Shown here one piece after another: positions 1 to 64,000 of a stretch of 64,000 bases of DNA. The stretch comes from Enorma burkinafasonensis. Its GTDB lineage: Bacteria > Actinomycetota > Coriobacteriia > Coriobacteriales > Coriobacteriaceae. The translations under genes were made by a program, and so were the position numbers. Where the stretch lies: positions 1 through 64,000 of the forward strand of contig NZ_LR597508.1 in assembly GCF_902150035.1 (NCBI RefSeq). The letters run 5' to 3'. The notes beneath the pieces were generated by a model. The model was not told the DNA's origin and did no database searches. It was given only the letters and a program-made list of their open reading frames with translations. Numbering within the stretch: the first letter of the stretch is position 1; each line of letters begins with the position of its first letter.

Positions 1-179
1 GGAGGAGCATCGTGTTCACCACGAACGTGGAGTTCAGCCGGTGGGGCACGGTCTTCGCGGACGACAAGCTCGCCGCCGCGATCGTGGACCGGGTGGTCCA
101 CCACGGCAGGCTCGTGGAGTTCGGCGGGCCCAGCCACCGTCTCGAGGAGTCGCTCATGCTGGGCAAGTCAGGAAGCTAG
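1..179 (+). CDS. istB: IstB-like ATP-binding helper of transposition, C-terminal fragment
   Basis: Reading from base 3, the frame gives about 58 residues ending at a TAG at 177-179. It contains VFTTNVEFSRWGTVFADD, then AIVDRVVHHG and the end GPSHRLEESL. This matches the C-terminal AAA+ lid of IstB proteins, the IS21 ATPases that activate the IstA transposase, where the family has a TNL.F..W...F motif, LDR and Y/H-R-L. The N-terminal Walker motifs are upstream of the window, so activity cannot be judged. It sits just inside the right end of the IS element that interrupts the integrase gene. Confidence 0.8.
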   Translation, partial: RSIVFTTNVEFSRWGTVFADDKLAAAIVDRVVHHGRLVEFGGPSHRLEESLMLGKSGS

Positions 180-254
180 CGGCGCGCCCGCGCCGGAAGC
201 CGAAAAACTTGCGTGACGAAACCCGAAAGAAAGGCTCGCTCTTTTCCGAAAGCA
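1..254 (+). mobile_element. Right end of an IS21-family insertion sequence (partial)
   Basis: The window opens inside an IS21-type element: the end of an istB-like gene is followed by about 75 bp of non-coding DNA. That tail contains two related motifs (ctttcgggtttcg and ctttcggaaaaga, read on the minus strand), like the repeated terminal sites of IS21 elements. I place the outer end at the CA dinucleotide near 253-254, because integrase coding sequence resumes immediately after it. The left end and istA lie outside the window. The exact boundary is inferred. Confidence 0.6.
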
Positions 255-816
255 AGACTTGACTAAACACACCCGCGCCTACTACGCCTTCGAGATGCTG
301 TACTGGTGCGGGCCGCGGGTCGGCGAGCTGCTGGCCCTCCAGCCGTCGGACATCGACCTCCAGTCCGCCGAGCTCTCGATAACCAAGTCTCTCCAGCGCC
401 TGAAGGGCGAGGACGTCATCACGGACCCCAAGACGGCCAAGGGGGTCAGGGCGGTGTCCATGCCCGCCCGGCTCGTTGAGGAGATGGAGCAGTACATGGC
501 GCTCTTCTACGAGATCGGGCCCCATGACCGGCTCTTCCCGGTGTCGAAGAGCTACCTGGGCGCCCGCCTGAAGCGCTACGCGGCCCGCGCCGGGTTGGAG
601 CCGATCCGTGTGCACGACCTCAGGCACAGCCACGTGTCGCTGCTCATCGACCAGGGCTTCACAGCGGTCGCGATCGCCGACCGAGTCGGCCGCGAGAGCG
701 CCGAGATCACCTATACGTACGCCCACCTGTTCCCAAACGCGCAGGCGGACATGGCCGAGCGCCTCGACGTCCTGATGGGAGGCGGGCATGGCGAAGGAGA
801 GAGGCTCGTCGCATAG
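255..816 (+). pseudogene. Tyrosine recombinase/integrase, 5'-truncated by an IS element
   Basis: Only the catalytic half of a phage/ICE-type tyrosine integrase remains. Visible are the first catalytic Arg in CGPRVGELLAL, the beta-hairpin Lys region ITDPKTAKGVR, the HxxR box in VHDLRHSH, and the nucleophile Tyr context TYTYAHLFPN. The N-terminal SAM-like and arm-binding domains are missing. In-frame sequence runs straight into the IS end, so the IS insertion most likely removed the 5' part. A TTG at 259 could start a 185-residue product, but no good ribosome site precedes it. It overlaps the next gene by 29 bp, so the two were probably one operon. Confidence 0.8.
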
Positions 817-1120
817 GCTGAGAAGGCACACCGTCGCCTTCAGGATGTCGGACGCGGAAAAGGGGGAGCTCGATCGCCGCATCGCCCTCTCCGGACTGCA
901 GCGGCAGGAGTACCTCATCAAATGCTCGCTCGAACGTCCGGTCGTCGTCGTGGGGAACAGGTCCCTCTTCCGGAAGATGGACGCCGAGCTTGCCGGAATC
1001 CGCGGGGAGCTCGAGAGGATCTCGGGTTCCGAGGGGGCCAGCGAGGAGGCCCTGTCGAGGGTTCGCCTCGTCGCGGAGATGCTCTCGTCGTTCTCGGAGG
1101 CCTTCGCGCCCGCGCCGTGA
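788..1120 (+). CDS. Small ribbon-helix-helix/MobC-like protein of a mobile element
   Basis: A 110-residue basic protein whose N-terminal half (HTVAFRMSDAEKGELDRRIA, then SGLQRQEYLIKCSLE) looks like the ribbon-helix-helix and following helix of plasmid mobilisation or relaxosome accessory proteins. The C-terminal half is helical and acidic. The ATG at 788 follows a GGGAGG ribosome site and lies inside the end of the integrase gene. Such small proteins commonly sit directly behind tyrosine integrases in actinobacterial and Firmicutes integrative elements. The family is clear in type, but the precise role (DNA-binding accessory or excision regulator) is inference. Confidence 0.55.
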   Translation: MAKERGSSHRLRRHTVAFRMSDAEKGELDRRIALSGLQRQEYLIKCSLERPVVVVGNRSLFRKMDAELAGIRGELERISGSEGASEEALSRVRLVAEMLSSFSEAFAPAP

Positions 1121-1132
1121 GGCGGGCGCCGG

Positions 1133-1165
1133 CCGCCCCCTCCCGTCCATTGACGGGAGGGGCGG
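1133..1165 (+). terminator. GC-rich hairpin after the integrase pair
   Basis: The arms ccgccccctcccgtc and gacgggaggggcgg pair over about 14 bp around a CATT loop, 12 bp after the stop of the MobC-like gene. No U-run follows, so termination is only likely, not certain. Confidence 0.5.
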
Positions 1166-1626
1166 CGCCATGTGCAACGGTAAGGCCGGCCTATTCTGAC
1201 CGGGGATTGGCGCTTCCAGCATCACCCTCGCTTGCCGGGAGCCTCGCCCTGCGCCATGGCGCGCAGCGTCCAGGCGGGGCGATGCTCCTTGCGGCCGGTG
1301 ATGCCAAAACGATGACAAAAACTGCGGAGAATGTAGAGAACGGGCGCAGCGGGGACGTTGTGAGGACTGATGTCAACTCATCTACCTGCGTAAATACGAG
1401 GTGGATTTTTATGGGCATCGAGTGGGAATAAAACGAAGGGCAAATCACTCTTTCGCACTCCACCCCAAAACACAACAAATCCGCAGGTCAGAAGTGGTGT
1501 GTTCGAGAAATCGACGCACCACTTCACTTCACTAGAAAACGCTCCTTTCGGGATTATTTGTAGCGGAATTTGTAGCAGCCCAGAGACACCATTCCCGTCG
1601 CCGGGCAACGAGGGGAGATTAAAACC
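1166..1626. other. Non-coding stretch with a 9-bp inverted repeat
   Basis: I see no convincing gene here. A perfect inverted repeat, gaagtggtg (1491-1499) and caccacttc (1517-1525), encloses 17 bp. Just downstream a short direct repeat, atttgtagcggaatttgtag (about 1556-1575), precedes the next gene. Its position at the edge of an integrase module would suit an attachment or regulatory site, but no second att copy was found. Confidence 0.35.
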
Positions 1627-1938
1627 ATGATGAACGAAGCGAAGATGACCGAACTCACCCAGGCCGAGGATATGGCGTACTTTCGAGCAGACCTCTGTTG
1701 TTACTCGCCCGAGAGCTACACGCTCGAGGAAAAGAAAGAGATCTGCAACGACATGATGAGCACGAGCAAGGCCGTGCTCGACGCCACGCGCGAGGACTTC
1801 GAGCAGCTGCCCCCAGATGCGAGGGCCAAGCTCCTGGACATGCTCTGCGCTTCCGGAGTCGAGTCGCCCCAGTGGTGGTGGGATGTGCTCGTGGGTGATG
1901 GAGACCCGCTCTACCGCGAACTCGAGCCCCTGAGCTAG
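1627..1938 (+). CDS. Hypothetical 103-residue protein
   Basis: The ATG at 1627 is preceded by GAGGGGAG at a good distance. The protein is acidic, has no signal peptide or membrane segment, and has a helical middle plus a Trp cluster (QWWWDVL) near the C-terminus. I do not recognise the family. It stands alone between the integrase remnant and convergent phage-type genes. The convergent hairpin at 1961-1992 supports it being a real transcription unit. It could be a small cargo or phage accessory gene. Confidence 0.5.
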   Translation: MMNEAKMTELTQAEDMAYFRADLCCYSPESYTLEEKKEICNDMMSTSKAVLDATREDFEQLPPDARAKLLDMLCASGVESPQWWWDVLVGDGDPLYRELEPLS

Positions 1939-1960
1939 ACCGAGTCCGCATAGGCACACG

Positions 1961-1992
1961 GAGAGCCGCTCGTCACAGTGACGGGCGCTCTC
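1961..1992. terminator. Convergent hairpin terminator
   Basis: The outer arms gagagc (1961-1966) and gctctc (1987-1992) continue inward as an imperfect gctcgtca/tgacgggc stem. It lies between the convergent genes ending at 1938 and 1999, where a bidirectional terminator is expected. Confidence 0.5.
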
Positions 1993-1998
1993 CGCTTC

Positions 1999-2145
1999 TC
2001 ATTCGTCCGCATAGCGGTCGCGGATGCCCTCGAACATCTTGAACACGGGGACCAGCGGCAGGAAGAGAATCAGCAGCAGGAAACACGCGACATCCCCCAA
2101 GAGCCAGCCCACCTGGTCCGCTATGAAGGCGAGCCTGCGCCTCAT
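1999..2145 (-). CDS. Small phage-type membrane protein (holin-like, tentative)
   Basis: A 48-residue protein with a basic N-terminus (MRRRLAFIADQVGWLL), one long hydrophobic helix (about residues 14-34, GDVACFLLLILFLPLVPVF) and a charged tail. Its ATG at 2145 overlaps the TGA of the upstream phage-like gene (ATGA overlap), so the two were translated together. Position after a protein with cell-wall-binding-type repeats and the single membrane span suggest a holin or lysis accessory. That is inference from context only. Confidence 0.5.
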   Translation of the reverse strand: MRRRLAFIADQVGWLLGDVACFLLLILFLPLVPVFKMFEGIRDRYADE

Positions 2146-2877
2146 GACAGCATCTCGTTCACGCGTGCCTGCACGATCGAGTAGTAGGAGCCGAGGCGCC
2201 GCCTGCGCTCCTCGCCGCTGCCGTAGTCGCCGCGGATCACGGCACGAGCCATTGCATCGACGTCCATGGAGGTCGAGCTCGAGCCCGTACCGAGAAGGAT
2301 CTCGTTCACGCGCCGTTGCACCGCGTCGTAGTTCGAGCCCAGGCGCCGCCTGCGCTCGTCGCCGTTGCCGAACTCGCCCGCGATCTCGCGCCAGTGCTTG
2401 AGCGTCTTGCCCTCGTCGCTGGCCGCGCCCGCGTTGGGGAGCCCGGTCGTGCCGGAGCCGCCGTTGCCGCCCTTGGCGTGCTTGCCTGTGGCCTCGAAGA
2501 GCCAGGGCTCGGCCTCCTTGAGCTTGTCCACATCGTTTCCGTGGTCCGCGAGAAGGGCACGCGCCGCCTTCACGTTGCGGACGCCCGCGAGCTGCAGCTT
2601 GAAGTCGATGCGGTCGCTCTCGCCCTGGGCCTTGAGCTCCGCGATCTCGCTGTGCAGCTGCTCTGCGGTCTCGGCGTTCTTCGCCGCCTCGGCAACCTGG
2701 GCCTCCAGGGATGCGATCTTCTCGTCGCGCTCGGCGATCTGCTTCTCGTAGTCGGAAGCCTCGCCGCCTACCTGCGATTGGCCCTGCTGCGTTTTCCTGC
2801 TGCTCTTGGACCTGCTGTTGCGCCTGGTTATCCGCACCCTGCGTGGCTTCCTGGCCGCCATTGGTCTCACCGTCCAT
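2142..2877 (-). pseudogene. Frameshifted phage scaffold-like protein with two CW_7-type repeats
   Basis: The ATG at 2877 (after AGGCAGGAAC) begins a Gln-rich N-terminus (MDGETNGGQEATQGADNQ). After about 25 codons the coding signal switches frame near 2795-2805, at an AAAA run, so a one-base indel has broken the gene. The second frame has a coiled-coil (EKQIAERDEKIASLEAQVAE), a segment like phage scaffold/GP20 proteins (KLQLAGVRNVKAARALLADH), then two ~35-residue repeats (GEFGNGDERRRRLGSNYDAV and GDYGSGEERRRRLGSYYSIV, each followed by VNE). The repeats match the CW_7 cell-wall-binding motif of Cpl-7-type lysins. A scaffold joined to lysin repeats is unusual and probably reflects recombination in a decaying prophage. 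Confidence 0.6.
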
Positions 2878-2916
2878 GTTCCTGCCTGCCTTTCGTAATC
2901 AGGCGGGCAGAGACGA

Positions 2917-2950
2917 ACAATGCCCGCACCTTTACCGGTACGGGCATTGT
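2917..2950 (-). terminator. 10-bp stem hairpin between membrane gene and phage remnant
   Basis: acaatgcccg (2917-2926) and cgggcattgt (2941-2950) pair perfectly, with a taccggta palindrome in the loop. It lies 35 bp after the stop of the minus-strand gene ending at 2985 and upstream of the phage remnant. It would end the defence-like operon transcript, though only a weak U-rich tail follows. Confidence 0.55.
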
Positions 2951-2984
2951 CTTGGGGTGTCACAAGGTCAAACGGGAAGGGCAA

Positions 2985-3809
2985 TCATGGCCTAAAGACA
3001 TCAACAAAGGCGCCGGCAAATGTTTCCCAGAACGGCACAGGCTCCTTTGCTCGTCGTGAGAGCTTCTTGATTAACGCATCTATCCGAGTTTTTAACGATG
3101 TTCGTTGCCTGTTGAGTTCGTCATACAGACCGCTCTCTCTAGATAACGATTCGATTTGCTGCGCAAAGGTGGGAAGGTCATCGTAGGACCCAGGATTTAT
3201 GGTCAGCTCGTGCTCGTAGGGGTTTCGATCGTCATGGAATGTCAGGTAGCCTCCTGACCCCAATGCGTCCTCGATACGTTTACCAATTCCAGGCTGTAGG
3301 AAATAGAAAAGTCTTGAGCTTATACCGGTCGTGTAGTTTTGTCCGTCATTTGCTTTAAGCCTGCGGTACTTGCGTCCACGCCCGTCATTGCTGGTATCGA
3401 TTGGTGCCTTGAACAGGCTTTCGTTAGATGCTATCGCATCAAATAGACTGTCGTAATAACGCTCGACGTCATATCCAAACTTCAAGACGTCTCGCTCAAG
3501 CTCCAGCGCTTCATTGAAGAGCCTAGCCTTTATATACACCGAGTTGCCTTCGTGCTCCATCTTCTTAACTGGAGGCAGGTAGTGTGTCTCCCAGCCAATA
3601 TGATGCTCTTCGTATTGCTCCCACCGCCTTGGGTAGATATCCAGCCGCTCTTTCAAATCCTGAAAATGTACGAGCAATGACCTGTACATTTCCTGGAGTC
3701 TCTGTCTGTCGGTCTGGTTCTTGCCCGACTTTACGCCAAGGACAAAAGTCACGAGAGCCGCGATCAGGCTTGCCACAAGCCCAGCGAGGAATGTTGGCCA
3801 ATCAATCAA
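2985..3809 (-). CDS. Membrane-anchored protein of unknown family, last gene of the AbiH operon
   Basis: A 274-residue protein with an N-terminal membrane helix (about residues 8-27, LAGLVASLIAALVTFVLGV) followed by a basic stop-transfer and a soluble, largely helical domain. That gives a C-in membrane-anchored topology. No catalytic motif is recognised. It starts at a TTG (3809) inside the end of the AbiH gene, with an 8-bp overlap and GAGGGGAG upstream, so it is translationally coupled to AbiH. Codon use and GC are lower than in the core genes, as for the rest of this operon. A role as sensor or partner in an abortive-infection system is inferred from coupling alone. Confidence 0.7.
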   Translation of the reverse strand: MIDWPTFLAGLVASLIAALVTFVLGVKSGKNQTDRQRLQEMYRSLLVHFQDLKERLDIYPRRWEQYEEHHIGWETHYLPPVKKMEHEGNSVYIKARLFNEALELERDVLKFGYDVERYYDSLFDAIASNESLFKAPIDTSNDGRGRKYRRLKANDGQNYTTGISSRLFYFLQPGIGKRIEDALGSGGYLTFHDDRNPYEHELTINPGSYDDLPTFAQQIESLSRESGLYDELNRQRTSLKTRIDALIKKLSRRAKEPVPFWETFAGAFVDVFRP

Positions 3810-5289
3810 CCTGAACTCCCCTCAGAATCAGCCGCCCCTCGAGCAATAGCTTGTGCATGAGATTCTGGCCGTGGTCCTTGTTGTCCATAGTTGCACCATA
3901 GTCAACCAAGAGGTCGTTTATCGAGTTGGCGAGACCATTTCGCCAACTCTCATTATTTTCCTCGTCGGAGCCGTCGTATGGGTAGTAGAACACGAGCACG
4001 GTCTTGCTCTCATAGAGGTCGACACCGTCAAAGATAGACTGGAAGTATGAGTAGTCAGCCTTGCCAAGCGAATGACCGTAGAACTTGATGACGTCAGTGG
4101 CTCCTTGCAGGTTGGCACTGTTCGCAGTTCCGATCAGTTTGTCTGTACGAGATCCGCCGCGCCGCATGAGTCGGAACGTCTTAGTGAACGACACAGCATT
4201 TGGATTGTCCATGCAGTCCTTGCCATCGATGCCGATAATAATCTCTCCGCCTAGCTTTCCGTGTATGTTTACGAACGCGCCGTCCTCGCCACCGTCAAAG
4301 AAATGCCCGATGAGGTCAGTGTAGTTGAAGCTCAGGACAGAGGTTGAAGAGTAGTAGTCGTCGCCCGCTTTCTTACCGTCGCGCTCAATCGCCTGGTATA
4401 GCGTCTTGCTTTTTTCGGCGTATTCCTCGTTGGTCTCAACCTCTTTTGCAAGGTATTCGCTAAAAGCTTGCTCAAGCTTGAAGAGCTCCTGGCGTAGGAA
4501 GGCCATAAACTTCGCGTGGTTGTAGCCCTCGCTTGCAATTTCGGGGTGCAGTGTCCAAGCATACCGGGCCATGTTGCCATACATGTGGTCTTCGTCGTCT
4601 TGCTCACATTCCCTACGCCCATTGACAAGAACGAATGCGCCGTCAGTGAAAGGGCAGCTCTTGAAGACTTCGACCGCCTTGTTAAAGGGTGACGGGGTCT
4701 TGGAGCCGGGTTTGCCGGCGGATAGCACCCATCGCTCGATGGTTCCTTCGATGTCGCACCAGAGGGAATCGATATTCGCCTCAAGAACGAAGTCCCAGAG
4801 CGTGAGTCCGGTATCCTCAACGAGCGTTTGCCATGTTTCGCGCTTGCAGTCCGGGATATTGGCGATAATGTCAAAGCGAGGCTTGAAGAAGTCGCCGAAT
4901 TTCGATTTGAGCCCGCATTGCAGGTCGAAGCCATTGCCGATGATGATGAGCTGCCGCCAGTCGGTGCGGTAACCTTCCGCGTATGAACTCAAGTCGGGAA
5001 TGGTGTAGTTTGGTACTGCGTAGTCCAGGGCATCTAGACGCGGAGCTTCTGGCTTATCGAAGGTAAACGTCTCGGATGCGGCGTCGGTTAGAGATTTGAA
5101 CGCTCCAGCACTCTCAAGCGCCTTTGACACCCTTGCTCCGACGTCACTCAGCTGCGAGTTGCTGGCGGCCTTGCGCACCGCCTCGCTTAAAGAGCCGCCG
5201 ACTGCCCTTTGGGCCTCCTTGAATGCGTCAGAGTTGATTGCGGCACTTAGGCCGGAGATGTTTGGCACCTGCGCGTCATTAGTGCTCAT
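3802..5289 (-). CDS. abiH: AbiH-family abortive phage infection protein
   Basis: The 495-residue protein carries the signature motifs of the AbiH family (PF14253): a Rossmann-like nucleotide-binding start IIIGNGFDLQCGLKSKFGDF (residues 115-134), LSFNYTD (319-325), NIHGKLGG (341-348), and a C-terminal FYGHSLGKADYSYF (403-416). It has an unusual helical, Ala/Ser-rich N-terminal extension of about 110 residues before the core. Known AbiH proteins (from lactococcal plasmids) abort phage infection by an unresolved mechanism. The ATG lies 1 bp after the stop of the 809-residue gene, and its end overlaps the membrane protein gene, so three genes form one translation unit. AbiH usually acts alone, so this packaging is notable. 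Confidence 0.85.
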   Translation of the reverse strand: MSTNDAQVPNISGLSAAINSDAFKEAQRAVGGSLSEAVRKAASNSQLSDVGARVSKALESAGAFKSLTDAASETFTFDKPEAPRLDALDYAVPNYTIPDLSSYAEGYRTDWRQLIIIGNGFDLQCGLKSKFGDFFKPRFDIIANIPDCKRETWQTLVEDTGLTLWDFVLEANIDSLWCDIEGTIERWVLSAGKPGSKTPSPFNKAVEVFKSCPFTDGAFVLVNGRRECEQDDEDHMYGNMARYAWTLHPEIASEGYNHAKFMAFLRQELFKLEQAFSEYLAKEVETNEEYAEKSKTLYQAIERDGKKAGDDYYSSTSVLSFNYTDLIGHFFDGGEDGAFVNIHGKLGGEIIIGIDGKDCMDNPNAVSFTKTFRLMRRGGSRTDKLIGTANSANLQGATDVIKFYGHSLGKADYSYFQSIFDGVDLYESKTVLVFYYPYDGSDEENNESWRNGLANSINDLLVDYGATMDNKDHGQNLMHKLLLEGRLILRGVQVD

Positions 5290-5290
5290 G

Positions 5291-7720
5291 TCATCGCCTT
5301 CCCGCCTCAGGCAACGCCATTTTCTTCTTGCTTGCGGCCTTCAACGATTTCGTGAGCTCGTCGCTGCTACGCCGCATGAACTTTAGGCTCCGATTCAGGA
5401 TCTTGATCATCTTCTTCGGGCTGATCTCTTCCTTTTCGTCGGTCCCGTCGTCATCGTCCTCGGGAACCTCGTCGTCTGGCACCCCGCGCTTTATCGCCTC
5501 AATCTCCACTTCGAGTTCGACTATCCGCTGGTTCAGCGCGGCATGGATCTCCGCAACGGATGCGCGGTCTCCAAATCGCCCGATGAGCACCTCCTCGCAG
5601 AAGGCAACGAGCTTGGCGCACTCGTCCAATACATAGCTTCCGTTCGTGGCGAGCGCCATCGACGTCGCCGCCGAGACTCCGGACCCGCCGACAGCGCCGA
5701 TTAGCGCGCCTCCGCCGGCTATGAGCATTGTCCCTCCTGCCATGCCTGCGCCACCGGCTGCGATCGCCCCGCCGCCGAGGAACGCGAGGCTGGCACTTGT
5801 AAGCGCGGCGCCGTGTAGCGCAGCCGCTTCGAGCCCGAGCGCGGTCGCCAAAGTGGGGGCGATGGCTGGGGCGAAGTAGAAAGCGAGTCCGCCCGTCGCC
5901 ACCACGACGATAACCGTGCCGGCAGCCCCCACGACGCGCTTGGTCACGGCGCCATCAAGCCTTCCGCGCGCACCGTTCACCGCCTTGTCGAGCTTCGCGA
6001 GCTCCTTCTCGCTCACAACACTCTGGCGATCGCAGTACACCTCTTCCAGATAGCCACTGCCAAGCTTGAGGCCCTTGTAGAGCTTGTCGTTGTCACCGTG
6101 CAACGGCACGTAGGGCCTAAATCGCTTCGCCTCCATCGCGACCAACCACAGCCATGAGTCGTTTGCGCTGTTTTCAAGCCGCGCCATGATGGAATCATAG
6201 ATGGCGTCATCACCCAGGAAGTATCCTGCGTCTGCGACCCATACGAGGCCCACCGCCTCGACGACCCTCTCGCCCCACTCCTTGAGCCAGGCACGCTTCT
6301 TTTCGGCTCGCTTCGGATGTTTCTCGGCTGCAATGTCGTATGCAACCAGGGCGTACTCGATCGAGTGCAGGATGCGCGCCTGCATGAAGTCGAGCTTGAG
6401 GCAGCCCAGCTCAGAGATGCCACGTTCGTACGCCTCTTCTGGGCTTTCACCTTCATCGAGTTTCTTGTCATCCAGAGCCGCCCGGACATCAACAACGCAG
6501 GCGATAACAAAGGTGGCCACACCAACGTAGTTCACGCGCAGGAAGAAGGTGATCGGGTCCTTGCTTTTGATGGCGCGTACTGCTGCGTCTGCGATGTCCA
6601 CGCCGGTGAAGACGCCGCTCGAGACGGTAACCATGCGGCGCATGGCGGGCGTACCCCAGGGGAGTACGTCTTCTGGCGCGATGCGCTCGAGTTCTGCAAT
6701 GCCCGTGATCTTGAGGTCTCGGATCTCGCGAGCCAGCCTGCGGCAGAAGTAGAAGCCGCGCACGACGCACTGGTTGATGAGCACGGGTATCGTCTGCCGG
6801 CCTATCTCGCCAAGGATGCCGATCTCCGTGCGCAGGTCGAACTTCTTGACGCTGTCCTTGATGATCCTGCCGCTCTCGTCATGATCGGCGAGCAGGGTGC
6901 CATTGAAGAGTTTGGTCACCCACAGGCGGAAACCCATGTCTCCGTCGCCGGCATCCTTGAAGAACGGAAGCGCCGAGAGCTCTTTCATGAACGATACGAG
7001 AGGGCCTGGGATGCCGGTGCCGCCCATGAGGGATCCGCTCGACCCCGCCATGTCGCTCACCATGTGGAAGAACCAGCCGATAGCTCCAAAGGCGATCTTT
7101 TCCTGGAAGTTCTTGCCGATGCATGCCCTATGCGACTCGGGCACTGGCACGACATGCAACGCTCCCGCCTTGTCGGTCCCCACAACCAAGCCAGTGAACT
7201 GCGTGAATATCGAGAAGAACAGTCCGCCGATACTGAAATGGTGAGAGAAGTCGCGCAGGTGGTGCTGCAGCCCTCCGCCGAAGTCGTTCGTGTTACCGTC
7301 GGCAGCGAGTGGATGGTTCTTCTCCAGAGTCTTGATGGCGTCGTTGAGGTCGTCCCCGGTGTATCCCTCCACGCGGGCTACTTTCATCACGACCTTTTCT
7401 ATCTTGTCTTTGCCCCACTCGCTTGCACGATCGAGGGAGAACTCGCCCACGTAGAAGACGTCGATGAGGCCTGCGAGTACGCCGCTGCTGACGGCGACGA
7501 TGCAGTCGAGCTTGTCGGCTTCGTCTATATGTGGCTCCCACTTGATGTCGTCCTCAAGCGTTTCGGTCGGGCCAGCGAAGATTTTGCTGGCATACGAAGA
7601 GCCTCCAAAGGCACCGGCCCCGGCTACGAGGAGCTTCGGCTTCTTTTGGAAGGCAATCTCGTATTGGATGAGCGGGCTGTCGTCATCCGGGTAGAAAGCT
7701 GTTGCGACTGTGTTGTCCAT
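5291..7720 (-). CDS. 809-residue glycine-zipper membrane protein, unknown family
   Basis: A large protein I do not recognise. Residues about 596-629 are hydrophobic, and 645-690 form a Gly/Ala-rich glycine-zipper-like segment (LAFLGGGAIAAGGAGMAGG, then LIAGGGALIGAVGG), typical of pore or membrane-inserting regions. A histidine-rich patch sits at 153-161 (HHLRDFSHH). The C-terminus has a coiled-coil followed by a very acidic linker (DDEVPEDDDDGTDEKEE) and a basic end. The gene begins 15 bp after the DUF262 gene and ends 1 bp before AbiH, so it is the central member of the operon. A membrane-acting effector triggered by its neighbours is a reasonable but unproven guess. Confidence 0.65.
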   Translation of the reverse strand: MDNTVATAFYPDDDSPLIQYEIAFQKKPKLLVAGAGAFGGSSYASKIFAGPTETLEDDIKWEPHIDEADKLDCIVAVSSGVLAGLIDVFYVGEFSLDRASEWGKDKIEKVVMKVARVEGYTGDDLNDAIKTLEKNHPLAADGNTNDFGGGLQHHLRDFSHHFSIGGLFFSIFTQFTGLVVGTDKAGALHVVPVPESHRACIGKNFQEKIAFGAIGWFFHMVSDMAGSSGSLMGGTGIPGPLVSFMKELSALPFFKDAGDGDMGFRLWVTKLFNGTLLADHDESGRIIKDSVKKFDLRTEIGILGEIGRQTIPVLINQCVVRGFYFCRRLAREIRDLKITGIAELERIAPEDVLPWGTPAMRRMVTVSSGVFTGVDIADAAVRAIKSKDPITFFLRVNYVGVATFVIACVVDVRAALDDKKLDEGESPEEAYERGISELGCLKLDFMQARILHSIEYALVAYDIAAEKHPKRAEKKRAWLKEWGERVVEAVGLVWVADAGYFLGDDAIYDSIMARLENSANDSWLWLVAMEAKRFRPYVPLHGDNDKLYKGLKLGSGYLEEVYCDRQSVVSEKELAKLDKAVNGARGRLDGAVTKRVVGAAGTVIVVVATGGLAFYFAPAIAPTLATALGLEAAALHGAALTSASLAFLGGGAIAAGGAGMAGGTMLIAGGGALIGAVGGSGVSAATSMALATNGSYVLDECAKLVAFCEEVLIGRFGDRASVAEIHAALNQRIVELEVEIEAIKRGVPDDEVPEDDDDGTDEKEEISPKKMIKILNRSLKFMRRSSDELTKSLKAASKKKMALPEAGRR

Positions 7721-7735
7721 ACCAGCTGTGCCTCG

Positions 7736-9613
7736 CTAAAAATCAATGTCATCGAAAGTGAATGCCTGTAACGCGAGTTCAACAAGCTTCTCGGTTCTCG
7801 CTACAATCTGTTCCTTAGTCCAGCTGTCCGCGCCAACAAGGTCGTCGTTGAGGTTTAGCCCGTTGCGGTAGCCAACGTTCGCGCCGTTCGAGTCTTTGCG
7901 GTCGCGTTTCTCGATGAAGGGCATGTTGCTCAGCTTCGAGTTGTAGCCGGTGATGGTCAGGTTGCCGAGGGTGTGGACGTGCGCGGCCTGAATCTCCTGC
8001 GCCTTTGTCTTGTCTCCGCCGCCAATCATGTCCACCCAGCTGGCAGGTATGTTCTCACCCTGCGGGAACACGTGCTCGATGGTCCACACGTAGTTGCCCG
8101 ACGGATAGCGCTCCCAGAGACCCTTCATCTCCTTGGTAACGCTCGGATCTGCGAGCACGGTGAGAATGTAGCGCGTCATGTCCGGGTTCACGTCGTATAT
8201 CGGACCTTCAAGGCGCTCCTTGAAGGTCGCGTCGCTCGCCGACACATCGACAAGCCTCTGCTTGATGTACCGGGCAACTTCCACGCCCCTTATGCTCTCA
8301 TCCTCGATGCCCTCGCATATGCTGATGAACAGTCGCTCCAGGTCGCGGGTGGGCGGCGTGTCGGTCACGTTGCGTCTCACGAAGAATCTCACGAGAAGCG
8401 CCACGATACCAGATATCAGGACGTCGTCCAAGCCAAGCTCCGGCTTCCTCTTCATGAGGTAGAGGAGCATCAGGTAGGAAGGGACGCCCTGTGCGCGCGC
8501 GATCTCCACGAGCTGCCGCTCGAGCCCGCTGTCCATGCCCTCGCGGTCTACCCCGATGATCTGCGAGTAGATAGCCGAGTTGCAGATGAGTTCGTCAAGC
8601 ACGCCGAGCGCGCCAGGATCCTGCCCAATCCTCTTCTCGTAGATCTTGAGCAGGTTCGAGCGGGTGGCCACCGAGCCGAGCGGCAGCTGCGCGCCTCCCT
8701 CCTGTACGAACGGCCTGTTAACATCGCGTCTGAAAGCGTCGTAGTTCTGTCGGAAGAAGCGCTCCTGCGTGGCGTAGTCGTCGCCGAGGTTGCGCAGCAC
8801 CTCCTGCCATTGCTCGAAGTAGTAGTCGAGCTCATCCCCGTCTGCGTCCGCCACCTTGGCGAGAAGCGTGTTCTTGATCAGATCCACGGCGGAAAGGGGG
8901 ACGCCACGGTTGTTCAGCGACGCGAACAGCGTGTACGCGTCAGCATGGCTGTCGACGTTGATCTGCACGAGCACGGCGGAGCAGAGCAACCTGCTTTTGT
9001 CTAGCAAGGTGTGCACAGCATCGTCGTCGCCCATCCCAGCGATCTCACCGCCGAGCCTGTCATAGAAGTATTCGAATGCCTTTGACATCTTGCGCACGCC
9101 ATGGTACTTAGGTCGTTGCATCACGACGGCGAGTCCGGCGCGCTCCTTGAGGATCCAGCGGTAGTCGTCCTGGTTGTGGTTCTGAACCTGAGGCACCACG
9201 CGCGTCATGCCCTTGTTCGACTTGAGGACGAGCCTGTTGCGCAGCGGTCTGATGTCGTCGAGCTGCATGTCCTCGTCTATGGCGTCTGGGTGCTCGTTGA
9301 TGCGGGCGTACAGCGCTGCGAGTAGCAGGCTGATGGTAGTAAGCCTCTGCTGGCCGTCGATGACTTCGAACTCCACTATGTTGGTTTTCGGGTCGATCTC
9401 GCCCTGGATGACGATGATGGATCCGAGGAAGTAGTCTGGGTCATTGTCGAAGACGTCGTCGTAGAGGTTCGCCCAGTCTCGCTGGCCCCATGTGTACTCA
9501 CGCTGGTAACGGGGTATGTTGTAGACCTTCAGCGCATCGGTTGATAGGATGCTTGCTACGGAGGGATCACTTACGTTTTTGATCATCTCATCCCGGCTCT
9601 CGTTATACGGCAT
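7736..9613 (-). CDS. DUF262/DUF1524 protein, GmrSD-like type IV restriction family
   Basis: A 625-residue protein with an N-terminal DUF262 (ParB/sulfiredoxin-like) domain: IPRYQREYTW at 33-42, YFLGS at 61-65 and the hallmark DGQQRLTT at 86-93. At the C-terminus is a DUF1524 HNH-like nuclease: IEHVFPQGENIPASW at 512-526 and HTLGNLTITGYNSKLSN at 547-563, supplying His and Asn. GmrSD, BrxU and SspE use this pair to cut modified or unmodified phage DNA in an NTP-dependent way. I start it at the ATG at 9613; an internal ATG ten codons later is possible. It is first in the operon with the glycine-rich protein, AbiH and the membrane protein. Confidence 0.85.
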   Translation of the reverse strand: MPYNESRDEMIKNVSDPSVASILSTDALKVYNIPRYQREYTWGQRDWANLYDDVFDNDPDYFLGSIIVIQGEIDPKTNIVEFEVIDGQQRLTTISLLLAALYARINEHPDAIDEDMQLDDIRPLRNRLVLKSNKGMTRVVPQVQNHNQDDYRWILKERAGLAVVMQRPKYHGVRKMSKAFEYFYDRLGGEIAGMGDDDAVHTLLDKSRLLCSAVLVQINVDSHADAYTLFASLNNRGVPLSAVDLIKNTLLAKVADADGDELDYYFEQWQEVLRNLGDDYATQERFFRQNYDAFRRDVNRPFVQEGGAQLPLGSVATRSNLLKIYEKRIGQDPGALGVLDELICNSAIYSQIIGVDREGMDSGLERQLVEIARAQGVPSYLMLLYLMKRKPELGLDDVLISGIVALLVRFFVRRNVTDTPPTRDLERLFISICEGIEDESIRGVEVARYIKQRLVDVSASDATFKERLEGPIYDVNPDMTRYILTVLADPSVTKEMKGLWERYPSGNYVWTIEHVFPQGENIPASWVDMIGGGDKTKAQEIQAAHVHTLGNLTITGYNSKLSNMPFIEKRDRKDSNGANVGYRNGLNLNDDLVGADSWTKEQIVARTEKLVELALQAFTFDDIDF

Positions 9614-9977
9614 ATGGTTTCGGTTGGTTTGATATGGAGACGGGCTTTCCTTACCCTTCGAGTTGGATTCGGATTCGACGAGAAGGGGAGACCCAAGATG
9701 AATCTTATCGCACCGGGCACCGTCGCTGCGTTCCGATTCGCCTTCCTGGAGCTTCTGAGGGAGGAGCCATCCAACATCGCCGCGCTTGAAGGGGCGGCCG
9801 TGGTCCTGGTTCCTGGGTGCGGTCATCATGCCGAAATTGCTCGCATTTTGATACACGCGGTGCTCAAAAGCCGGTGAGGACTGCAGATAATAGTCGGACG
9901 CCTGAGGCGTCCGGACGGAAGGTTTGCATGTTCGACAGGGACGATGTGGAGCTGGCACTGGCGGAGGGATGCTAATC
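9614..9977. other. Divergent intergenic region with an 8-bp hairpin
   Basis: This gap lies between the DUF262 gene (leftward) and the broken regulator (rightward). Open frames exist on both strands, but none has a recognisable motif or good ribosome site. A perfect hairpin, cggacgcc (9895-9902) and ggcgtccg (9906-9913), with a TGA loop, is the only structure I can point to here. Promoters for both directions must lie in this gap or next to it. Confidence 0.35.
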
Positions 9978-10030
9978 GGACACTATTCTGGACAACAATG
10001 AAACGATATCCAGAATAGTGTCCAGAATAG
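9978..10030. promoter_or_regulatory. Perfect 15-bp inverted repeat plus third half-site: probable operator
   Basis: ggacactattctgga (9978-9992) is repeated as its exact reverse complement at 10009-10023, with a 16-bp spacer. A partial third copy, tccagaatag, follows at 10021-10030. It ends 15 bp before the start of the AlbA_2-type regulator gene, so an autoregulatory operator is likely. The repeat is intact although the downstream gene is broken. Confidence 0.65.
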
Positions 10031-10044
10031 GGTGGGGGGTACCG

Positions 10045-11525
10045 ATGAGCGATGCGCTTGATAGATACATCCAAGCTGGCGAGGGCATGAGTGTCGAGTT
10101 TAAGCGTTGTGGGACACAGGCGGGTCAAGACACGTTCGAGACTATCTGCTCATTCGCAAGCGGATAGGGTGGCAGCATCCTCCTCGGTGGCGAGACGACG
10201 GTACGGTCGAGGGCGTGCCCGAGCTTTCCGCGCTTTCCATCGAGCACAACATCTCCAACGTCACGAGTAACCCGAGCCTGTTCAACGTATCGCCGCTGGT
10301 CGAGTTCGAGCGGCTGCGCGACTCTGAGGGCAGGCTCGTCATACGGGTCTGGGTTCCCATGGGGCCGTCCCTCTACACGTTCAAGGGGGCGGTGTGCGAC
10401 CGCGTGGCGGACGCCGACGTGCGCGTGAAAAGCGATGCCCAGATCGCCTCGATGATAGCGCGTAAGCAGAGTTATTACTCGAAGCGGACCGTGTACTCTT
10501 GGGTGACCGAGGACGATCTGGAGATGGGACTCCTCGACGCAGTACGAGATGCGCTGCGCGCGAACGATGCCGACCACCCGTGGCTCTCCCTCTCTGACGG
10601 TGAGCTCCTCCGTGCCGCCCGTCTATACGGACGCGACCAGCTGACGGGGGAGCGGGGCTTCAACCTCGCCGCCGTCGCGCTGCTGGGGAAGGAGGATACG
10701 ATCCTCGACGTCATGCCGCTCTATCGGACTGATGCGGTCCTTAGACGTGTCGAGACCGACCGCTACGACGATCGGCCCGTCTGCAGGAGCAATCTTGTCA
10801 GGGCATACGACGAGCTCGTCGGCTTCTGCGAGAAGTGGCTGCCGGATTCCTTCGTGCTCGACGGGGGACAGCGCAAGAGCGCACGCGACGTCATCGTACG
10901 CGAGCTCGTGTGCAACTGCCTCATCCATCGCGAGTTCGTCAGTCCGTACATCGCCCGCATCACTATCGACGGGGAGGGCATCCGCACGAGAAACGCGAGC
11001 CGCGCGCTCTATGCCGGCCCCGTGACGCTCGAGAGCCTCGACCCTACTCCCAAGAACCCCGTCATCGCCAACTTTTTCACCCAGATGGGGCGTTCCGAGG
11101 AGCTGGGGAGCGGGACGAGGAGCCTCTACAAGTTCTCGAGGCTCTACACGGGGAAGGACCCCGTTCTGGAGGACGGTGATCAGTTCACCGCGTTCGTGCC
11201 GGCACCGCCTGTCATGGCGAGCATGGTGAGGAACGAGGGCAATCGCGAAGCCGCGAAGGAGACTGAGAGAAGCAGAGTTGTTGGTGGGTCCAGAAGGAGC
11301 CGTACGCGCGCGGAGGTCGAGAGCGCGGTCGATGACCTCATTGTCCGCTACGGGTCTTTCCCTGCATCGGCCGTTAGTGAGCGGGTCACGAGTGTGGGCG
11401 AGAGGACGGTAAGACGCTATCTTTCCGACATGGTGAAGGAGGGCAAGCTTGCTTCCGCCCCGCGTGGCAGGTCGACGACCTATCGGGGCGGCAACTCGGC
11501 CGACAGCCTCGGTGGCGATTGCTGA
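10045..11525 (+). pseudogene. AlbA_2/Schlafen-type ATP-binding regulator, disrupted
   Basis: The ATG at 10045 follows GGTGGGGGG and starts MSDALDRYIQAGEGMSVEFK, the usual opening of AlbA_2 (Schlafen-like) DNA/ATP-binding regulators. The frame hits TAG at 10165-10167, where the family has a residue before GGSILLG. About 30 bp later a one-base loss (near 10194) moves the rest into another frame (DDGTVEGVPE onward). The remainder, about 440 codons, is intact: a C-terminal HATPase_c_4-like region (SARDVIVRELVCNCLIHREF; GSGTRSLYKF) and a winged-helix end (VSERVTSVGERTVRRYLSDM). Two nearby lesions argue for a genuine pseudogene, though assembly error cannot be excluded. Confidence 0.75.
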
Positions 11526-12076
11526 GCGCTATCTTGCTAGAGACGCCTGTTTTTCCGCGGCATGCGGGTTGCCGTCGGAAAACGCCGTCTGGCAGAGGGG
11601 CGTTGAGTTCATTTTGAGTTCAATTCGGACACGCGAAATGCGCTCGACATCGTTTAATGGTGAGACGACGGTACACCACGCAGACGAGAGAACATGAAAA
11701 TGCGCGGTTTGATTACCGAGCAGAAGTAAGTGGGTTATAAACAATCCACTGCAAAAACCTCCCTCACCGATGGCTGTGGGGGCGCAAGGCTGCCGAAGTG
11801 AGGTGCATTTGGACTGACGGTAGCAGCGTGCGCTTCTGTGGTCGCGGGAACCGCCATGGAAAAGGTTAAGCCAATGACCGAAGGTGGCGCGATGAGCGCC
11901 AAGGGCGATCTGTGATGGATGCTTGCGCCGGCCTCGTTGGGAAATCCGGCTTCGCCATGCGACAGTTTGAACACATGAGGCGAGTGATTGTTCGTCGCAA
12001 GGCCGACCGATAGGAACCGATCGAACTGTCTGCCGTTCTAGACTTCTTCGTCGGCGCATCCTATGTGCGTCCGTAT
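11526..12076. other. Gene-free stretch with terminator-like hairpin and a dispersed repeat
   Basis: An imperfect hairpin (gtttttccg at 11548-11556 with cggaaaac at 11575-11582) follows the broken regulator and may be its terminator. The first copy of a ~127-bp dispersed repeat lies at 11600-11725. The rest, to 12076, shows no supportable gene; long minus-strand frames here lack ribosome sites and recognisable motifs. Confidence 0.4.
11600..11725. repeat. Dispersed ~127-bp repeat, copy 1
   Basis: It begins gcgttgagttcattttgag and includes acggtacaccacgcagacga. An imperfect second copy in the same orientation lies at 19214-19340 (my rough alignment suggests about three-quarters identity). The element starts with an internal gagttca direct repeat. 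The conserved part also reads as a similar peptide on the minus strand (SPL...MNSTP) in both copies, so it could be a decayed coding end. Identity is unknown. Confidence 0.55.
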
Positions 12077-12110
12077 ATAATTACTCAAGATAATTACTAT
12101 AGATAATTAT
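12077..12110. promoter_or_regulatory. Three 13-bp direct repeats before the MarR gene: probable operator/promoter
   Basis: ataattac recurs at 12077-12084, 12090-12097 and (as ataattat) 12103-12110, exactly 13 bp apart, in an AT-rich island that stands out from the surroundings. It ends 23 bp before the MarR start, so it likely combines promoter and MarR-type operator. Confidence 0.55.
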
Positions 12111-12133
12111 TTTTTGAGACGGAAGGAACAGAA

Positions 12134-12661
12134 ATGAACGGGCGCTCATTCAAGATGCTGATGGATACGCTGCGGCGCGCGCGTCGCATCGACGGCATGA
12201 TGCCGCAGCTGCCGCCTGACCTCACCAACGGGAGGACGCGCGTGCTCGACACGCTCTATGAGCTGGGCGGCTACGCCAAGGAAGATGCATCGAGGCGCCG
12301 CGCCGTGCGCGTGAGCGACATCGCGGACGATATGGGCGCCACGCGTCCCGGCGTGACGCGCATGGTGTGCGACCTCGAGCGGGATGGTTACCTGCACAAG
12401 TCTGCCAGCCCCACGGACGGCCGCGAGGTGTTGGTTGAGCTGACCGAACACGGTCTCGCTACGCATCGCGTTTGGTACGAGGAGGTCTACGAGTACACCG
12501 CCCTGCTTCTTGGCGAGGCGGGCGTGACCGAACATGACATCGAGGTGACGGTTCGGACTGTCAAGCGGCTGCTTGAGGTTGTAGGGGAGGCCGACCTCAC
12601 ACGCTGGCAGAACGAGCGCTTGGGCCGTAAGGCCGCGGCGTGCGGAAGTGCGGAGGAGTAG
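12134..12661 (+). CDS. MarR-family transcriptional regulator
   Basis: A 175-residue winged-helix protein. The recognition helix and wing read VRVSDIADDMGATRPGVTRM...DLERDGYLHKSASPTDGREV, the standard MarR pattern with the D-x-R wing motif (TDGRE). The flanking helices (about 1-45 and 115-165) would form the dimer interface. The ATG at 12134 follows GGAAGGAACAG. The MFS exporter starts 2 bp after its stop, so this is a classic MarR-exporter operon in which the regulator probably represses both genes through the AT-rich repeats upstream and is released by the exporter's substrate. Confidence 0.88.
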   Translation: MNGRSFKMLMDTLRRARRIDGMMPQLPPDLTNGRTRVLDTLYELGGYAKEDASRRRAVRVSDIADDMGATRPGVTRMVCDLERDGYLHKSASPTDGREVLVELTEHGLATHRVWYEEVYEYTALLLGEAGVTEHDIEVTVRTVKRLLEVVGEADLTRWQNERLGRKAAACGSAEE

Positions 12662-12663
12662 GA

Positions 12664-14073
12664 GTGGATGATAGCCGGAAGCTGCCGCGGCGCGTCGTCG
12701 CGTCCGTGATTGCGGCGGGCATCATGTCCTTTTCGGGCGTGGTGGTCGAGAGCTCTATGAACGTGACCTTTCCGTCTCTCATGCGGGAGTTCGGCATCGA
12801 TACCGCGACGGTTCAGTGGATTACCACGGGCTATCTGCTCGTGCTGTCGGTCATCATCCCCATGTCTTCGTATCTGCGTCGGCGCTTTACCATGCGCGCG
12901 CTATTCGTGGCGGGAGCCTCCTGCTTTCTGGCGGGAACGCTGACGGCGGCGCTGGCTCCCGCCTTTCCGGTGCTGCTCGCCGGACGCTTGGTGCAGGGCG
13001 TGGGCACGGGCGTAGCGCTGCCCCTCATGTTCAACATCATCTTGGAGCAGGTGCCGCGCAAGAACATGGGGCTTATGATCGGTATCGCCAACTTCATCAC
13101 CTCGACGGCGCCCGCCATCGGCCCGTCGCTCGGCGGCTTTCTCGTGAGCGTCCTAAGCTGGCGCGCGGTGTTCTGGGTGCTCGTGCCGCTGGTGGCTGCG
13201 TCGTTTGCCCTGGGCGCCGCCTGCATTCGGCAGTCGACGACGTCGGGGCGCCCGTCGCTCGACGTCTGCGGCCTCATCATGCTCGCTGTCGGGTTTGCCA
13301 GCTTCATCTTTGCCGCGAACAGCGCCTCGTCAGCCGGATGGGCGAGCCCGTCTGTGCTCGGCCTGTTCGTCGTGGCAGCTGCCGCGATCGCGCTGTTCTG
13401 CCGGCACTCCCTTGCCACGCCGGGTGCCCTGCTCAATGTGCGCGTGCTGCGCGACCCGGTGTTTGCCCTTTCGGTCGCGGGTATCCTCCTCGTGCAGTTC
13501 TGCACACTGGGGCTTGCGTTCCTCATCCCCAACTACGCGCAGCTGTCGCTTGGCATCGATGCGTTTACCGCGGGCTGCCTGCTGGTGCCCGGATGCATCG
13601 CGGGCGCCCTTCAGGCGCCGCTTTCGGGCATCGTTTACGATCGCTTTGGCGCAGGGCTTTCGATTATCGGCGGGTGCGTGGTCACGCTCGCGTCCACAAT
13701 CCTGTTCTTCGCGTTCGCGCCCACGCTTACCGGGCCGCTCATCGTTCTCTTCTTCGTGCTCTACTCGTTGGGAAAGGGGGCGAACCTGCCGGGTAACATG
13801 ACAAACGGCCTGGCGCACCTGCCCATCGAGCATAACCCGGATGGAAACGCGATCGTCAACACGGTGCAGCAGCTGGCGGGCGCGATCGGCACGGTGTTCG
13901 TCTCCACGATCGTCGCCAGCGCGCAGGCGATTGATCCTGCGCACATGGCCAACGCGACGGCCGCGGGCACCCAGCAGGCGTTTCTGCTGGTGGTCGTCTT
14001 TGCGGCGGCGGAAGCCGTCTGTGCGGCACTAATCTTCGGCGCTTTCAAGAATCGTACGCGTTCCGTGCGATAG
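12664..14073 (+). CDS. MFS multidrug exporter, DHA2/EmrB-QacA type
   Basis: About 470 residues with 13-14 hydrophobic segments. The motif-C-like stretch is GIANFITSTAPAIGPSLGG, the motif A region is around SYLRRRFTMRAL, and the early QWITTGYLLVLSVIIP is typical of DHA2 (14-TM) drug:proton antiporters. I start at the GTG at 12664, 7 bp behind GGAGGAG. An ATG 24 bp earlier would overlap the MarR gene and has a poorer ribosome site. The substrate cannot be read from sequence. The pairing with MarR points to efflux of a toxic compound, and a GC-rich hairpin ends the unit. Confidence 0.85.
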   Translation: MDDSRKLPRRVVASVIAAGIMSFSGVVVESSMNVTFPSLMREFGIDTATVQWITTGYLLVLSVIIPMSSYLRRRFTMRALFVAGASCFLAGTLTAALAPAFPVLLAGRLVQGVGTGVALPLMFNIILEQVPRKNMGLMIGIANFITSTAPAIGPSLGGFLVSVLSWRAVFWVLVPLVAASFALGAACIRQSTTSGRPSLDVCGLIMLAVGFASFIFAANSASSAGWASPSVLGLFVVAAAAIALFCRHSLATPGALLNVRVLRDPVFALSVAGILLVQFCTLGLAFLIPNYAQLSLGIDAFTAGCLLVPGCIAGALQAPLSGIVYDRFGAGLSIIGGCVVTLASTILFFAFAPTLTGPLIVLFFVLYSLGKGANLPGNMTNGLAHLPIEHNPDGNAIVNTVQQLAGAIGTVFVSTIVASAQAIDPAHMANATAAGTQQAFLLVVVFAAAEAVCAALIFGAFKNRTRSVR

Positions 14074-14121
14074 GCCGGCTTGCCGCCGGACCCTGGGCCC
14101 TCCAAAGCGCCGAGAAGAGCG

Positions 14122-14145
14122 CGGCGGGCGGGAGCGCGCCCGCCG
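14122..14145. terminator. 9-bp GC hairpin between convergent genes
   Basis: cggcgggcg (14122-14130) pairs with cgcccgccg (14137-14145) across a six-base loop, between the MFS gene and the convergent XRE gene. No U-run is present on either strand. Confidence 0.5.
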
Positions 14146-14170
14146 TCGTCATGCGCGCCCCTCGACCCGG

Positions 14171-14557
14171 CTACCCTGCGAAGAGGCTGCCCTGAGACAC
14201 CCCATAGATCACAACCAGGGCGAAGAGCGCCAGGACGACACCCCCGACGACGAGGAAAGCCCGCCAGGCCCGAAGCACCGCCTCCTTGCCCCGCTTCACG
14301 TCCGCGTAGATTGAGGAGATCTGCTTGTCGGACTCGTTGAGGGCGCGCACATCGCCCACGTCGATTCCCCGCACGAGCTCGTCCAGGCCGATCCCGTAGT
14401 AGTCCGATAGCAGGACGAGCCGCTGGAAGTCGGGGTACGACTGCCCGAGCTCCCATTTCGACACTGTCTGCCTCGAGACGCCGAGTTCGTACCCTAGCTG
14501 CTCCTGCGAGAGGCCCCGTTTCCTCCTGAGGTCGATGAGTCGGTCGTTGAAGTTCAT
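14171..14557 (-). CDS. XRE-family regulator with C-terminal membrane helix
   Basis: A 128-residue protein. Residues about 5-60 form a Cro/C1-type helix-turn-helix (LSQEQLGYELGVSRQTVSKW). A helical linker follows, and residues about 97-120 form a membrane helix (AFLVVGGVVLALFALVVIYG). The layout, an N-terminal HTH tethered to the membrane, is common in Firmicutes and Coriobacteriia for small regulators of nearby transporters. Start ATG at 14557, with AAAGGAAC upstream. No obvious partner gene remains next to it; the truncated MFS gene on the same strand upstream may once have been related. Confidence 0.85.
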   Translation of the reverse strand: MNFNDRLIDLRRKRGLSQEQLGYELGVSRQTVSKWELGQSYPDFQRLVLLSDYYGIGLDELVRGIDVGDVRALNESDKQISSIYADVKRGKEAVLRAWRAFLVVGGVVLALFALVVIYGVSQGSLFAG

Positions 14558-15028
14558 GGCCGTTCCTTTCGGTCGGTTTTCGCGGTCCGCGCCGCTTGGG
14601 CGCGAGACCATGGAACTGCGTGAGCGGCGCAGGAGCAACCAACAACGGTTGGCAATTCGTCAATCTAGCGCGGCATCGGGCCCGGTTACAGCTCTGTAGT
14701 CGCCGCGCTCGAACACGCCACGTTCGGCACCGAGCATTGCATCCTTCCGCTCGCGGCCTAAGGCGTCCTCATGCAGGTTGTCTCCCGCCATGCCGTTCCT
14801 TCCCATGGCTGCTGGCTGTAAGTTAACACTTGGCCAATCGACCGTTTTTTGAAGATGGTCAAAGAGTCTTTTCCGAGGGTTCCTTCAGCTGCTCGTCTGG
14901 GTGGGAGCCGAGGGGCGTTGGGTCTATGCTGCCATCGTTTTGCGGACACTGGCTCGAAGGATGATGACAACGTGAAGAGATAAGGGCTTTTTCTGCCTGG
15001 TTGCGTCGCGCCCGGCCCGTGTCCCTGC
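14558..15028. other. Gene-free stretch between XRE gene and MFS remnant
   Basis: I see no supportable gene. The sequence contains an AT-richer patch around 14820-14880 (aagttaacacttggccaatc) that may hold a promoter, but no clear -35/-10 pair could be assigned. The stop of the MFS remnant marks its right edge. Confidence 0.3.
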
Positions 15029-15208
15029 CTACCGCTTCCGATCGACCTTGCGCGGCAGGAGGATGGAGGCCGCTGCGCCGAGGGCGGAGACGGCGATCGC
15101 GGTCCCCATCGCCCCGGGTGCGCCCGGGCCGCTCGCGGCGCACATCGTCCCGACCACTGCCGAGGAGACGGTGCCGCCGAAGCCCCGGAAGAACATCGCG
15201 AGCGAGGT
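15029..15208 (-). pseudogene. C-terminal remnant of an MFS transporter, cut by the IS3-family element
   Basis: From 15208 down to the TAG at 15029 the minus strand encodes about 59 residues, TSLAMFFRGFGGTVSSAVVG...LLPRKVDRKR. This resembles the last two membrane helices and basic tail of DHA2-type MFS permeases (family pattern SLA.FFR.LGG..G.A). The frame is abruptly replaced by the left end of the IS element. No matching 5' part is seen to the right of the IS, so the rest has been deleted or lies elsewhere. Confidence 0.6.
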
Positions 15209-15265
15209 TGGATTGGCTACACTAGATTGGACAATCTGAAGAGGGGCGCGAGGGACGGGGGGGAC

Positions 15266-15553
15266 ATGAGGGACCCGAAGCACCCGAGGCACTTCACCGA
15301 CGAGTTCAAGAGGCAGATCGTCGGGCTGCACGACGCCGGCAAGCCCAGGCGCGAGATCATGGAGGAGTACGATCTCGGCAAGAGCACGCTCGAGCGCTGG
15401 ATCAAGTCGATAAACGCCACCGGCTCGCCGCGGGCCGCGGGCAACAGGACGCCCGAGCAGGACAGGGTCATCGAGCTGGAGCGCGAGGACAAGAGGCTCC
15501 GTATGGAGGTCGACGTCCTAAAACAAGCGGCGCTGATATTCGCACGAAAGTGA
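15266..15553 (+). CDS. IS3-family transposase OrfA (helix-turn-helix)
   Basis: A 95-residue protein with an N-terminal HTH (FTDEFKRQIVGLHDAGKPRR...YDLGKSTLERWIK) and a C-terminal leucine-zipper-like helix (EQDRVIELEREDKRLRMEVD). This is the DNA-binding subunit of IS3-family transposases. I choose the ATG at 15266, behind GGGGGGAC; a TTG 39 bp upstream lacks a ribosome site. Its TGA overlaps the start of orfB by GTGA, the arrangement from which IS3 elements make an OrfAB fusion by -1 frameshifting. Confidence 0.85.
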   Translation: MRDPKHPRHFTDEFKRQIVGLHDAGKPRREIMEEYDLGKSTLERWIKSINATGSPRAAGNRTPEQDRVIELEREDKRLRMEVDVLKQAALIFARK

Positions 15554-16407
15554 CGGTGATAGCGGCTAACGCCGACCGCTACCCGGTATCAGCGCAGTGC
15601 GAGATCCTCGGCGTGCCGCGCTCCACCTACTACCACCTGCGCTCCCACCCGGAGACGCCGCCCGCGCCGGACCCCATCGAGCCCGACGTGCTCGCCGCCC
15701 ACGCGGAAAGCAGGGGCAGGTACGGGTCGAGGAAGGTCAAGGCGTCGCTCGAGCGACGCGGCATATCGGCGAGCCGAAGGCGGATCGCGCGGATCATGAG
15801 GGAGAACGGCCTCTCGAGCGCGTACGGGAGGAAGCGGTTCAAGGTCCACCCCGGCAAGCCGAACGAGGCGGAGCTGCCGAACCTGGTGGCCCGCGAGTTC
15901 GACGGCCGCGCGCCGCGCACGCACGTCTGCAGCGACCTCACCTACGTGCGCGCGGGCGGATCGTGGTGCTACGTCCGCCTGCTCGTCGACCTCTACAACA
16001 GGGAGATCGTCGGCCGCGCCGCGGGCAGCAGGAGGGACGCGCTGCTCGTCAAGGCGGCCTTCGCCACCCTGGAGTTCCCGATATCCGACATCGCGGTGTT
16101 CCACACCGACCGCGGCAGCGAGTTCGACAACGCCGAGATCGACCTCATGCTAGAGGCCTTCGGCGTAGAGCGGTCGCTCTCCGCCAGGGGCTGCCCCTAC
16201 GACAACGTCGTCGACGAGTCGACGAACAAGATACTCAAGGCCGGGCTCGTCTACAGGGAGAGCTTCCGGGACCTGCGCGACCTGCAGGCAGGGCTGTCCG
16301 ACTACGTGCACTGGTACAACAACCTCAGGATCCACTCGACGCTCGGCTACATGAGCCCCGTCGAGTTCAGGAAGGCGGGAATGCCCCTCTCAAAACCGTC
16401 CAAATAA
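15550..16407 (+). CDS. IS3-family transposase OrfB (DDE integrase core)
   Basis: A 285-residue rve-type integrase core. The first Asp is in CSDLTYV, the second in VFHTDRGSEF and the Glu in YDNVVDESTNKILK, so the DDE triad appears complete. An upstream HTH_21-like region (GRYGSRKVKASLERRGIS) is typical of IS150/IS3 groups. The C-terminus YNNLRIHSTLGYMSPVEFR is the usual end of the family. The frame is uninterrupted, so the element may still be mobile. The GTG at 15550 overlaps the orfA stop. Full transposase would be the OrfAB fusion. Confidence 0.9.
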   Translation: MTVIAANADRYPVSAQCEILGVPRSTYYHLRSHPETPPAPDPIEPDVLAAHAESRGRYGSRKVKASLERRGISASRRRIARIMRENGLSSAYGRKRFKVHPGKPNEAELPNLVAREFDGRAPRTHVCSDLTYVRAGGSWCYVRLLVDLYNREIVGRAAGSRRDALLVKAAFATLEFPISDIAVFHTDRGSEFDNAEIDLMLEAFGVERSLSARGCPYDNVVDESTNKILKAGLVYRESFRDLRDLQAGLSDYVHWYNNLRIHSTLGYMSPVEFRKAGMPLSKPSK

Positions 16408-16421
16408 ATGTTGCCAATCCA

Positions 16422-16616
16422 TTTGCCGGAAGGTAGGTTTCGGCGGTTAGGGGGGCGTCTTTTGTCAGAACGCGAATAGATGCCCCGTTAACGGGGGGGG
16501 GGGTTTCAACGACTGGACGCTATCGCGAGGTGGAGAACTACGGTAGTTTGCTGGCGCTAGCGAATGGCAGGATGGGATAATGGTGCATATGGGAATGGAC
16601 GGAATGCGAGGGCCAC
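16422..16616. other. Region upstream of PHP-ATPase with palindrome and G11 tract
   Basis: Within this gap ccccgttaacgggg (16483-16496) runs into a tract of 11 G residues (16493-16503) followed by TTT. Read as RNA this is a short hairpin ending near U residues. Homopolymers of this length are slippage-prone, and it lies 114 bp before the PHP-ATPase start. The rest shows nothing I can assign. Confidence 0.45.
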
Positions 16617-18689
16617 TTGAACAGAATCGATTTTCATATCCATACCGTTGAGACCGCCTCTGACTCTAGTGGTTTCAATTTCGATATTGAAGTTCTCAAG
16701 GACTATGTCGAGGGGGCTCATCTTGCCGCCATTGCAATCACCAACCACAATGGGTTTTACCGTGACAACTACGACCAGGTTTCAAAGGCGCTAGACATTG
16801 CTGTTTTTCCTGGTGCTGAAATTAATGTCACGAAGTTGAGTGGTTTTGGGCACGTCATTATCGTCGCCGACCCCGCCGACATAGACGTTTTTGCAAGCGG
16901 TATGGCCACTCTTGCGGGCGAATGCCCGGGCAGTAGCGACCACATGAGTTGGGAACGCGTTGTTGAGTTGTTTCCTAAGATCAGCAATTGGCTCATCATA
17001 CCCCACTACAAAAAGAGCAAGAAACTCGACTCGGCCACACTTTCTCATATACAAAGCACAACTGGCTACGACGCCCTGGAAGTAGCCAATGCCAAAAAAT
17101 GGCTCGTTGAGCGCGATGGGGCCGATGCACCGCTTGTGGTTTTCAGCGACTGTCGTCCCGGCTTACGCATGCCCGATGAAGATCCCGACGATAACATACG
17201 GCGTTATGCATACGGCTACACCTACCTACAGTGCAACGAAATGAGCTTTAGTTCGATCAAGGCGGCATTTGCAAACGCAAACAACGCTGAGATTTTCCCA
17301 GCAGACAGAGACTTTGAGATACTTCCAGAAGCACTGCCCGCATCGAGGCGCATGAACGTCATCCTTGGAGAGCGTTCCTCTGGCAAGACATTTACGCTTA
17401 AGCGGATTCTTGACGCCTATGAGCCCGAGGACAGGCTTTACATTGAGCAGTTCGAAATCACCAACAAAGCGAAGAAAGACATTTTCGACAAAAACGTTGC
17501 TGAAGAAGACAGCGTCTTTTTTGATAACTACTTCAACGCTCTACAAGATGCAATCAACCACTACACGCAGTTTGACCAGGGAGCCTGCGAAGATGCAGTA
17601 AGGGCGTATTGCACAGCTTTGGTTCAATTTGCTGCTGCACCGACCGACCGCTATTCCGAGCGGCCTATCTATAATGCTGATGAATATACATATGAAAAGA
17701 GCGACGCTGTCGAAGCGTCTGACGTGAAGCTCCGAAAGGCCGCGCGAGAATTGGCCGATGGTGGCAAACGACCCGATGTTGTCAAAGAATATGTCGACCC
17801 GAATACTCTTAGGGCACTTGATAGCAGACTACGCGAGCTTATGAAGCAAGCTCGTACTGCTCGGTGGCAGAAAAAGCAGTGCGATGCTGCAGTCGCAGAA
17901 ATAAAGAAAGAGTTGAGCAAGAAGTCGGCACGCAAGCCGCTTCCACAGGCCGATCAACTACGAGAGTACTTCAAGTATTGCTACCGAGAAAAGAGACTTG
18001 TGGAAGTCCTAGATGCACTCGCAGCGCCTCTTGATCTCAAATCTGATGAAGAATACAAATACCTCAAGAAGAGGACGCGGCAGATGCATTCGAACGCCAC
18101 TGAGGCGCGAAAAGGATGCGGGCTGACGTTGCCGAGCGGAACTGATGTGGCGGGTCTTTTCGGAGCCAAGGTTACGTCAGCTAAGAGACTCGCAGTCATT
18201 CGAAGCTTCGATGCTACTGTTCAAGCTGCGGCATGCCGTCTCCTGTTCAACATTAAAAGCAGAATTGTGCTCAACGACGAATCTAGTGCCGCGTTGTCTG
18301 GCGGACAACGCGCGGAGTATCTCCTTCTGCACCGAATAGCCGCCGCAGCGGGCAAAGATGTTGTGCTGATTGATGAGCCTGAGTCATCATTCGATAACCC
18401 GTTCCTTAACCACGATGTCATTACCCTACTCAACGACGTAGCCGAGCATGCAACGGTGTTTCTCGTGACACATAACAATACTCTTGGCGTCTCGCTTCTT
18501 CCTGATTGCATCATCTACACGGAGAAGACCAAGTCGGGAGAGTATCGCGTTTACTCCGGTGAGCTCTCTGCCACTAAGCTTATAGATGCATACGGAAACA
18601 CCTGTGATCGCAAAGAGGTGATGCTCGATACAATGGAAGCTGGACGCATCGCCTATCTTGAAAGGAGGACCCACTATGGACTTGCTTAG
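16617..18689 (+). CDS. PHP-domain/ABC-type ATPase fusion (TrlF-like), candidate defence protein
   Basis: A 690-residue two-domain protein. Residues 1-230 form a PHP phosphoesterase domain with metal ligands in order: HIH (7-9), ITNHN (41-45), GAE (66-68), FGHV (77-80), IPH (128-130) and FSDCR (176-180). Residues 240-690 form an SMC/ABC-type ATPase: Walker A GERSSGKT (251-258), a helical insert (about 300-540), signature ALSGGQRAEY (559-568), Walker B VVLIDEPESS (582-591) and a switch His (THNN). The layout resembles proteins named TrlF-family AAA-like ATPases. It starts at a TTG behind GAGGG and overlaps a small partner gene. GC is visibly lower than in neighbours, indicating transfer. A nucleic-acid-processing defence role is inferred. 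Confidence 0.75.
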   Translation: MNRIDFHIHTVETASDSSGFNFDIEVLKDYVEGAHLAAIAITNHNGFYRDNYDQVSKALDIAVFPGAEINVTKLSGFGHVIIVADPADIDVFASGMATLAGECPGSSDHMSWERVVELFPKISNWLIIPHYKKSKKLDSATLSHIQSTTGYDALEVANAKKWLVERDGADAPLVVFSDCRPGLRMPDEDPDDNIRRYAYGYTYLQCNEMSFSSIKAAFANANNAEIFPADRDFEILPEALPASRRMNVILGERSSGKTFTLKRILDAYEPEDRLYIEQFEITNKAKKDIFDKNVAEEDSVFFDNYFNALQDAINHYTQFDQGACEDAVRAYCTALVQFAAAPTDRYSERPIYNADEYTYEKSDAVEASDVKLRKAARELADGGKRPDVVKEYVDPNTLRALDSRLRELMKQARTARWQKKQCDAAVAEIKKELSKKSARKPLPQADQLREYFKYCYREKRLVEVLDALAAPLDLKSDEEYKYLKKRTRQMHSNATEARKGCGLTLPSGTDVAGLFGAKVTSAKRLAVIRSFDATVQAAACRLLFNIKSRIVLNDESSAALSGGQRAEYLLLHRIAAAAGKDVVLIDEPESSFDNPFLNHDVITLLNDVAEHATVFLVTHNNTLGVSLLPDCIIYTEKTKSGEYRVYSGELSATKLIDAYGNTCDRKEVMLDTMEAGRIAYLERRTHYGLA

Positions 18690-18972
18690 AATCAACGAGC
18701 AAGAAGGCCAGTTCCTCAAGAATGGCGTATGGATTCCGATATGTGATATTGAGCGAGATGACTTGCTTGAACTTATCAGGGCTGCAGCAAGTAACGACCA
18801 TGTCGGACTTGTCGAATGCAATGGGGACACCCCGATCAGGGATCCTATCTCTATGACTATTTACGAGCAAGTTTATAAGGCGCTGAATGACTTAGATGCC
18901 AATCGCGCAACCTACCTCGCTTCGATTGATGAAGAGTTCGACAGGCTCGAACGCGAATACGGTTTGACATAG
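18676..18972 (+). CDS. Small acidic partner of the PHP-ATPase, unknown family
   Basis: A 98-residue acidic protein starting at the ATG at 18676, 7 bp behind a strong AAAGGAGG, inside the last codons of the PHP-ATPase gene (14-bp overlap). That implies coupled translation and a fixed stoichiometric partnership. It has no membrane segment. The C-terminal third is helical and charged (DEEFDRLEREYGLT). I do not recognise the family. An inhibitor or immunity-like role or a subunit role are both possible. It shares the low GC of the upstream gene. Confidence 0.65.
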   Translation: MDLLRINEQEGQFLKNGVWIPICDIERDDLLELIRAAASNDHVGLVECNGDTPIRDPISMTIYEQVYKALNDLDANRATYLASIDEEFDRLEREYGLT

Positions 18973-19213
18973 CTAGAATCTTTGCAATCAGTGAGTTATA
19001 AGCATTGAAATGACGCTCGTGCAGAAACGAGGGGCTCGAGATTGGTGCGCTTTACAGGTCGGATTAGGAGAGTATTGGAGTTAACGAGGCGAGTCTATAT
19101 TAAGACGTAGAGCAACGTGCAAAATCAATAGTGCTGTTAGTTCGCAGAATGGGAAGAGCTGGCGGGCACAGGGGCTGATGTTTCGCACCCCCATTAATGG
19201 ATGAGCTAGATTG

Positions 19214-19340
19214 GCGTTGAGTTCATTTTTGAGTTCAACTCGAGATACAAAATGCGGCTGATTTCGGTTAATGGGGAGACGGCGGTACACCACGTAGACG
19301 AGAGGCCATGGAAGTGCACGATTAGACTACTGAGTGGGAG
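19214..19340. repeat. Dispersed ~127-bp repeat, copy 2
   Basis: It starts gcgttgagttcatttttgag and contains gcggtacaccacgtagacga, aligned over its length with 11600-11725 in direct orientation. The two copies bracket the MarR/MFS-IS3-PHP region, so recombination between them could delete or circularise about 7.6 kb. Confidence 0.55.
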
Positions 19341-19394
19341 TAGCCAAGTTAACGCGCTGATCGAACAACGCGAAAAGCGGTGCGTTACAAGCCG

Positions 19395-19445
19395 AAATCG
19401 TCTCCTTGCTCTGCGATGGAGCTGGGAGACGATTTTCATGAAGGT
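19395..19445 (+). repeat. 11-bp perfect inverted repeat (hairpin)
   Basis: aaatcgtctcc (19395-19405) and ggagacgattt (19435-19445) enclose 29 bp, with a TTTT reached at the end of the right arm. It could be an intrinsic terminator read rightward, or the end structure of a small mobile element. Confidence 0.5.
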
Positions 19446-19597
19446 ACACCGTGCTACGGCCTGTCGTACATGGTGACCGAGAGCGCCTTGCCGCGCTCGA
19501 GAAGCTCGCCAGAAATATGCTATAAAAGCTATGACAATTCATGGACGGGTGTTGCATGCGAGTCAGCTACCCGCATGACGATAAAGGAGCAAACACG

Positions 19598-19816
19598 ATG
19601 GGTGCCTGCCTCAAGGTTTGCAAGAAATGCTCGGGCGTCTCAGCCAAGGACTTCAAGGGCGTGGTCGCCAAGGGCGACATCCGGACAGGTTGCTTTGGCT
19701 ACTGCGCAAAGAAGCACAAGGAGCTTGCGGACCAGGTCTACGTCAAATACGCCGGCGAAATCGTGGCGCGCAAATCCAAGAAGAAGCTCGTCAAGGCGGT
19801 GGAGGCGCTCGGCTAG
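19598..19816 (+). CDS. Small Cys-rich thioredoxin/ferredoxin-like protein (DUF1450/YuzB-like)
   Basis: A 72-residue protein with Cys residues at 4, 8, 11, 31 and 35 (MGACLKVCKKCSG and GCFGYCAKKH), followed by a VYVKYAGEIVARKS strand pair and a C-terminal helix. This order matches the small thioredoxin-fold 2Fe-2S/DUF1450 (YuzB) family, in which C..C and G-C..C bracket the fold. It may bind a metal or Fe-S cluster. Start ATG at 19598 behind AAAGGAG; an upstream ATG in frame at 19541 lacks a ribosome site. It is a single-gene unit and its partner protein is unknown. Confidence 0.6.
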   Translation: MGACLKVCKKCSGVSAKDFKGVVAKGDIRTGCFGYCAKKHKELADQVYVKYAGEIVARKSKKKLVKAVEALG

Positions 19817-19952
19817 GAACGAGCTCGCTCTGGGGCGGTGCCACCGGATGGGCCTCGCGGCGCAGGAATCGACAAGCTCAGCGCGTTTGCCGTAAGCTAA
19901 GCAAGAAGACGCGTGACGGCAGGGAAGCGCGTGACGGCTGAAAGGAGAGGCT

Positions 19953-20702
19953 GTGCCGACGGAGGAGTGGATGGAACGGTATGGCACCGTGAAGGAGCGG
20001 CTCGCCTGCAAGGTCGACCTGGATGCCTATTTCACGGAGGACGCTATCGCCGGTACGAAGGTGGTCGTGCTCGACATGGGCGCCGTCCGCTTCCCGACGG
20101 GTTCGATCATCGCCTGTGACCCCTTGGTGTCGCTAGAAGATGCCCGGCCCTATCTCCAGACGGTCCCAGCCGGCACCTATCCGCTCAAGATCTGCGTGGT
20201 GCCGAGCGACGAGTACGGGGACCGCTACGCCTGCGCCAAGGTGGAGCTGAGCGACCGCAAGCCGATCCGCTACGAGCTGGCGATGGTGGGCGACGAGGAT
20301 CTCAACGACCTCGAAGACGGCGCGTTCTTCGGCTTCTTCGTGGATGCCGGCATGGCGTGCGTCGCGGACGCCGCGACCCAGGAGGCGTTTAGGGCGTATT
20401 GGGCGGCACGCCTCGAGGAAGACGATAGCATCGACCCCTATAACGACCTGTTCTGCGACCTGCTGGAAGAGAGCGCGCGAGAGCACCCCGACTACCAGGG
20501 TGAGTACGGTGATCGGCTTACCTGGACGGTACCCGGGACGGAGTGCGACCTCCCCATCTTCGCCGCCGGCTGGGGCGATGGCGTCTATCCGGTCTACTTC
20601 GGCTACGATGCCTCCGGTGAGGTCTCGGGCGTGTACGTCCACCTCATCGATATCGCCGAGAGCTATCGCGATCCGGGCGATGGGGACGGGTCTCCGCGAT
20701 GA
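19953..20702 (+). CDS. DUF4241-domain protein
   Basis: A 249-residue acidic, soluble protein. The central pattern (MGAVRFPTGSIIACDPLV; VPAGTYPLKICV; GFFVDAGMACVAD) is the DUF4241 signature, in which the P.G.I...DP, PPGTYP and VDAG motifs are conserved. The C-terminal strand region PVYFGYDASGEVSGVYVHLID completes the fold. Function of the family is not established; some members occur beside polymorphic toxins. It starts at a GTG behind AAAGGAGAGG and overlaps the dus gene by ATGA, so the two are cotranslated. Confidence 0.7.
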   Translation: MPTEEWMERYGTVKERLACKVDLDAYFTEDAIAGTKVVVLDMGAVRFPTGSIIACDPLVSLEDARPYLQTVPAGTYPLKICVVPSDEYGDRYACAKVELSDRKPIRYELAMVGDEDLNDLEDGAFFGFFVDAGMACVADAATQEAFRAYWAARLEEDDSIDPYNDLFCDLLEESAREHPDYQGEYGDRLTWTVPGTECDLPIFAAGWGDGVYPVYFGYDASGEVSGVYVHLIDIAESYRDPGDGDGSPR

Positions 20703-21652
20703 TCCTCTCGCTGGCTCCCATGGAGGGGCTCACGGGGCATCTGTTCCGCCGCGTCCATGCGGCGTGCTTCGGTGCGCTCGATCGCTACTACACGCCGTTC
20801 CTTGCGCCGCCGCGCGTCGGCAGCGCGTTCGGCAAGAAGGCGTGGCGCGAGATCGACCCCGAGAGCAACCGGGGGCTCGACGTCGTCCCGCAGCTGCTCA
20901 CCAAGGATGCCGGGGAGTTCGTCTGGGCGGCAGGGCTTCTCGCGGAGCTGGGCTATACCGAGGTCAATCTCAATCTGGGCTGTCCCTCGGGCACGGTCGT
21001 GGCCAAGGGCAAGGGCGCGGGGTTCCTCCGCGACCCGGGTGCCCTCGACGCCTTCCTAGGCGAGATTTGCGAGCGGTCGCCCATCCCGGTCACGGTCAAG
21101 ACGCGGATCGGCGTCGCGGACGACGGTGAATACGAGCGGATTCTCGACGTCTACCGCCGCCATCCCCTCGCGGAGCTCATCGTCCATCCGCGCGTCCAGA
21201 AGGACCGCTACCAGGGCACGCCGCGCTGTGAGCCCTATGGCGAGACGCTGCGGGCGGTACCGTTTTCCGTCGCCTACAACGGCGACATCTTCTCCTGCGA
21301 CGATATGGCGGCGCTCGCCCGGGCCTACCCGGCGACGCGCCATGTGATGCTCGGTCGCGGGATCCTTGCGAACCCGGCGCTCGCGCGCATGCTCGGCGGC
21401 GGTGCCGCCGTGCCGCGCGGCGAGCTCGAGCGCTTCCACGACCGGCTCTTCGATGCGTATGAGGAGGAGATCGGCGGCAACGCGGTGTTCCGCATGAAGG
21501 AGTGGTGGTTCTACGCCAAGTTCGCCTTCTCCGACCCGCTCGCGGCGCATCGCGCCATCAGGAAGGCGCGCACCGTCGCCGAGTACCGCACGGCGGCGCG
21601 CGGCATCTTGCGCGACGCGGACCTCGCGGGCCTCGCGCGGTTCGACGGCTGA
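20699..21652 (+). CDS. dus: tRNA-dihydrouridine synthase family protein
   Basis: A 317-residue FMN-dependent TIM-barrel reductase. It begins with the Dus hallmark LAPMEGLTGHLFRR. The catalytic-loop Cys is in VNLNLGCPSGTVVAKGKGAG, and FMN and tRNA contacts are expected in VTVKTRIG, LIVHPR, YNGDIFS and VMLGRGILANPAL. It reduces uridines in the tRNA D-loop using NAD(P)H. Which Dus subfamily it belongs to is uncertain because the protein is shorter than DusB and diverges at the C-terminus. Start overlaps the upstream stop (ATGA). Confidence 0.88.
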   Translation: MILSLAPMEGLTGHLFRRVHAACFGALDRYYTPFLAPPRVGSAFGKKAWREIDPESNRGLDVVPQLLTKDAGEFVWAAGLLAELGYTEVNLNLGCPSGTVVAKGKGAGFLRDPGALDAFLGEICERSPIPVTVKTRIGVADDGEYERILDVYRRHPLAELIVHPRVQKDRYQGTPRCEPYGETLRAVPFSVAYNGDIFSCDDMAALARAYPATRHVMLGRGILANPALARMLGGGAAVPRGELERFHDRLFDAYEEEIGGNAVFRMKEWWFYAKFAFSDPLAAHRAIRKARTVAEYRTAARGILRDADLAGLARFDG

Positions 21653-21677
21653 GGCGGTCACGCATTCCCGAACGCAC

Positions 21678-21709
21678 GGAGCCCCGGGTCCTCGCGGATC
21701 CGGGGCTCC
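21678..21709. terminator. 10-bp hairpin between convergent dus and ferritin genes
   Basis: ggagccccgg (21678-21687) pairs perfectly with ccggggctcc (21700-21709), and the loop can extend the stem. Its position between convergent genes suits a bidirectional terminator. Confidence 0.65.
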
Positions 21710-21766
21710 TTGGAAAAGGGGGGACGTGCCTTGGCGCCGGCGAGTCGCTTCCGGCGCCGGGCGGCG

Positions 21767-22285
21767 CTACAGCGGCAGCGCCGTCATCTGGGTGTAGACG
21801 CGGGTCTGGTACTCGCGGTCGAGGTCATAGAGGCCCTTGGGGTCGCTGCCGAAGAGCTTCATGTTGGTGATCATGTCGCGGGCGTTGGTCTCCTCCTCGC
21901 CCTGCTCGGTCACGAACCAGTCGAGGAACTTCATCGAGCGCACGTCGTGGTGCTCGTGCGCGACCTCATAGCAATGGTGGATGAGGCTCGTGACGTACTC
22001 CTCGTGCGCGAGGCCCGCCTCGAGCGGCTCGAGGTCGTTTTCGAAGGTCTTGTCGGGCTTGGCGATGGCCTCCATCGTGGGCTTGTAGTCGTTGTCGAGC
22101 AGGTAGCGGCGGATGGCCATGGCGTGGTCCATCTCCTCCTTCGCCTGGATCTCGTACCAGTTGGCGAAGCCCTTGAGGCCGCGGTCGTCATAGTAGTCCG
22201 CGAAGGTGAGGTACAGGTATGCCGAGTAGAGCTCCTTGTTGATCTGCTCGTTGAGCACGCTCGTTACGTCTTCGTGAAGTGCCAT
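21767..22285 (-). CDS. ftnA: Bacterial non-haem ferritin
   Basis: A 172-residue four-helix ferritin. The ferroxidase ligands are in place: Glu in NEQINKELYSAYLY, the E..H pair in AKEEMDHAM, and Glu/Gln in TEQGEEETNARD. There is no haem-binding Met pattern of bacterioferritins. It stores iron as a ferric core in a 24-mer shell in the cytoplasm and fits with the nearby ferrous uptake genes. ATG at 22285 follows GGAAAGAGGAACC; an in-frame upstream extension has no ribosome site. Single-gene unit. Confidence 0.93.
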   Translation of the reverse strand: MALHEDVTSVLNEQINKELYSAYLYLTFADYYDDRGLKGFANWYEIQAKEEMDHAMAIRRYLLDNDYKPTMEAIAKPDKTFENDLEPLEAGLAHEEYVTSLIHHCYEVAHEHHDVRSMKFLDWFVTEQGEEETNARDMITNMKLFGSDPKGLYDLDREYQTRVYTQMTALPL

Positions 22286-22441
22286 GGTTCCTCTTTCCCG
22301 TCGATTGCCGCGCGCCCGCGCGGACTGTTTCACAGGTGGATATACCCATTCCCTCCTGCGGGAACGCGGCGGACGCATCGTCGCAACACCATCACATCGC
22401 GAGCCGTCCCTACGCCGGCGGGGCTGCGTGACGCAGGCGTC

Positions 22442-23077
22442 CTATGCGGAGAGATCGAGCCGGTAGAGGTACATCTCGCGCGGGAGCACGCGGCGCTCCT
22501 CGCGGTTGCAGCGGTGGGAGGCGACGCGCGTGAGGCCGCGCTTCTCGTAGAACTGCCAGGTGCAGGAGGTGTCGGTGTAGAGGTAGAGGCTCTGGGCCTC
22601 CGCGTCCGCGCAGTGCGCGGCCGCCGCGTCGATGAGAACGCTGCCGATGCCGAGGTTTCGCGCCTCGCGGTCGACGGCGAGCAGCGTGATCTCGGCGCCG
22701 TGATCGATCTTGCCCTGCTCGAGAAGCTTGTTGTTCACGCGCAGCTCGGCGCGGGCGTAGGCGCGCATTTCCTCGGCGGCCTCCTCGTCGATGGAGCGAA
22801 TGCGCTCGAGGAGCCGGGCCTCGAGATCGAACCAGCGGCCGGCGTCGGGGGAGGGCTCGCTGCCCGCGCGGGCCAAGACGATGCCGCGCGGCGTCCCGTC
22901 GATGAGGGACACCTGCGAGAACGTCGAGTTCGCGAGGCAATAGGCCAAGTCGCGCTCGGCCTCGAGCCGGTTGTACTCCCCGTTTTCGGAGCGGGCGTGC
23001 CATTCATCGCGCAGGATGCGCGCGACGGCATCGAAGTCGTCGTCCTCGAACGGGCGGTAGCGTACGCGTGAGACCAC
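22442..23077 (-). CDS. GNAT-family N-acetyltransferase
   Basis: About 211 residues. It begins VVSRVRYRPFEDDDFDAVARI (a beta-alpha start common in GNATs). The acetyl-CoA motif A is at ITLLAVDREARNLGIGSVLIDAAAAH, with the R/Q-x-x-G-x-G/A pattern as RNLGIG, and motif B lies around LYTDTSCTWQFYEKRGLTRV. Substrate unknown. The start is either GTG 23077 (with GAGAAGG at proper spacing) or GTG 23083; I prefer the former. It stands alone, divergent from purH. Confidence 0.82.
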   Translation of the reverse strand: MVSRVRYRPFEDDDFDAVARILRDEWHARSENGEYNRLEAERDLAYCLANSTFSQVSLIDGTPRGIVLARAGSEPSPDAGRWFDLEARLLERIRSIDEEAAEEMRAYARAELRVNNKLLEQGKIDHGAEITLLAVDREARNLGIGSVLIDAAAAHCADAEAQSLYLYTDTSCTWQFYEKRGLTRVASHRCNREERRVLPREMYLYRLDLSA

Positions 23078-23314
23078 GGTCACCTTCTCTCTTGGGGGCA
23101 CATTCGTTCTAACACGTCTGCTCCAGCGAGGTGTGGCGGGCGCGTGACGGCGGAGAAACATCGCGGTTTGCACGCAGGGTGCGCACAGCCTCTCGGCATT
23201 TTCTCCAGATGGCGACCACATCCTCACGCTAAGCGCCGGCCAATGCGCTACATTAGAGGGTATCCATTGTCGCCGGGCGCCTGACGCCCGGCTTCGTCGC
23301 ATGAGGAGGGCGGC

Positions 23315-24949
23315 ATGGGAGCTGAACGCAAGATCAAGCGCGCGCTGATCTCGGTCACCGACAAGACCGGGGTGGTCGAGTTCGCGCAGGCGCTGGTCAA
23401 GGACTTCGGCGTCGAGATCATCTCGACCGGAGGTACGGCCAAGGTGCTCGAGGAGGCGGGTGTCCCCGTCAAGCCCATCGAGCAGTTCACGGGGTACCCC
23501 GAGATGATGGACGGGCGCGTGAAGACGCTCCACCCGAAGGTCCATGGCGCTCTGCTCGCGCGCCGCGACTCCGAGCGGCACATGGCCGAGGCCGCCGAGC
23601 ACGGCATCGAGCTCATCGACCTCGTGTGCGTGAACCTCTACGAGTTCGAGAAGACCGTCGCCGACCCGGACGTGACGTTCGAGAACGCCATCGAGCACAT
23701 CGACATCGGCGGTCCCAGCATGCTGCGCTCCGCCGCGAAGAACAACGACTCCGTGACGGTCGTCTGCGACCCTGCCGACTACGACGCGATCCTCGACGAG
23801 ATGCGCGTGCATAGTGGCGCCACCACCAAGAACACGCGCCGCCGCCTCGCCGCCAAGGTCTACACCCGCACCGCGGCCTATGACACGGCGATCTCGCTGT
23901 GGCTCAACACCTATCTCGAGCTGCAGGACCAGGCCATCGACCCCGAGGAGCCCTTCGACCCGCCCTCGATCATCGATGTCCACCTGAGCAAGGTGCAGGA
24001 CCTGCGCTACGGCGAGAACCCGCACCAGGCCGCCGCCGTCTACCGCTTCGACGGCGAGTTCGCGCAGCTGGTGAGCTCCGCCAACCCGCTCGTGGGCGCC
24101 GAGCTGATCCAGGGCAAGCCGCTCTCGTACAACAACCTGCTCGATGCCGACGCCGCCTGGAACGCCGTCCGCGAGTTCGACGAGCCCGCCTGCGTCATCC
24201 TGAAGCATCAGAACCCCTGCGGTTCCGCGGTGGGCGCCAACGCCACCGACGCCTACGACCGCGCGTTCGCGTGCGACCCCAAGAGCGCGTTCGGCGGCAT
24301 CATCGCCGTCAACCGCGAGGTCCCGCTCGACCTCGTCGAGCACTTCGCCGACCAGAACAAGCAGTTCGTCGAGGTGCTCATCGCCCCGAGCTACACCCCG
24401 GCGGCGCTCGAGCGTCTCGCCAAGCGCCAGAACCTGCGCGTGCTCGCCACGGGCGGCGCCGAGGGCCACGCCAAGCTCGAGCTCCGCTCGGTCGATGGCG
24501 GCATGCTCATGCAGTGCGTCGACACGGTCGACGAGGACCCGACCGAGTTCACCTGCCCCACCACCCGCAAGCCCACCGACAGAGAGATGCGCGACCTGCT
24601 CTTCGCCTGGAACGTCGTGAAGACGGTCAAGTCGAACGCCATCCTGGTTGCCAAGGACCGCGCCGGTATCGGCATGGGCCCCGGCCAGCCCAACCGCGTC
24701 GATTCAGCGCTGTTGGCATGCGAGCGCGCGGAGGAGGCCTGCGAGCGCATGGGCATGCCCGCGGGCGGGTTCGTCGCGGCGAGCGACGCCTTCTTCCCGT
24801 TCCGCGACAACGTCGACGTGCTCGCCGAGCACGGCGTCACCGCGATCATCCAGCCGGGCGGCTCGGTGCGCGACGACGAGTCGATCAAGGCGTGCGACGA
24901 CCATGACATCGCGATGATCTTTACAGGCACGCGCCACTTCCGCCACTAG
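23315..24949 (+). CDS. purH: Bifunctional AICAR formyltransferase / IMP cyclohydrolase
   Basis: A 544-residue enzyme for the last two steps of IMP synthesis. The N-terminal MGS/cyclohydrolase domain (about 1-200) has RALISVTDKTGVVEFAQAL, STGGTAKVLEEAGV and DGRVKTLHPKVHGALLAR. The C-terminal formyltransferase domain has RYGENPHQAA, ILKHQNPCG and SNAILVAKDRAGIGMGPGQ, with the end FTGTRHFRH. Length equals family norm and no residues appear lost. ATG at 23315 sits behind AGGAGGGC. It is transcribed alone, with a promoter-like tacatt near 23249 and a strong terminator downstream. Confidence 0.96.
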   Translation: MGAERKIKRALISVTDKTGVVEFAQALVKDFGVEIISTGGTAKVLEEAGVPVKPIEQFTGYPEMMDGRVKTLHPKVHGALLARRDSERHMAEAAEHGIELIDLVCVNLYEFEKTVADPDVTFENAIEHIDIGGPSMLRSAAKNNDSVTVVCDPADYDAILDEMRVHSGATTKNTRRRLAAKVYTRTAAYDTAISLWLNTYLELQDQAIDPEEPFDPPSIIDVHLSKVQDLRYGENPHQAAAVYRFDGEFAQLVSSANPLVGAELIQGKPLSYNNLLDADAAWNAVREFDEPACVILKHQNPCGSAVGANATDAYDRAFACDPKSAFGGIIAVNREVPLDLVEHFADQNKQFVEVLIAPSYTPAALERLAKRQNLRVLATGGAEGHAKLELRSVDGGMLMQCVDTVDEDPTEFTCPTTRKPTDREMRDLLFAWNVVKTVKSNAILVAKDRAGIGMGPGQPNRVDSALLACERAEEACERMGMPAGGFVAASDAFFPFRDNVDVLAEHGVTAIIQPGGSVRDDESIKACDDHDIAMIFTGTRHFRH

Positions 24950-24990
24950 GAAGCGGTTTTCGGCCATCTGGCGAGGCAATATGCGCATGA

Positions 24991-25023
24991 GGGGCGCGGG
25001 GTTTCTTCTCGCGTCCCTTTTTT
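24991..25023 (+). terminator. Intrinsic terminator of purH
   Basis: ggggcgcg (24991-24998) pairs with cgcgtccc (25010-25017) with one G-U pair, followed by six T residues. Confidence 0.75.
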
Positions 25024-25674
25024 CGCCGAGTGGTCCTAGTCCGTGCGCGCGGAGCTTGGCGTCCACTGGAAAGCTCAGCGAACCCGAGAAGCTGCGCCTT
25101 TCTGTGCGCGCGGGTGAGGCGGCGCCTCCAACGATGCGCGTCCGCCTGCCGCTTCGGCCACCGGTGACGGCCGTTCGTTGCTCTTGGCGGTGGTCGCATC
25201 GGGCATCGCCGGAGAAAGGCGCCCTTAGTTTTTCTATAACAGCAGGTAATTGATTTACTGGGTTTTCGTCTACTCCGCCGGCCGGGCTTCACCCACCGCC
25301 AAGACGCTCGAGTGCCAGCAAGGGCCAGGGCGAGGTGCCGTTTGGGTGCGCGCGTCGTGAATGGGCCCGCTCCTAGAGCCATTTTGAAGGTCAAATCGTC
25401 ATCCGGAGGGCTTACCGCCGTGCGCTCGAAGAAGAATACTGTGCGAGATGAGCGCCATGTCGGCTAGACAACGAACGGGACGCATCGTTTCCGCAGGTCG
25501 CGATGACTCCGCGTGGACCTTGTGGCGACGTACCGGATAACAGGCACAGTATTCTTGCTCGAACTTCGTGAACGCGGCAGGCCCGGGCTACAATGGGCTT
25601 CGATGCGGGTGCGTTGCCCGCGCGACGCCCGGCGCAATCGTGCGCCACGTCACCTACCGCATGGGGAGGAGCAT
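25024..25674. other. Gene-free 650-bp stretch with a long inverted repeat
   Basis: No supportable gene. It contains an AT-rich patch (25210-25275) that may hold a promoter, the inverted repeat pair at 25426-25444 and 25544-25562, and a promoter-like ctacaat near 25588, upstream of the next gene. Confidence 0.35.
25426..25562. repeat. Inverted-repeat-bounded 137-bp segment
   Basis: tcgaagaagaatactgtgc (25426-25444) and gcacagtattcttgctcga (25544-25562) are inverted repeats matching at 17 of 19 positions, enclosing 99 bp without a gene. The layout resembles a miniature inverted-repeat element or a long-armed RNA; no flanking duplication was recognised. Confidence 0.5.
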
Positions 25675-26325
25675 ATGGCAGAAGAAGGGTTCAAGCTCGG
25701 CGAGCCGGCGCTCGTGTGCCGTTGGCGTCTCGCCGGCCGGCATGTGCCCATGCTCAATCGGCACATGCGCGCGCTCTCCCAGCGCACGGTCGCCGGCGAG
25801 CCGCTTTCCGTGAACATGCTCTCCTGGGTGAAACAGCACATCGAATGGTCGCTTGCCGAGGACGCCTCCGCCGAGGCGGACGGCGTGCTCATGCTCGTGA
25901 TCGACGAGGCAGGACAGGCGGTCATGAGCACCGGGGCCTACGAGCCGCTCGCCGATGCGACGTTCGACGCGCTCATGGCCCGCGCGTCCGCCGCGCGCAC
26001 CGAGGCGGACCGCACGGGCGTCGCGCCCGAGGTGCTCTGCTCGGTCGCGGAGGGAAGCCTGGTCGTGGGCGTCTCGCCCGATGAGCGCGTCTGCGCCGCG
26101 GTGAGCCTCATCGAGCAACTTGCCGAGACCCGCGGCTGCCGCGTGGAGCGCGACCCGGCGCTTCAGTACCGCATCGTGGCCGGCCTCGATGACGCGGCGG
26201 CCGTGCTCGTGTCTGACGAGCACGGCGTGGTGCCGGCCACGGACCGCACCGGCACGCCGAAAGACGTCGCCGAGGTGTCCTTCATGGTTTCCGCGTTCGA
26301 GAAGCTCAGGGATTCCGCGCGCTGA
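25675..26325 (+). CDS. Hypothetical protein upstream of a two-component system
   Basis: A 216-residue soluble, Ala-rich, acidic protein without signal peptide or membrane segment. Notable stretches are VLMLVIDEAGQAVMSTGAYE and AVLVSDEHGVVPATDRTG, suggestive of beta-strand pairs, but I do not recognise the family. ATG at 25675 follows GGGGAGGAGCAT. It ends 25 bp before the response regulator gene, so it is probably the first gene of that operon and may be linked to the same stimulus. Confidence 0.6.
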   Translation: MAEEGFKLGEPALVCRWRLAGRHVPMLNRHMRALSQRTVAGEPLSVNMLSWVKQHIEWSLAEDASAEADGVLMLVIDEAGQAVMSTGAYEPLADATFDALMARASAARTEADRTGVAPEVLCSVAEGSLVVGVSPDERVCAAVSLIEQLAETRGCRVERDPALQYRIVAGLDDAAAVLVSDEHGVVPATDRTGTPKDVAEVSFMVSAFEKLRDSAR

Positions 26326-26350
26326 CGCGCGCTCGACGGGAGGGTTCACG

Positions 26351-27016
26351 ATGCCTGTGATCTTCGTGGTGGAAGACGACGCGGCCATCCGCGACGAGCT
26401 CGTGCGGCTCCTCGAGCGCAACGGCTACGAGACGCGCGTAGCCTGCCGGTTCGACTGCGTGGTCGACGAGATCCGGGAGTCGGCGCCCGACCTCGTCCTG
26501 CTCGACCTCACCCTACCCGACACGGACGGGCAGTTCGTCTGCCGCGAGCTCAGGGCGCTCTCCGAGGTCCCCATCATCGTCTTGACCTCGCGTGTCACCG
26601 AGATCGACGAGGTCATGAGCATGACCATGGGCGCCGACGACTTCGTGCCCAAGCCCTATAGCTCCCGCGTGCTTCTGGCCCGTATCCAGGCTCTGCTGCG
26701 CCGCGCCGCCGGCACCGAGGGCAGAAGCGTCCTCGAGCACGGGGGCGTCTCGCTCGACCTCTCGCGTTCCGTCGCGTCCGCCGCGGGCGGCCAGGTGGAG
26801 CTCACCAAGAACGAGCTGCGCATCCTCTCGCTGCTCATGCGGCATGCGGGTCGGATCGTCTCGCGCGAGGAGATCATGCGCGACCTGTGGGATTCTGACG
26901 CGTTCGTGGACGACAACACGCTCACGGTCAACATCAACCGGCTCCGTGCGACGCTGGGGAGAATCGGCGTGACCGATTACCTGGTCACGCACCGCGGCCA
27001 GGGCTATTCAGTGTAG
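26351..27016 (+). CDS. OmpR-family response regulator (BceR-like)
   Basis: A 221-residue regulator. The receiver domain (1-115) has the acidic pair ED-D at 8-10, phospho-acceptor D52 in LVLLDLTLPD, Thr 79 in VLTSR and K101 in FVPKPYS. A winged-helix DNA-binding domain (about 125-221) ends with NTLTVNINRLRATLGRIG...GYSV. The receiver-to-wHTH pattern is like BceR/VirR, which respond to cell-envelope antibiotics with a small intramembrane-sensing kinase. The kinase gene follows after 8 bp, so the pair is cotranscribed. Confidence 0.92.
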   Translation: MPVIFVVEDDAAIRDELVRLLERNGYETRVACRFDCVVDEIRESAPDLVLLDLTLPDTDGQFVCRELRALSEVPIIVLTSRVTEIDEVMSMTMGADDFVPKPYSSRVLLARIQALLRRAAGTEGRSVLEHGGVSLDLSRSVASAAGGQVELTKNELRILSLLMRHAGRIVSREEIMRDLWDSDAFVDDNTLTVNINRLRATLGRIGVTDYLVTHRGQGYSV

Positions 27017-27024
27017 GGGCGCGC

Positions 27025-28077
27025 ATGAGGTTCGCATCCTACCTCCGCGCGGCCCTGCCGCCGCTCGCCTTCCCGGCTGCTGCTCTGGCGCTCGCCGCGT
27101 TCGTCCTCAGCATCGCGGGGGTCTCGCCGTCCATCGTCATCGTCGTGTGCGCGCTCGTCGTTGCGGGTGCCGTCCTCGCGCTCGGGGTGGATTGGGCCCG
27201 CAAGCGGCGCTTCTACGACGACCTCGAGACCGCCGCCACGGGGACCGAGCACCCGCTGTGGCTGACCGAGATGATCGATAGGCCTGAGCACCTGGAGGGA
27301 GCCATCGCCCACGATGCGCTGCGCGCCATCGCCAAGGCGGCCAACGACGACGTCGCCGAGAGCCGCCGGCAGCTCGAGGACTACCGCGAGTTCGTCGAGA
27401 CCTGGGTCCACGAGGCGAAAAGCCCGCTGGCCGCGGCGCACCTCATGCTCGACAACATGCGCGACGACGCCGCCCCAGGCGATGGCGAGGGGAGGCTCGC
27501 GCGGCTCGACGGCGAGCTCAGGCGCGTCGAGGGCTATATCGACCAGGCGCTGTTCTATGCGCGCTCCGAGACGCTCGACCGCGACTACCTCATCCGCCGC
27601 TACACGGTGCGGGCGCTCGTGAACGACGCCCTGCGGGCGAACGCCCCGACGCTCATCGAGGCCCACGCGACGCCGGTGCTCGGGGAGCTCGACTTCGAGG
27701 TCTTCACCGACGAGAAGTGGATCGCGTTCATCTTGGGTCAGGTGATCCAGAACAGCGTGAAGTACGCCCCGGCAGACGGGCTGCGCATCTCGTTCGATGC
27801 CCGCCTGATAGGCGAGGGCACGGCGGACGAGCGGGTCGAGCTCGCGGTGGCGGACAACGGCTGCGGCGTCACCGAGGCCGACCTGCCGCGCGTGTTCGAC
27901 AAGGGGTTCACCGGCGAGAACGGCAGGACCGGCAAGCGCGCGACCGGGATCGGACTCTACCTGGTCAAGCGCCTCTGCGACAAGATGGGGGTCGGCGTCG
28001 CGGCCGACTCGGTGCCGGGCGCGGGCTTCACGGTGACGTTCTCGTTCAGCACGAACAGGTTCCGCTTCGTGGACTGA
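27025..28077 (+). CDS. Intramembrane-sensing histidine kinase (BceS-like)
   Basis: A 350-residue kinase. Two N-terminal membrane helices (about 12-31 and 36-54) are separated by only a few residues, so there is no extracellular sensor domain, as in BceS kinases. The phospho-acceptor is H129 in ETWVHEAKSPLAA, an atypical HExKxP H-box shared with BceS. ATP-binding boxes follow: QVIQNSVKYAP, DNGCGV and TGIGLYLVKRLC. BceS-type kinases normally sense flux through a BceAB transporter, but none is encoded next to this operon, so the transporter must be elsewhere or the signal differs. Confidence 0.9.
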   Translation: MRFASYLRAALPPLAFPAAALALAAFVLSIAGVSPSIVIVVCALVVAGAVLALGVDWARKRRFYDDLETAATGTEHPLWLTEMIDRPEHLEGAIAHDALRAIAKAANDDVAESRRQLEDYREFVETWVHEAKSPLAAAHLMLDNMRDDAAPGDGEGRLARLDGELRRVEGYIDQALFYARSETLDRDYLIRRYTVRALVNDALRANAPTLIEAHATPVLGELDFEVFTDEKWIAFILGQVIQNSVKYAPADGLRISFDARLIGEGTADERVELAVADNGCGVTEADLPRVFDKGFTGENGRTGKRATGIGLYLVKRLCDKMGVGVAADSVPGAGFTVTFSFSTNRFRFVD

Positions 28078-28332
28078 CGCGCCGGGGTGTCGGTGCGCGC
28101 GGGGGCGGCGCGGACCGGGGCCCACGGTGGGCGCGCCCGCGACGGCATGCTCGCGGCGGCGAAGCGCCCCGATTATTGCGAAGTTGGGAAAACAGGCGCC
28201 CCGCGTCCCGGTTCGGCGCGGAGATGGTACCATTTTGCAGCACGTGCCGGGCTGCGCGGTTTACACAGCTCGGCGATCTGTACGCACGCCGCCCGTTCCG
28301 GCACGGGGCGGCACAGATTGAAGGGGGTATCC

Positions 28333-30108
<1,776 letters not shown>

Positions 30109-30150
30109 CGCCGGTCCCCCGGGGCGGGCAAAATCCTGCCGCTTGATATT

Positions 30151-30214
30151 CGCAAGCAGAAATCCGATTGAAAGGGGCTCCCCGTGGGCCCCTTTCGTCG
30201 TTTTTCTGCTTGCG
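30151..30214 (+). terminator. Nested-hairpin terminator of aspS
   Basis: Outer arms cgcaagcagaaa (30151-30162) and tttctgcttgcg (30203-30214) pair perfectly. Inside, gaaaggggc (30170-30178) pairs with gcccctttc (30188-30196), followed by gtcgttttt. The inner stem plus U-run is a standard terminator. The outer stem overlaps the U-run, so the two forms compete. Confidence 0.75.
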
Positions 30215-30234
30215 ATTGGGCATCGCATAAGAAA

Positions 30235-30293
30235 GCATCGCATGACCGTCAAAAGCGCCGCTTGAGCGGGCGATTTTGACGCGCATGCGATGC
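30235..30293. repeat. Long near-perfect hairpin upstream of feoA
   Basis: gcatcgcatg (30235-30244) pairs with catgcgatgc (30284-30293), and inside gtcaaaa pairs with ttttgac and gcgccgct with agcgggcg. The stem exceeds 20 bp with a short mismatch. Another gcatcgcat-like copy sits at 30220. It lies between the aspS terminator and the feo promoter. Confidence 0.6.
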
Positions 30294-30345
30294 CATTTGT
30301 TACATGCGGCTAATTTCTGCTTCACAGCAAGCACATTCCGTGATA

Positions 30346-30361
30346 GTTTACTTAGGTGAAC
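30346..30361. promoter_or_regulatory. Candidate iron-regulator (IdeR/DtxR-like) operator before feoA
   Basis: gtttacttaggtgaac is an imperfect palindrome (12 of 16 positions symmetric) with a ttaggt core that resembles DtxR-family boxes. It sits about 85 bp before the first feoA. The assignment rests on symmetry and the iron-uptake genes downstream. Confidence 0.4.
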
Positions 30362-30444
30362 AAACGGGCGCGCGACGGCATGAGTCCACGGAACGGGTCC
30401 GTACGTTCGGAAGTTCGGTTGCGGATGAGAGGGAGGTTGGCCGC

Positions 30445-30684
30445 ATGCTTCAGGGACCAGGGCTGCCCGCCATGCCGCTTTCGCTGGTCGCCGGCGGGGA
30501 CACCGTGACGGTCACGCGCGTGCGGGGCGGCGAGGACCTCAAGCGGCGCCTCGCGGACCTCGGCTTCGTCGAGGGTTCCGAGGTGCATGTGGTGAGCACG
30601 AGCGGCAGCAACGTCATCGTGACCGTCAAGGGGGCGCGCTTCGGGCTCGATGCCAAGGTGGCGAGCCACGTCATGACCGCATGA
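30445..30684 (+). CDS. feoA: FeoA-domain protein, first copy
   Basis: An 80-residue SH3-like FeoA protein: TVTVTRVRGGEDLKRRLADL, then GFVEGSEVHVVSTSG and VIVTVKGARFGLD. The family core is L..LGF..G..V.V. FeoA is a small cytoplasmic partner that modulates the ferrous iron permease FeoB. The ATG at 30445 follows GGGAGG; longer in-frame starts have no ribosome site. A second, sequence-divergent FeoA follows after 43 bp, and feoB lies beyond it, so this is a three-gene feo operon. Confidence 0.88.
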   Translation: MLQGPGLPAMPLSLVAGGDTVTVTRVRGGEDLKRRLADLGFVEGSEVHVVSTSGSNVIVTVKGARFGLDAKVASHVMTA

Positions 30685-30727
30685 CGGCGTCCTGTCCGAT
30701 ACGCGATTGCTTGGGAAGGAGGAAGCG

Positions 30728-30949
30728 ATGAAGACGTTGGGAGACGTGCAGGTGGGGGATAGCTCCACGGTCGTCAAGCTGCACGGTACGGGCGCCCTGC
30801 GCCGGCACCTCATGGATCTGGGCCTCATCAAGGGCACGACGTTCACGGTCGTGAAGGTGGCGCCGCTGGGCGATCCCGTCGAGATCACCGTGCGCGGCTA
30901 CGAGCTCTCGATCCGCAAGGAGGAAGCGGCGATCGTCGAGGTGCAGTAG
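30728..30949 (+). CDS. feoA: FeoA-domain protein, second copy
   Basis: A 73-residue FeoA-type SH3-like protein: VKLHGTGALRRHLMDLGLIK, GTTFTVVKVAPLGDPVEITV and RGYELSIRKEEAAIVEV. It is closer to the canonical family pattern (G...R.L..LG...G, PLGDP) than the first copy. Start ATG at 30728 behind GGAAGGAGGAAG. Two unlike FeoA proteins before one FeoB are common in Gram-positive bacteria and may form different contacts on FeoB. Confidence 0.92.
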   Translation: MKTLGDVQVGDSSTVVKLHGTGALRRHLMDLGLIKGTTFTVVKVAPLGDPVEITVRGYELSIRKEEAAIVEVQ

Positions 30950-30960
30950 CTGCAAGGCGA

Positions 30961-31061
30961 CGCACCGCAGGCGGCGGTGCGGCATGTGCGCGCGAGCGCA
31001 TATTATTTTGATGGCAGAGTTAGCGATGGATAACAAATGTGAGCGCATGCGCAGCATTTGT
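30961..31061 (+). other. Two hairpins in the feoA-feoB gap
   Basis: cgcaccgc (30961-30968) pairs with gcggtgcg (30974-30981), directly after the second feoA. acaaatg (31033-31039) pairs with catttgt (31055-31061), with an internal gcgcatgcgc palindrome. The first could attenuate readthrough into feoB. The second lies 100 bp before feoB in its leader. Confidence 0.5.
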
Positions 31062-31160
31062 AAGAGAAGGTGAACAACCATCGGCGAGCTCGGCAACTTG
31101 CGATAAGTTTCAAAGCCAGGGAGGCACGCCCGGCGCGCCTCCCCCAGAAAGAAGGACTGC

Positions 31161-33395
31161 ATGGCAGCTTCACAACTTCACATCGCGTTGGCGGGTAACC
31201 CCAACTGCGGAAAAACCACCCTGTTCAATCTCATCACCGGGCAGAACGGCTACGTGGGCAACTGGCCCGGCGTGACGGTCGAGAAGAAGGAGGCCCGGCT
31301 CGCGCGCGACAAGAGCGTCATCGTGACGGACCTTCCCGGCATCTACTCGCTGTCGCCCTACAGCCCCGAGGAGCGCGTGAGCCGCGATTACCTCATGGGC
31401 GGCGAGCCCGACGTGGTCATCCAGCTTTTGGACGCCACGAACCTCGAGCGCAACCTCTACCTGGCACTCCAGGTCATCGAGTGCGGCCTTCCCGTGGTGG
31501 TGGCCCTCAATATGGCCGACCTCGTCGAGAAGAGTGGCGATAGGATCGACGCCGGCGCCCTCTCGAAGCGCCTCGGCGTTCCGGTGGTCATGGTGTCGGC
31601 CCTGCGCAACACCGGTATCGACGAGCTGATCGCGGAGGCCAAGCGGGCTGCCGCGAACAGGGGCGCCGTCAAGAGCCCCTCGTTCGATTCGGCCATCGAG
31701 GGCGTGCTCGCGGCCATCGAGGCCGAGCTCCCCGGCACCGTGCCGGCGCCGAAGCGCCGCTACTTCGCGGTGAAGCTCTTCGAGCGCGACGAGGCGGCGG
31801 CTCGCGAGCTCGGGCTCGCGCCGGAGCGCGCCGCCAAGGTCGAGGAGCTCGTCGCCGCCTGCGAGCGCGACTGCGACGACGATGCCGAGTCGATCATCGC
31901 CGGCGAGCGCTACGCGGTGATCGCGCACCTCATGGACGAGTGCGTCAAGAAGGCGCCTGCGCGCATGAGCGTCTCGGAGAAGATCGACCGCGTGGTCACG
32001 AACCGCATCCTGGGGCTTCCGCTCTTCGTGCTCATCATGTGGGCGGTGTACTCCATCGCCACCGGCGCGAACGCGTTCGGTACCGCGGGTACCGACTGGG
32101 TGAACGACAACCTCTTCGGCGAGGGCTTCGAGCTCTTCGGCATGGCGTTCCCGTCGATTCCCGGCGCCATCGAGGGCTGGCTTGGCGCCGTGGGCGCGAG
32201 CCCGCTCGTCCAGAGCCTCGTGCTCGACGGCATCGTCGCCGGCGTGGGCGCCGTGCTCGGCTTCATCCCGCAGATGTTCGTCCTCTTCGTGCTCCTCTCC
32301 TTCCTCGAGGACTGCGGCTACATGGCGCGCGTCGCCTTCGTGATGGACCGCGTGTTCCGCCGCTTCGGCCTGTCCGGCAAGAGCTTCATCCCCATGCTCG
32401 TCTCGACGGGATGCGGCGTCCCCGGCGTGCTCGCCACCAAGACCATCGAGAACGAGAAGGACCGCCGTATGACGGTCATGACCACGACCTTCATCCCCTG
32501 CGGCGCGAAGCTCCCCATCATCGCGCTGCTCATGGGCGCCATGGTGGGCACGGCGGAGGCTGCGTGGATCAGCCCGCTGTTCTACTTCCTGGGCGTCGTC
32601 GCGGTGATCGCGTCGGGCATCATGCTCAAGAAGACGAAGCTCTTCGCCGGGCGCCCCACACCGTTCGTGATGGAGCTGCCGAGCTACCATTTCCCCTCGA
32701 TCCGCTCGTGGGCGCTGCACGTGTGGGAGCGCGTCGCCGCCTACATCAAAAAGGCCTTCACGATCATCTTCGCCTCGACCATCGTGGTGTGGTTCCTCTC
32801 GAATTTCGGTGTCTACGAGGGCGCCTTCGGCTTCTTGCCGGACATCACCGGCGGGCTCGACGAGTTCACCGACTACTCGGTGCTCGCCATGGTGGGCGGC
32901 GCCATCGCCTTCGTCTTCTCGCCGCTCGGCTTCGATTCCTGGCAGGCCACGGCCATGTCCATCACCGGGCTCGTGGCCAAGGAGAACGTCGTCGCCACAG
33001 CGAGCTCGCTTCTGCACATCGCCGACGGCACCGAGACCGACCCGAACCTGTGGGCGGCCTTCGCCGGCATGTTCCCGAGCATAGGCGCCATCGCGGCGTT
33101 CGGCGCGTTCAACCTCCTCTGCGCGCCCTGCTTCGCGGCGATGGGAACCATCCGCGCCCAGATGAACTCAGCCAAGTGGACGGCGATCGCCATCGGCTAC
33201 GAGTGCGCGTTCGCGTGGGTCGTCGGCCTCATCATCAACCAGCTGTACAACCTCATCGCGCTCGGTCAGTTCGGGATCTGGACGGTCGTGGCGTTCGCGT
33301 TCATCGCAGCCATCCTCTTCCAGCTCTTCCGCCCCATGCCCAAGTGGGCATGGGATGACGACGTCGCGCCGGTGCCCGCCTCGGTGACGGCGTAG
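31161..33395 (+). CDS. feoB: Ferrous iron permease FeoB
   Basis: A 744-residue membrane GTPase. The N-terminal G domain has G1 GNPNCGKT (12-19), G2 WPGVTVE (35-41), G3 DLPGIYSL (57-64) and a variant G4 NMAD (117-120). A helical GDI-like domain follows (to about 270), then the Nucleoside_recognition/Gate membrane domains with the FeoB Cys motifs VSTGCGVPGV and TFIPCGAKLPI. The C-terminus is PKWAWDDD. It imports Fe(II) across the cytoplasmic membrane with FeoA as partner. ATG at 31161 follows AGAAAGAAGG. A Cys-rich small membrane gene follows. Confidence 0.96.
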   Translation: MAASQLHIALAGNPNCGKTTLFNLITGQNGYVGNWPGVTVEKKEARLARDKSVIVTDLPGIYSLSPYSPEERVSRDYLMGGEPDVVIQLLDATNLERNLYLALQVIECGLPVVVALNMADLVEKSGDRIDAGALSKRLGVPVVMVSALRNTGIDELIAEAKRAAANRGAVKSPSFDSAIEGVLAAIEAELPGTVPAPKRRYFAVKLFERDEAAARELGLAPERAAKVEELVAACERDCDDDAESIIAGERYAVIAHLMDECVKKAPARMSVSEKIDRVVTNRILGLPLFVLIMWAVYSIATGANAFGTAGTDWVNDNLFGEGFELFGMAFPSIPGAIEGWLGAVGASPLVQSLVLDGIVAGVGAVLGFIPQMFVLFVLLSFLEDCGYMARVAFVMDRVFRRFGLSGKSFIPMLVSTGCGVPGVLATKTIENEKDRRMTVMTTTFIPCGAKLPIIALLMGAMVGTAEAAWISPLFYFLGVVAVIASGIMLKKTKLFAGRPTPFVMELPSYHFPSIRSWALHVWERVAAYIKKAFTIIFASTIVVWFLSNFGVYEGAFGFLPDITGGLDEFTDYSVLAMVGGAIAFVFSPLGFDSWQATAMSITGLVAKENVVATASSLLHIADGTETDPNLWAAFAGMFPSIGAIAAFGAFNLLCAPCFAAMGTIRAQMNSAKWTAIAIGYECAFAWVVGLIINQLYNLIALGQFGIWTVVAFAFIAAILFQLFRPMPKWAWDDDVAPVPASVTA

Positions 33396-33416
33396 CGAGA
33401 CCCGATTCCCTCTCAG

Positions 33417-33449
33417 GACCGGGGTGGCGCCGCGCGTGCCGCCCCGGTC
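33417..33449 (+). terminator. Hairpin after feoB
   Basis: gaccgggg (33417-33424) pairs with ccccggtc (33442-33449), and tggc/gccg can extend the stem. There is no U-run, so partial termination or RNA 3'-end protection before the small Cys-rich gene is possible. Confidence 0.5.
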
Positions 33450-33523
33450 GAATCCCGTATCGATCGGCTGCTTGCGTGCCCCGTCCCTCGGGACGGGGTA
33501 TGCTGGTGGCAAAGGAGGCTCCC

Positions 33524-33730
33524 ATGGGCATCACCGATATCGTCATCTTGGCCGCGGTGGCCGTCGCGTTCGTGGCCGTCTGCGTGCGCATCAAGCGCAA
33601 GGGCACCTGCGCCGACTGCTCCGAGGCGGGGTCGTGCAGCGGGCACTGCAGCCCGCGCAAGCAGCGGAGCTGCCCTGCCTGCAAGGGCGTCGACGCCGTG
33701 GCGCGCGATCTGGGCAAGGACGTGAAGTAG
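33524..33730 (+). CDS. FeoB-associated Cys-rich membrane protein
   Basis: A 68-residue protein with an N-terminal membrane helix (about 4-22, TDIVILAAVAVAFVAVCVRI) and a cytoplasmic Cys-rich tail (KGTCADCSEAGSCSG, HCSPRKQRSCPACKG), seven Cys in all. This is the layout of the FeoB-associated Cys-rich membrane protein family found next to feoB in Gram-positive bacteria, which may bind iron or an Fe-S cluster near the permease exit. Start ATG at 33524 behind AAAGGAGG. It replaces the proteobacterial FeoC. Confidence 0.82.
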   Translation: MGITDIVILAAVAVAFVAVCVRIKRKGTCADCSEAGSCSGHCSPRKQRSCPACKGVDAVARDLGKDVK

Positions 33731-33862
33731 ACGGCGCGCCGCCCCGCGGTTGCCCCGCGCGTGGGAAACCGGGCCGAAACAATCCTATGCGACAGTGGAT
33801 GAGCGTATGGTCGCGCTCAGGGGGCGCGGCCAGGGAAGGATTGAACCATAGGGAGGCTTCCG

Positions 33863-35203
33863 ATGGACCACCAGCAGAACATCGACTTCGTGCTACGTAC
33901 CGTCGAGGAGCGCGACATCAGGTTCGTCCACCTGTGGTTCACCGACGTGCTCGGCAGGCTCAAGAGCTTCGCCATCAGCCCCGAGGACCTCGAGGTCGCC
34001 TTCGACGAGGGCATCGGTTTCGACGGCTCGGCCATCGAGGGCTTCACCACCCTCGAGGAGGCCGACATGCTCGCCTTCCCGGACCCCTCCACCTTCCAGG
34101 TCCTTCCGTGGCGCCCCTCGCACAACGGGGTCGCGCGCATCTTCTGCAACATCTGCACGCCCGACCGCAAGCCCTTCGCCGGCGATTCGCGCGAGTGCCT
34201 GCGCCGCATGTTCCGCCGCGCCGAGGCCGCCGGCTACCTCATGAACGTCGGCGCCGAGCTGGAGTTCTACTATTTCTCTGACGACCAGCGTCCCGTTCCC
34301 ATGGACGAGGTCGGCTACTTCGACCTCATGCCGTCCGATTTCGCGCGCGACCTGCGCCGCGACACCGTGCTCATGCTCGAGAAGATGAGCATCCCGGTGG
34401 AGTACACCTTCCATTCGTCGGGCCATTCCCAGCACGGCATCTCGCTGCGCCACGCCGAGGCGCTGACCTCGTCGGACGCCATCATGACGGCGAAGTACAT
34501 CATCAAGCTCGAGGCCTTCGCCAACAGCACCCACGCCTCGTTCATGCCCAAGCCGCTCACCGGCGAGTCCTCGAACGCGATGTTTCTGCACCAGTCGCTG
34601 TTCGACTACGAGGGCAACAACGTCTTCTGGAGCGAGGACGAGTCCTCGTACCACCTCTCCGACATCGCGCGCCACTACATGGCGGGCATCCTCGCCCACG
34701 CGCGCGAGATCTCGGCCATCACCAACCCCACGGTGAACTCCTACAAGCGCCTCGCCCCCGGCCAGGGCAACGGGCCCACGCACGCCATGTGGGGCCTGCG
34801 CAACCGCGCCGCGATGATCCGCGTGCCCATCTACAAGCCCGGCAAGGACCTCTCCGCGCGCATCGAGCTACGCTCGCCCGACCCCATGGCGAACCCGTAC
34901 CTGGTGAACGCCGTCACGCTCGCCGCGGGCCTCGACGGCATCGAGCGCGGGCTCGAGCTGCCCGCCGAGGTGTCACCCGAGCTGCTCTCCCAGGACCCCG
35001 GTGTGCTCGATGCGGCCGGCTTCGATCCTCTGCCCAGCAACCTCGACGAGGCGCTCGACTACTTCGAGGACTCTGAGTTCATGAAGGCCGCCCTCGGCGA
35101 GCACATCCACTCGTTCTTCCTCAAGAAGAAGCGCGCCGAGTGGGCGAAGTTCGCCTCGGTCGTCACCGAGTGGGAGATCGAGCACTACTACAAGAACTCC
35201 TAG
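33863..35203 (+). CDS. glnA: Glutamine synthetase, type I
   Basis: A 446-residue enzyme making glutamine from glutamate and ammonia. Visible are the N-terminal beta-grasp LWFTDVLGRLK, the FDGSAIEGF loop, the metal ligands in GAELEFYYF, SGHSQHGIS, and the NPTVNSYKRLAPG loop. The length and the lack of the adenylylated Tyr motif (NLYDLP) indicate the GSI-alpha type, regulated by feedback and transcription instead of adenylylation. One oddity: the segment after SYKRLAPG is rewritten to GQGNGPTHAMWGLRNRAA. ATG at 33863 follows ATAGGGAGG. A GlnR-like gene follows 144 bp downstream. Confidence 0.95.
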   Translation: MDHQQNIDFVLRTVEERDIRFVHLWFTDVLGRLKSFAISPEDLEVAFDEGIGFDGSAIEGFTTLEEADMLAFPDPSTFQVLPWRPSHNGVARIFCNICTPDRKPFAGDSRECLRRMFRRAEAAGYLMNVGAELEFYYFSDDQRPVPMDEVGYFDLMPSDFARDLRRDTVLMLEKMSIPVEYTFHSSGHSQHGISLRHAEALTSSDAIMTAKYIIKLEAFANSTHASFMPKPLTGESSNAMFLHQSLFDYEGNNVFWSEDESSYHLSDIARHYMAGILAHAREISAITNPTVNSYKRLAPGQGNGPTHAMWGLRNRAAMIRVPIYKPGKDLSARIELRSPDPMANPYLVNAVTLAAGLDGIERGLELPAEVSPELLSQDPGVLDAAGFDPLPSNLDEALDYFEDSEFMKAALGEHIHSFFLKKKRAEWAKFASVVTEWEIEHYYKNS

Positions 35204-35269
35204 GGCATCCCGAGAACCGAGACCGGGGCGCCGCGCCGCGTGCGGGCGCCTGGCGGGGATGTTGCCGGC

Positions 35270-35287
35270 GCATGTGGTCCCACATGC
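35270..35287. promoter_or_regulatory. Perfect 8+8 palindrome between glnA and the GlnR-like gene
   Basis: gcatgtgg and ccacatgc flank a TC centre. It lies 61 bp before the regulator start and 67 bp after glnA, so it could be an operator for the regulator or a weak terminator of glnA. Confidence 0.45.
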
Positions 35288-35347
35288 TATGTTCTTCATG
35301 TAGACGCAGCGTATAAGGTATGATGTATCGCGAAAAGGAGGTGTCGC

Positions 35348-36010
35348 ATGGCCGAGAAATGCGTTCTGTTCATGGCGCGCACGACGCGCTTCCATGAGTT
35401 CGTGCGTTCGCTGACCCAGACGATGGGCATCGAGGTGAGCCTTGCGACCCCTGATTCGCCCACCGCGGCACATGAGTTCGACCTGCTGGTACTCGACGCG
35501 GACGGCATCCGCAACGACCGCATCGACCAGATCGCCTCGTGGCTCGAGGAGCGCGGCGGCATCCCCATGCTCGTGATCGCAGACGACGAGGCGCTGCCGG
35601 GTTTGCGCCTGCCGGGCCATGCCCGCTCCGACTTCATCTGCCCCACGGCGCAGCCCGCCGAGCTCGAGGCGCGCGTGCGCCGGCTTCTGGGCGACGACGA
35701 GACGTTTTCCTCCGACGATATCCTGCACATCGACAACCTCGTCATCAACCTGGCCACCTACCAGGTCTACCTTGATGACGAGCCGGTCGACCTCACCCTC
35801 ATGGAGTACTCGCTGCTCTCGTTTCTGGCGACGCATCCCAACCGCGCCTACTCGCGCGAGGTGCTGCTGCGCCGCGTGTGGGGCTTCGAGTACTGCGGCG
35901 GCACGCGCACCGTCGACGTGCACATCCGCCGCATCCGCTCCAAGGTGGGCCCGCAGATCGCCTCGCATATCACCACGGTGCGCGGCGTGGGCTACCTGTT
36001 CAAGGACTGA
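35348..36010 (+). CDS. Orphan OmpR-type regulator with degenerate receiver, GlnR-like
   Basis: A 220-residue protein. The receiver half lacks the usual paired acidic residues at its start (MAEKCVLFMARTTRF); only the central Asp (D50 in LLVLDADG) remains, so phosphorylation is doubtful. The winged-helix half (about 123-217) is intact: VDLTLMEYSLLSFLATHPNR...TRTVDVHIRRIRSKVG...VRGVGYLF. No histidine kinase is adjacent. Actinobacterial GlnR, the global nitrogen regulator, has exactly this atypical receiver, and the gene lies right after glnA. I therefore favour a GlnR-like nitrogen regulator, by context. ATG at 35348 follows AAAGGAGG. Confidence 0.75.
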   Translation: MAEKCVLFMARTTRFHEFVRSLTQTMGIEVSLATPDSPTAAHEFDLLVLDADGIRNDRIDQIASWLEERGGIPMLVIADDEALPGLRLPGHARSDFICPTAQPAELEARVRRLLGDDETFSSDDILHIDNLVINLATYQVYLDDEPVDLTLMEYSLLSFLATHPNRAYSREVLLRRVWGFEYCGGTRTVDVHIRRIRSKVGPQIASHITTVRGVGYLFKD

Positions 36011-36205
36011 CGGCATCGCCGGCAGGGCGGGCGGAAGGTCGCGCGAGCGGCGCGCCCCCATCGATAGGGCGACTGTGAAGCCGTTGTGCGACGGGTGCCC
36101 TTCTGGTTTCATTAAGATTGCCTGAACCATTTCATAATGGAAGGCGCCCCGCTGGATATGGGGTAGAAATCCCCCAGTTCCGCGTATGACGAAAGGAATC
36201 GCGTT

Positions 36206-40047
<3,842 letters not shown>

Positions 40048-40127
40048 CAGGGGGGGGCATCGCTCGACACCATGTAAGAGAGGGGCGGCTTTCCGTGGGG
40101 CGCCATGGGATCTGCGGATTCCGACTC

Positions 40128-40167
40128 CTAACATCTATGTTAAGATGAACGTTAACATGGATGTTAG
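40128..40167. promoter_or_regulatory. 16-bp inverted repeat before the toxin-antitoxin pair: operator
   Basis: ctaacatctatgttaa (40128-40143) and ttaacatggatgttag (40152-40167) are inverted with one mismatch around an 8-bp spacer, ending 9 bp before the antitoxin ATG. Such palindromes are where Phd-type antitoxins repress their own operon. Confidence 0.7.
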
Positions 40168-40176
40168 GAGCTGCTC

Positions 40177-40587
40177 ATGCCGACTGCCACCTTCTCCGAA
40201 GCACGCAGGAACCTGACCGAGATCGCCGACCGTGTGGCGAGCGAGGGCGTGGAGTACACCGTCTTCAAGCGCAGCAAGCCGCTCTTCAAGATCGTTCCCG
40301 TGTCAGATGACAAGATGCCGGCACGACGGTGGACTCGCCGTGAGGTGGCGCTTCGTGCCGAGGGGCGCTCTGGTGATGCAAGCCGTACGGCGCGCTCGGC
40401 GATCGACGGCCCGGTGGGACCGCGTGAGGCATCCGATCCCCATGGCGGCCTCGGGCCCATCCCGGATGGCGGTACGGAGCTCTTCGAGTACGCGATGCGC
40501 CTGCGGGAGCGCATGCCGAAAGGCACGCCGCTTTCGATCATGACCTGCGAGGATATCAAACGGGAGCTGGCTGATCGCGATGTCTAG
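40177..40587 (+). CDS. Phd/YefM-type antitoxin
   Basis: A 136-residue protein. Residues 1-50 (TATFSEARRNLTEIADRVAS, then EYTVFKRSKPLFKIVP) are the Phd/YefM fold, which binds DNA as a dimer. The longer, disordered-looking and charged C-terminus would wrap the toxin. ATG at 40177 follows TTAGGAG. It overlaps the PIN-toxin gene by 8 bp, the usual antitoxin-first order. Repression through the upstream 16-bp inverted repeat is likely. Confidence 0.85.
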   Translation: MPTATFSEARRNLTEIADRVASEGVEYTVFKRSKPLFKIVPVSDDKMPARRWTRREVALRAEGRSGDASRTARSAIDGPVGPREASDPHGGLGPIPDGGTELFEYAMRLRERMPKGTPLSIMTCEDIKRELADRDV

Positions 40588-41008
40588 CATCGTACTCGAC
40601 ACGAATGTGCTCATCGACTACGTCATGCCGGACCGGTCGGAGTCCGATAGCGCTCTCCGACTTGTTTTGGCCTGCCATCGGCATGAGCACACCGCCTATG
40701 TCTCTGCATCCTCGCTGAACGATTTCTACTACGTCTCTCGCAAGTTCATCGGGGAGCAGGCCGCCCGCGACTGGGTGAATCTTTTCATCCGCATGTTCGA
40801 GATCGAACCGCTCGATGTCGAAGCGTGCGTCATCGCCGTATCATCTGATGAGCCCGATTTCGAGGATGCCTGCATTCGCGCGATCGCCGAGCGCGAGCAG
40901 GCTGATTTCATCATCACGCGCGACCGAACCGCCTTCGCCAGGTCGTGGGTGAAGACCTACTCTCCACGCCGGTTCCTGGAACTGTTCCCACCGCGCGACC
41001 CTGCGTGA
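40580..41008 (+). CDS. PIN-domain ribonuclease toxin (VapC-like)
   Basis: A 142-residue PIN protein. The conserved acidic residues are D7 in IVLDTNVLIDYV, a Glu/Asp in the central helix (around SLNDFYYV and DVEACVIA), EDACIRAIAEREQADFIIT with the C-terminal Asp, and TRDRTAF. PIN toxins cleave RNA using Mg ions. It overlaps the antitoxin gene, so synthesis is coupled. The frame is intact with all key acids, so it is probably active and held by the antitoxin. The RNA target cannot be read from sequence. Confidence 0.85.
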   Translation: MSSIVLDTNVLIDYVMPDRSESDSALRLVLACHRHEHTAYVSASSLNDFYYVSRKFIGEQAARDWVNLFIRMFEIEPLDVEACVIAVSSDEPDFEDACIRAIAEREQADFIITRDRTAFARSWVKTYSPRRFLELFPPRDPA

Positions 41009-41129
41009 TCGCCCGACACCAGATGACAGATGGGTGCAGGGTGCTGAAGCCTGCGAACGCGGGCACGATCGATGTGGCTTTGCGTGGACCTGTCGTTCAA
41101 CCTTGACGGGCGTGTCGCGACGCGCTATC

Positions 41130-41160
41130 ACTTGATATATCAACTGTTGACATATCAAGT
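41130..41160. promoter_or_regulatory. MarR-type operator: 14-bp inverted repeat
   Basis: acttgatatatcaa (41130-41143) and ttgacatatcaagt (41147-41160) are inverted with one mismatch around CTG. The site ends 17 bp before the MarR gene, and MarR dimers typically bind such AT-rich palindromes. Confidence 0.7.
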
Positions 41161-41177
41161 AATGGGGGTCGTGAGGG

Positions 41178-41657
41178 ATGGAAGAGGCGAATCAGCCGGA
41201 CCTGTTCGAGCTGCGCACCCTGCTGCACCGCACCAGCCACGTCCAATGCCAGGTCATGCGGCCGTACATGGCGACCGTGGGGCTGGGCACCGGCCAGCCC
41301 AAGCTGCTCGCGTACCTCGCGCGGCACGGGTCGTGCACCCAGCGCGAGCTCGCGGACTTCTACGACCTCGACCCAGCGGGGGTGTCGCGCATGATCGACG
41401 CGCTCGCGCGCCGCGGGTTCGTGGAGATCGCGCCCGCCGAGGGCGACCGCCGCAGCAAGATCGTCTCGCTGACCGCCGAGGGGGCGCGGGTCGCCTGCGC
41501 CTGGGAGGCGGCGTGCCGCGAGGAGGCGCGGGCGATGGTCTCAGGCTTCGCGTCCGAGGAGGTCGCGGCCTTCTACGACTACCTGGGCCGTGCCCGCGCG
41601 AACCTCAAGGCGTACATGAGGGAGCTTTCCGGAGGGGAGGGCGAGCGACATGCGTGA
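41178..41657 (+). CDS. MarR-family regulator of the ABC exporter
   Basis: A 159-residue MarR protein: helix-turn-helix SCTQRELADFYDLDPAGVSRM, wing IAPAEGDRRSKIVSLT with the D-R-R motif, and flanking dimerisation helices. ATG at 41178 behind GGGGGTCGTGAGGG. Its end overlaps the first ABC half-transporter gene by 8 bp, so regulator and exporter share one operon. It presumably represses the operon through the inverted repeat at 41130-41160 and is released by the transported drug. Confidence 0.9.
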   Translation: MEEANQPDLFELRTLLHRTSHVQCQVMRPYMATVGLGTGQPKLLAYLARHGSCTQRELADFYDLDPAGVSRMIDALARRGFVEIAPAEGDRRSKIVSLTAEGARVACAWEAACREEARAMVSGFASEEVAAFYDYLGRARANLKAYMRELSGGEGERHA

Positions 41658-43392
41658 GCTGCTGCGCATCGTGGGCTATCTGGGACCGTACCGCAAAGAC
41701 GCGATCATGGGCGTCATCCTGATCGTCATCGAGGGCTCGTTCGAGATGGTCATCCCCATCCTCATGGCGGACATCATCGACGTGGGCGTGGCGACGCGCG
41801 ACGTGTCGTTCATCATGCGCCAGGGCGTCTACATGGCGACCTGCGCGCTCCTCGCGCTGGTGACGGGCCTGCTCTACGCGCGCTTCGCGGCGCGCGCGGC
41901 CTATGGCCTGGGTGCCCGCCTGCGCGCCGCGGAGTACGAGCGCGTGCAGGACTACTCGTTCGCGAACCTCGACCGCTTCGACACCTCGTCGCTCGTGACG
42001 CGCATGACGACCGACGTCACGGTAATCCAGAACGCGCTCAACGCCGGCTTCAGGCCCATGGTCCGCGGCCCGGTGATGCTCGCGATGGGCCTCTCGCTCG
42101 CGATCTACCTGAACGCCGAGCTCGCGCTCGTGTTCCTGGGCGTCGTGCCCGTCATGGCGCTCGGCATGGCGGCGATCGTGCGGCACGTGGGGCCGCTCTA
42201 CGGCGTGCTCCAGAAGACGGTCGACCGCTTGAACAACGTCGTCCAGGAGATGCTCACGGCGGTCCGCGCCGTCAAGGCGTACGTCCGCGGCGACTACGAG
42301 TGCGAGCAGTTCCGCCGCGTGAACGAGGGCCTCGCCGCGACGAGCGAGCGCACCTTCAGGCTCGCCGTCCTCAACATGCCCGTGCTCTACACCTCGATGT
42401 ACACGGCGACGACCCTCATCATGTGGTTCGGCGGCCAGATGATCCTCACCGGCGGTCTCGAGGTGGGCGAGCTCACGGGCTTCCTCTCCTACGTGCTCCA
42501 GATCCTCAACTCGCTGATCATGATCTCGAACGTGTTTCTGCTGCTCACGCGTTCGCTCGCGAGCGTGCACCGCATCTCGGAGGTGCTCGACGAGCAAGTC
42601 GACCTCACCTCGCCCGCGGGAGCGCTCACCGAGGTGGCGGACGGCTCGATCGCCTTCGAGGACGTGTCGTTCAAGTACCGCGCCGACGCGCGCGAGTACG
42701 TGCTCGAGCACGTGGACCTTGCGATCCCCGCGGGCGCGACCGTGGGCATCCTGGGCGGCACGGGCTCCGGCAAGACCACGCTCGTGCAGCTCATCCCGCG
42801 CCTCTACGACGCGACCGAGGGAAGGGTGCTCGTGGGCGGCGAGGACGTGCGCCGCTACGACCTCGCCGCGCTGCGCGACGCGGTGTCGATCGTGCTCCAG
42901 CAGAACGTGCTCTTCACGGGGACGGTCCGCGACAACCTGAAGTGGGGCGCGCCCAAGGCGACCACCGAGGAGCTCCTCGCGGCATGCCGCGCCGCGCGGG
43001 TGGACGAGTTTCTGGACCGGCTGCCCGGCGGGCTCGACTACGACCTGGGACAGGGCGGCGTGAACGTCTCCGGCGGCCAGAAGCAGCGCCTGTGCATCGC
43101 CCGCGCGCTGCTCAAGGACCCCAAGATCATCATCTTCGACGACTCGACGAGCGCGGTCGACATGGCGACCGAGGCCGATATCCGCCGCTCGCTCGCCGAG
43201 CTCGAGGGCGTCACGAAGCTCATCATCGCGCAGCGCGTCAACTCGGTCATGGACGCCGACATGATCGTCGTCCTCGACGAGGGGCGCGTGCACGCGGTGG
43301 GCACCCATGACGAGCTGCTCGCGGGCGACGAGATCTACCGCGAGATCTTCGAGTCGCAAGTGCACGCCGCCGAGGAAGGGGGTGCCATCTGA
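41650..43392 (+). CDS. ABC exporter half-transporter, degenerate catalytic site subunit
   Basis: A 580-residue subunit with six membrane helices (1-310) and a nucleotide-binding domain: Walker A GGTGSGKTT, Q-loop VLQQNVLF, signature NVSGGQKQR and Walker B IIIFDDSTSAVD. The residue after Walker B is Asp rather than the catalytic Glu, the mark of the non-hydrolysing site in heterodimeric exporters (TM287/288, EfrCD, BmrCD). It pairs with the next gene, which keeps the Glu. The genes overlap by 1 bp (TGATG). The substrate is probably a drug or other toxic compound, inferred from the MarR linkage. Confidence 0.9.
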   Translation: MRELLRIVGYLGPYRKDAIMGVILIVIEGSFEMVIPILMADIIDVGVATRDVSFIMRQGVYMATCALLALVTGLLYARFAARAAYGLGARLRAAEYERVQDYSFANLDRFDTSSLVTRMTTDVTVIQNALNAGFRPMVRGPVMLAMGLSLAIYLNAELALVFLGVVPVMALGMAAIVRHVGPLYGVLQKTVDRLNNVVQEMLTAVRAVKAYVRGDYECEQFRRVNEGLAATSERTFRLAVLNMPVLYTSMYTATTLIMWFGGQMILTGGLEVGELTGFLSYVLQILNSLIMISNVFLLLTRSLASVHRISEVLDEQVDLTSPAGALTEVADGSIAFEDVSFKYRADAREYVLEHVDLAIPAGATVGILGGTGSGKTTLVQLIPRLYDATEGRVLVGGEDVRRYDLAALRDAVSIVLQQNVLFTGTVRDNLKWGAPKATTEELLAACRAARVDEFLDRLPGGLDYDLGQGGVNVSGGQKQRLCIARALLKDPKIIIFDDSTSAVDMATEADIRRSLAELEGVTKLIIAQRVNSVMDADMIVVLDEGRVHAVGTHDELLAGDEIYREIFESQVHAAEEGGAI

Positions 43393-45335
43393 TGCCGGCA
43401 CCGGGAAACAAGCCCCATGACCTCAGGGGCACGCTCAAAAGGCTCCTCTCCTACATGGGCAGGCACCGCCTGCTGTTCCTCGCGGTCGCGGTGCTCGTGA
43501 CCGTCTCGGCCTCCGCCAACCTGCTCGGCACGTACATGATCCAGCCGACGGTCGACGCGCTCACCGCGGGCGATGTGCCGGCGTTCGTGCGCATGATCGC
43601 GCTCACGGCATCGATCTACGTCGTCGGCGTGCTCGCCGCGCTGGGGTACACCCAGGTTATGGTCCATGCGGCGCAGAAGGTGCTCGTCGACATCCGCCGC
43701 GACCTGTTCGCGCACATCCAGACGCTGCCGCTCTCGTACTTCGATGCGCGCAACCGCGGCGACGTGATGAGCTACTTCACCAACGACGTGGACACCGTCG
43801 CCGAGGCCATGAACAACAGCTTCGCCATGCTCATCCAGAGCTTCATCCAGATCGTGGGCACGCTCACGCTCATCTTCGTGCTCAACTGGCGGCTCTCGCT
43901 CATCGTCGTGGTGGGCTACGCCGCGATGTTTTGCTACATCGCCTTCTCGACCAAGAAGAGCCGTGGGTACTACCGACGCCAGCAGGCGGTCCTCGGCGAG
44001 CTCGACGGCTACATCGAGGAGATGGTGGGCGGCCAGAAGGTCGTGAAGGTCTTCAACCACGAGGAACCCAACGTCATGGCGTTCCGTGACAAGAACGAGC
44101 GCCTGCGCGTCGCGGGCACGGGCGCCCAGGCGTACGCGGCGTCGATGATCCCCGCCGTGGTGTCCATCAGCTACGTGAACTACGCGATCGTGGCGGTCGT
44201 GGGCAGCCTCATGGCCATCTCGGGGCTGACCGGGGTGGGCGCGCTCGCGAGCTACCTCGTGTTCGTGCGTCAGACGGCCATGCCCATCAACCAGTTCACG
44301 CAGCAGTCGAACTTCCTGCTCTCAGCGCTCGCGGGTGCCGAGCGCGTGTTCGCGGCCATGGACGAGCCGGCCGAGGTCGACGAGGGCACCGTCGAGCTCG
44401 TGCGGACCGGCGAGGACAGCTGGGCCTGGCGCATCCCCGAGGGCTTCGGCGTGGGCGCGTGGGGCTCGCTCGTGCCGGTGGCCGAGGACGCTGACGCGCC
44501 GGAGTGCGGGCCCGCGGCGCCCGCGGCGGCCATGGGCGCCGTCGTCGGCAGCACGGCGCGCGGCGCGGACGGCACCGTGCTCGCGGTGGGCCTCGTGCCG
44601 CTTCGCGGCGACGTGCGCTTCCACGATGTGAGCTTCGGCTACACCGCGGACCACGAGGTGCTGCACGGGCTCAACCTCTTCGCCGAGCCCGGCCAGAAGA
44701 TCGCCTTCGTGGGCTCCACGGGCGCCGGCAAGACCACGATCACGAACCTCATCAACCGGTTCTACGACGTGCAGCAAGGCGAGATCACCTACGACGGCAT
44801 CAACGTCAAGAACATCGCCAAGGACTCGCTCAGGCGCTCGCTCGGCATCGTGCTCCAGGACACGCACCTCTTCACGGGGACCATCGCGGACAACATCCGC
44901 TTCGGCAAGCTCGACGCGACCGACGAGGAGGTGCGCGCGGCGGCGCGCATCGCCAACGCCGACGGCTTCATCCGCCGCCTGCCGCACGGCTACGACACCA
45001 TGGTCACCGCCGACGGCGCGAACCTCTCCCAGGGGCAGCGCCAGCTGCTCGCCATCGCGCGCGCCGCGGTGGCGGACCCCCCGGTGCTCATCCTGGACGA
45101 GGCGACGAGCTCGATCGACACGCGTACCGAGATGCTCATCGGGCGCGGCATGGACCAACTCATGCGGGGGAGGACGACCTTCATGATCGCGCATCGCCTC
45201 TCGACCGTGCGCGACGCCGACGCCATCATGGTGCTCGAGCGCGGCCGCATCATCGAGCGCGGCACCCACGAGGAGCTCTACGCGCTGCACGGGGAGTACT
45301 GGGCCCTGTGCCAGGGTCTTAAGGAACTCGACTGA
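43392..45335 (+). CDS. ABC exporter half-transporter, catalytic subunit with linker insertion
   Basis: A 647-residue partner of the preceding subunit. It has six membrane helices (about 20-320) and an NBD with Walker A GSTGAGKTT, Q-loop VLQDTHLF, signature NLSQGQRQL and canonical Walker B VLILDEATSSID with catalytic Glu. Unusually, about 70 residues lie between the last helix and the NBD (roughly 328-400: GEDSWAWRIPEGFG, SLVPVAEDADAPECG, an Ala-rich run and TVLAVGLVPL), where most homologues have about 20. The function of that insertion is unknown. The complete heterodimer would be an ATP-driven exporter in the cytoplasmic membrane. Confidence 0.9.
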   Translation: MPAPGNKPHDLRGTLKRLLSYMGRHRLLFLAVAVLVTVSASANLLGTYMIQPTVDALTAGDVPAFVRMIALTASIYVVGVLAALGYTQVMVHAAQKVLVDIRRDLFAHIQTLPLSYFDARNRGDVMSYFTNDVDTVAEAMNNSFAMLIQSFIQIVGTLTLIFVLNWRLSLIVVVGYAAMFCYIAFSTKKSRGYYRRQQAVLGELDGYIEEMVGGQKVVKVFNHEEPNVMAFRDKNERLRVAGTGAQAYAASMIPAVVSISYVNYAIVAVVGSLMAISGLTGVGALASYLVFVRQTAMPINQFTQQSNFLLSALAGAERVFAAMDEPAEVDEGTVELVRTGEDSWAWRIPEGFGVGAWGSLVPVAEDADAPECGPAAPAAAMGAVVGSTARGADGTVLAVGLVPLRGDVRFHDVSFGYTADHEVLHGLNLFAEPGQKIAFVGSTGAGKTTITNLINRFYDVQQGEITYDGINVKNIAKDSLRRSLGIVLQDTHLFTGTIADNIRFGKLDATDEEVRAAARIANADGFIRRLPHGYDTMVTADGANLSQGQRQLLAIARAAVADPPVLILDEATSSIDTRTEMLIGRGMDQLMRGRTTFMIAHRLSTVRDADAIMVLERGRIIERGTHEELYALHGEYWALCQGLKELD

Positions 45336-45405
45336 TGGGCGCGGAAACGGGTACACTGTGCAGAACCGGGACGCGACGCGCGTCCACGTCGATCGGAGGA
45401 TCTCT

Positions 45406-46095
45406 ATGAACGAAGTCGAGCGCTACGGCAGCCCGATCTACCGGGAGCAGCCGGCACCCCAGCTCATCTCTAGGCGGCTCTACAACCTCGTGCTCACGGG
45501 CTTCGTGGTGCTGTCGTTCGTCATCATGGCGGCCTGCTCCTACATCACGGGCACCCGTGAGTTCCTGCTGTTCATGGTGCGCAACCCCATGCTCGTCACC
45601 GTGGGCAGCCTCGTAGGCTCCATCGGCGGCATCATCGCCATGAGCATCGGCCGCAGCCGCGAGAACCTCACCCTCGGGCTCATCGGGTACGCGTTCTTCA
45701 GCCTGACCTTCGGGTTCACCACGTCGATCGCGCTTTCGGCCTACGACATGGAGAGCATCTCGATGGCCTTCACCGCCACGGCGGGCATCATGATCGTCTT
45801 CGGCGCCGCGGGCTTCATGTTCCCCGACTTCTTCGCGCGCCTGCAGGGCGTGCTCGCGGTGGGTCTGCTCGCGATCATCGCGGTCGAGCTCGTGCTCATG
45901 TTCATGGGCGTGCAGCAGTCCGTGACCGACATCGTGGTCATCCTGCTGTTCTGCGGCTTCATCGGCTACGACGTCTACCGCGCCTCGACCGCGCTGCCGA
46001 CGTTCACCAACGCGCTGTGGTACGCCGTCGACCTCTACCTCGACATCATCAACGTATTCCTGCGCCTGCTGGCGCTGTTCGGTCGCAGGGACTAG
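45406..46095 (+). CDS. Bax inhibitor-1 family membrane protein (YccA/LFG-like)
   Basis: A 229-residue protein with seven membrane helices: VLTGFVVLSFVIMAACSYI, LVTVGSLVGSIGGIIAMS, IGYAFFSLTFGFTTSIAL, then four more. The C-terminal pair LFCGFIGYDVYRAS and YAVDLYLDIINVFLRLLALFG carries the conserved Asp-rich end of the family (D.YLDiiN.F). Bacterial members such as YetJ act as pH-sensitive calcium leaks or protease modulators. ATG at 45406 follows GGAGGA. It is its own unit, with a promoter-like gggtacact upstream and a strong terminator downstream. Confidence 0.88.
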   Translation: MNEVERYGSPIYREQPAPQLISRRLYNLVLTGFVVLSFVIMAACSYITGTREFLLFMVRNPMLVTVGSLVGSIGGIIAMSIGRSRENLTLGLIGYAFFSLTFGFTTSIALSAYDMESISMAFTATAGIMIVFGAAGFMFPDFFARLQGVLAVGLLAIIAVELVLMFMGVQQSVTDIVVILLFCGFIGYDVYRASTALPTFTNALWYAVDLYLDIINVFLRLLALFGRRD

Positions 46096-46128
46096 ACCCG
46101 CGCGACCGACCGGATTCGCTCTGCACGT

Positions 46129-46163
46129 CAGGCCCCGTCGCGGTGTCACCGCGGCGGGGCCTG
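46129..46163 (+). terminator. Strong 16-bp hairpin terminator
   Basis: caggccccgtcgcggt (46129-46144) pairs with accgcggcggggcctg (46148-46163), one G-U pair and a three-base loop, followed by tcaagtttgttt. Confidence 0.85.
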
Positions 46164-46328
46164 TCAAGTTTGTTTCGAGATGCGAAACACTTTAGCAAAA
46201 TAAAGCAATTCTTCGGGTTCGGCTCCCCAACTGCGACGGGGACGGCTACACTTATTGACACTGTGACAGCTACGGCATCCGCCCGTGGCGTCGCGGGGGA
46301 ATGTCGTCCCAAGGATAAGGGGGCTAAT

Positions 46329-47942
46329 ATGTCCATCATGGAGATGTCGCGCCGTCGCTTCGTCGAGGCCATGGGCGCGGTCAGTGTTCTCGGCGCCACC
46401 GGTCTGGCCGGCTGCGGCAGCCAGCGCGCCAGCGAGGCGGGCTCCGGTTCCGGTTCCGCCAGCGGTATCGCCGATACCATCACCTTCGCCCAGGGTGCCG
46501 ACCCGCGCGGTCTCGACCCCGCCTACGTCGACGACGGCGAGTCCGCGAAGGTCATGTCCAACATCTACGACACCGTGCTGCGCTACGACGTAGAGACCTG
46601 CGACGTGCTCCCGAGCCTCGGCGAGATGCCCGAGATCTCCGAGGACGGCCTCACCTACACCTTCAAGATCCGCGAGGGCGTGAAGTTCCACGACGGCACG
46701 GACTGCGACGCCGCCGCCATCGTGACCTCGATCACCCGCCAGCTCGAGCCGCAGCGCACCGAGGACATGCCGTACGCGTCCTTCGTGTTCGGCTCCGAGG
46801 ACACCAACACCGGCATCGCCTCCATCGAGGCCCCCGATGCCACCACGCTCGTCATCACCCTGCGCGCCCCGTCGACGCCGTTCATCAAGAACATGGCGAT
46901 GACCCTCGCCGCGCCCATCGTGGCCCCGTCCTCCATCGAGGCCGGCGACTCCAACGAGAACCCCATCGGTTCCGGTCCCTACAAGTTCGTCTCCTGGACC
47001 AAGGGCGACAGCATCGTGCTCGAGGCCAACGAGGACTACTGGGACGAGGAGCGCATGCCGCAGACCAAGAACGCGGTGTTCCGCATCATCGCCGAGAACT
47101 CCTCGCGCGTGACGGCCCTGAACAACGGCGAGGTCGACATGATCGACGGCATCGACGCCTCCGTGGTCGACACGATCACCGACGCCGGCAACGAGCTGTT
47201 CGACGAGGACGGCATGAACATCAACTACATGGCGTTCCGCAACGACTCCGGTGTCTTCACCGACATCGAGGCCCGTCGCGCCTTCTGCCAGGCGGTGAAC
47301 GTCGAGGAGATGGTCCAGAGCCTGTACGGCGACTACGCGGGCGTCGCGAACTCCGTCATGCCGCTGTGGATGGCCCCCTATGACGAGGACATCCAGCAGA
47401 CCGCCTACGACCCCGAGGCCGCCAAGGCCAAGTTCGCCGAGCTGGGCATCACGAGCTGCACCATGCTCACCTACACCAACGTGCGCCCCTACAACTCCAT
47501 CGGCGGCCAGCCGCTCGCCGAGGCCATCCAGGGCTACCTGCGCGACGCCGGCGTCGAGATGGAGATCGTCTCCTACGACTGGACGACCTACAAGACCAAG
47601 GTCGAGACCGACGCCTTCGACTGCTGCCTGTACGGCTGGGTCGGCGACAACGGCGACCCCGACAACTTCATGAACCTGCTTTCCGACGAGAGCGTGTCCA
47701 TGAACGTCGGCCGCTTCCGCAACGAGGAGTACAACGCGCTCATCCAGCAGGGCCTCGAGACGCCCGACGGCGATGACCGCGACGCGATCTACAAGCAGTG
47801 CGAGCAGATGGTCGCCGACCAGATGCCGTGGATGCTCATCAGCCACTCCAAGAACCTCGCCGCGTACGCGCCGACTATCAACAACTTCTACTATCACCCG
47901 ACGGGAGTAGTGCACCTGGAGCTCATCACTAAGACCGCCTAG
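46329..47942 (+). CDS. Oligopeptide/dipeptide ABC importer, substrate-binding lipoprotein
   Basis: A 537-residue SBP_bac_5 protein. The N-terminus combines a twin-arginine-like motif (SRRRFVEAMG, residues 7-16) with a lipobox (GLAGC, Cys29), suggesting a Tat- or Sec-exported lipoprotein. Family features: FAQGADPRGLDPAYVDDGES, EDGLTYTFKIREGVKFHDGT, the GSGPYKFVSW motif and YGWVGDNGDPDNF. It captures peptides (or a related ligand such as nickel or glutathione, not decidable here). ATG at 46329 behind AAGGGGG. A hairpin before the permease gene would lower downstream expression, as is usual for binding proteins. Confidence 0.92.
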   Translation: MSIMEMSRRRFVEAMGAVSVLGATGLAGCGSQRASEAGSGSGSASGIADTITFAQGADPRGLDPAYVDDGESAKVMSNIYDTVLRYDVETCDVLPSLGEMPEISEDGLTYTFKIREGVKFHDGTDCDAAAIVTSITRQLEPQRTEDMPYASFVFGSEDTNTGIASIEAPDATTLVITLRAPSTPFIKNMAMTLAAPIVAPSSIEAGDSNENPIGSGPYKFVSWTKGDSIVLEANEDYWDEERMPQTKNAVFRIIAENSSRVTALNNGEVDMIDGIDASVVDTITDAGNELFDEDGMNINYMAFRNDSGVFTDIEARRAFCQAVNVEEMVQSLYGDYAGVANSVMPLWMAPYDEDIQQTAYDPEAAKAKFAELGITSCTMLTYTNVRPYNSIGGQPLAEAIQGYLRDAGVEMEIVSYDWTTYKTKVETDAFDCCLYGWVGDNGDPDNFMNLLSDESVSMNVGRFRNEEYNALIQQGLETPDGDDRDAIYKQCEQMVADQMPWMLISHSKNLAAYAPTINNFYYHPTGVVHLELITKTA

Positions 47943-47991
47943 GTTTTGGCATCGCGGGGCGAACGCGTATAATTGTTAGTGTTTAACTGCT

Positions 47992-48025
47992 AAAACGGGG
48001 CCGGGCGCCTTGCCCGGCCCGTTTT
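47992..48025 (+). terminator. Attenuating hairpin between binding protein and permeases
   Basis: aaaacggggccgggc (47992-48006) pairs with gcccggcccgtttt (48012-48025) with one bulged G, ending in TTTT. It likely sets high binding-protein to permease ratios. Confidence 0.75.
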
Positions 48026-48083
48026 GGTGAAGGATGGAGCCGGTACCCGGTGCTGGCCCGGATAAGGAAAGGAGGTAGACGAC

Positions 48084-49100
48084 GTGCTGAAATACATCTT
48101 CAAGCGCATCTTGCTGGCGATCCCCGTCCTTCTGGGCGTGTCGATCCTGGTGTTCCTCATCATGCGCGTGTTCTCGGCCGACCCGGCGCCTGTCGTGCTC
48201 GGCCAGCATGCGACGGCCGAGGCCATGGAGGCATGGCGCGAGGCGAACGGGCTCAACGACCCGATCGTCGTGCAGTACTTCGACTTCCTCACGGGAGCGC
48301 TCACCGGAAACCTCGGTGAGAGCTACTACACCCACACCCCGGTGGTACAGGAGCTCATGAGCCGCTTCCCGGCGACTGTCGAGCTCGCGCTCGTCGCGAT
48401 CGTCATCGCGACGGTGGTCGGCATCGTCTTGGGCGTCGTCTCCGCGGTGCACAAGAACACGTTCATCGACGGCGTGTCGATGGTCTTCGCGCTCATCGGC
48501 GTGTCGATGCCCATCTTCTGGTCGGGCATCCTGATGATCATCCTGTTCGCCGGCGTCCTGCACGTGCTGCCCTCGTCGGGCCGCATCGACCCGTTGCTGG
48601 CGCCCGTGGGCGGCACGGGGCTCTACCTCATCGACACCCTGCTCTCGGGTGACTTCGAGGCCTTCGGCGACGCGCTGAGCCACATCATCCTGCCCGCGCT
48701 CGCGCTATCGCTGTACTCCATGGCGGTCATCACCCGCATGACCCGCTCGAGCATGCTCGATACCCTTAACGAGGACTATGTGCGCACCGCGCGCGCCAAG
48801 GGCCTGCGCCGCGGCCGCGTCAACCGGCACCACGCCCTGCGCAACGCGATGCTGCCCGTCACGACGGTCATCGGCCTGCAGCTGGGCAGCCTGCTCGGTG
48901 GCGCCATGCTCACCGAGACGGTCTTCGCCTGGCCGGGCATCGGCAAGTACGTGGTCGACTGCATCCTGAAGTCCGACTTCCCGGTGGTCCAGGGCGCGGT
49001 CCTGCTCATCGGTGTGATCTTCATCGTCATCAACCTGGTGGTCGACGTGATCTACGCCTATCTCGACCCGCGCATCAAGTACTCGCAGGAAGAGGGGTGA
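48084..49100 (+). CDS. dppB: Peptide ABC importer permease, DppB/OppB type
   Basis: A 338-residue permease with six membrane helices, N-terminal MLKYIFKRILLAIPVLLGVS typical of DppB/OppB, and the EAA cytoplasmic loop RTARAKGLRRGRVNRHHALRN (the contact for the ATPases). GTG start at 48084 behind AAGGAGGTAG. The next permease gene begins at its stop. Together with the DppC-type subunit it forms the translocation path. Confidence 0.93.
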   Translation: MLKYIFKRILLAIPVLLGVSILVFLIMRVFSADPAPVVLGQHATAEAMEAWREANGLNDPIVVQYFDFLTGALTGNLGESYYTHTPVVQELMSRFPATVELALVAIVIATVVGIVLGVVSAVHKNTFIDGVSMVFALIGVSMPIFWSGILMIILFAGVLHVLPSSGRIDPLLAPVGGTGLYLIDTLLSGDFEAFGDALSHIILPALALSLYSMAVITRMTRSSMLDTLNEDYVRTARAKGLRRGRVNRHHALRNAMLPVTTVIGLQLGSLLGGAMLTETVFAWPGIGKYVVDCILKSDFPVVQGAVLLIGVIFIVINLVVDVIYAYLDPRIKYSQEEG

Positions 49101-49105
49101 TCCAC

Positions 49106-50062
49106 ATGGCAGAGCTCATAAACGACGCGGCCGTGCTTCGCGAGGAGGAGCCCGCGCCCTCCCAGGTGCCGCCCGAGGCGCCCGAGGGCGGGCGCGCCGC
49201 CCAGAAGCCAGAGTCACTCTGGAAGGATATGTGGTACTCGCTCACGCAGAACAAGCCCGCCATGGTGAGCCTCGTGATCATCGCGCTTCTGGTGGTCATC
49301 GCCATCGTGACGGCGATCGCCCCCCAGGTGCTGCCCTGCGACCCGTACCAGCAGGACCTCTCGCAGTCGTTCCAGGGGCCCAGCGCCGAGCACTGGTTCG
49401 GCACCGACCAGCAGGGTCGCGACATCTTCAGCCGCATCCTCATCGGCAGCCAGATCTCGCTCACGGTCGGCCTGCTCTCGGTCGCGATCTCGCTCACGGT
49501 GGGCGTGGCGCTCGGCGCCATCGCCGGCTACAAGGGCGGCATCGTCGACACGATCATCATGCGCTTCATGGACATGATGCTCGCCATCCCGTCGATCTTG
49601 CTGGCCATCGCCTTCATGGCGGCGCTCGGCCGCGGCATCGACAAGGCGATCATCGCCATCGGCTTCGTCTCGATCCCCGAGTACGCGCGCATCGTGCGCA
49701 GCCAGATCCTCGCGGTCAAGCAGACCGACTACGTGGCGGCCGCGCGCGTGATCGGCGACTCCGACTTCACGATCATCTTCCGCCATGTGCTGCCCAACGT
49801 GCTGCCCTCGATCATCGTCCGCGCGACGCTCGGCATCTCGGGCGCCATCCTCGACGCGGCGGCGCTCGGCTTTCTGGGCCTGGGCGTGCAGCCGCCGGCG
49901 GCGGAGTGGGGCGACATGCTGGGCCGCGGCCGTAACTACATCTTCCGCGCGCCGCACGCGATGATCTTCCCCGGTCTCGCCATCACCATCACCGTGCTCG
50001 CGTTCAACCTGCTGGGTGACGGTATCCGCGACGCCTTCGACCCCAAAGCAAGGAAGCGGTGA
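49106..50062 (+). CDS. dppC: Peptide ABC importer permease, DppC/OppC type
   Basis: About 318 residues. A cytoplasmic N-terminus (1-35) precedes a first helix ([21 protein letters not shown]), a periplasmic segment with [16 protein letters not shown], the hallmark of DppC proteins, and five more helices. The EAA loop is [23 protein letters not shown] start at the ATG at 49106 with AGAGGGG upstream; a GTG at 49097 overlapping the previous stop is equally in frame. It pairs with DppB. Confidence 0.93.
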
Positions 50063-50067
50063 TACGC

Positions 50068-51117
<1,050 letters not shown>

Positions 51118-52221
51118 ATGGAAAACGAGACCCTGCTCGAGGTACAGCACCTCACCAAGAGCTTCGTCGCCGACAGCAACTTCTTCGGCAAGCCGACCTC
51201 GTTCGTGCAGGCCGTCGATGACGTGAGCTTCTCCATCAAGAAGGGCGAGGCCTTCGGCCTGGTCGGCGAGTCCGGCTGCGGCAAGAGCACCATCGGCAAG
51301 ATGCTCGTCGGCCTGCTCAAGCCCACGAGCGGCAAGATCATCTTCGAGGGGCGCGACATCACCGCGCTGCCGCACAAGGAGCGCCGCAAGCTCTGCAGCG
51401 ATATCCAGCTCATCTTCCAGGACCCGTACGCGAGCCTGAACCCGCGCATGACGATCGGGCAGATCGTGGCGGAGCCCATCAAGACCAACAGGCTCCTGCC
51501 CGCAGACAAGATCGACGCGCGCGTGGACGAGCTGCTCGAGCGCGTGGGCTTGGCGAGCTACATGAAGAACCGCTACCCGCACGAGTTCTCCGGCGGCCAG
51601 CGCCAGCGCGTGGGCATCGCCCGCGCCCTCGCGGTGAACCCCAAGCTCATCGTCTGCGACGAGCCGGTCTCCGCACTCGACGTGTCCATCCAGGCGCAGG
51701 TGCTGAACCTGCTTGACGACCTCAAGGACCAGTTCGGCCTCACGTACCTGTTCATCGCCCACGGCCTGAACGTCGTGAAGCACATCTCGGACCGCGTGGG
51801 CGTCATGTACCTCGGTCGTCTGATGGAGATCGCGCCCAAGAACTCGCTCTACCACGAGCCGCTCTGCCCGTACACGCAGGCGCTGCTCTCGGCGATCCCG
51901 AGCCCCAACCCGCACCTGCAGCGCAAGCGCATCATCCTGGAGGGCGACGTGCCGAGCCCCATCGACCCGCCGGCGGGCTGCCGCTTCGCGGGCCGCTGCT
52001 TCGCGAAGGTCGGCGCCTGCGAGGTGGGCGCCCCCGACCTCACCGAGGTCCTGCCCAACCACATGTGCGCGTGCCATCGCTACGCGAACGTGGCCGAGGA
52101 GGACGTCCTGCGTGTCGCCCGCGGGCTGCAGTACGACGCGGCGCGCCCGACCTACGGCCGCGGCAAGGTCGACGTGAACGCCGACCCCGTGGTGGCCGCG
52201 AAGAAGAAGGCCGCCGAGTAG
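51118..52221 (+). CDS. dppF: Peptide ABC importer ATPase, DppF/OppF type
   Basis: A 367-residue ATPase: Walker A GESGCGKST, Q-loop IFQDPYASLNPRM, signature FSGGQRQRVGIARAL, Walker B LIVCDEPVSALDVS and the family C-terminus (PSPIDPPAGCRFAGRCFAKV). It follows DppD directly (stop and ATG adjacent), with AGGAGG inside the end of dppD. Last gene of the importer operon; a hairpin terminator follows. Confidence 0.94.
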   Translation: MENETLLEVQHLTKSFVADSNFFGKPTSFVQAVDDVSFSIKKGEAFGLVGESGCGKSTIGKMLVGLLKPTSGKIIFEGRDITALPHKERRKLCSDIQLIFQDPYASLNPRMTIGQIVAEPIKTNRLLPADKIDARVDELLERVGLASYMKNRYPHEFSGGQRQRVGIARALAVNPKLIVCDEPVSALDVSIQAQVLNLLDDLKDQFGLTYLFIAHGLNVVKHISDRVGVMYLGRLMEIAPKNSLYHEPLCPYTQALLSAIPSPNPHLQRKRIILEGDVPSPIDPPAGCRFAGRCFAKVGACEVGAPDLTEVLPNHMCACHRYANVAEEDVLRVARGLQYDAARPTYGRGKVDVNADPVVAAKKKAAE

Positions 52222-52267
52222 CGCAGGGGCGCGACGCCCCGCCGGCGTCCTGCCGTCCGATTCGAGC

Positions 52268-52305
52268 AAGCGGGCCTCTGCCTCCGATGGGGTAGGGGCC
52301 CGCTT
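52268..52305 (+). terminator. Terminator of the peptide importer operon
   Basis: aagcgggcc (52268-52276) pairs with ggcccgctt (52297-52305), followed by a weak cgtcgt tail. Confidence 0.65.
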
Positions 52306-52321
52306 CGTCGTGCGGGGGCGC

Positions 52322-52520
52322 AGGGTGGCGGCATGCGACGGCATCCGACACTATGGGCGCATCCGCAAATCAATCGACCTCGCGCATCCACAAGCGTGCG
52401 CCTGCGATCCGACCGATTTGCGCGCGTTCACGAGGGCGTGCCTGCAATCCGATTGATTTATGCATGTCCATGAAACCTATCTGCAATTCGATGAAAAAGT
52501 GCATGGATTATGCCGTTCAT
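52322..52520. repeat. Degenerate ~40-bp tandem repeats
   Basis: Units begin near 52362 (tccgcaaatcaatcgac), 52401 (cctgcgatccgaccgattt), 52441 (cctgcaatccgattgattt) and 52480 (tctgcaattcgatgaaaaa), spaced 39-40 bp with decreasing similarity. They are AT-richer than the surroundings and have no coding frame I can support. Confidence 0.55.
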
Positions 52521-52854
52521 TGGTTGATCGAATTGCGCAGTAGATGCCTAAGTTCTATAAAACACCAGCTAGGCGCTTTGCTCAATTTCCTCCCCTCGGA
52601 GTGCTTTTGTTCATTTTTCAATCGAATGGTATCAGGTGCAACTCGCTGTTCAAATGAACTGCGAATGGCGCTATTTCTGCAACTCGCTCTTCAAATGAAT
52701 GGTGAATTGCAGGCGTCCGTTGCGCTCGCATGGTGCGGGGGGCATGGCTGCCGAAAGGAGGGGCGCGCGACCTCGCCGGCGCTCGTCGGTCGCTCCGCGC
52801 AGGCCACGCGCATGCCGGTTGCCCCAAGGCGGCAGCGAGCCGACCCAAAGCAAA
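52521..52854. other. Gene-free stretch with a second ~41-bp direct repeat
   Basis: gcaactcgctgttcaaatga (about 52637) recurs as gcaactcgctcttcaaatga (about 52678), 41 bp away, continuing as gaa(c/t)tgcgaatgg-like sequence. It may be a further decayed part of the array to its left. No gene is supportable here. Confidence 0.45.
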
Positions 52855-52948
52855 ACGGGCCTCCCGCCTGCGTTGAGGCGAAAAGCCCGTGTCACGGTTG
52901 GTGGAGCTGGATAGCAAAAGGGCGAACCCTCCAGCGAGAAGTTCGCCC
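52855..52948 (-). terminator. Two hairpins downstream of ssrA (minus strand)
   Basis: gggcgaac/gttcgccc (52920-52927 and 52941-52948), followed on the minus strand by TTTT, is a standard intrinsic terminator just after the tmRNA. A second, acgggc/gcccgt (52855-52860 and 52885-52890), followed on the minus strand by ttttgcttt, may act as backup. Confidence 0.75.
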
Positions 52949-52958
52949 AATTCTCTTG

Positions 52959-53326
52959 TGGTGGAGCCGCGGAGAATCGAACTCCGGTCCACGAAAGCCC
53001 CCTGATCGGCATCTCCAGGCTCAGTCGCTGGTTTAGTCTCGGACGCCTTGCGCGCAGCGACACGCTCGCGGCGTCCCAACCGGTTCGGTCTTAGCCCATA
53101 CCATACCGATCACGTGCATGGGAGCATTCCCCTGAAATGACACCGCGCCCGGGGCGGGGAACTCCCGGGTTTGGCGTGCCGCTAATTAATTAAGCAGCAA
53201 GAGCCAGCTGGGGCTCGTAAGAAGAATTCTTGTCAATTCTTTTTGACAGCACCCCTGTTTAACGTGGCGAGGAGACCACGGCCTGCTTCCTCTCTCAGAG
53301 CTATCGCGTCGAAACCAGTCGGCCCC
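52959..53326 (-). ncRNA. ssrA: Transfer-messenger RNA (tmRNA)
   Basis: The 5' end on the minus strand reads ggggccgactggtttcgacg (53326 down), the conserved tmRNA start. The 3' end has the T-arm ggagttcgattctcc and cggctccacca, and the 5' ggggccg pairs with cggctcc as acceptor stem. About 92 nt in, an open frame gives a tag ending in stop TAA: DKNSSYEPQLALAA, with the LALAA-type degradation signal. The exact resume codon may be one codon earlier. It is a one-piece tmRNA of about 368 nt that rescues stalled ribosomes with SmpB. It ends in two terminator hairpins. Confidence 0.92.
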
Positions 53327-53445
53327 GAAGGCGGTCTGGCGGACCCGCGGCGCATGCCGCCGGTCCTGCTCGACCTGTCAAGGTACCCACCGCCCGCGCG
53401 GTGTGGACATGCAGCATACCACTGCCGCCCGGCGCGCTCAAGCTC

Positions 53446-54738
53446 TTACCCGTTTTGCCGCAGCCTATGCGCGAGGGCGCCGGCGAGCAGGTCGACGTCC
53501 TCGGTGGCGCAGATGAGCGGGGGCAGGAACCGGAGCGTGCGCGCGCCGGTTGCATTGACCACGAAGCCGTCGTCGAGGAGCGCCGCCACGACATCGTGCG
53601 CATCGCCCGCCTCGGGCGCGAGGTCGCACCCGATCATGAGGCCGCGCCCGCGCACCTCGGTGACGCCGGGGACGGCGCGCAGGCGCTGCATGAGGTAGCC
53701 GCCCACCTCGGCGGCGCGCTCGCCGTAGGCGTCGAGCACGAGCTCGCAGAGCACGGCCTCGGCAGCGGCCATGGCGAGGTCGCTCCCGCCGAAGGTCGAG
53801 CCGTGGTCGCCCGGCCGGAACGCCTCGGCAACCTCGCGGCGCGCCACGCAGGCGCCGACGGGCACGCCGCCGGCGAGCCCCTTGGCGAGGCTCATGATGT
53901 CGGCCTCGATGCCGAGCGTCTGGATCGCGAACGGCGCGCCGCAGCGGAAGATGCCCGCTTGGACCTCGTCGGAGATGAGCACGCCGCCCACACCGTGCAC
54001 GAGCTCGTCTGCCTTGCGGACGAACTCCCCGGTGAGGGGATGCACGCCGCTCTCGCCCTGGATGGGCTCGATGAGGACGGCGCAGATCTTGGAGCCGTTC
54101 GCGTCGAAGATGGCGCCGAGCTCGTCGAGGTCGTTGGGCGTGCAGGCGATGAAGCCGCCCGGCAGGGGCCGGAAGGGATCCTGCAGGCGGTCCTGCATGG
54201 TCGCGGCCAGCGTCTCGAGCGTGCGCCCGTGAAAGCCGCCGCGCAGGCACACGACCGTGTCGCCGCCGTTGCCCGTGCGGCGCGCGTAGAGCCGGGCGAG
54301 TTTGAGGGAGCATTCGTTCGCCTCGGCCCCGGAGTTCGCGAAGAAGGTCTGCCAGACCTGCTCGCCCTCTTCCGCCCGCGCGGCCTCCTCGATCGCGTGG
54401 GCATCGCCCGAGCGCAGGGCCCGCGCGAGGGCGCCCGCGCCCGCCATGTCGCCCATCGCGAGCTTGGAGAGCAGGGCGGCGACCTCGGCTCGGTGCGCGA
54501 TGTGGTAGTAGTTCGAGACGTGCAGGAGCCGCTCGGCCTGGCGTTCGATCGCCTCGACGAGGACGGGGTGGCCGTGCCCGAGGCAGCAGACGCCGATGCC
54601 GGCGAGGAAATCGAGGTACTCCCTGCCGGTGTCGTCGTAGAGCCTCATGCCCGCGCCGCGGGTGAACATGACGGGCAGGCGGCCGAAGGTGTGCATGATG
54701 TAGGTGTCGTCGAGGTGCTGCTGCTGTGCGAGGTCCAT
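53446..54738 (-). CDS. argD: Acetylornithine aminotransferase
   Basis: A 430-residue class III PLP transaminase. The start is DLAQQQHLDDTYIMHTFGRL. Motifs: FANSGAEANECSLKLAR, GGFHGRTLETLAAT, SDEVQAGIFRCG (PLP-ring Asp) and MSLAKGLAGGVPVGA with the Schiff-base Lys. It converts N-acetylglutamate semialdehyde to N-acetylornithine in arginine synthesis. ATG at 54738 after CAGGAACC; upstream in-frame sequence is low-complexity and not conserved-looking. It is the last gene of the argCJBD cluster. A small insertion-like segment around SGDAHAIEEAARAEE is unusual. Confidence 0.93.
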   Translation of the reverse strand: MDLAQQQHLDDTYIMHTFGRLPVMFTRGAGMRLYDDTGREYLDFLAGIGVCCLGHGHPVLVEAIERQAERLLHVSNYYHIAHRAEVAALLSKLAMGDMAGAGALARALRSGDAHAIEEAARAEEGEQVWQTFFANSGAEANECSLKLARLYARRTGNGGDTVVCLRGGFHGRTLETLAATMQDRLQDPFRPLPGGFIACTPNDLDELGAIFDANGSKICAVLIEPIQGESGVHPLTGEFVRKADELVHGVGGVLISDEVQAGIFRCGAPFAIQTLGIEADIMSLAKGLAGGVPVGACVARREVAEAFRPGDHGSTFGGSDLAMAAAEAVLCELVLDAYGERAAEVGGYLMQRLRAVPGVTEVRGRGLMIGCDLAPEAGDAHDVVAALLDDGFVVNATGARTLRFLPPLICATEDVDLLAGALAHRLRQNG

Positions 54739-54837
54739 GGAGGGTTCCTGTCTCTTTGCGGTGGGGGAGGGTGCGGGCGAGGGCTGGTTGCGGGCCGCGG
54801 CGGAGGTGCGGGGCACGGCGGATGTGGCCGCCGCGCG

Positions 54838-55818
54838 TCACGCGACGGGTACCGGCCCGTCCTCTGCGACGTCCTGCGAGAGGCGCGCCGCGAAGGGCCC
54901 CACGGGATGCGGGTGCCGGTCGAACTCGTAAGCCTCGGGCGTGGCGTGCATCACGGTCCCGATGCCGGCGTCGGTGAGGAGCTCGAGCAGCAGCGCGTGC
55001 GGGGTCGTGCCGTTGATGATATGGGCGCGGAAAACCCCATGGCGCAGCGCGTGCGCGCAGGAGCGGAGCTTGGGGATCATGCCCTTCGCGGCCGTGCCCC
55101 CCGCGAGCAGTGCCTCGGTCTCCTCAAGCGTGAGGTTCGAGATGAGCGAGCCCTTGTCCTCGAAGTCGGCGTAGAGCCCGTCGACGTCGGTGAGGAAGAT
55201 GACCTTGTGCGCACGGAGCGCGGCGGCGACATGGCCGGCGGCGACGTCGGCGTTGACGTTGAAGAAGCCCCCGTCATCGCCTTGGGCGACCGTCGCGACC
55301 ACGGGGATGTACTCGTTGTCGAGCAGGCATTCGAGGTAGTCGGCGTTCACCTGCACGATGTCCCCCACGCGCCCGAGCTCGGGGTCGAGCTGCGTGGCGA
55401 CGAGCGTCCCCGCGTCCGCGCCGGACACACCCACGGCCACGGTGCCGTGCCGGTTGAGGGCGGCGACGAGGTCGGAGTTGACCTTGCCCACGAGGACCTC
55501 GCGCGCTACCTCCATGACCTCGGGGGTGGTCACGCGCTGGCCGTGCGCGAACGTCACGGGAAGGTCGAGCTTGCGCGAGGCCTCGCTCACCGCGGAGCCG
55601 CCCCCGTGGACGATCACCACGCGCGCGCCGATGATCTTGAGCAGGAGGATGTCGCTCATCACGTCGTCGCGCAGGCGCTCGTCGACCATGGCGGCGCCGC
55701 CGTACTTGATGACGACCGTCTTGCCGGTGAGGTTCTTCACCCAGGGGAGGGTCTCGAAGAGCAGCTCGCCGACCTTCTCGTTGGCATGGGGGTCGGTGGT
55801 GTCGCGTGCGAATTTCAT
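54838..55818 (-). CDS. argB: Acetylglutamate kinase
   Basis: A 326-residue amino-acid kinase: NLTGKTVVIKYGGAAMVDE (Lys-Gly-Gly ATP site), VVIVHGGGSAVSEASRKL, VGVSGADAGTLVA and KVIFLTDVDGLY. The C-terminus GMIPKLRSCAHALRHGVFRAHI is typical. It makes N-acetylglutamyl phosphate, the second step of arginine synthesis, and in many bacteria it is feedback-inhibited by arginine. A C-terminal extension (GIGTVMHATPEAYEFDRHPH...) of about 40 residues is longer than usual. ATG at 55818 follows CCGGAAGGACC. Confidence 0.94.
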   Translation of the reverse strand: MKFARDTTDPHANEKVGELLFETLPWVKNLTGKTVVIKYGGAAMVDERLRDDVMSDILLLKIIGARVVIVHGGGSAVSEASRKLDLPVTFAHGQRVTTPEVMEVAREVLVGKVNSDLVAALNRHGTVAVGVSGADAGTLVATQLDPELGRVGDIVQVNADYLECLLDNEYIPVVATVAQGDDGGFFNVNADVAAGHVAAALRAHKVIFLTDVDGLYADFEDKGSLISNLTLEETEALLAGGTAAKGMIPKLRSCAHALRHGVFRAHIINGTTPHALLLELLTDAGIGTVMHATPEAYEFDRHPHPVGPFAARLSQDVAEDGPVPVA

Positions 55819-55939
55819 GGCGGTCCTTCCGGGATGGGGCGTTCGGGTTGAGCGGATCTGGCCGGGTGCGCGCGGCACCCGGCTCCGGGATGCGGGCCCC
55901 TTGTGGGCGGGACCGCGCTCCTATGGCTTGTACAGGGGG

Positions 55940-57205
55940 TTACGAGCGGTAGTCGGCGTTGATGGAGACGTAGTCGTGGGTGAGGTCGCAGGACCATACC
56001 GTGGTTTTGGCCGACCCCGCGCCGAGGTCGCAGGAGATGACGATCTCGGGCGCCTCGAATCGTCGCAGGGCCTCGTCCTCATCGAAGGGCACGGCGAGCC
56101 CGTCGCGGCAGACCGGGATGCCCATGATGTCGATGGAGACGCGATCCTGGTCGAAGGCAGCGCCCGACTTGCCGAGCGCGCAGGCGATGCGGCCCCAGTT
56201 GCAGTCGTGTCCCGCGATGGCGCACTTGACCAAGGGCGAGTTGGCGACGGCGCGCGCGGCAACGTCCGCGTCGGCGCCGTCGGCGGCGCCGTCGACGGTG
56301 ACCGTGACGAGCTTGGACGCGCCCTCGCCGTCGGCCGCGATGGCGCGCGCGAGCGTCTCGCACACCACGTACAGGGCCCGCTCGAGCTCGTGGTAGGCGT
56401 CGCTTTCCGGCTCGATGGGCGCCGCGGCCCGCGCGGCCGCGCCCGAGGCCATGAGCACGCAGGTATCGTTGGTCGAGGTGTCCGAATCGACGGTCACCTT
56501 GTTGAAGGTCTCCCCGATGACCGAGCTGAGCAGGCCATGGAGCGTCTCGGGGGCGACGGGGGCATCGGTGGTGACGATCGCGATCATGGTCGCCATGTTG
56601 GGCATGATCATGCCCGAGCCCTTGACGCACCCGCCGACGGTGAACGTGCAGCCCAGGTACTCGAGCGCCTGCGTCTCGTAGGAGACGGCATATTCCTTGG
56701 GGTGCGTGTCGGTGGTCATGATCGCGCGCGCGGCGTCGGCGCCGCCCTTGCGCGAGAGCGCGTCCACGGCGAGCGGGACGCCGGCCTCGAACGGGTCGAT
56801 CGTGAGCGGCTGGCCGATGACACCGGTCGAGGCGATGATGACCTCGTCGTTCTCGCAGCCGAGCACCTGGGCCGCGATCTCCGCCGAGGCGCGGGCGACC
56901 GCGCGGCCTGCCTCGCCGGTGGCGGCGTTGGCGTTGCCGGAGTTCACCATGACGGCGCGTGCGGTCCCGCACCCCGTCCCGCCGAGGCTCTCGCGGCTCA
57001 CCGCGACCGGCGCGGCGCAGAAGCGGTTCGTGGTGAAGACGGCGGCTGCGGGGCAGGGCTCGTCGGCGACGACGAGCGCCAGGTCGGGCCGCTCGGGGTT
57101 TTTCCTGAATCCGGCGTGGACGCCTGCGGCCGTGAAGCCGAGGGCGCTCGCGACCCCTCCCTGCGGGACGGCGCGGATGGTCGCATCGAACTGTTCCATA
57201 TCCAT
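55940..57205 (-). CDS. argJ: Bifunctional glutamate N-acetyltransferase / amino-acid acetyltransferase
   Basis: A 421-residue ArgJ. The self-cleavage site is KGSGMIMPNMATMIAI, where the Thr of NMAT becomes the N-terminal nucleophile of the beta chain. Other motifs: FTTNRFCAAPV, MVNSGNANAATGE, SDTSTNDTCVLMASG and the C-terminal NADYRS. It recycles the acetyl group from N-acetylornithine to glutamate, so argA and argE are not needed. ATG at 57205 behind CAGGAGAG. Second gene of the cluster. Confidence 0.95.
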   Translation of the reverse strand: MDMEQFDATIRAVPQGGVASALGFTAAGVHAGFRKNPERPDLALVVADEPCPAAAVFTTNRFCAAPVAVSRESLGGTGCGTARAVMVNSGNANAATGEAGRAVARASAEIAAQVLGCENDEVIIASTGVIGQPLTIDPFEAGVPLAVDALSRKGGADAARAIMTTDTHPKEYAVSYETQALEYLGCTFTVGGCVKGSGMIMPNMATMIAIVTTDAPVAPETLHGLLSSVIGETFNKVTVDSDTSTNDTCVLMASGAAARAAAPIEPESDAYHELERALYVVCETLARAIAADGEGASKLVTVTVDGAADGADADVAARAVANSPLVKCAIAGHDCNWGRIACALGKSGAAFDQDRVSIDIMGIPVCRDGLAVPFDEDEALRRFEAPEIVISCDLGAGSAKTTVWSCDLTHDYVSINADYRS

Positions 57206-57323
57206 AAGATCTCTCCTGGGTTCAAGAGTCGGAAAAGCGGCTGCCCGCACGGCACCTTCCAGTGTACCCGGGGTGCCGTGCGGGTAACGTCCCCGCGCGT
57301 GTCGGAGGCGCGGCGGGGGCGCA

Positions 57324-58391
57324 TCAGACGGGTAGCGCGCAGAGGGGCAACCCTCGTCGCTCGTCGAGCCCGAACACGATGTTGGCGCACTGGACCGCCT
57401 GGCCGGCGGCTCCCTTGCAGAGGTTGTCGATGGCGCCGATGGCGATGAGGGCGCCCACCCTCCGGTCGATTGCGAGCCCCACCTCGCAGATGCAGGTGCC
57501 GGTGACGGAGTCGGTGCGCGGGGTGCGTCCGGGGTCGAGGACCCGCACGCAGGGGCAGCCCTCGTAGACCTTGCGGTAAGTGGTAACCGCCTGCCCGTCA
57601 TCGAGGTCTCCTGCTGCTTCCCCCAGCGGGATGGTCACCGTCGAGAGCAGCCCGCGCTTGAGCGGCGCGAGATGCGGGGTGAAGACCACGCGGTCCGGGA
57701 TGCCGAGGATCTGCTCGATCTCGGGCGTGTGGCGGTGCCGGCAGACGCCGTAGGCCTCGACGTTTCCCGCCACGCCGCAGAAATGCGTGCGCGCGCTCGG
57801 CGTCTTGCCCGCCCCGGTCACGCCGGAGATGGCGTCGACGACGATGGGCCCGCGTTCCGCTGCCCAGCCGGCCCGGATCGCGGGCGCCGCGGCGAGCGAC
57901 GTGGCGGTGGGGAAGCAGCCGGCGCAGGCGACAAGCGCCGGGCGTCCCGCCGCGCGCTCGGCGCGGGCGCGCAGGAGGTCCTCGGCGAAGAGCTCCGGCA
58001 GGCCGAAGGCGCGCGTGGCGAGGAGCTCCGGCGAGGTGTGGGGAACGTCGTACCACCGCTCGTAGGCGCGCGCGTCCGCGAGCCGGTAGTCGGCGGAGAG
58101 ATCGATGACGGTGACGCCCTGCGCGAGCAGCGCGGGCGCGATCTCGAGCGCCTTGGTGTGCGGCACGGCGAGAAACACCGCGTCGCAGGCGGCGAGGGCC
58201 GGGTCGTCGTGGTCGGTGAAGGAGAGGCCGCACGCTCCGGCGAGCGCCGGGTACGCCTCGGCGACCGGTACGCCCGCATCGGTCGAGGAGGTCGCGACGG
58301 CGAGCGAGAAATCGGGATGGGCGATGAGCAGGCGCACGAGCTCGATGCCCGCGTACCCCGCAGCGCCCACGACCCCTACGCGGTAACCCAT
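57324..58391 (-). CDS. argC: N-acetyl-gamma-glutamyl-phosphate reductase
   Basis: A 355-residue NADP-dependent reductase: N-terminal Rossmann VGVVGAAGYAGIELVRLL, LAVPHTKALEIAP, DLSADYRL and active-site Cys in ACAGCFPTATSLA. The C-terminal catalytic motifs are HRHTPEIEQ and FTPHLAPLKRGLL. It carries out the third step of arginine synthesis. ATG at 58391 follows GATAGGGAGGAC. First gene of the argC-J-B-D cluster on the minus strand, with a palindrome upstream that may bind the arginine repressor. Confidence 0.95.
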   Translation of the reverse strand: MGYRVGVVGAAGYAGIELVRLLIAHPDFSLAVATSSTDAGVPVAEAYPALAGACGLSFTDHDDPALAACDAVFLAVPHTKALEIAPALLAQGVTVIDLSADYRLADARAYERWYDVPHTSPELLATRAFGLPELFAEDLLRARAERAAGRPALVACAGCFPTATSLAAAPAIRAGWAAERGPIVVDAISGVTGAGKTPSARTHFCGVAGNVEAYGVCRHRHTPEIEQILGIPDRVVFTPHLAPLKRGLLSTVTIPLGEAAGDLDDGQAVTTYRKVYEGCPCVRVLDPGRTPRTDSVTGTCICEVGLAIDRRVGALIAIGAIDNLCKGAAGQAVQCANIVFGLDERRGLPLCALPV

Positions 58392-58428
58392 GCCGTCCTC
58401 CCTATCAACATGAATAAACAGAGCTTCG

Positions 58429-58442
58429 ATATCAGTTGATAT
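58429..58442. promoter_or_regulatory. Palindrome upstream of argC, possible ArgR site
   Basis: atatcagttgatat is a perfect 6+6 inverted repeat about 38 bp before argC, next to atgaataaaca, which resembles half an ARG box (TGAATAAA). Arginine repressors bind such AT-rich pairs; assignment is tentative. Confidence 0.4.
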
Positions 58443-58486
58443 GGAAGAATAGCACGGAATATGAGCGATAACGTATTTGTAACAAA

Positions 58487-59356
58487 CTACGCCGCGAACG
58501 CCCGGATCCGCTCGATGAGCCGCGCTGCCTCCTGGCGCCCCTGGATGTAGAGGTCGAGCAGCTTGGCGGGGTCGCGCTCCACGTGGCCCACCTCGACGGG
58601 GCGCGGCGGGGCGATGACGAGCGCGCGACCGGCGTCCTCATACGCCCAGATGCGCTCGCGCTGCTCGTTATAGCGCTCATGGCGCGTCTCGAGCGCCTCG
58701 AGCAGGTAGGGGAACTCCGCATAGCGCGCGCGTGCCGGCGCCATGAGGTCGTAGGGCGCCTTCACGTAGGAGCGGTGCTGCGTGAGCACGACGATGGCGC
58801 GGGAGTAGCCCTCGTCCTCGAGCACGTGCTCGACGGGCACGGAGTCGGCCACACCGCCGTCGAGGTAGAGGTGGCCGTCGAGCTCGACCGACTGCGTCAT
58901 GAGGGGCAGCGAGGTGGTCGCCCGCACGATATCGATGTCCAGCACGGCGTTTCTCACCTCGAGGTAGGCGGCGGTGCCGAAGAGGATGTCGGTCGCCGTC
59001 GCGTAAAGGCGCATCGGGTTGGCGAGGAAGGTCTCGTTATCGAAGGGGTCGAGGCGGTCCTGCACGTCGTTCAGCATGAAGTCGTAGCCGATGAGGCTGC
59101 CCGTGGCGGTGAGCGACTTGGCGCCGATGTAGCGCCGGTCGTTGCAGAAGGCGAGGTTCACGCGGTTGGCGCGGCCGATCTGGCGGGACTTGTAGTTCAG
59201 GCCGATGAGGGCGCCGGCCGAGACACCGTAGCAGGCGGGCACCTCGATGCCGCGCTCGAGCATCACGTCGATGACGCCGGCGGTGAACTGGCTGCGGAAG
59301 CTCCCGCCTTCGAGGACGAGGGCGCACTTCCCGGTATGCTCGGCTTTGGTGTGCAT
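58487..59356 (-). CDS. Patatin-like phospholipase family protein
   Basis: A 289-residue patatin. The oxyanion motif GGSFR is near residue 17-21, the catalytic Ser is S46 in YGVSAGALIG, and the Asp is D166 in LYLDGGVADS; Ser and Asp form the dyad. It is probably a lipid acyl hydrolase acting on membrane or exogenous lipids. Physiological substrate is unknown. ATG at 59356 follows GAGGAGGC. Monocistronic, between argC and the tRNA gene. Confidence 0.88.
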   Translation of the reverse strand: MHTKAEHTGKCALVLEGGSFRSQFTAGVIDVMLERGIEVPACYGVSAGALIGLNYKSRQIGRANRVNLAFCNDRRYIGAKSLTATGSLIGYDFMLNDVQDRLDPFDNETFLANPMRLYATATDILFGTAAYLEVRNAVLDIDIVRATTSLPLMTQSVELDGHLYLDGGVADSVPVEHVLEDEGYSRAIVVLTQHRSYVKAPYDLMAPARARYAEFPYLLEALETRHERYNEQRERIWAYEDAGRALVIAPPRPVEVGHVERDPAKLLDLYIQGRQEAARLIERIRAFAA

Positions 59357-59522
59357 GGGTGCCTCCTCATCGCATGCCGCGCGCGGCGCGATATCCGTTT
59401 CCATTCGCTTCTTCTACCACAAACGGCCCCCGTTCATACCGCGCGCTCGCCACCGGCGAGTGGCCTGCAGGCGGAGCGGGGGGAGCGCGGGCTCTCGGGC
59501 CTCCCGCGCGGTAAACGACAGA

Positions 59523-59554
59523 CGCCCGGAAGCCGGGGTGACCGGCACCGGGCG
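59523..59554 (-). terminator. Terminator downstream of tRNA-Val
   Basis: cgcccgg (59523-59529) pairs with ccgggcg (59548-59554), with an internal ccgg pairing, 16 bp after the tRNA 3' end on the minus strand. Confidence 0.5.
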
Positions 59555-59569
59555 CCTGCGTGCTCGCTC

Positions 59570-59645
59570 TGGTGGGCGATGAGGGATTCGAACCCCCAGC
59601 CTTGTGCGTGTAAAGCACCTGCGCTAACCGTTGCGCCAATCGCCC
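59570..59645 (-). tRNA. tRNA-Val (anticodon UAC)
   Basis: On the minus strand the acceptor stem gggcgat pairs with atcgccc. The D arm (gcgcaacggttagcgc) is followed by the anticodon stem gtgc/gcac with loop tttacac (anticodon TAC, reading GUA/GUG) and the T arm ctgggggttcgaatccc. Discriminator A and a genome-encoded CCA (59570-59572) complete it. Total 76 nt including CCA. Confidence 0.93.
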
Positions 59646-59813
59646 GTGCGTACAGAGTATAGCCTAAGTCGCCCTGCCGCGGGCTTGCGCGGGCGCTCCC
59701 TACGGAAATGCGGTGGCGCTTCGCGCGCGAGCGTGTCCGCAGGCGGCTTCGCTCGGTATGATAGGGGCGATGGGGCGGAAGCGGCCGCCCCGCGGGTTCC
59801 CAGCGGAGGATAC

Positions 59814-60725
59814 ATGCCTGAGAATATCGCCTTTCTGCCGGAGGTGGCGACCGGTGAGCTGCGCGAGCGCCTGGCGAACGTGCGCTACGTCTTCAGCGAC
59901 CTGGACGGCACGATGTACGGCCCGGGCTCCTGCGTGCTGTCGAACGCGGCGGGCGAGCACAGCCTGTCCTTCGTCTCGGCGCTGCTCGACCTCAAGCGCC
60001 TCGGCATCGAGGTGATCCCCTGCTCGGGGCGCAACCGCTCGATGCTGCACGAGGACACGCGCCTTCTGGGCCTCAACTCCTATATCGGCGAGATGGGCGG
60101 CATCCTCATGCTCGACCGCTCCAAGAACGACTGGGAGTACTACACCGCCGATATGGCCTTTGACCCCGCCTCAGGGCTCACGCCCCACGAGGTGATCGAG
60201 CGCACCGGCGTGTGCGACGAGTTCTCGGGCCGCTGGCCGGGGCTTCTCGAGTACCACAACGACATGTCGACGGGCTACAAGTACCGCGAGGTGACCGTCG
60301 GCCTGCGCGGCGAGATCCCCGACGAGGAGGCGCGCGCCCTGCTCGACGCCTGCGGCGTGGCCCTCGACTGGGCGGACAACGGCTACCTGAACTACATCTC
60401 GGCGCCCACGACGCTGAGGCTTCCCGAGGGCGTGCCCGGCCGTGCCTTCAACATCATGCCCAAGGGCCTCAACAAGGGCCGCGCCATCAAGCGGTTCTGC
60501 GAGCTTCGGGGTATCGACCCGGCCGAGACCCTCGCGATCGGCGACGCGACCTCGGACTACCTCATGGCGGACTACACGGGCATGTTCCTGCTGGTAGAGA
60601 ACGCGCTCGGCAACAGCGACGTCGAGGGGTTCCTGGCGAGCCATCCCGACGCGCGGGTCGTGCGCGGGCGCATCGTCGACGGCTGGGTGCGCGCGATGCG
60701 CACGCTGGTCGAGGCACAGGGCTAG
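59814..60725 (+). CDS. HAD-superfamily hydrolase, Cof/YbjI type
   Basis: A 303-residue HAD phosphatase. Motif I DLDGTMYGPGS with nucleophile Asp and acid Asp; motif II Ser/Thr in VIPCSGRNRSML; motif III Lys in GLNKGRAIKRF; motif IV GDATSDYLMADYTG. A large cap domain sits between motifs II and III, as in type IIB HADs. Likely a cytosolic sugar- or nucleotide-phosphatase; substrate unknown. ATG at 59814 follows GCGGAGG. It is followed after 30 bp by murI. Confidence 0.88.
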   Translation: MPENIAFLPEVATGELRERLANVRYVFSDLDGTMYGPGSCVLSNAAGEHSLSFVSALLDLKRLGIEVIPCSGRNRSMLHEDTRLLGLNSYIGEMGGILMLDRSKNDWEYYTADMAFDPASGLTPHEVIERTGVCDEFSGRWPGLLEYHNDMSTGYKYREVTVGLRGEIPDEEARALLDACGVALDWADNGYLNYISAPTTLRLPEGVPGRAFNIMPKGLNKGRAIKRFCELRGIDPAETLAIGDATSDYLMADYTGMFLLVENALGNSDVEGFLASHPDARVVRGRIVDGWVRAMRTLVEAQG

Positions 60726-60755
60726 GGTCGGCCGAGGAGCGCGAAGGAGGCTGAC

Positions 60756-61688
60756 ATGCCGCTTCATACGACTTCTCCCGCCGACGTGGCGGGGGAGCGG
60801 GTCACGGCGCCGGCGGGCGACACGCGCCCTATCGGCGTCTTCGATTCCGGTCTGGGCGGGCTCACCGTGGCGCGCTCGATCGCGATGGCGCTGCCGCATG
60901 AGTCAATCTACTACGCGGGCGACACCAAGCGCTGTCCGTACGGCCCGCGCGCCGAGCACGAGGTGCGCACCTTCGCCATGCAGGCGGCGCGCTGGCTCGA
61001 GCAGCACGACGTCAAGATCATCGTCATCGCGTGCAACACGGCCACGGCCGCGGCGCTGCGCATCGCGCAGCAGACGCTCGCGGTGCCGGTCATCGGCGTG
61101 ATCGCGCCGGGAGCGCGCGCGGCCATCAACACCACGCGCACGCGCAAGGTCGGCGTGCTCGCCACTGAGCTCACCGTGAGGTCGGGCGCCTACACGCGCG
61201 CCATCCAGGATCTGGATGCCGGCGTCGACGTGTACGGCTGCCCCGCGCCGAGCTTCGTCGAGATCGTCGAGCGCGAGCTCGCGACCGGGGCGCACCTGCA
61301 GGAGCGCTGGCTCGAGAACGGCGACATCTTCGACACGCCCGAGATCCGCGCCGAGGTGGCTCGCACGCTCGAGCCCATCACCGAGAGCGAGGTCGACACG
61401 GTGGTCTTGGGCTGCACGCACTTCCCGCTGCTCGCCGGCCCCATCAGGGCGGCGCTCGGCGAGGGCGTGCGCGTGGTCTCGTCGGCCGAGGAGACCACGC
61501 GCGAGCTCACCGACATCCTGCGTCGCCGCGACCAGCTCGCCGGCGAGGGCAACCGGCCGCTGCACCGCTTCGCGACGACGTCCGACAACATCGCCGAGTT
61601 CGCCGCCGCGGGCAGCTTCATCTTCGGCCAGCCGCTCAAGAGCATCGAGCACGTGAGCAACGCCGAGCTCGAGCACGTGTACCGCTAG
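60756..61688 (+). CDS. murI: Glutamate racemase
   Basis: A 310-residue cofactor-independent racemase. The pattern IGVFDSGLGGLTVARSI begins the fold. The two catalytic Cys are C93 in VIACNTATAA and C220 in VLGCTHFPLL. It supplies D-glutamate for peptidoglycan. The N-terminus carries about 24 extra residues before the core. ATG at 60756 behind AAGGAGGC. It is part of a housekeeping run with the HAD gene, rph, rdgB and dtd, an order common in Gram-positive genomes (murI-rph-rdgB). Confidence 0.94.
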   Translation: MPLHTTSPADVAGERVTAPAGDTRPIGVFDSGLGGLTVARSIAMALPHESIYYAGDTKRCPYGPRAEHEVRTFAMQAARWLEQHDVKIIVIACNTATAAALRIAQQTLAVPVIGVIAPGARAAINTTRTRKVGVLATELTVRSGAYTRAIQDLDAGVDVYGCPAPSFVEIVERELATGAHLQERWLENGDIFDTPEIRAEVARTLEPITESEVDTVVLGCTHFPLLAGPIRAALGEGVRVVSSAEETTRELTDILRRRDQLAGEGNRPLHRFATTSDNIAEFAAAGSFIFGQPLKSIEHVSNAELEHVYR

Positions 61689-61766
61689 GCCGATCGGCGC
61701 GCCTCGAGGCACGCCGCCTGCGGCGGTCCCGTGCCGCCGCTGTCAACACCGTGAAAGGGGATTCCC

Positions 61767-62507
61767 ATGGACTACATCGAGATCGACCGCGCCGGCGGCC
61801 GCGCCCTAGACGAGATGCGCCCCGTGGCGCTCACACGCGACGTGCTCAAGCACGCGCTGGGCTCCTGCCTGGTCGAGTTCGGCGACACGCGCGTGCTGTG
61901 CGCCGCGACCATCGAGGAGGGCGTCCCCGGGTGGCGCAAGGCGAGCCGCGCCGGTTGGGTGACGGCCGAGTACGCCATGCTCCCCGCCTCGACGGGCCGC
62001 CGCACCGCCCGCGAGCGCGGCAACCGCAAGGGCCGCTCGATGGAGATCGAGCGCCTCATCGGCCGGAGCCTCCGCACCGTGACCAACATGCGCATGCTCG
62101 GCGAGTACACGGTCACCGTCGACTGCGACGTGCTCCAGGCCGACGGCGGCACGCGCACGGCATCCGTGACGGGCGCCTGGGTTGCCCTCCACGACGCGCT
62201 CATGGCCTGGGTCGAAGCGGGCAAGATCGCGCGCCTGCCGCTCACCGGCCAGGTGGCGGCCGTGTCCATGGGCGTGGTCGACGGGTGCGAGCTGCTCGAC
62301 CTCGACTATCGCGAGGACTCGCGCGCCGAGGTGGACATGAACCTCGTGGCGACCGACACCGCCGAGATCGTCGAGATCCAGGGCACCGGCGAGCGCATGC
62401 CGTTCGACCGCGCGCGGCTGGCCCGCCTGCTCGATTTGGGCGACAAGGGCATAGCCAAGCTGATCGAGCTCCAGAACGAGGTCACGGCGTTCCGTGACGA
62501 CGACTAA
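61767..62507 (+). CDS. rph: Ribonuclease PH
   Basis: A 246-residue phosphorolytic exoribonuclease that trims tRNA 3' ends. Features: R...DEMRPVALTRDVLKHALGS, VLCAATIEEGVPGWRK, GWVTAEYAMLPASTGRR and the phosphate-binding IGRSLRTVTNMRMLGEYT. The C-terminal core has DLDYREDSRAEVDMNLV. Length and motifs are standard. ATG at 61767 behind AAAGGGG; rdgB starts 12 bp after its stop. Confidence 0.95.
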   Translation: MDYIEIDRAGGRALDEMRPVALTRDVLKHALGSCLVEFGDTRVLCAATIEEGVPGWRKASRAGWVTAEYAMLPASTGRRTARERGNRKGRSMEIERLIGRSLRTVTNMRMLGEYTVTVDCDVLQADGGTRTASVTGAWVALHDALMAWVEAGKIARLPLTGQVAAVSMGVVDGCELLDLDYREDSRAEVDMNLVATDTAEIVEIQGTGERMPFDRARLARLLDLGDKGIAKLIELQNEVTAFRDDD

Positions 62508-62518
62508 AGGAGGCCCCC

Positions 62519-63169
62519 ATGGCGCTCGATAGGATCGATTCGGCGGAACTCGACCCGGCGCGCACCGTCGTGGTCGCGACCGGCAACGCCCACAAGCTCG
62601 TGGAGATCGAGACGATGCTCTCGGCGGCGCTCCCGGGCATGAGGTTCGTCGCCCTGGGGCAGCTCGGGGACTTCGAGGACCCCGAGGAGACCGGGACGAC
62701 GTTCGCCGAGAACGCCGTCATCAAGGCGCGGGCCGCCGTCGATGCGACCGGGCTCGCCGCGGTGGCGGACGACTCGGGCCTCATGGTCGACGCGCTCGAC
62801 GGGGCGCCGGGCGTGTACTCGGCGCGCTACGCGGGCGTCCACGGCGACGACGAGGCGAACAACGCCAAGCTGCTCGCCGCCCTCGAGGGCGTCGCCGCCC
62901 CCGCCCGCACGGCGCGGTTCGTGAGCTCCATCGCCTTCATCGAGCCCGACGGAGCGGTGACGATGGGCGAGGGGACCTGCGAGGGGACGGTCGGCACGGT
63001 GGGCCGCGGCGAGCACGGGTTCGGCTACGACCCGTTGTTCCTGCCCGCCGACACGCCGGGCAGGACCATGGCCGAGCTCGAACCGGACGAGAAGAACGCC
63101 ATCAGCCACCGGTTCCATGCGCTGCAGGACCTCTGCGCCAAGCTCGCCGAACGGGGCGAGCGCGCATGA
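62519..63169 (+). CDS. rdgB: XTP/dITP diphosphatase (non-canonical purine NTP pyrophosphatase)
   Basis: A 216-residue HAM1/RdgB protein: nucleotide-binding VVATGNAHKLVEIETML, EETGTTFAENAVIKAR, VADDSGLMVDALDG and catalytic GEHGFGYDPLFLP. It removes XTP and dITP from the nucleotide pool. ATG at 62519 follows AAAGGAGG. It overlaps dtd by the ATGA form (63166-63169). Confidence 0.95.
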   Translation: MALDRIDSAELDPARTVVVATGNAHKLVEIETMLSAALPGMRFVALGQLGDFEDPEETGTTFAENAVIKARAAVDATGLAAVADDSGLMVDALDGAPGVYSARYAGVHGDDEANNAKLLAALEGVAAPARTARFVSSIAFIEPDGAVTMGEGTCEGTVGTVGRGEHGFGYDPLFLPADTPGRTMAELEPDEKNAISHRFHALQDLCAKLAERGERA

Positions 63170-63612
63170 GGGCGGTGGTCCAGCGCGTGACCCGCGCGAG
63201 CGTGACGATCGACGGCGCGGTGACGGGCAGCATCGGGCAAGGCTACCTCATCCTCTTGGGCGTTGGCGCCGCCGACACGGCCGCGGAGGCCGAGCGCCTC
63301 TGGAAGAAGGTCTTCGCGCTGCGCCTCATGGAGGACGAGGACGGTAAGACCAACCGCTCGCTCGCCGACGTGGACGGCGACGTGCTCGTGGTCTCGCAGT
63401 TCACGCTCTATGCCGACTGCCGGCGCGGCCGGCGTCCCTCGTTCACGGCGGCGGGCGACCCGGCCCACGCGAAGGAGCTCTACGAGCGCTTCGTGGAGCT
63501 GGCGCGGCAGGACGTGACGCACGTGGCGACGGGGACCTTCGCGGCCGACATGAAGGTCGAGCTCGTGAACGACGGCCCGTTCACCATCGTGCTCGACACC
63601 GACGAGCTGTAG
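63166..63612 (+). CDS. dtd: D-aminoacyl-tRNA deacylase
   Basis: A 148-residue Dtd protein. MRAVVQRVTRASVTIDG begins the fold, the SQFTLYADCRRGRRPSF motif holds the catalytic loop, and NDGPFTI corresponds to the family NxGPVT cross-subunit motif (with Phe for Val). It hydrolyses D-aminoacyl-tRNAs (and Gly-tRNA-Ala). The ATG overlaps the stop of rdgB, so translation is coupled. Last gene of this run before a separate unit. Confidence 0.95.
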   Translation: MRAVVQRVTRASVTIDGAVTGSIGQGYLILLGVGAADTAAEAERLWKKVFALRLMEDEDGKTNRSLADVDGDVLVVSQFTLYADCRRGRRPSFTAAGDPAHAKELYERFVELARQDVTHVATGTFAADMKVELVNDGPFTIVLDTDEL

Positions 63613-63678
63613 GCTGTCGCCGGCCGCCTGCCTGCTGCCGCACGCTGGCCGGGGCTGGCGCCGCGGAGAGATTCCTGC

Positions 63679-63684
63679 TACAAT
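63679..63684 (+). promoter_or_regulatory. Possible -10 element upstream of the Veg-family gene
   Basis: tacaat occurs 70 bp before the start codon in an otherwise GC-rich gap; a clear -35 partner (TTGACA-like, 17 bp upstream) is not seen. Only a weak promoter call. Confidence 0.35.
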
Positions 63685-63753
63685 TCATCTGTTTTGTCTA
63701 CCGTGGGGGTACTATGCCCCTTGATCGCGTCACGCCTGCAGGAGGTCTTATAG

Positions 63754-64000
63754 ATGGAAGAGCTCGCAGTCAACCACGTCGAGGAGATCCACGAGAAGCT
63801 GACCCAGATGGTCGGCGATCGGGTTAAGGTCAAGGCCAATATGGGCCGCACGCGCGTGGTTGAACGCATGGGTACCATCAAGACCGTCCATCCCGCCGTC
63901 TTCATCGTGGAGGTCACCGAGCGCCGCGGCCGCACCTCCCGCCAGAGCTACCAGTACGTCGACGTGCTCACCGGCACGGTCGAGCTGTTCGACCCCGAGA
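63754..64000 (+). CDS. veg: Veg-family protein, partial (runs off the window)
   Basis: ATG at 63754 sits behind AGGAGG. The first 82 residues (EEIHEKLTQMVGDRVKVKAN, then GRTRVVERMGTIKTVHPAVF and TSRQSYQYVDVLTGTVELF) match the small Veg protein family, SH3-like beta proteins known in B. subtilis for biofilm stimulation and abundant expression from a strong promoter. The stop lies outside the window. It appears to be a new transcription unit after dtd. Confidence 0.82.
   Translation, partial: MEELAVNHVEEIHEKLTQMVGDRVKVKANMGRTRVVERMGTIKTVHPAVFIVEVTERRGRTSRQSYQYVDVLTGTVELFDPE

Follow-up and report, generated by a model that had tools for sequence, protein, structure and literature searches.

The window, that is, the whole stretch of 64,000 nucleotides of the Enorma burkinafasonensis contig NZ_LR597508.1 that was analysed, carries on its forward strand two overlapping genes, one encoding a protein of 690 aa with a TTG start (protein A, 16617..18689), the other a protein of 98 aa with an ATG start (protein B, 18676..18972); both are present in a single copy in their own genome. 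From the open reading frames of the window, the two genes share 14 nt (18676..18689, forward strand), the ATG of B precedes the stop of A, and B lies in the +1 frame relative to A, its start being read out of the codon of A Tyr687 (TATG). A Shine-Dalgarno (SD) sequence for B, AAAGGAGGA (18661..18669, forward strand; GGAGG core at 18664-18668), sits in the A codons for Glu-Arg-Arg. The TTG start of A is supported by the GAGGG directly 5' of it and by homologue alignment, in which residue 1 falls opposite the methionine of the other members. The small acidic protein starting inside the end of A, proposed in a preliminary description of this DNA, is borne out by the exact frames, by the pI of B (4.2), by the overlap and by the SD sequence; the same applies to the lower GC content of the locus, which is 0.498 for A and B together compared to 0.653 upstream and 0.667 downstream.

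The AlphaFold model of A (pLDDT 85.7) predicts a PHP phosphoesterase domain (residues ~1-217) followed by an SMC/RecN-like ABC ATPase with a helical insert (residues ~230-690). In model comparisons, the PHP part aligns with the PHP phosphoesterases 2anu (Z 14.8, rmsd 3.3, 187 residues) and 3e38 (Z 14.8, rmsd 3.3, 199 residues), and also reaches Z ~13 with RNase AM and Pol III alpha; at Z 14.8, the predicted fold is that of the PHP superfamily. The ATPase part gives Z ~12 to ABC, UvrA and SMC heads, and its Foldseek matches include Wadjet JetC, RecN and AriA. Among 72 aligned homologues, the PHP residues H7, H9, H44, E68, H130, E155 and D178 are invariant (72/72); they include motif I, H7-x-H9 (16635..16643), and the ligand H44 of the TNH motif (16746..16748), all features of A being on the forward strand. 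Equally invariant are Walker A, GERSSGKT (17367..17390), the SGG of the ABC signature SGGQ (18297..18308), the Walker B residues D586-E587 within LIDEPESSFDN (18372..18377), the H-loop H619 of THNN (18471..18473), and D593 and T618, the motif set of an ABC/SMC-type ATPase (Walker A, SGG, Walker B, H-loop) being complete in A. The reading of A as a PHP-ATPase is thus upheld by invariant motifs, by fold matches to both PHP and ABC proteins and by the library match given below. The additional claim that all motifs are intact in one protein is correct for H7/H9/H44, Walker A, the signature, Walker B and the H-loop, but is slightly overstated, because the canonical last PHP motif, D-x-H, is replaced by D178-C-R180 (motif IV, 17148..17156), in which D is found in 72/72 homologues and R in 71/72, the remaining one having D-x-K. 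Given the fold and the presence of the other ligands, D-x-R is taken as a variation inside the PHP superfamily; from general knowledge of PHP motifs rather than from coordinates, R180 presumably stands where a metal-binding histidine is usual and, since this histidine is replaced, the PHP chemistry of A may be altered or weak.

Both proteins are matched by models that PADLOC-DB 2.0.0 lists as a "phage defence candidate": A by PDLC04680 (PDC-M49A; E 8.3e-133, residues 1-688 of 690) and B by PDLC04682 (PDC-M49B; E 3.7e-10, residues 1-88). The two genes are adjacent and on the same strand, as required for PDC-M49, through their 14-nt overlap, and they agree with this system in gene content, gene order and full length of A; the pair is almost certainly a complete copy of it. 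Compared with other PDC-M49 members, the window pair is an outlier, with ~30% identity to most of them and an overlap of 14 instead of 20 nt. The suggestion that the two-gene form may be undescribed fails for its own clade, because PADLOC-DB already names both genes; it stands for two sister clades (see below), which none of the libraries used names. The library entry gives no mechanism, and no paper on PDC-M49, its function or its mechanism was found in the literature.

Several known systems resemble the pair in part. In the TrlF family (NCBIfam NF045780), as in A, a PHP domain precedes an AAA/ABC-like ATPase, but the similarity is weak (E 1e-15; 57.5 bits, below the curated cut-off of 350) and, in the Photorhabdus trl operon, trlF is accompanied by trlG (an AlbA/HATPase protein) and by the 79-aa trlR, not by B (PMC7554251). 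The single-gene system Ppl, which is a reported anti-phage system whose clear mechanism is not yet described (PMC13152194), shows the same order of PHP and ATPase domains, A scoring only 12.3 bits against NF042955, below the curated cut-off of 1000. PARIS (AriA-AriB) combines an ABC-type ATPase with a second protein, as does A-B, and AriA is among the fold matches of A; unlike in PARIS, the PHP domain lies within the ATPase protein A, and in PADLOC B matched PDC-M49B models only and no AriB. Finally, Wadjet JetC, RecN and Rad50-Mre11, which belong to complexes acting on DNA, share with A an SMC/RecN-like head and a helical insert, whereas in A the insert is short and a PHP domain takes the place of the Mre11 or Toprim-type nuclease; no CxxC, as in the Rad50 zinc hook, occurs anywhere in the A sequence.

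The conservation of the pair was assessed by a scan of genome contigs with an A profile, which gave 194 relatives, the best 80 of them being kept; one viral contig and several plasmid and genome loci inspected in detail were added. Contig loci selected by similarity to A test the occurrence of A without B; B without A was tested by genome scans only. In all ~100 A loci inspected, the B profile (E 2.5e-21 on the window B) gives a single strong match, located at the 3' end of A, and no second one; in L119, A lies at a contig end that truncates B, and in L107 B is shortened. The search for the partner beside other PHP-ATPase genes, as well as that for homologues lacking it, which the preliminary description had named as evidence against a conserved system, thus speak for a conserved two-gene unit. 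According to record titles, the hosts comprise Coriobacteriia, Bacilli, Clostridia, Alpha-, Beta- and Gammaproteobacteria, Bacteroidota, Planctomycetota, Chloroflexi, Omnitrophota, Nitrospirales, Desulfobacteraceae and Giovannonibacteria. Among ~200 related genomes, A is present in five (G000, G198, G166, G022 and, as a C-terminal piece, G194), while the B profile, run on 198 related genomes, matched G000, G166, G022 and G194, all four with A; G198 is absent among the B-profile matches listed, yet its B is present in locus L033. In viral contigs, B alone gave no match and A matched one contig (L128); neither A nor its sister clade was found in phage records, and no E. coli homologue was found by DNA similarity to the Pseudomonas member. 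On these sequence comparisons, B looks like an obligate partner of A.

The geometry of the junction is conserved as well. In 82 loci the overlap measures 20 nt (67 loci), 23 nt (8), 14 nt (3), 26 nt (2) or 41 nt (2), all values being 2 mod 3, and B starts in a TATG context in 81/82, in nearly all cases within a tyrosine codon of A. A SD-like site precedes B in 58/63 non-Bacteroidota loci compared to 6/19 Bacteroidota loci, the motif set being loose and the latter figure maybe near chance; Bacteroidota make weak use of SD sequences. The idea that A Tyr687 is conserved solely as carrier of the B start was dropped: a partnerless TrlF/Ppl-type relative also ends in R-E-E-K-Y, so the tyrosine is probably kept for A's own sake too. 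Among the loci collected, L039 (G062:C17, ~5077-5300), in which the N-terminal part of A alone was matched, is probably a broken copy; in the Enterococcus faecium plasmid L042 (5992-8032), the annotation splits A, which may be frameshifted, into two overlapping ORFs and shows B whole, and many near-identical plasmids give the same two-piece match.

Protein B is acidic throughout the family (median pI 4.8 over 82 loci, below 5.5 in 99% of them), and it is under strong purifying selection, with a dN/dS of 0.07 (median of 33 pairs, outside the overlap), the value for A being 0.09. Its model (pLDDT 90.5) predicts three strands, a helix, an acidic loop and two long helices. The invariant or near-invariant columns, in window numbering, are 1, 2, 4, 6, 27, 46, 58, 61, 63 and 95, with the consensus M, K, L, I, K, D, A, I, Y and Y; judged from the alignment, invariant polar residues are few and the set is not enzyme-like, in keeping with a regulatory or structural role as subunit. 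Among solved structures, no protein significantly related to B in sequence was found, no Foldseek match at E <0.001 was obtained for the model in the PDB and among viral models, and the best VIA-align Z was only 3.6, which by itself does not prove a new fold.

Two more PHP-ATPase clades carry, at the same position, an acidic ORF of ~96-121 codons, with overlaps such as 17, 14 and 20 nt (2 mod 3) and mostly in the same frame; in a tree of 34 proteins, the three clades form separate, strongly supported branches. Clade 2 comprises L037, L038 and the Photobacterium plasmid L135, with overlaps of 17, 4 and 14 nt, respectively, L038, with an ATGA overlap, being the exception in frame. In clade 3, found in relatives of the same order, the A-proteins measure ~760-850 aa (one open frame 1012); the partner ORF starts at TATG with an overlap of 14-20 nt and a pI of 4.1-5.2 in 12/14 loci, and in the other 2/14 it is in the same frame with a different start. 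Neither clade is named in PADLOC or NCBIfam, their A-proteins matching PDC-M49A partly or weakly and their partners giving, against the same two libraries, no match or chance-level matches. Motif IV also varies: PDC-M49 has D-x-R, two members of clade 2 have D-x-K, and most clade 3 proteins have D-x-H. Compared across clades by hhalign, the partners reach probabilities of 1-4% (E 0.01-0.07), partly in register; with no homology detected at this profile level, they may belong to a single family that evolves fast or have arisen independently. In the one TrlF/Ppl-type relative examined (L136/L148, 895-900 aa), an overlapping ORF is absent. At L141 (1-2684, G060:C1), a TrlF-like PHP-ATPase with an open frame of ~873 aa is seemingly followed by a 108-aa ORF overlapping by 1 nt, a possible fourth partnered group. 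New here are the overlap signature in its general form and the two clades that had no name; with about even confidence, it can be proposed that a broad class of PHP-ABC ATPases, made up of three or more clades of which two are named in neither PADLOC nor NCBIfam, is marked by an acidic partner of ~100 residues whose start lies within the 3' end of the ATPase gene (in most cases at TATG), and that the partner is a new regulatory fold separating this class from the single-gene TrlF/Ppl.

As for the surroundings, three genes on the reverse strand lie ~6.6-15 kb upstream of the pair, encoding AbiH (3802..5289; PF14253, 6.5e-22), a BnzB-like protein (Bunzi; 5291..7720; PDLC03834, E 2.5e-46) and a GmrSD-type restriction enzyme (7736..9958; PF03235, 4e-34, and PF07510, 1e-16; PADLOC Orf5/HEC-06). 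A C-terminal stretch of the BnzB-like protein resembles PDC-M09A, and positions 5871-9874, inside this group of defence genes (3802-9958), are 86% identical in G198. The 7.74-kb stretch 11601-19341, which contains a MarR-type regulator, an MFS transporter, an HTH gene, an IS3-type transposase and the A-B pair, is 99.3% identical to a stretch of G198, a genome of another family; direct repeats of ~130 bp (11599-11728 and 19213-19342, 79% alike) bound the shared stretch in both genomes. No integrase is evident inside it besides the IS3-type transposase; this repeat-bounded stretch looks like a mobile cassette.

Elsewhere, the A-B homologues are patchy and often located on plasmids. Their neighbours include McrBC-like genes (L035) and a GmrSD-like gene (L036), both identified by ORF reading, AbiH (L044), AlwI and TIR (L042) and BsuBI/PstI (L135); restriction, HEPN, GmrSD and DUF2130 families recur among 143 homologue neighbours, as raw counts with no control set. 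DUF2130, with 5/143 neighbour slots, is the commonest Pfam family there. Near several plasmid copies (Phaeobacter, Staphylococcus), no obvious defence gene was seen. The defence role suggested in the preliminary description is favoured by the genes upstream, by the restriction, McrBC-type, GmrSD and AbiH neighbours of the relatives, by the patchy distribution, plasmid carriage and near identity of the pair in another family and by the PADLOC listing, but no phage phenotype was found to match; from context and listing, the pair is probably an anti-virus defence system.

The reading that we prefer, with a probability of roughly 0.55, is that B is a co-translated subunit regulating A, an ATP-gated PHP nuclease or phosphoesterase, in one direction or the other. 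The fusion of PHP and ATPase suggests ATP-gated phosphoester cleavage, and A would be an ATP-driven machine in which an SMC/RecN-like head bears a metal-dependent PHP phosphoesterase; B, as a small subunit dedicated to this machine, would arise in cis through translational coupling, its start lying inside the last codons of A. Such a coupled start would make B appear beside nascent A in a set ratio, and synthesis in cis would suit a protein that serves A as subunit or regulator, not an independent enzyme. B would bind A and hold or license it; a phage cue (DNA ends, replication structures or a phage protein) would be sensed by the ATPase and lead to an ATP-dependent rearrangement, after which the PHP site may cut nucleic acid or nucleotides, stopping the phage or the cell.

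It can also be supposed that active A is toxic and that B is an antitoxin-like inhibitor keeping A off until a phage removes or titrates it: a small, strongly acidic protein, conserved with A only and apparently translated by coupling, has properties common among antitoxins and substrate mimics. This we regard as doubtful: antitoxins are usually in excess and often encoded first, while coupling from the end of A would yield about equal amounts at most; besides, the one TrlF/Ppl-type relative examined lacks an overlapping partner, so an inhibitor is not a necessity throughout the PHP-ATPase class. Less probable again is a role in DNA repair or housekeeping, with the pair acting as an SbcCD/RecN-like machine that uses a PHP nuclease, even though RecN, SMC and UvrA heads and the PHP domains of replicative polymerases are among the closest folds; a patchy distribution (5 of ~200 related genomes), recent transfer between families, plasmid carriage and the defence genes alongside argue against it. 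That B is not a gene at all, its frame being a by-product of the codon use of A, has a negligible probability: a 98-codon open frame could arise by chance in a single genome (~0.8% of shuffles of local DNA), but ~95% of B lies beyond A, it has its own SD sequence and start, and its conservation across phyla and the selection acting on it refute the idea of a mere by-product.

Defence proteins of the PHP-ATPase type (Ppl, TrlF-like, PDC-M49) occur widely, and no described mechanism was found for them in the literature. The TATG overlap offers a simple sequence signature to find and sort the PHP-ATPase class; overlapping two-gene systems of this kind can be missed or truncated by gene callers and when genes are cloned singly. 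B is a ready partner for structural work and mutagenesis on A and, being apparently obligate and tightly coupled, would provide a handle on the mechanism of PHP-ATPases, in which A should not be tested alone.
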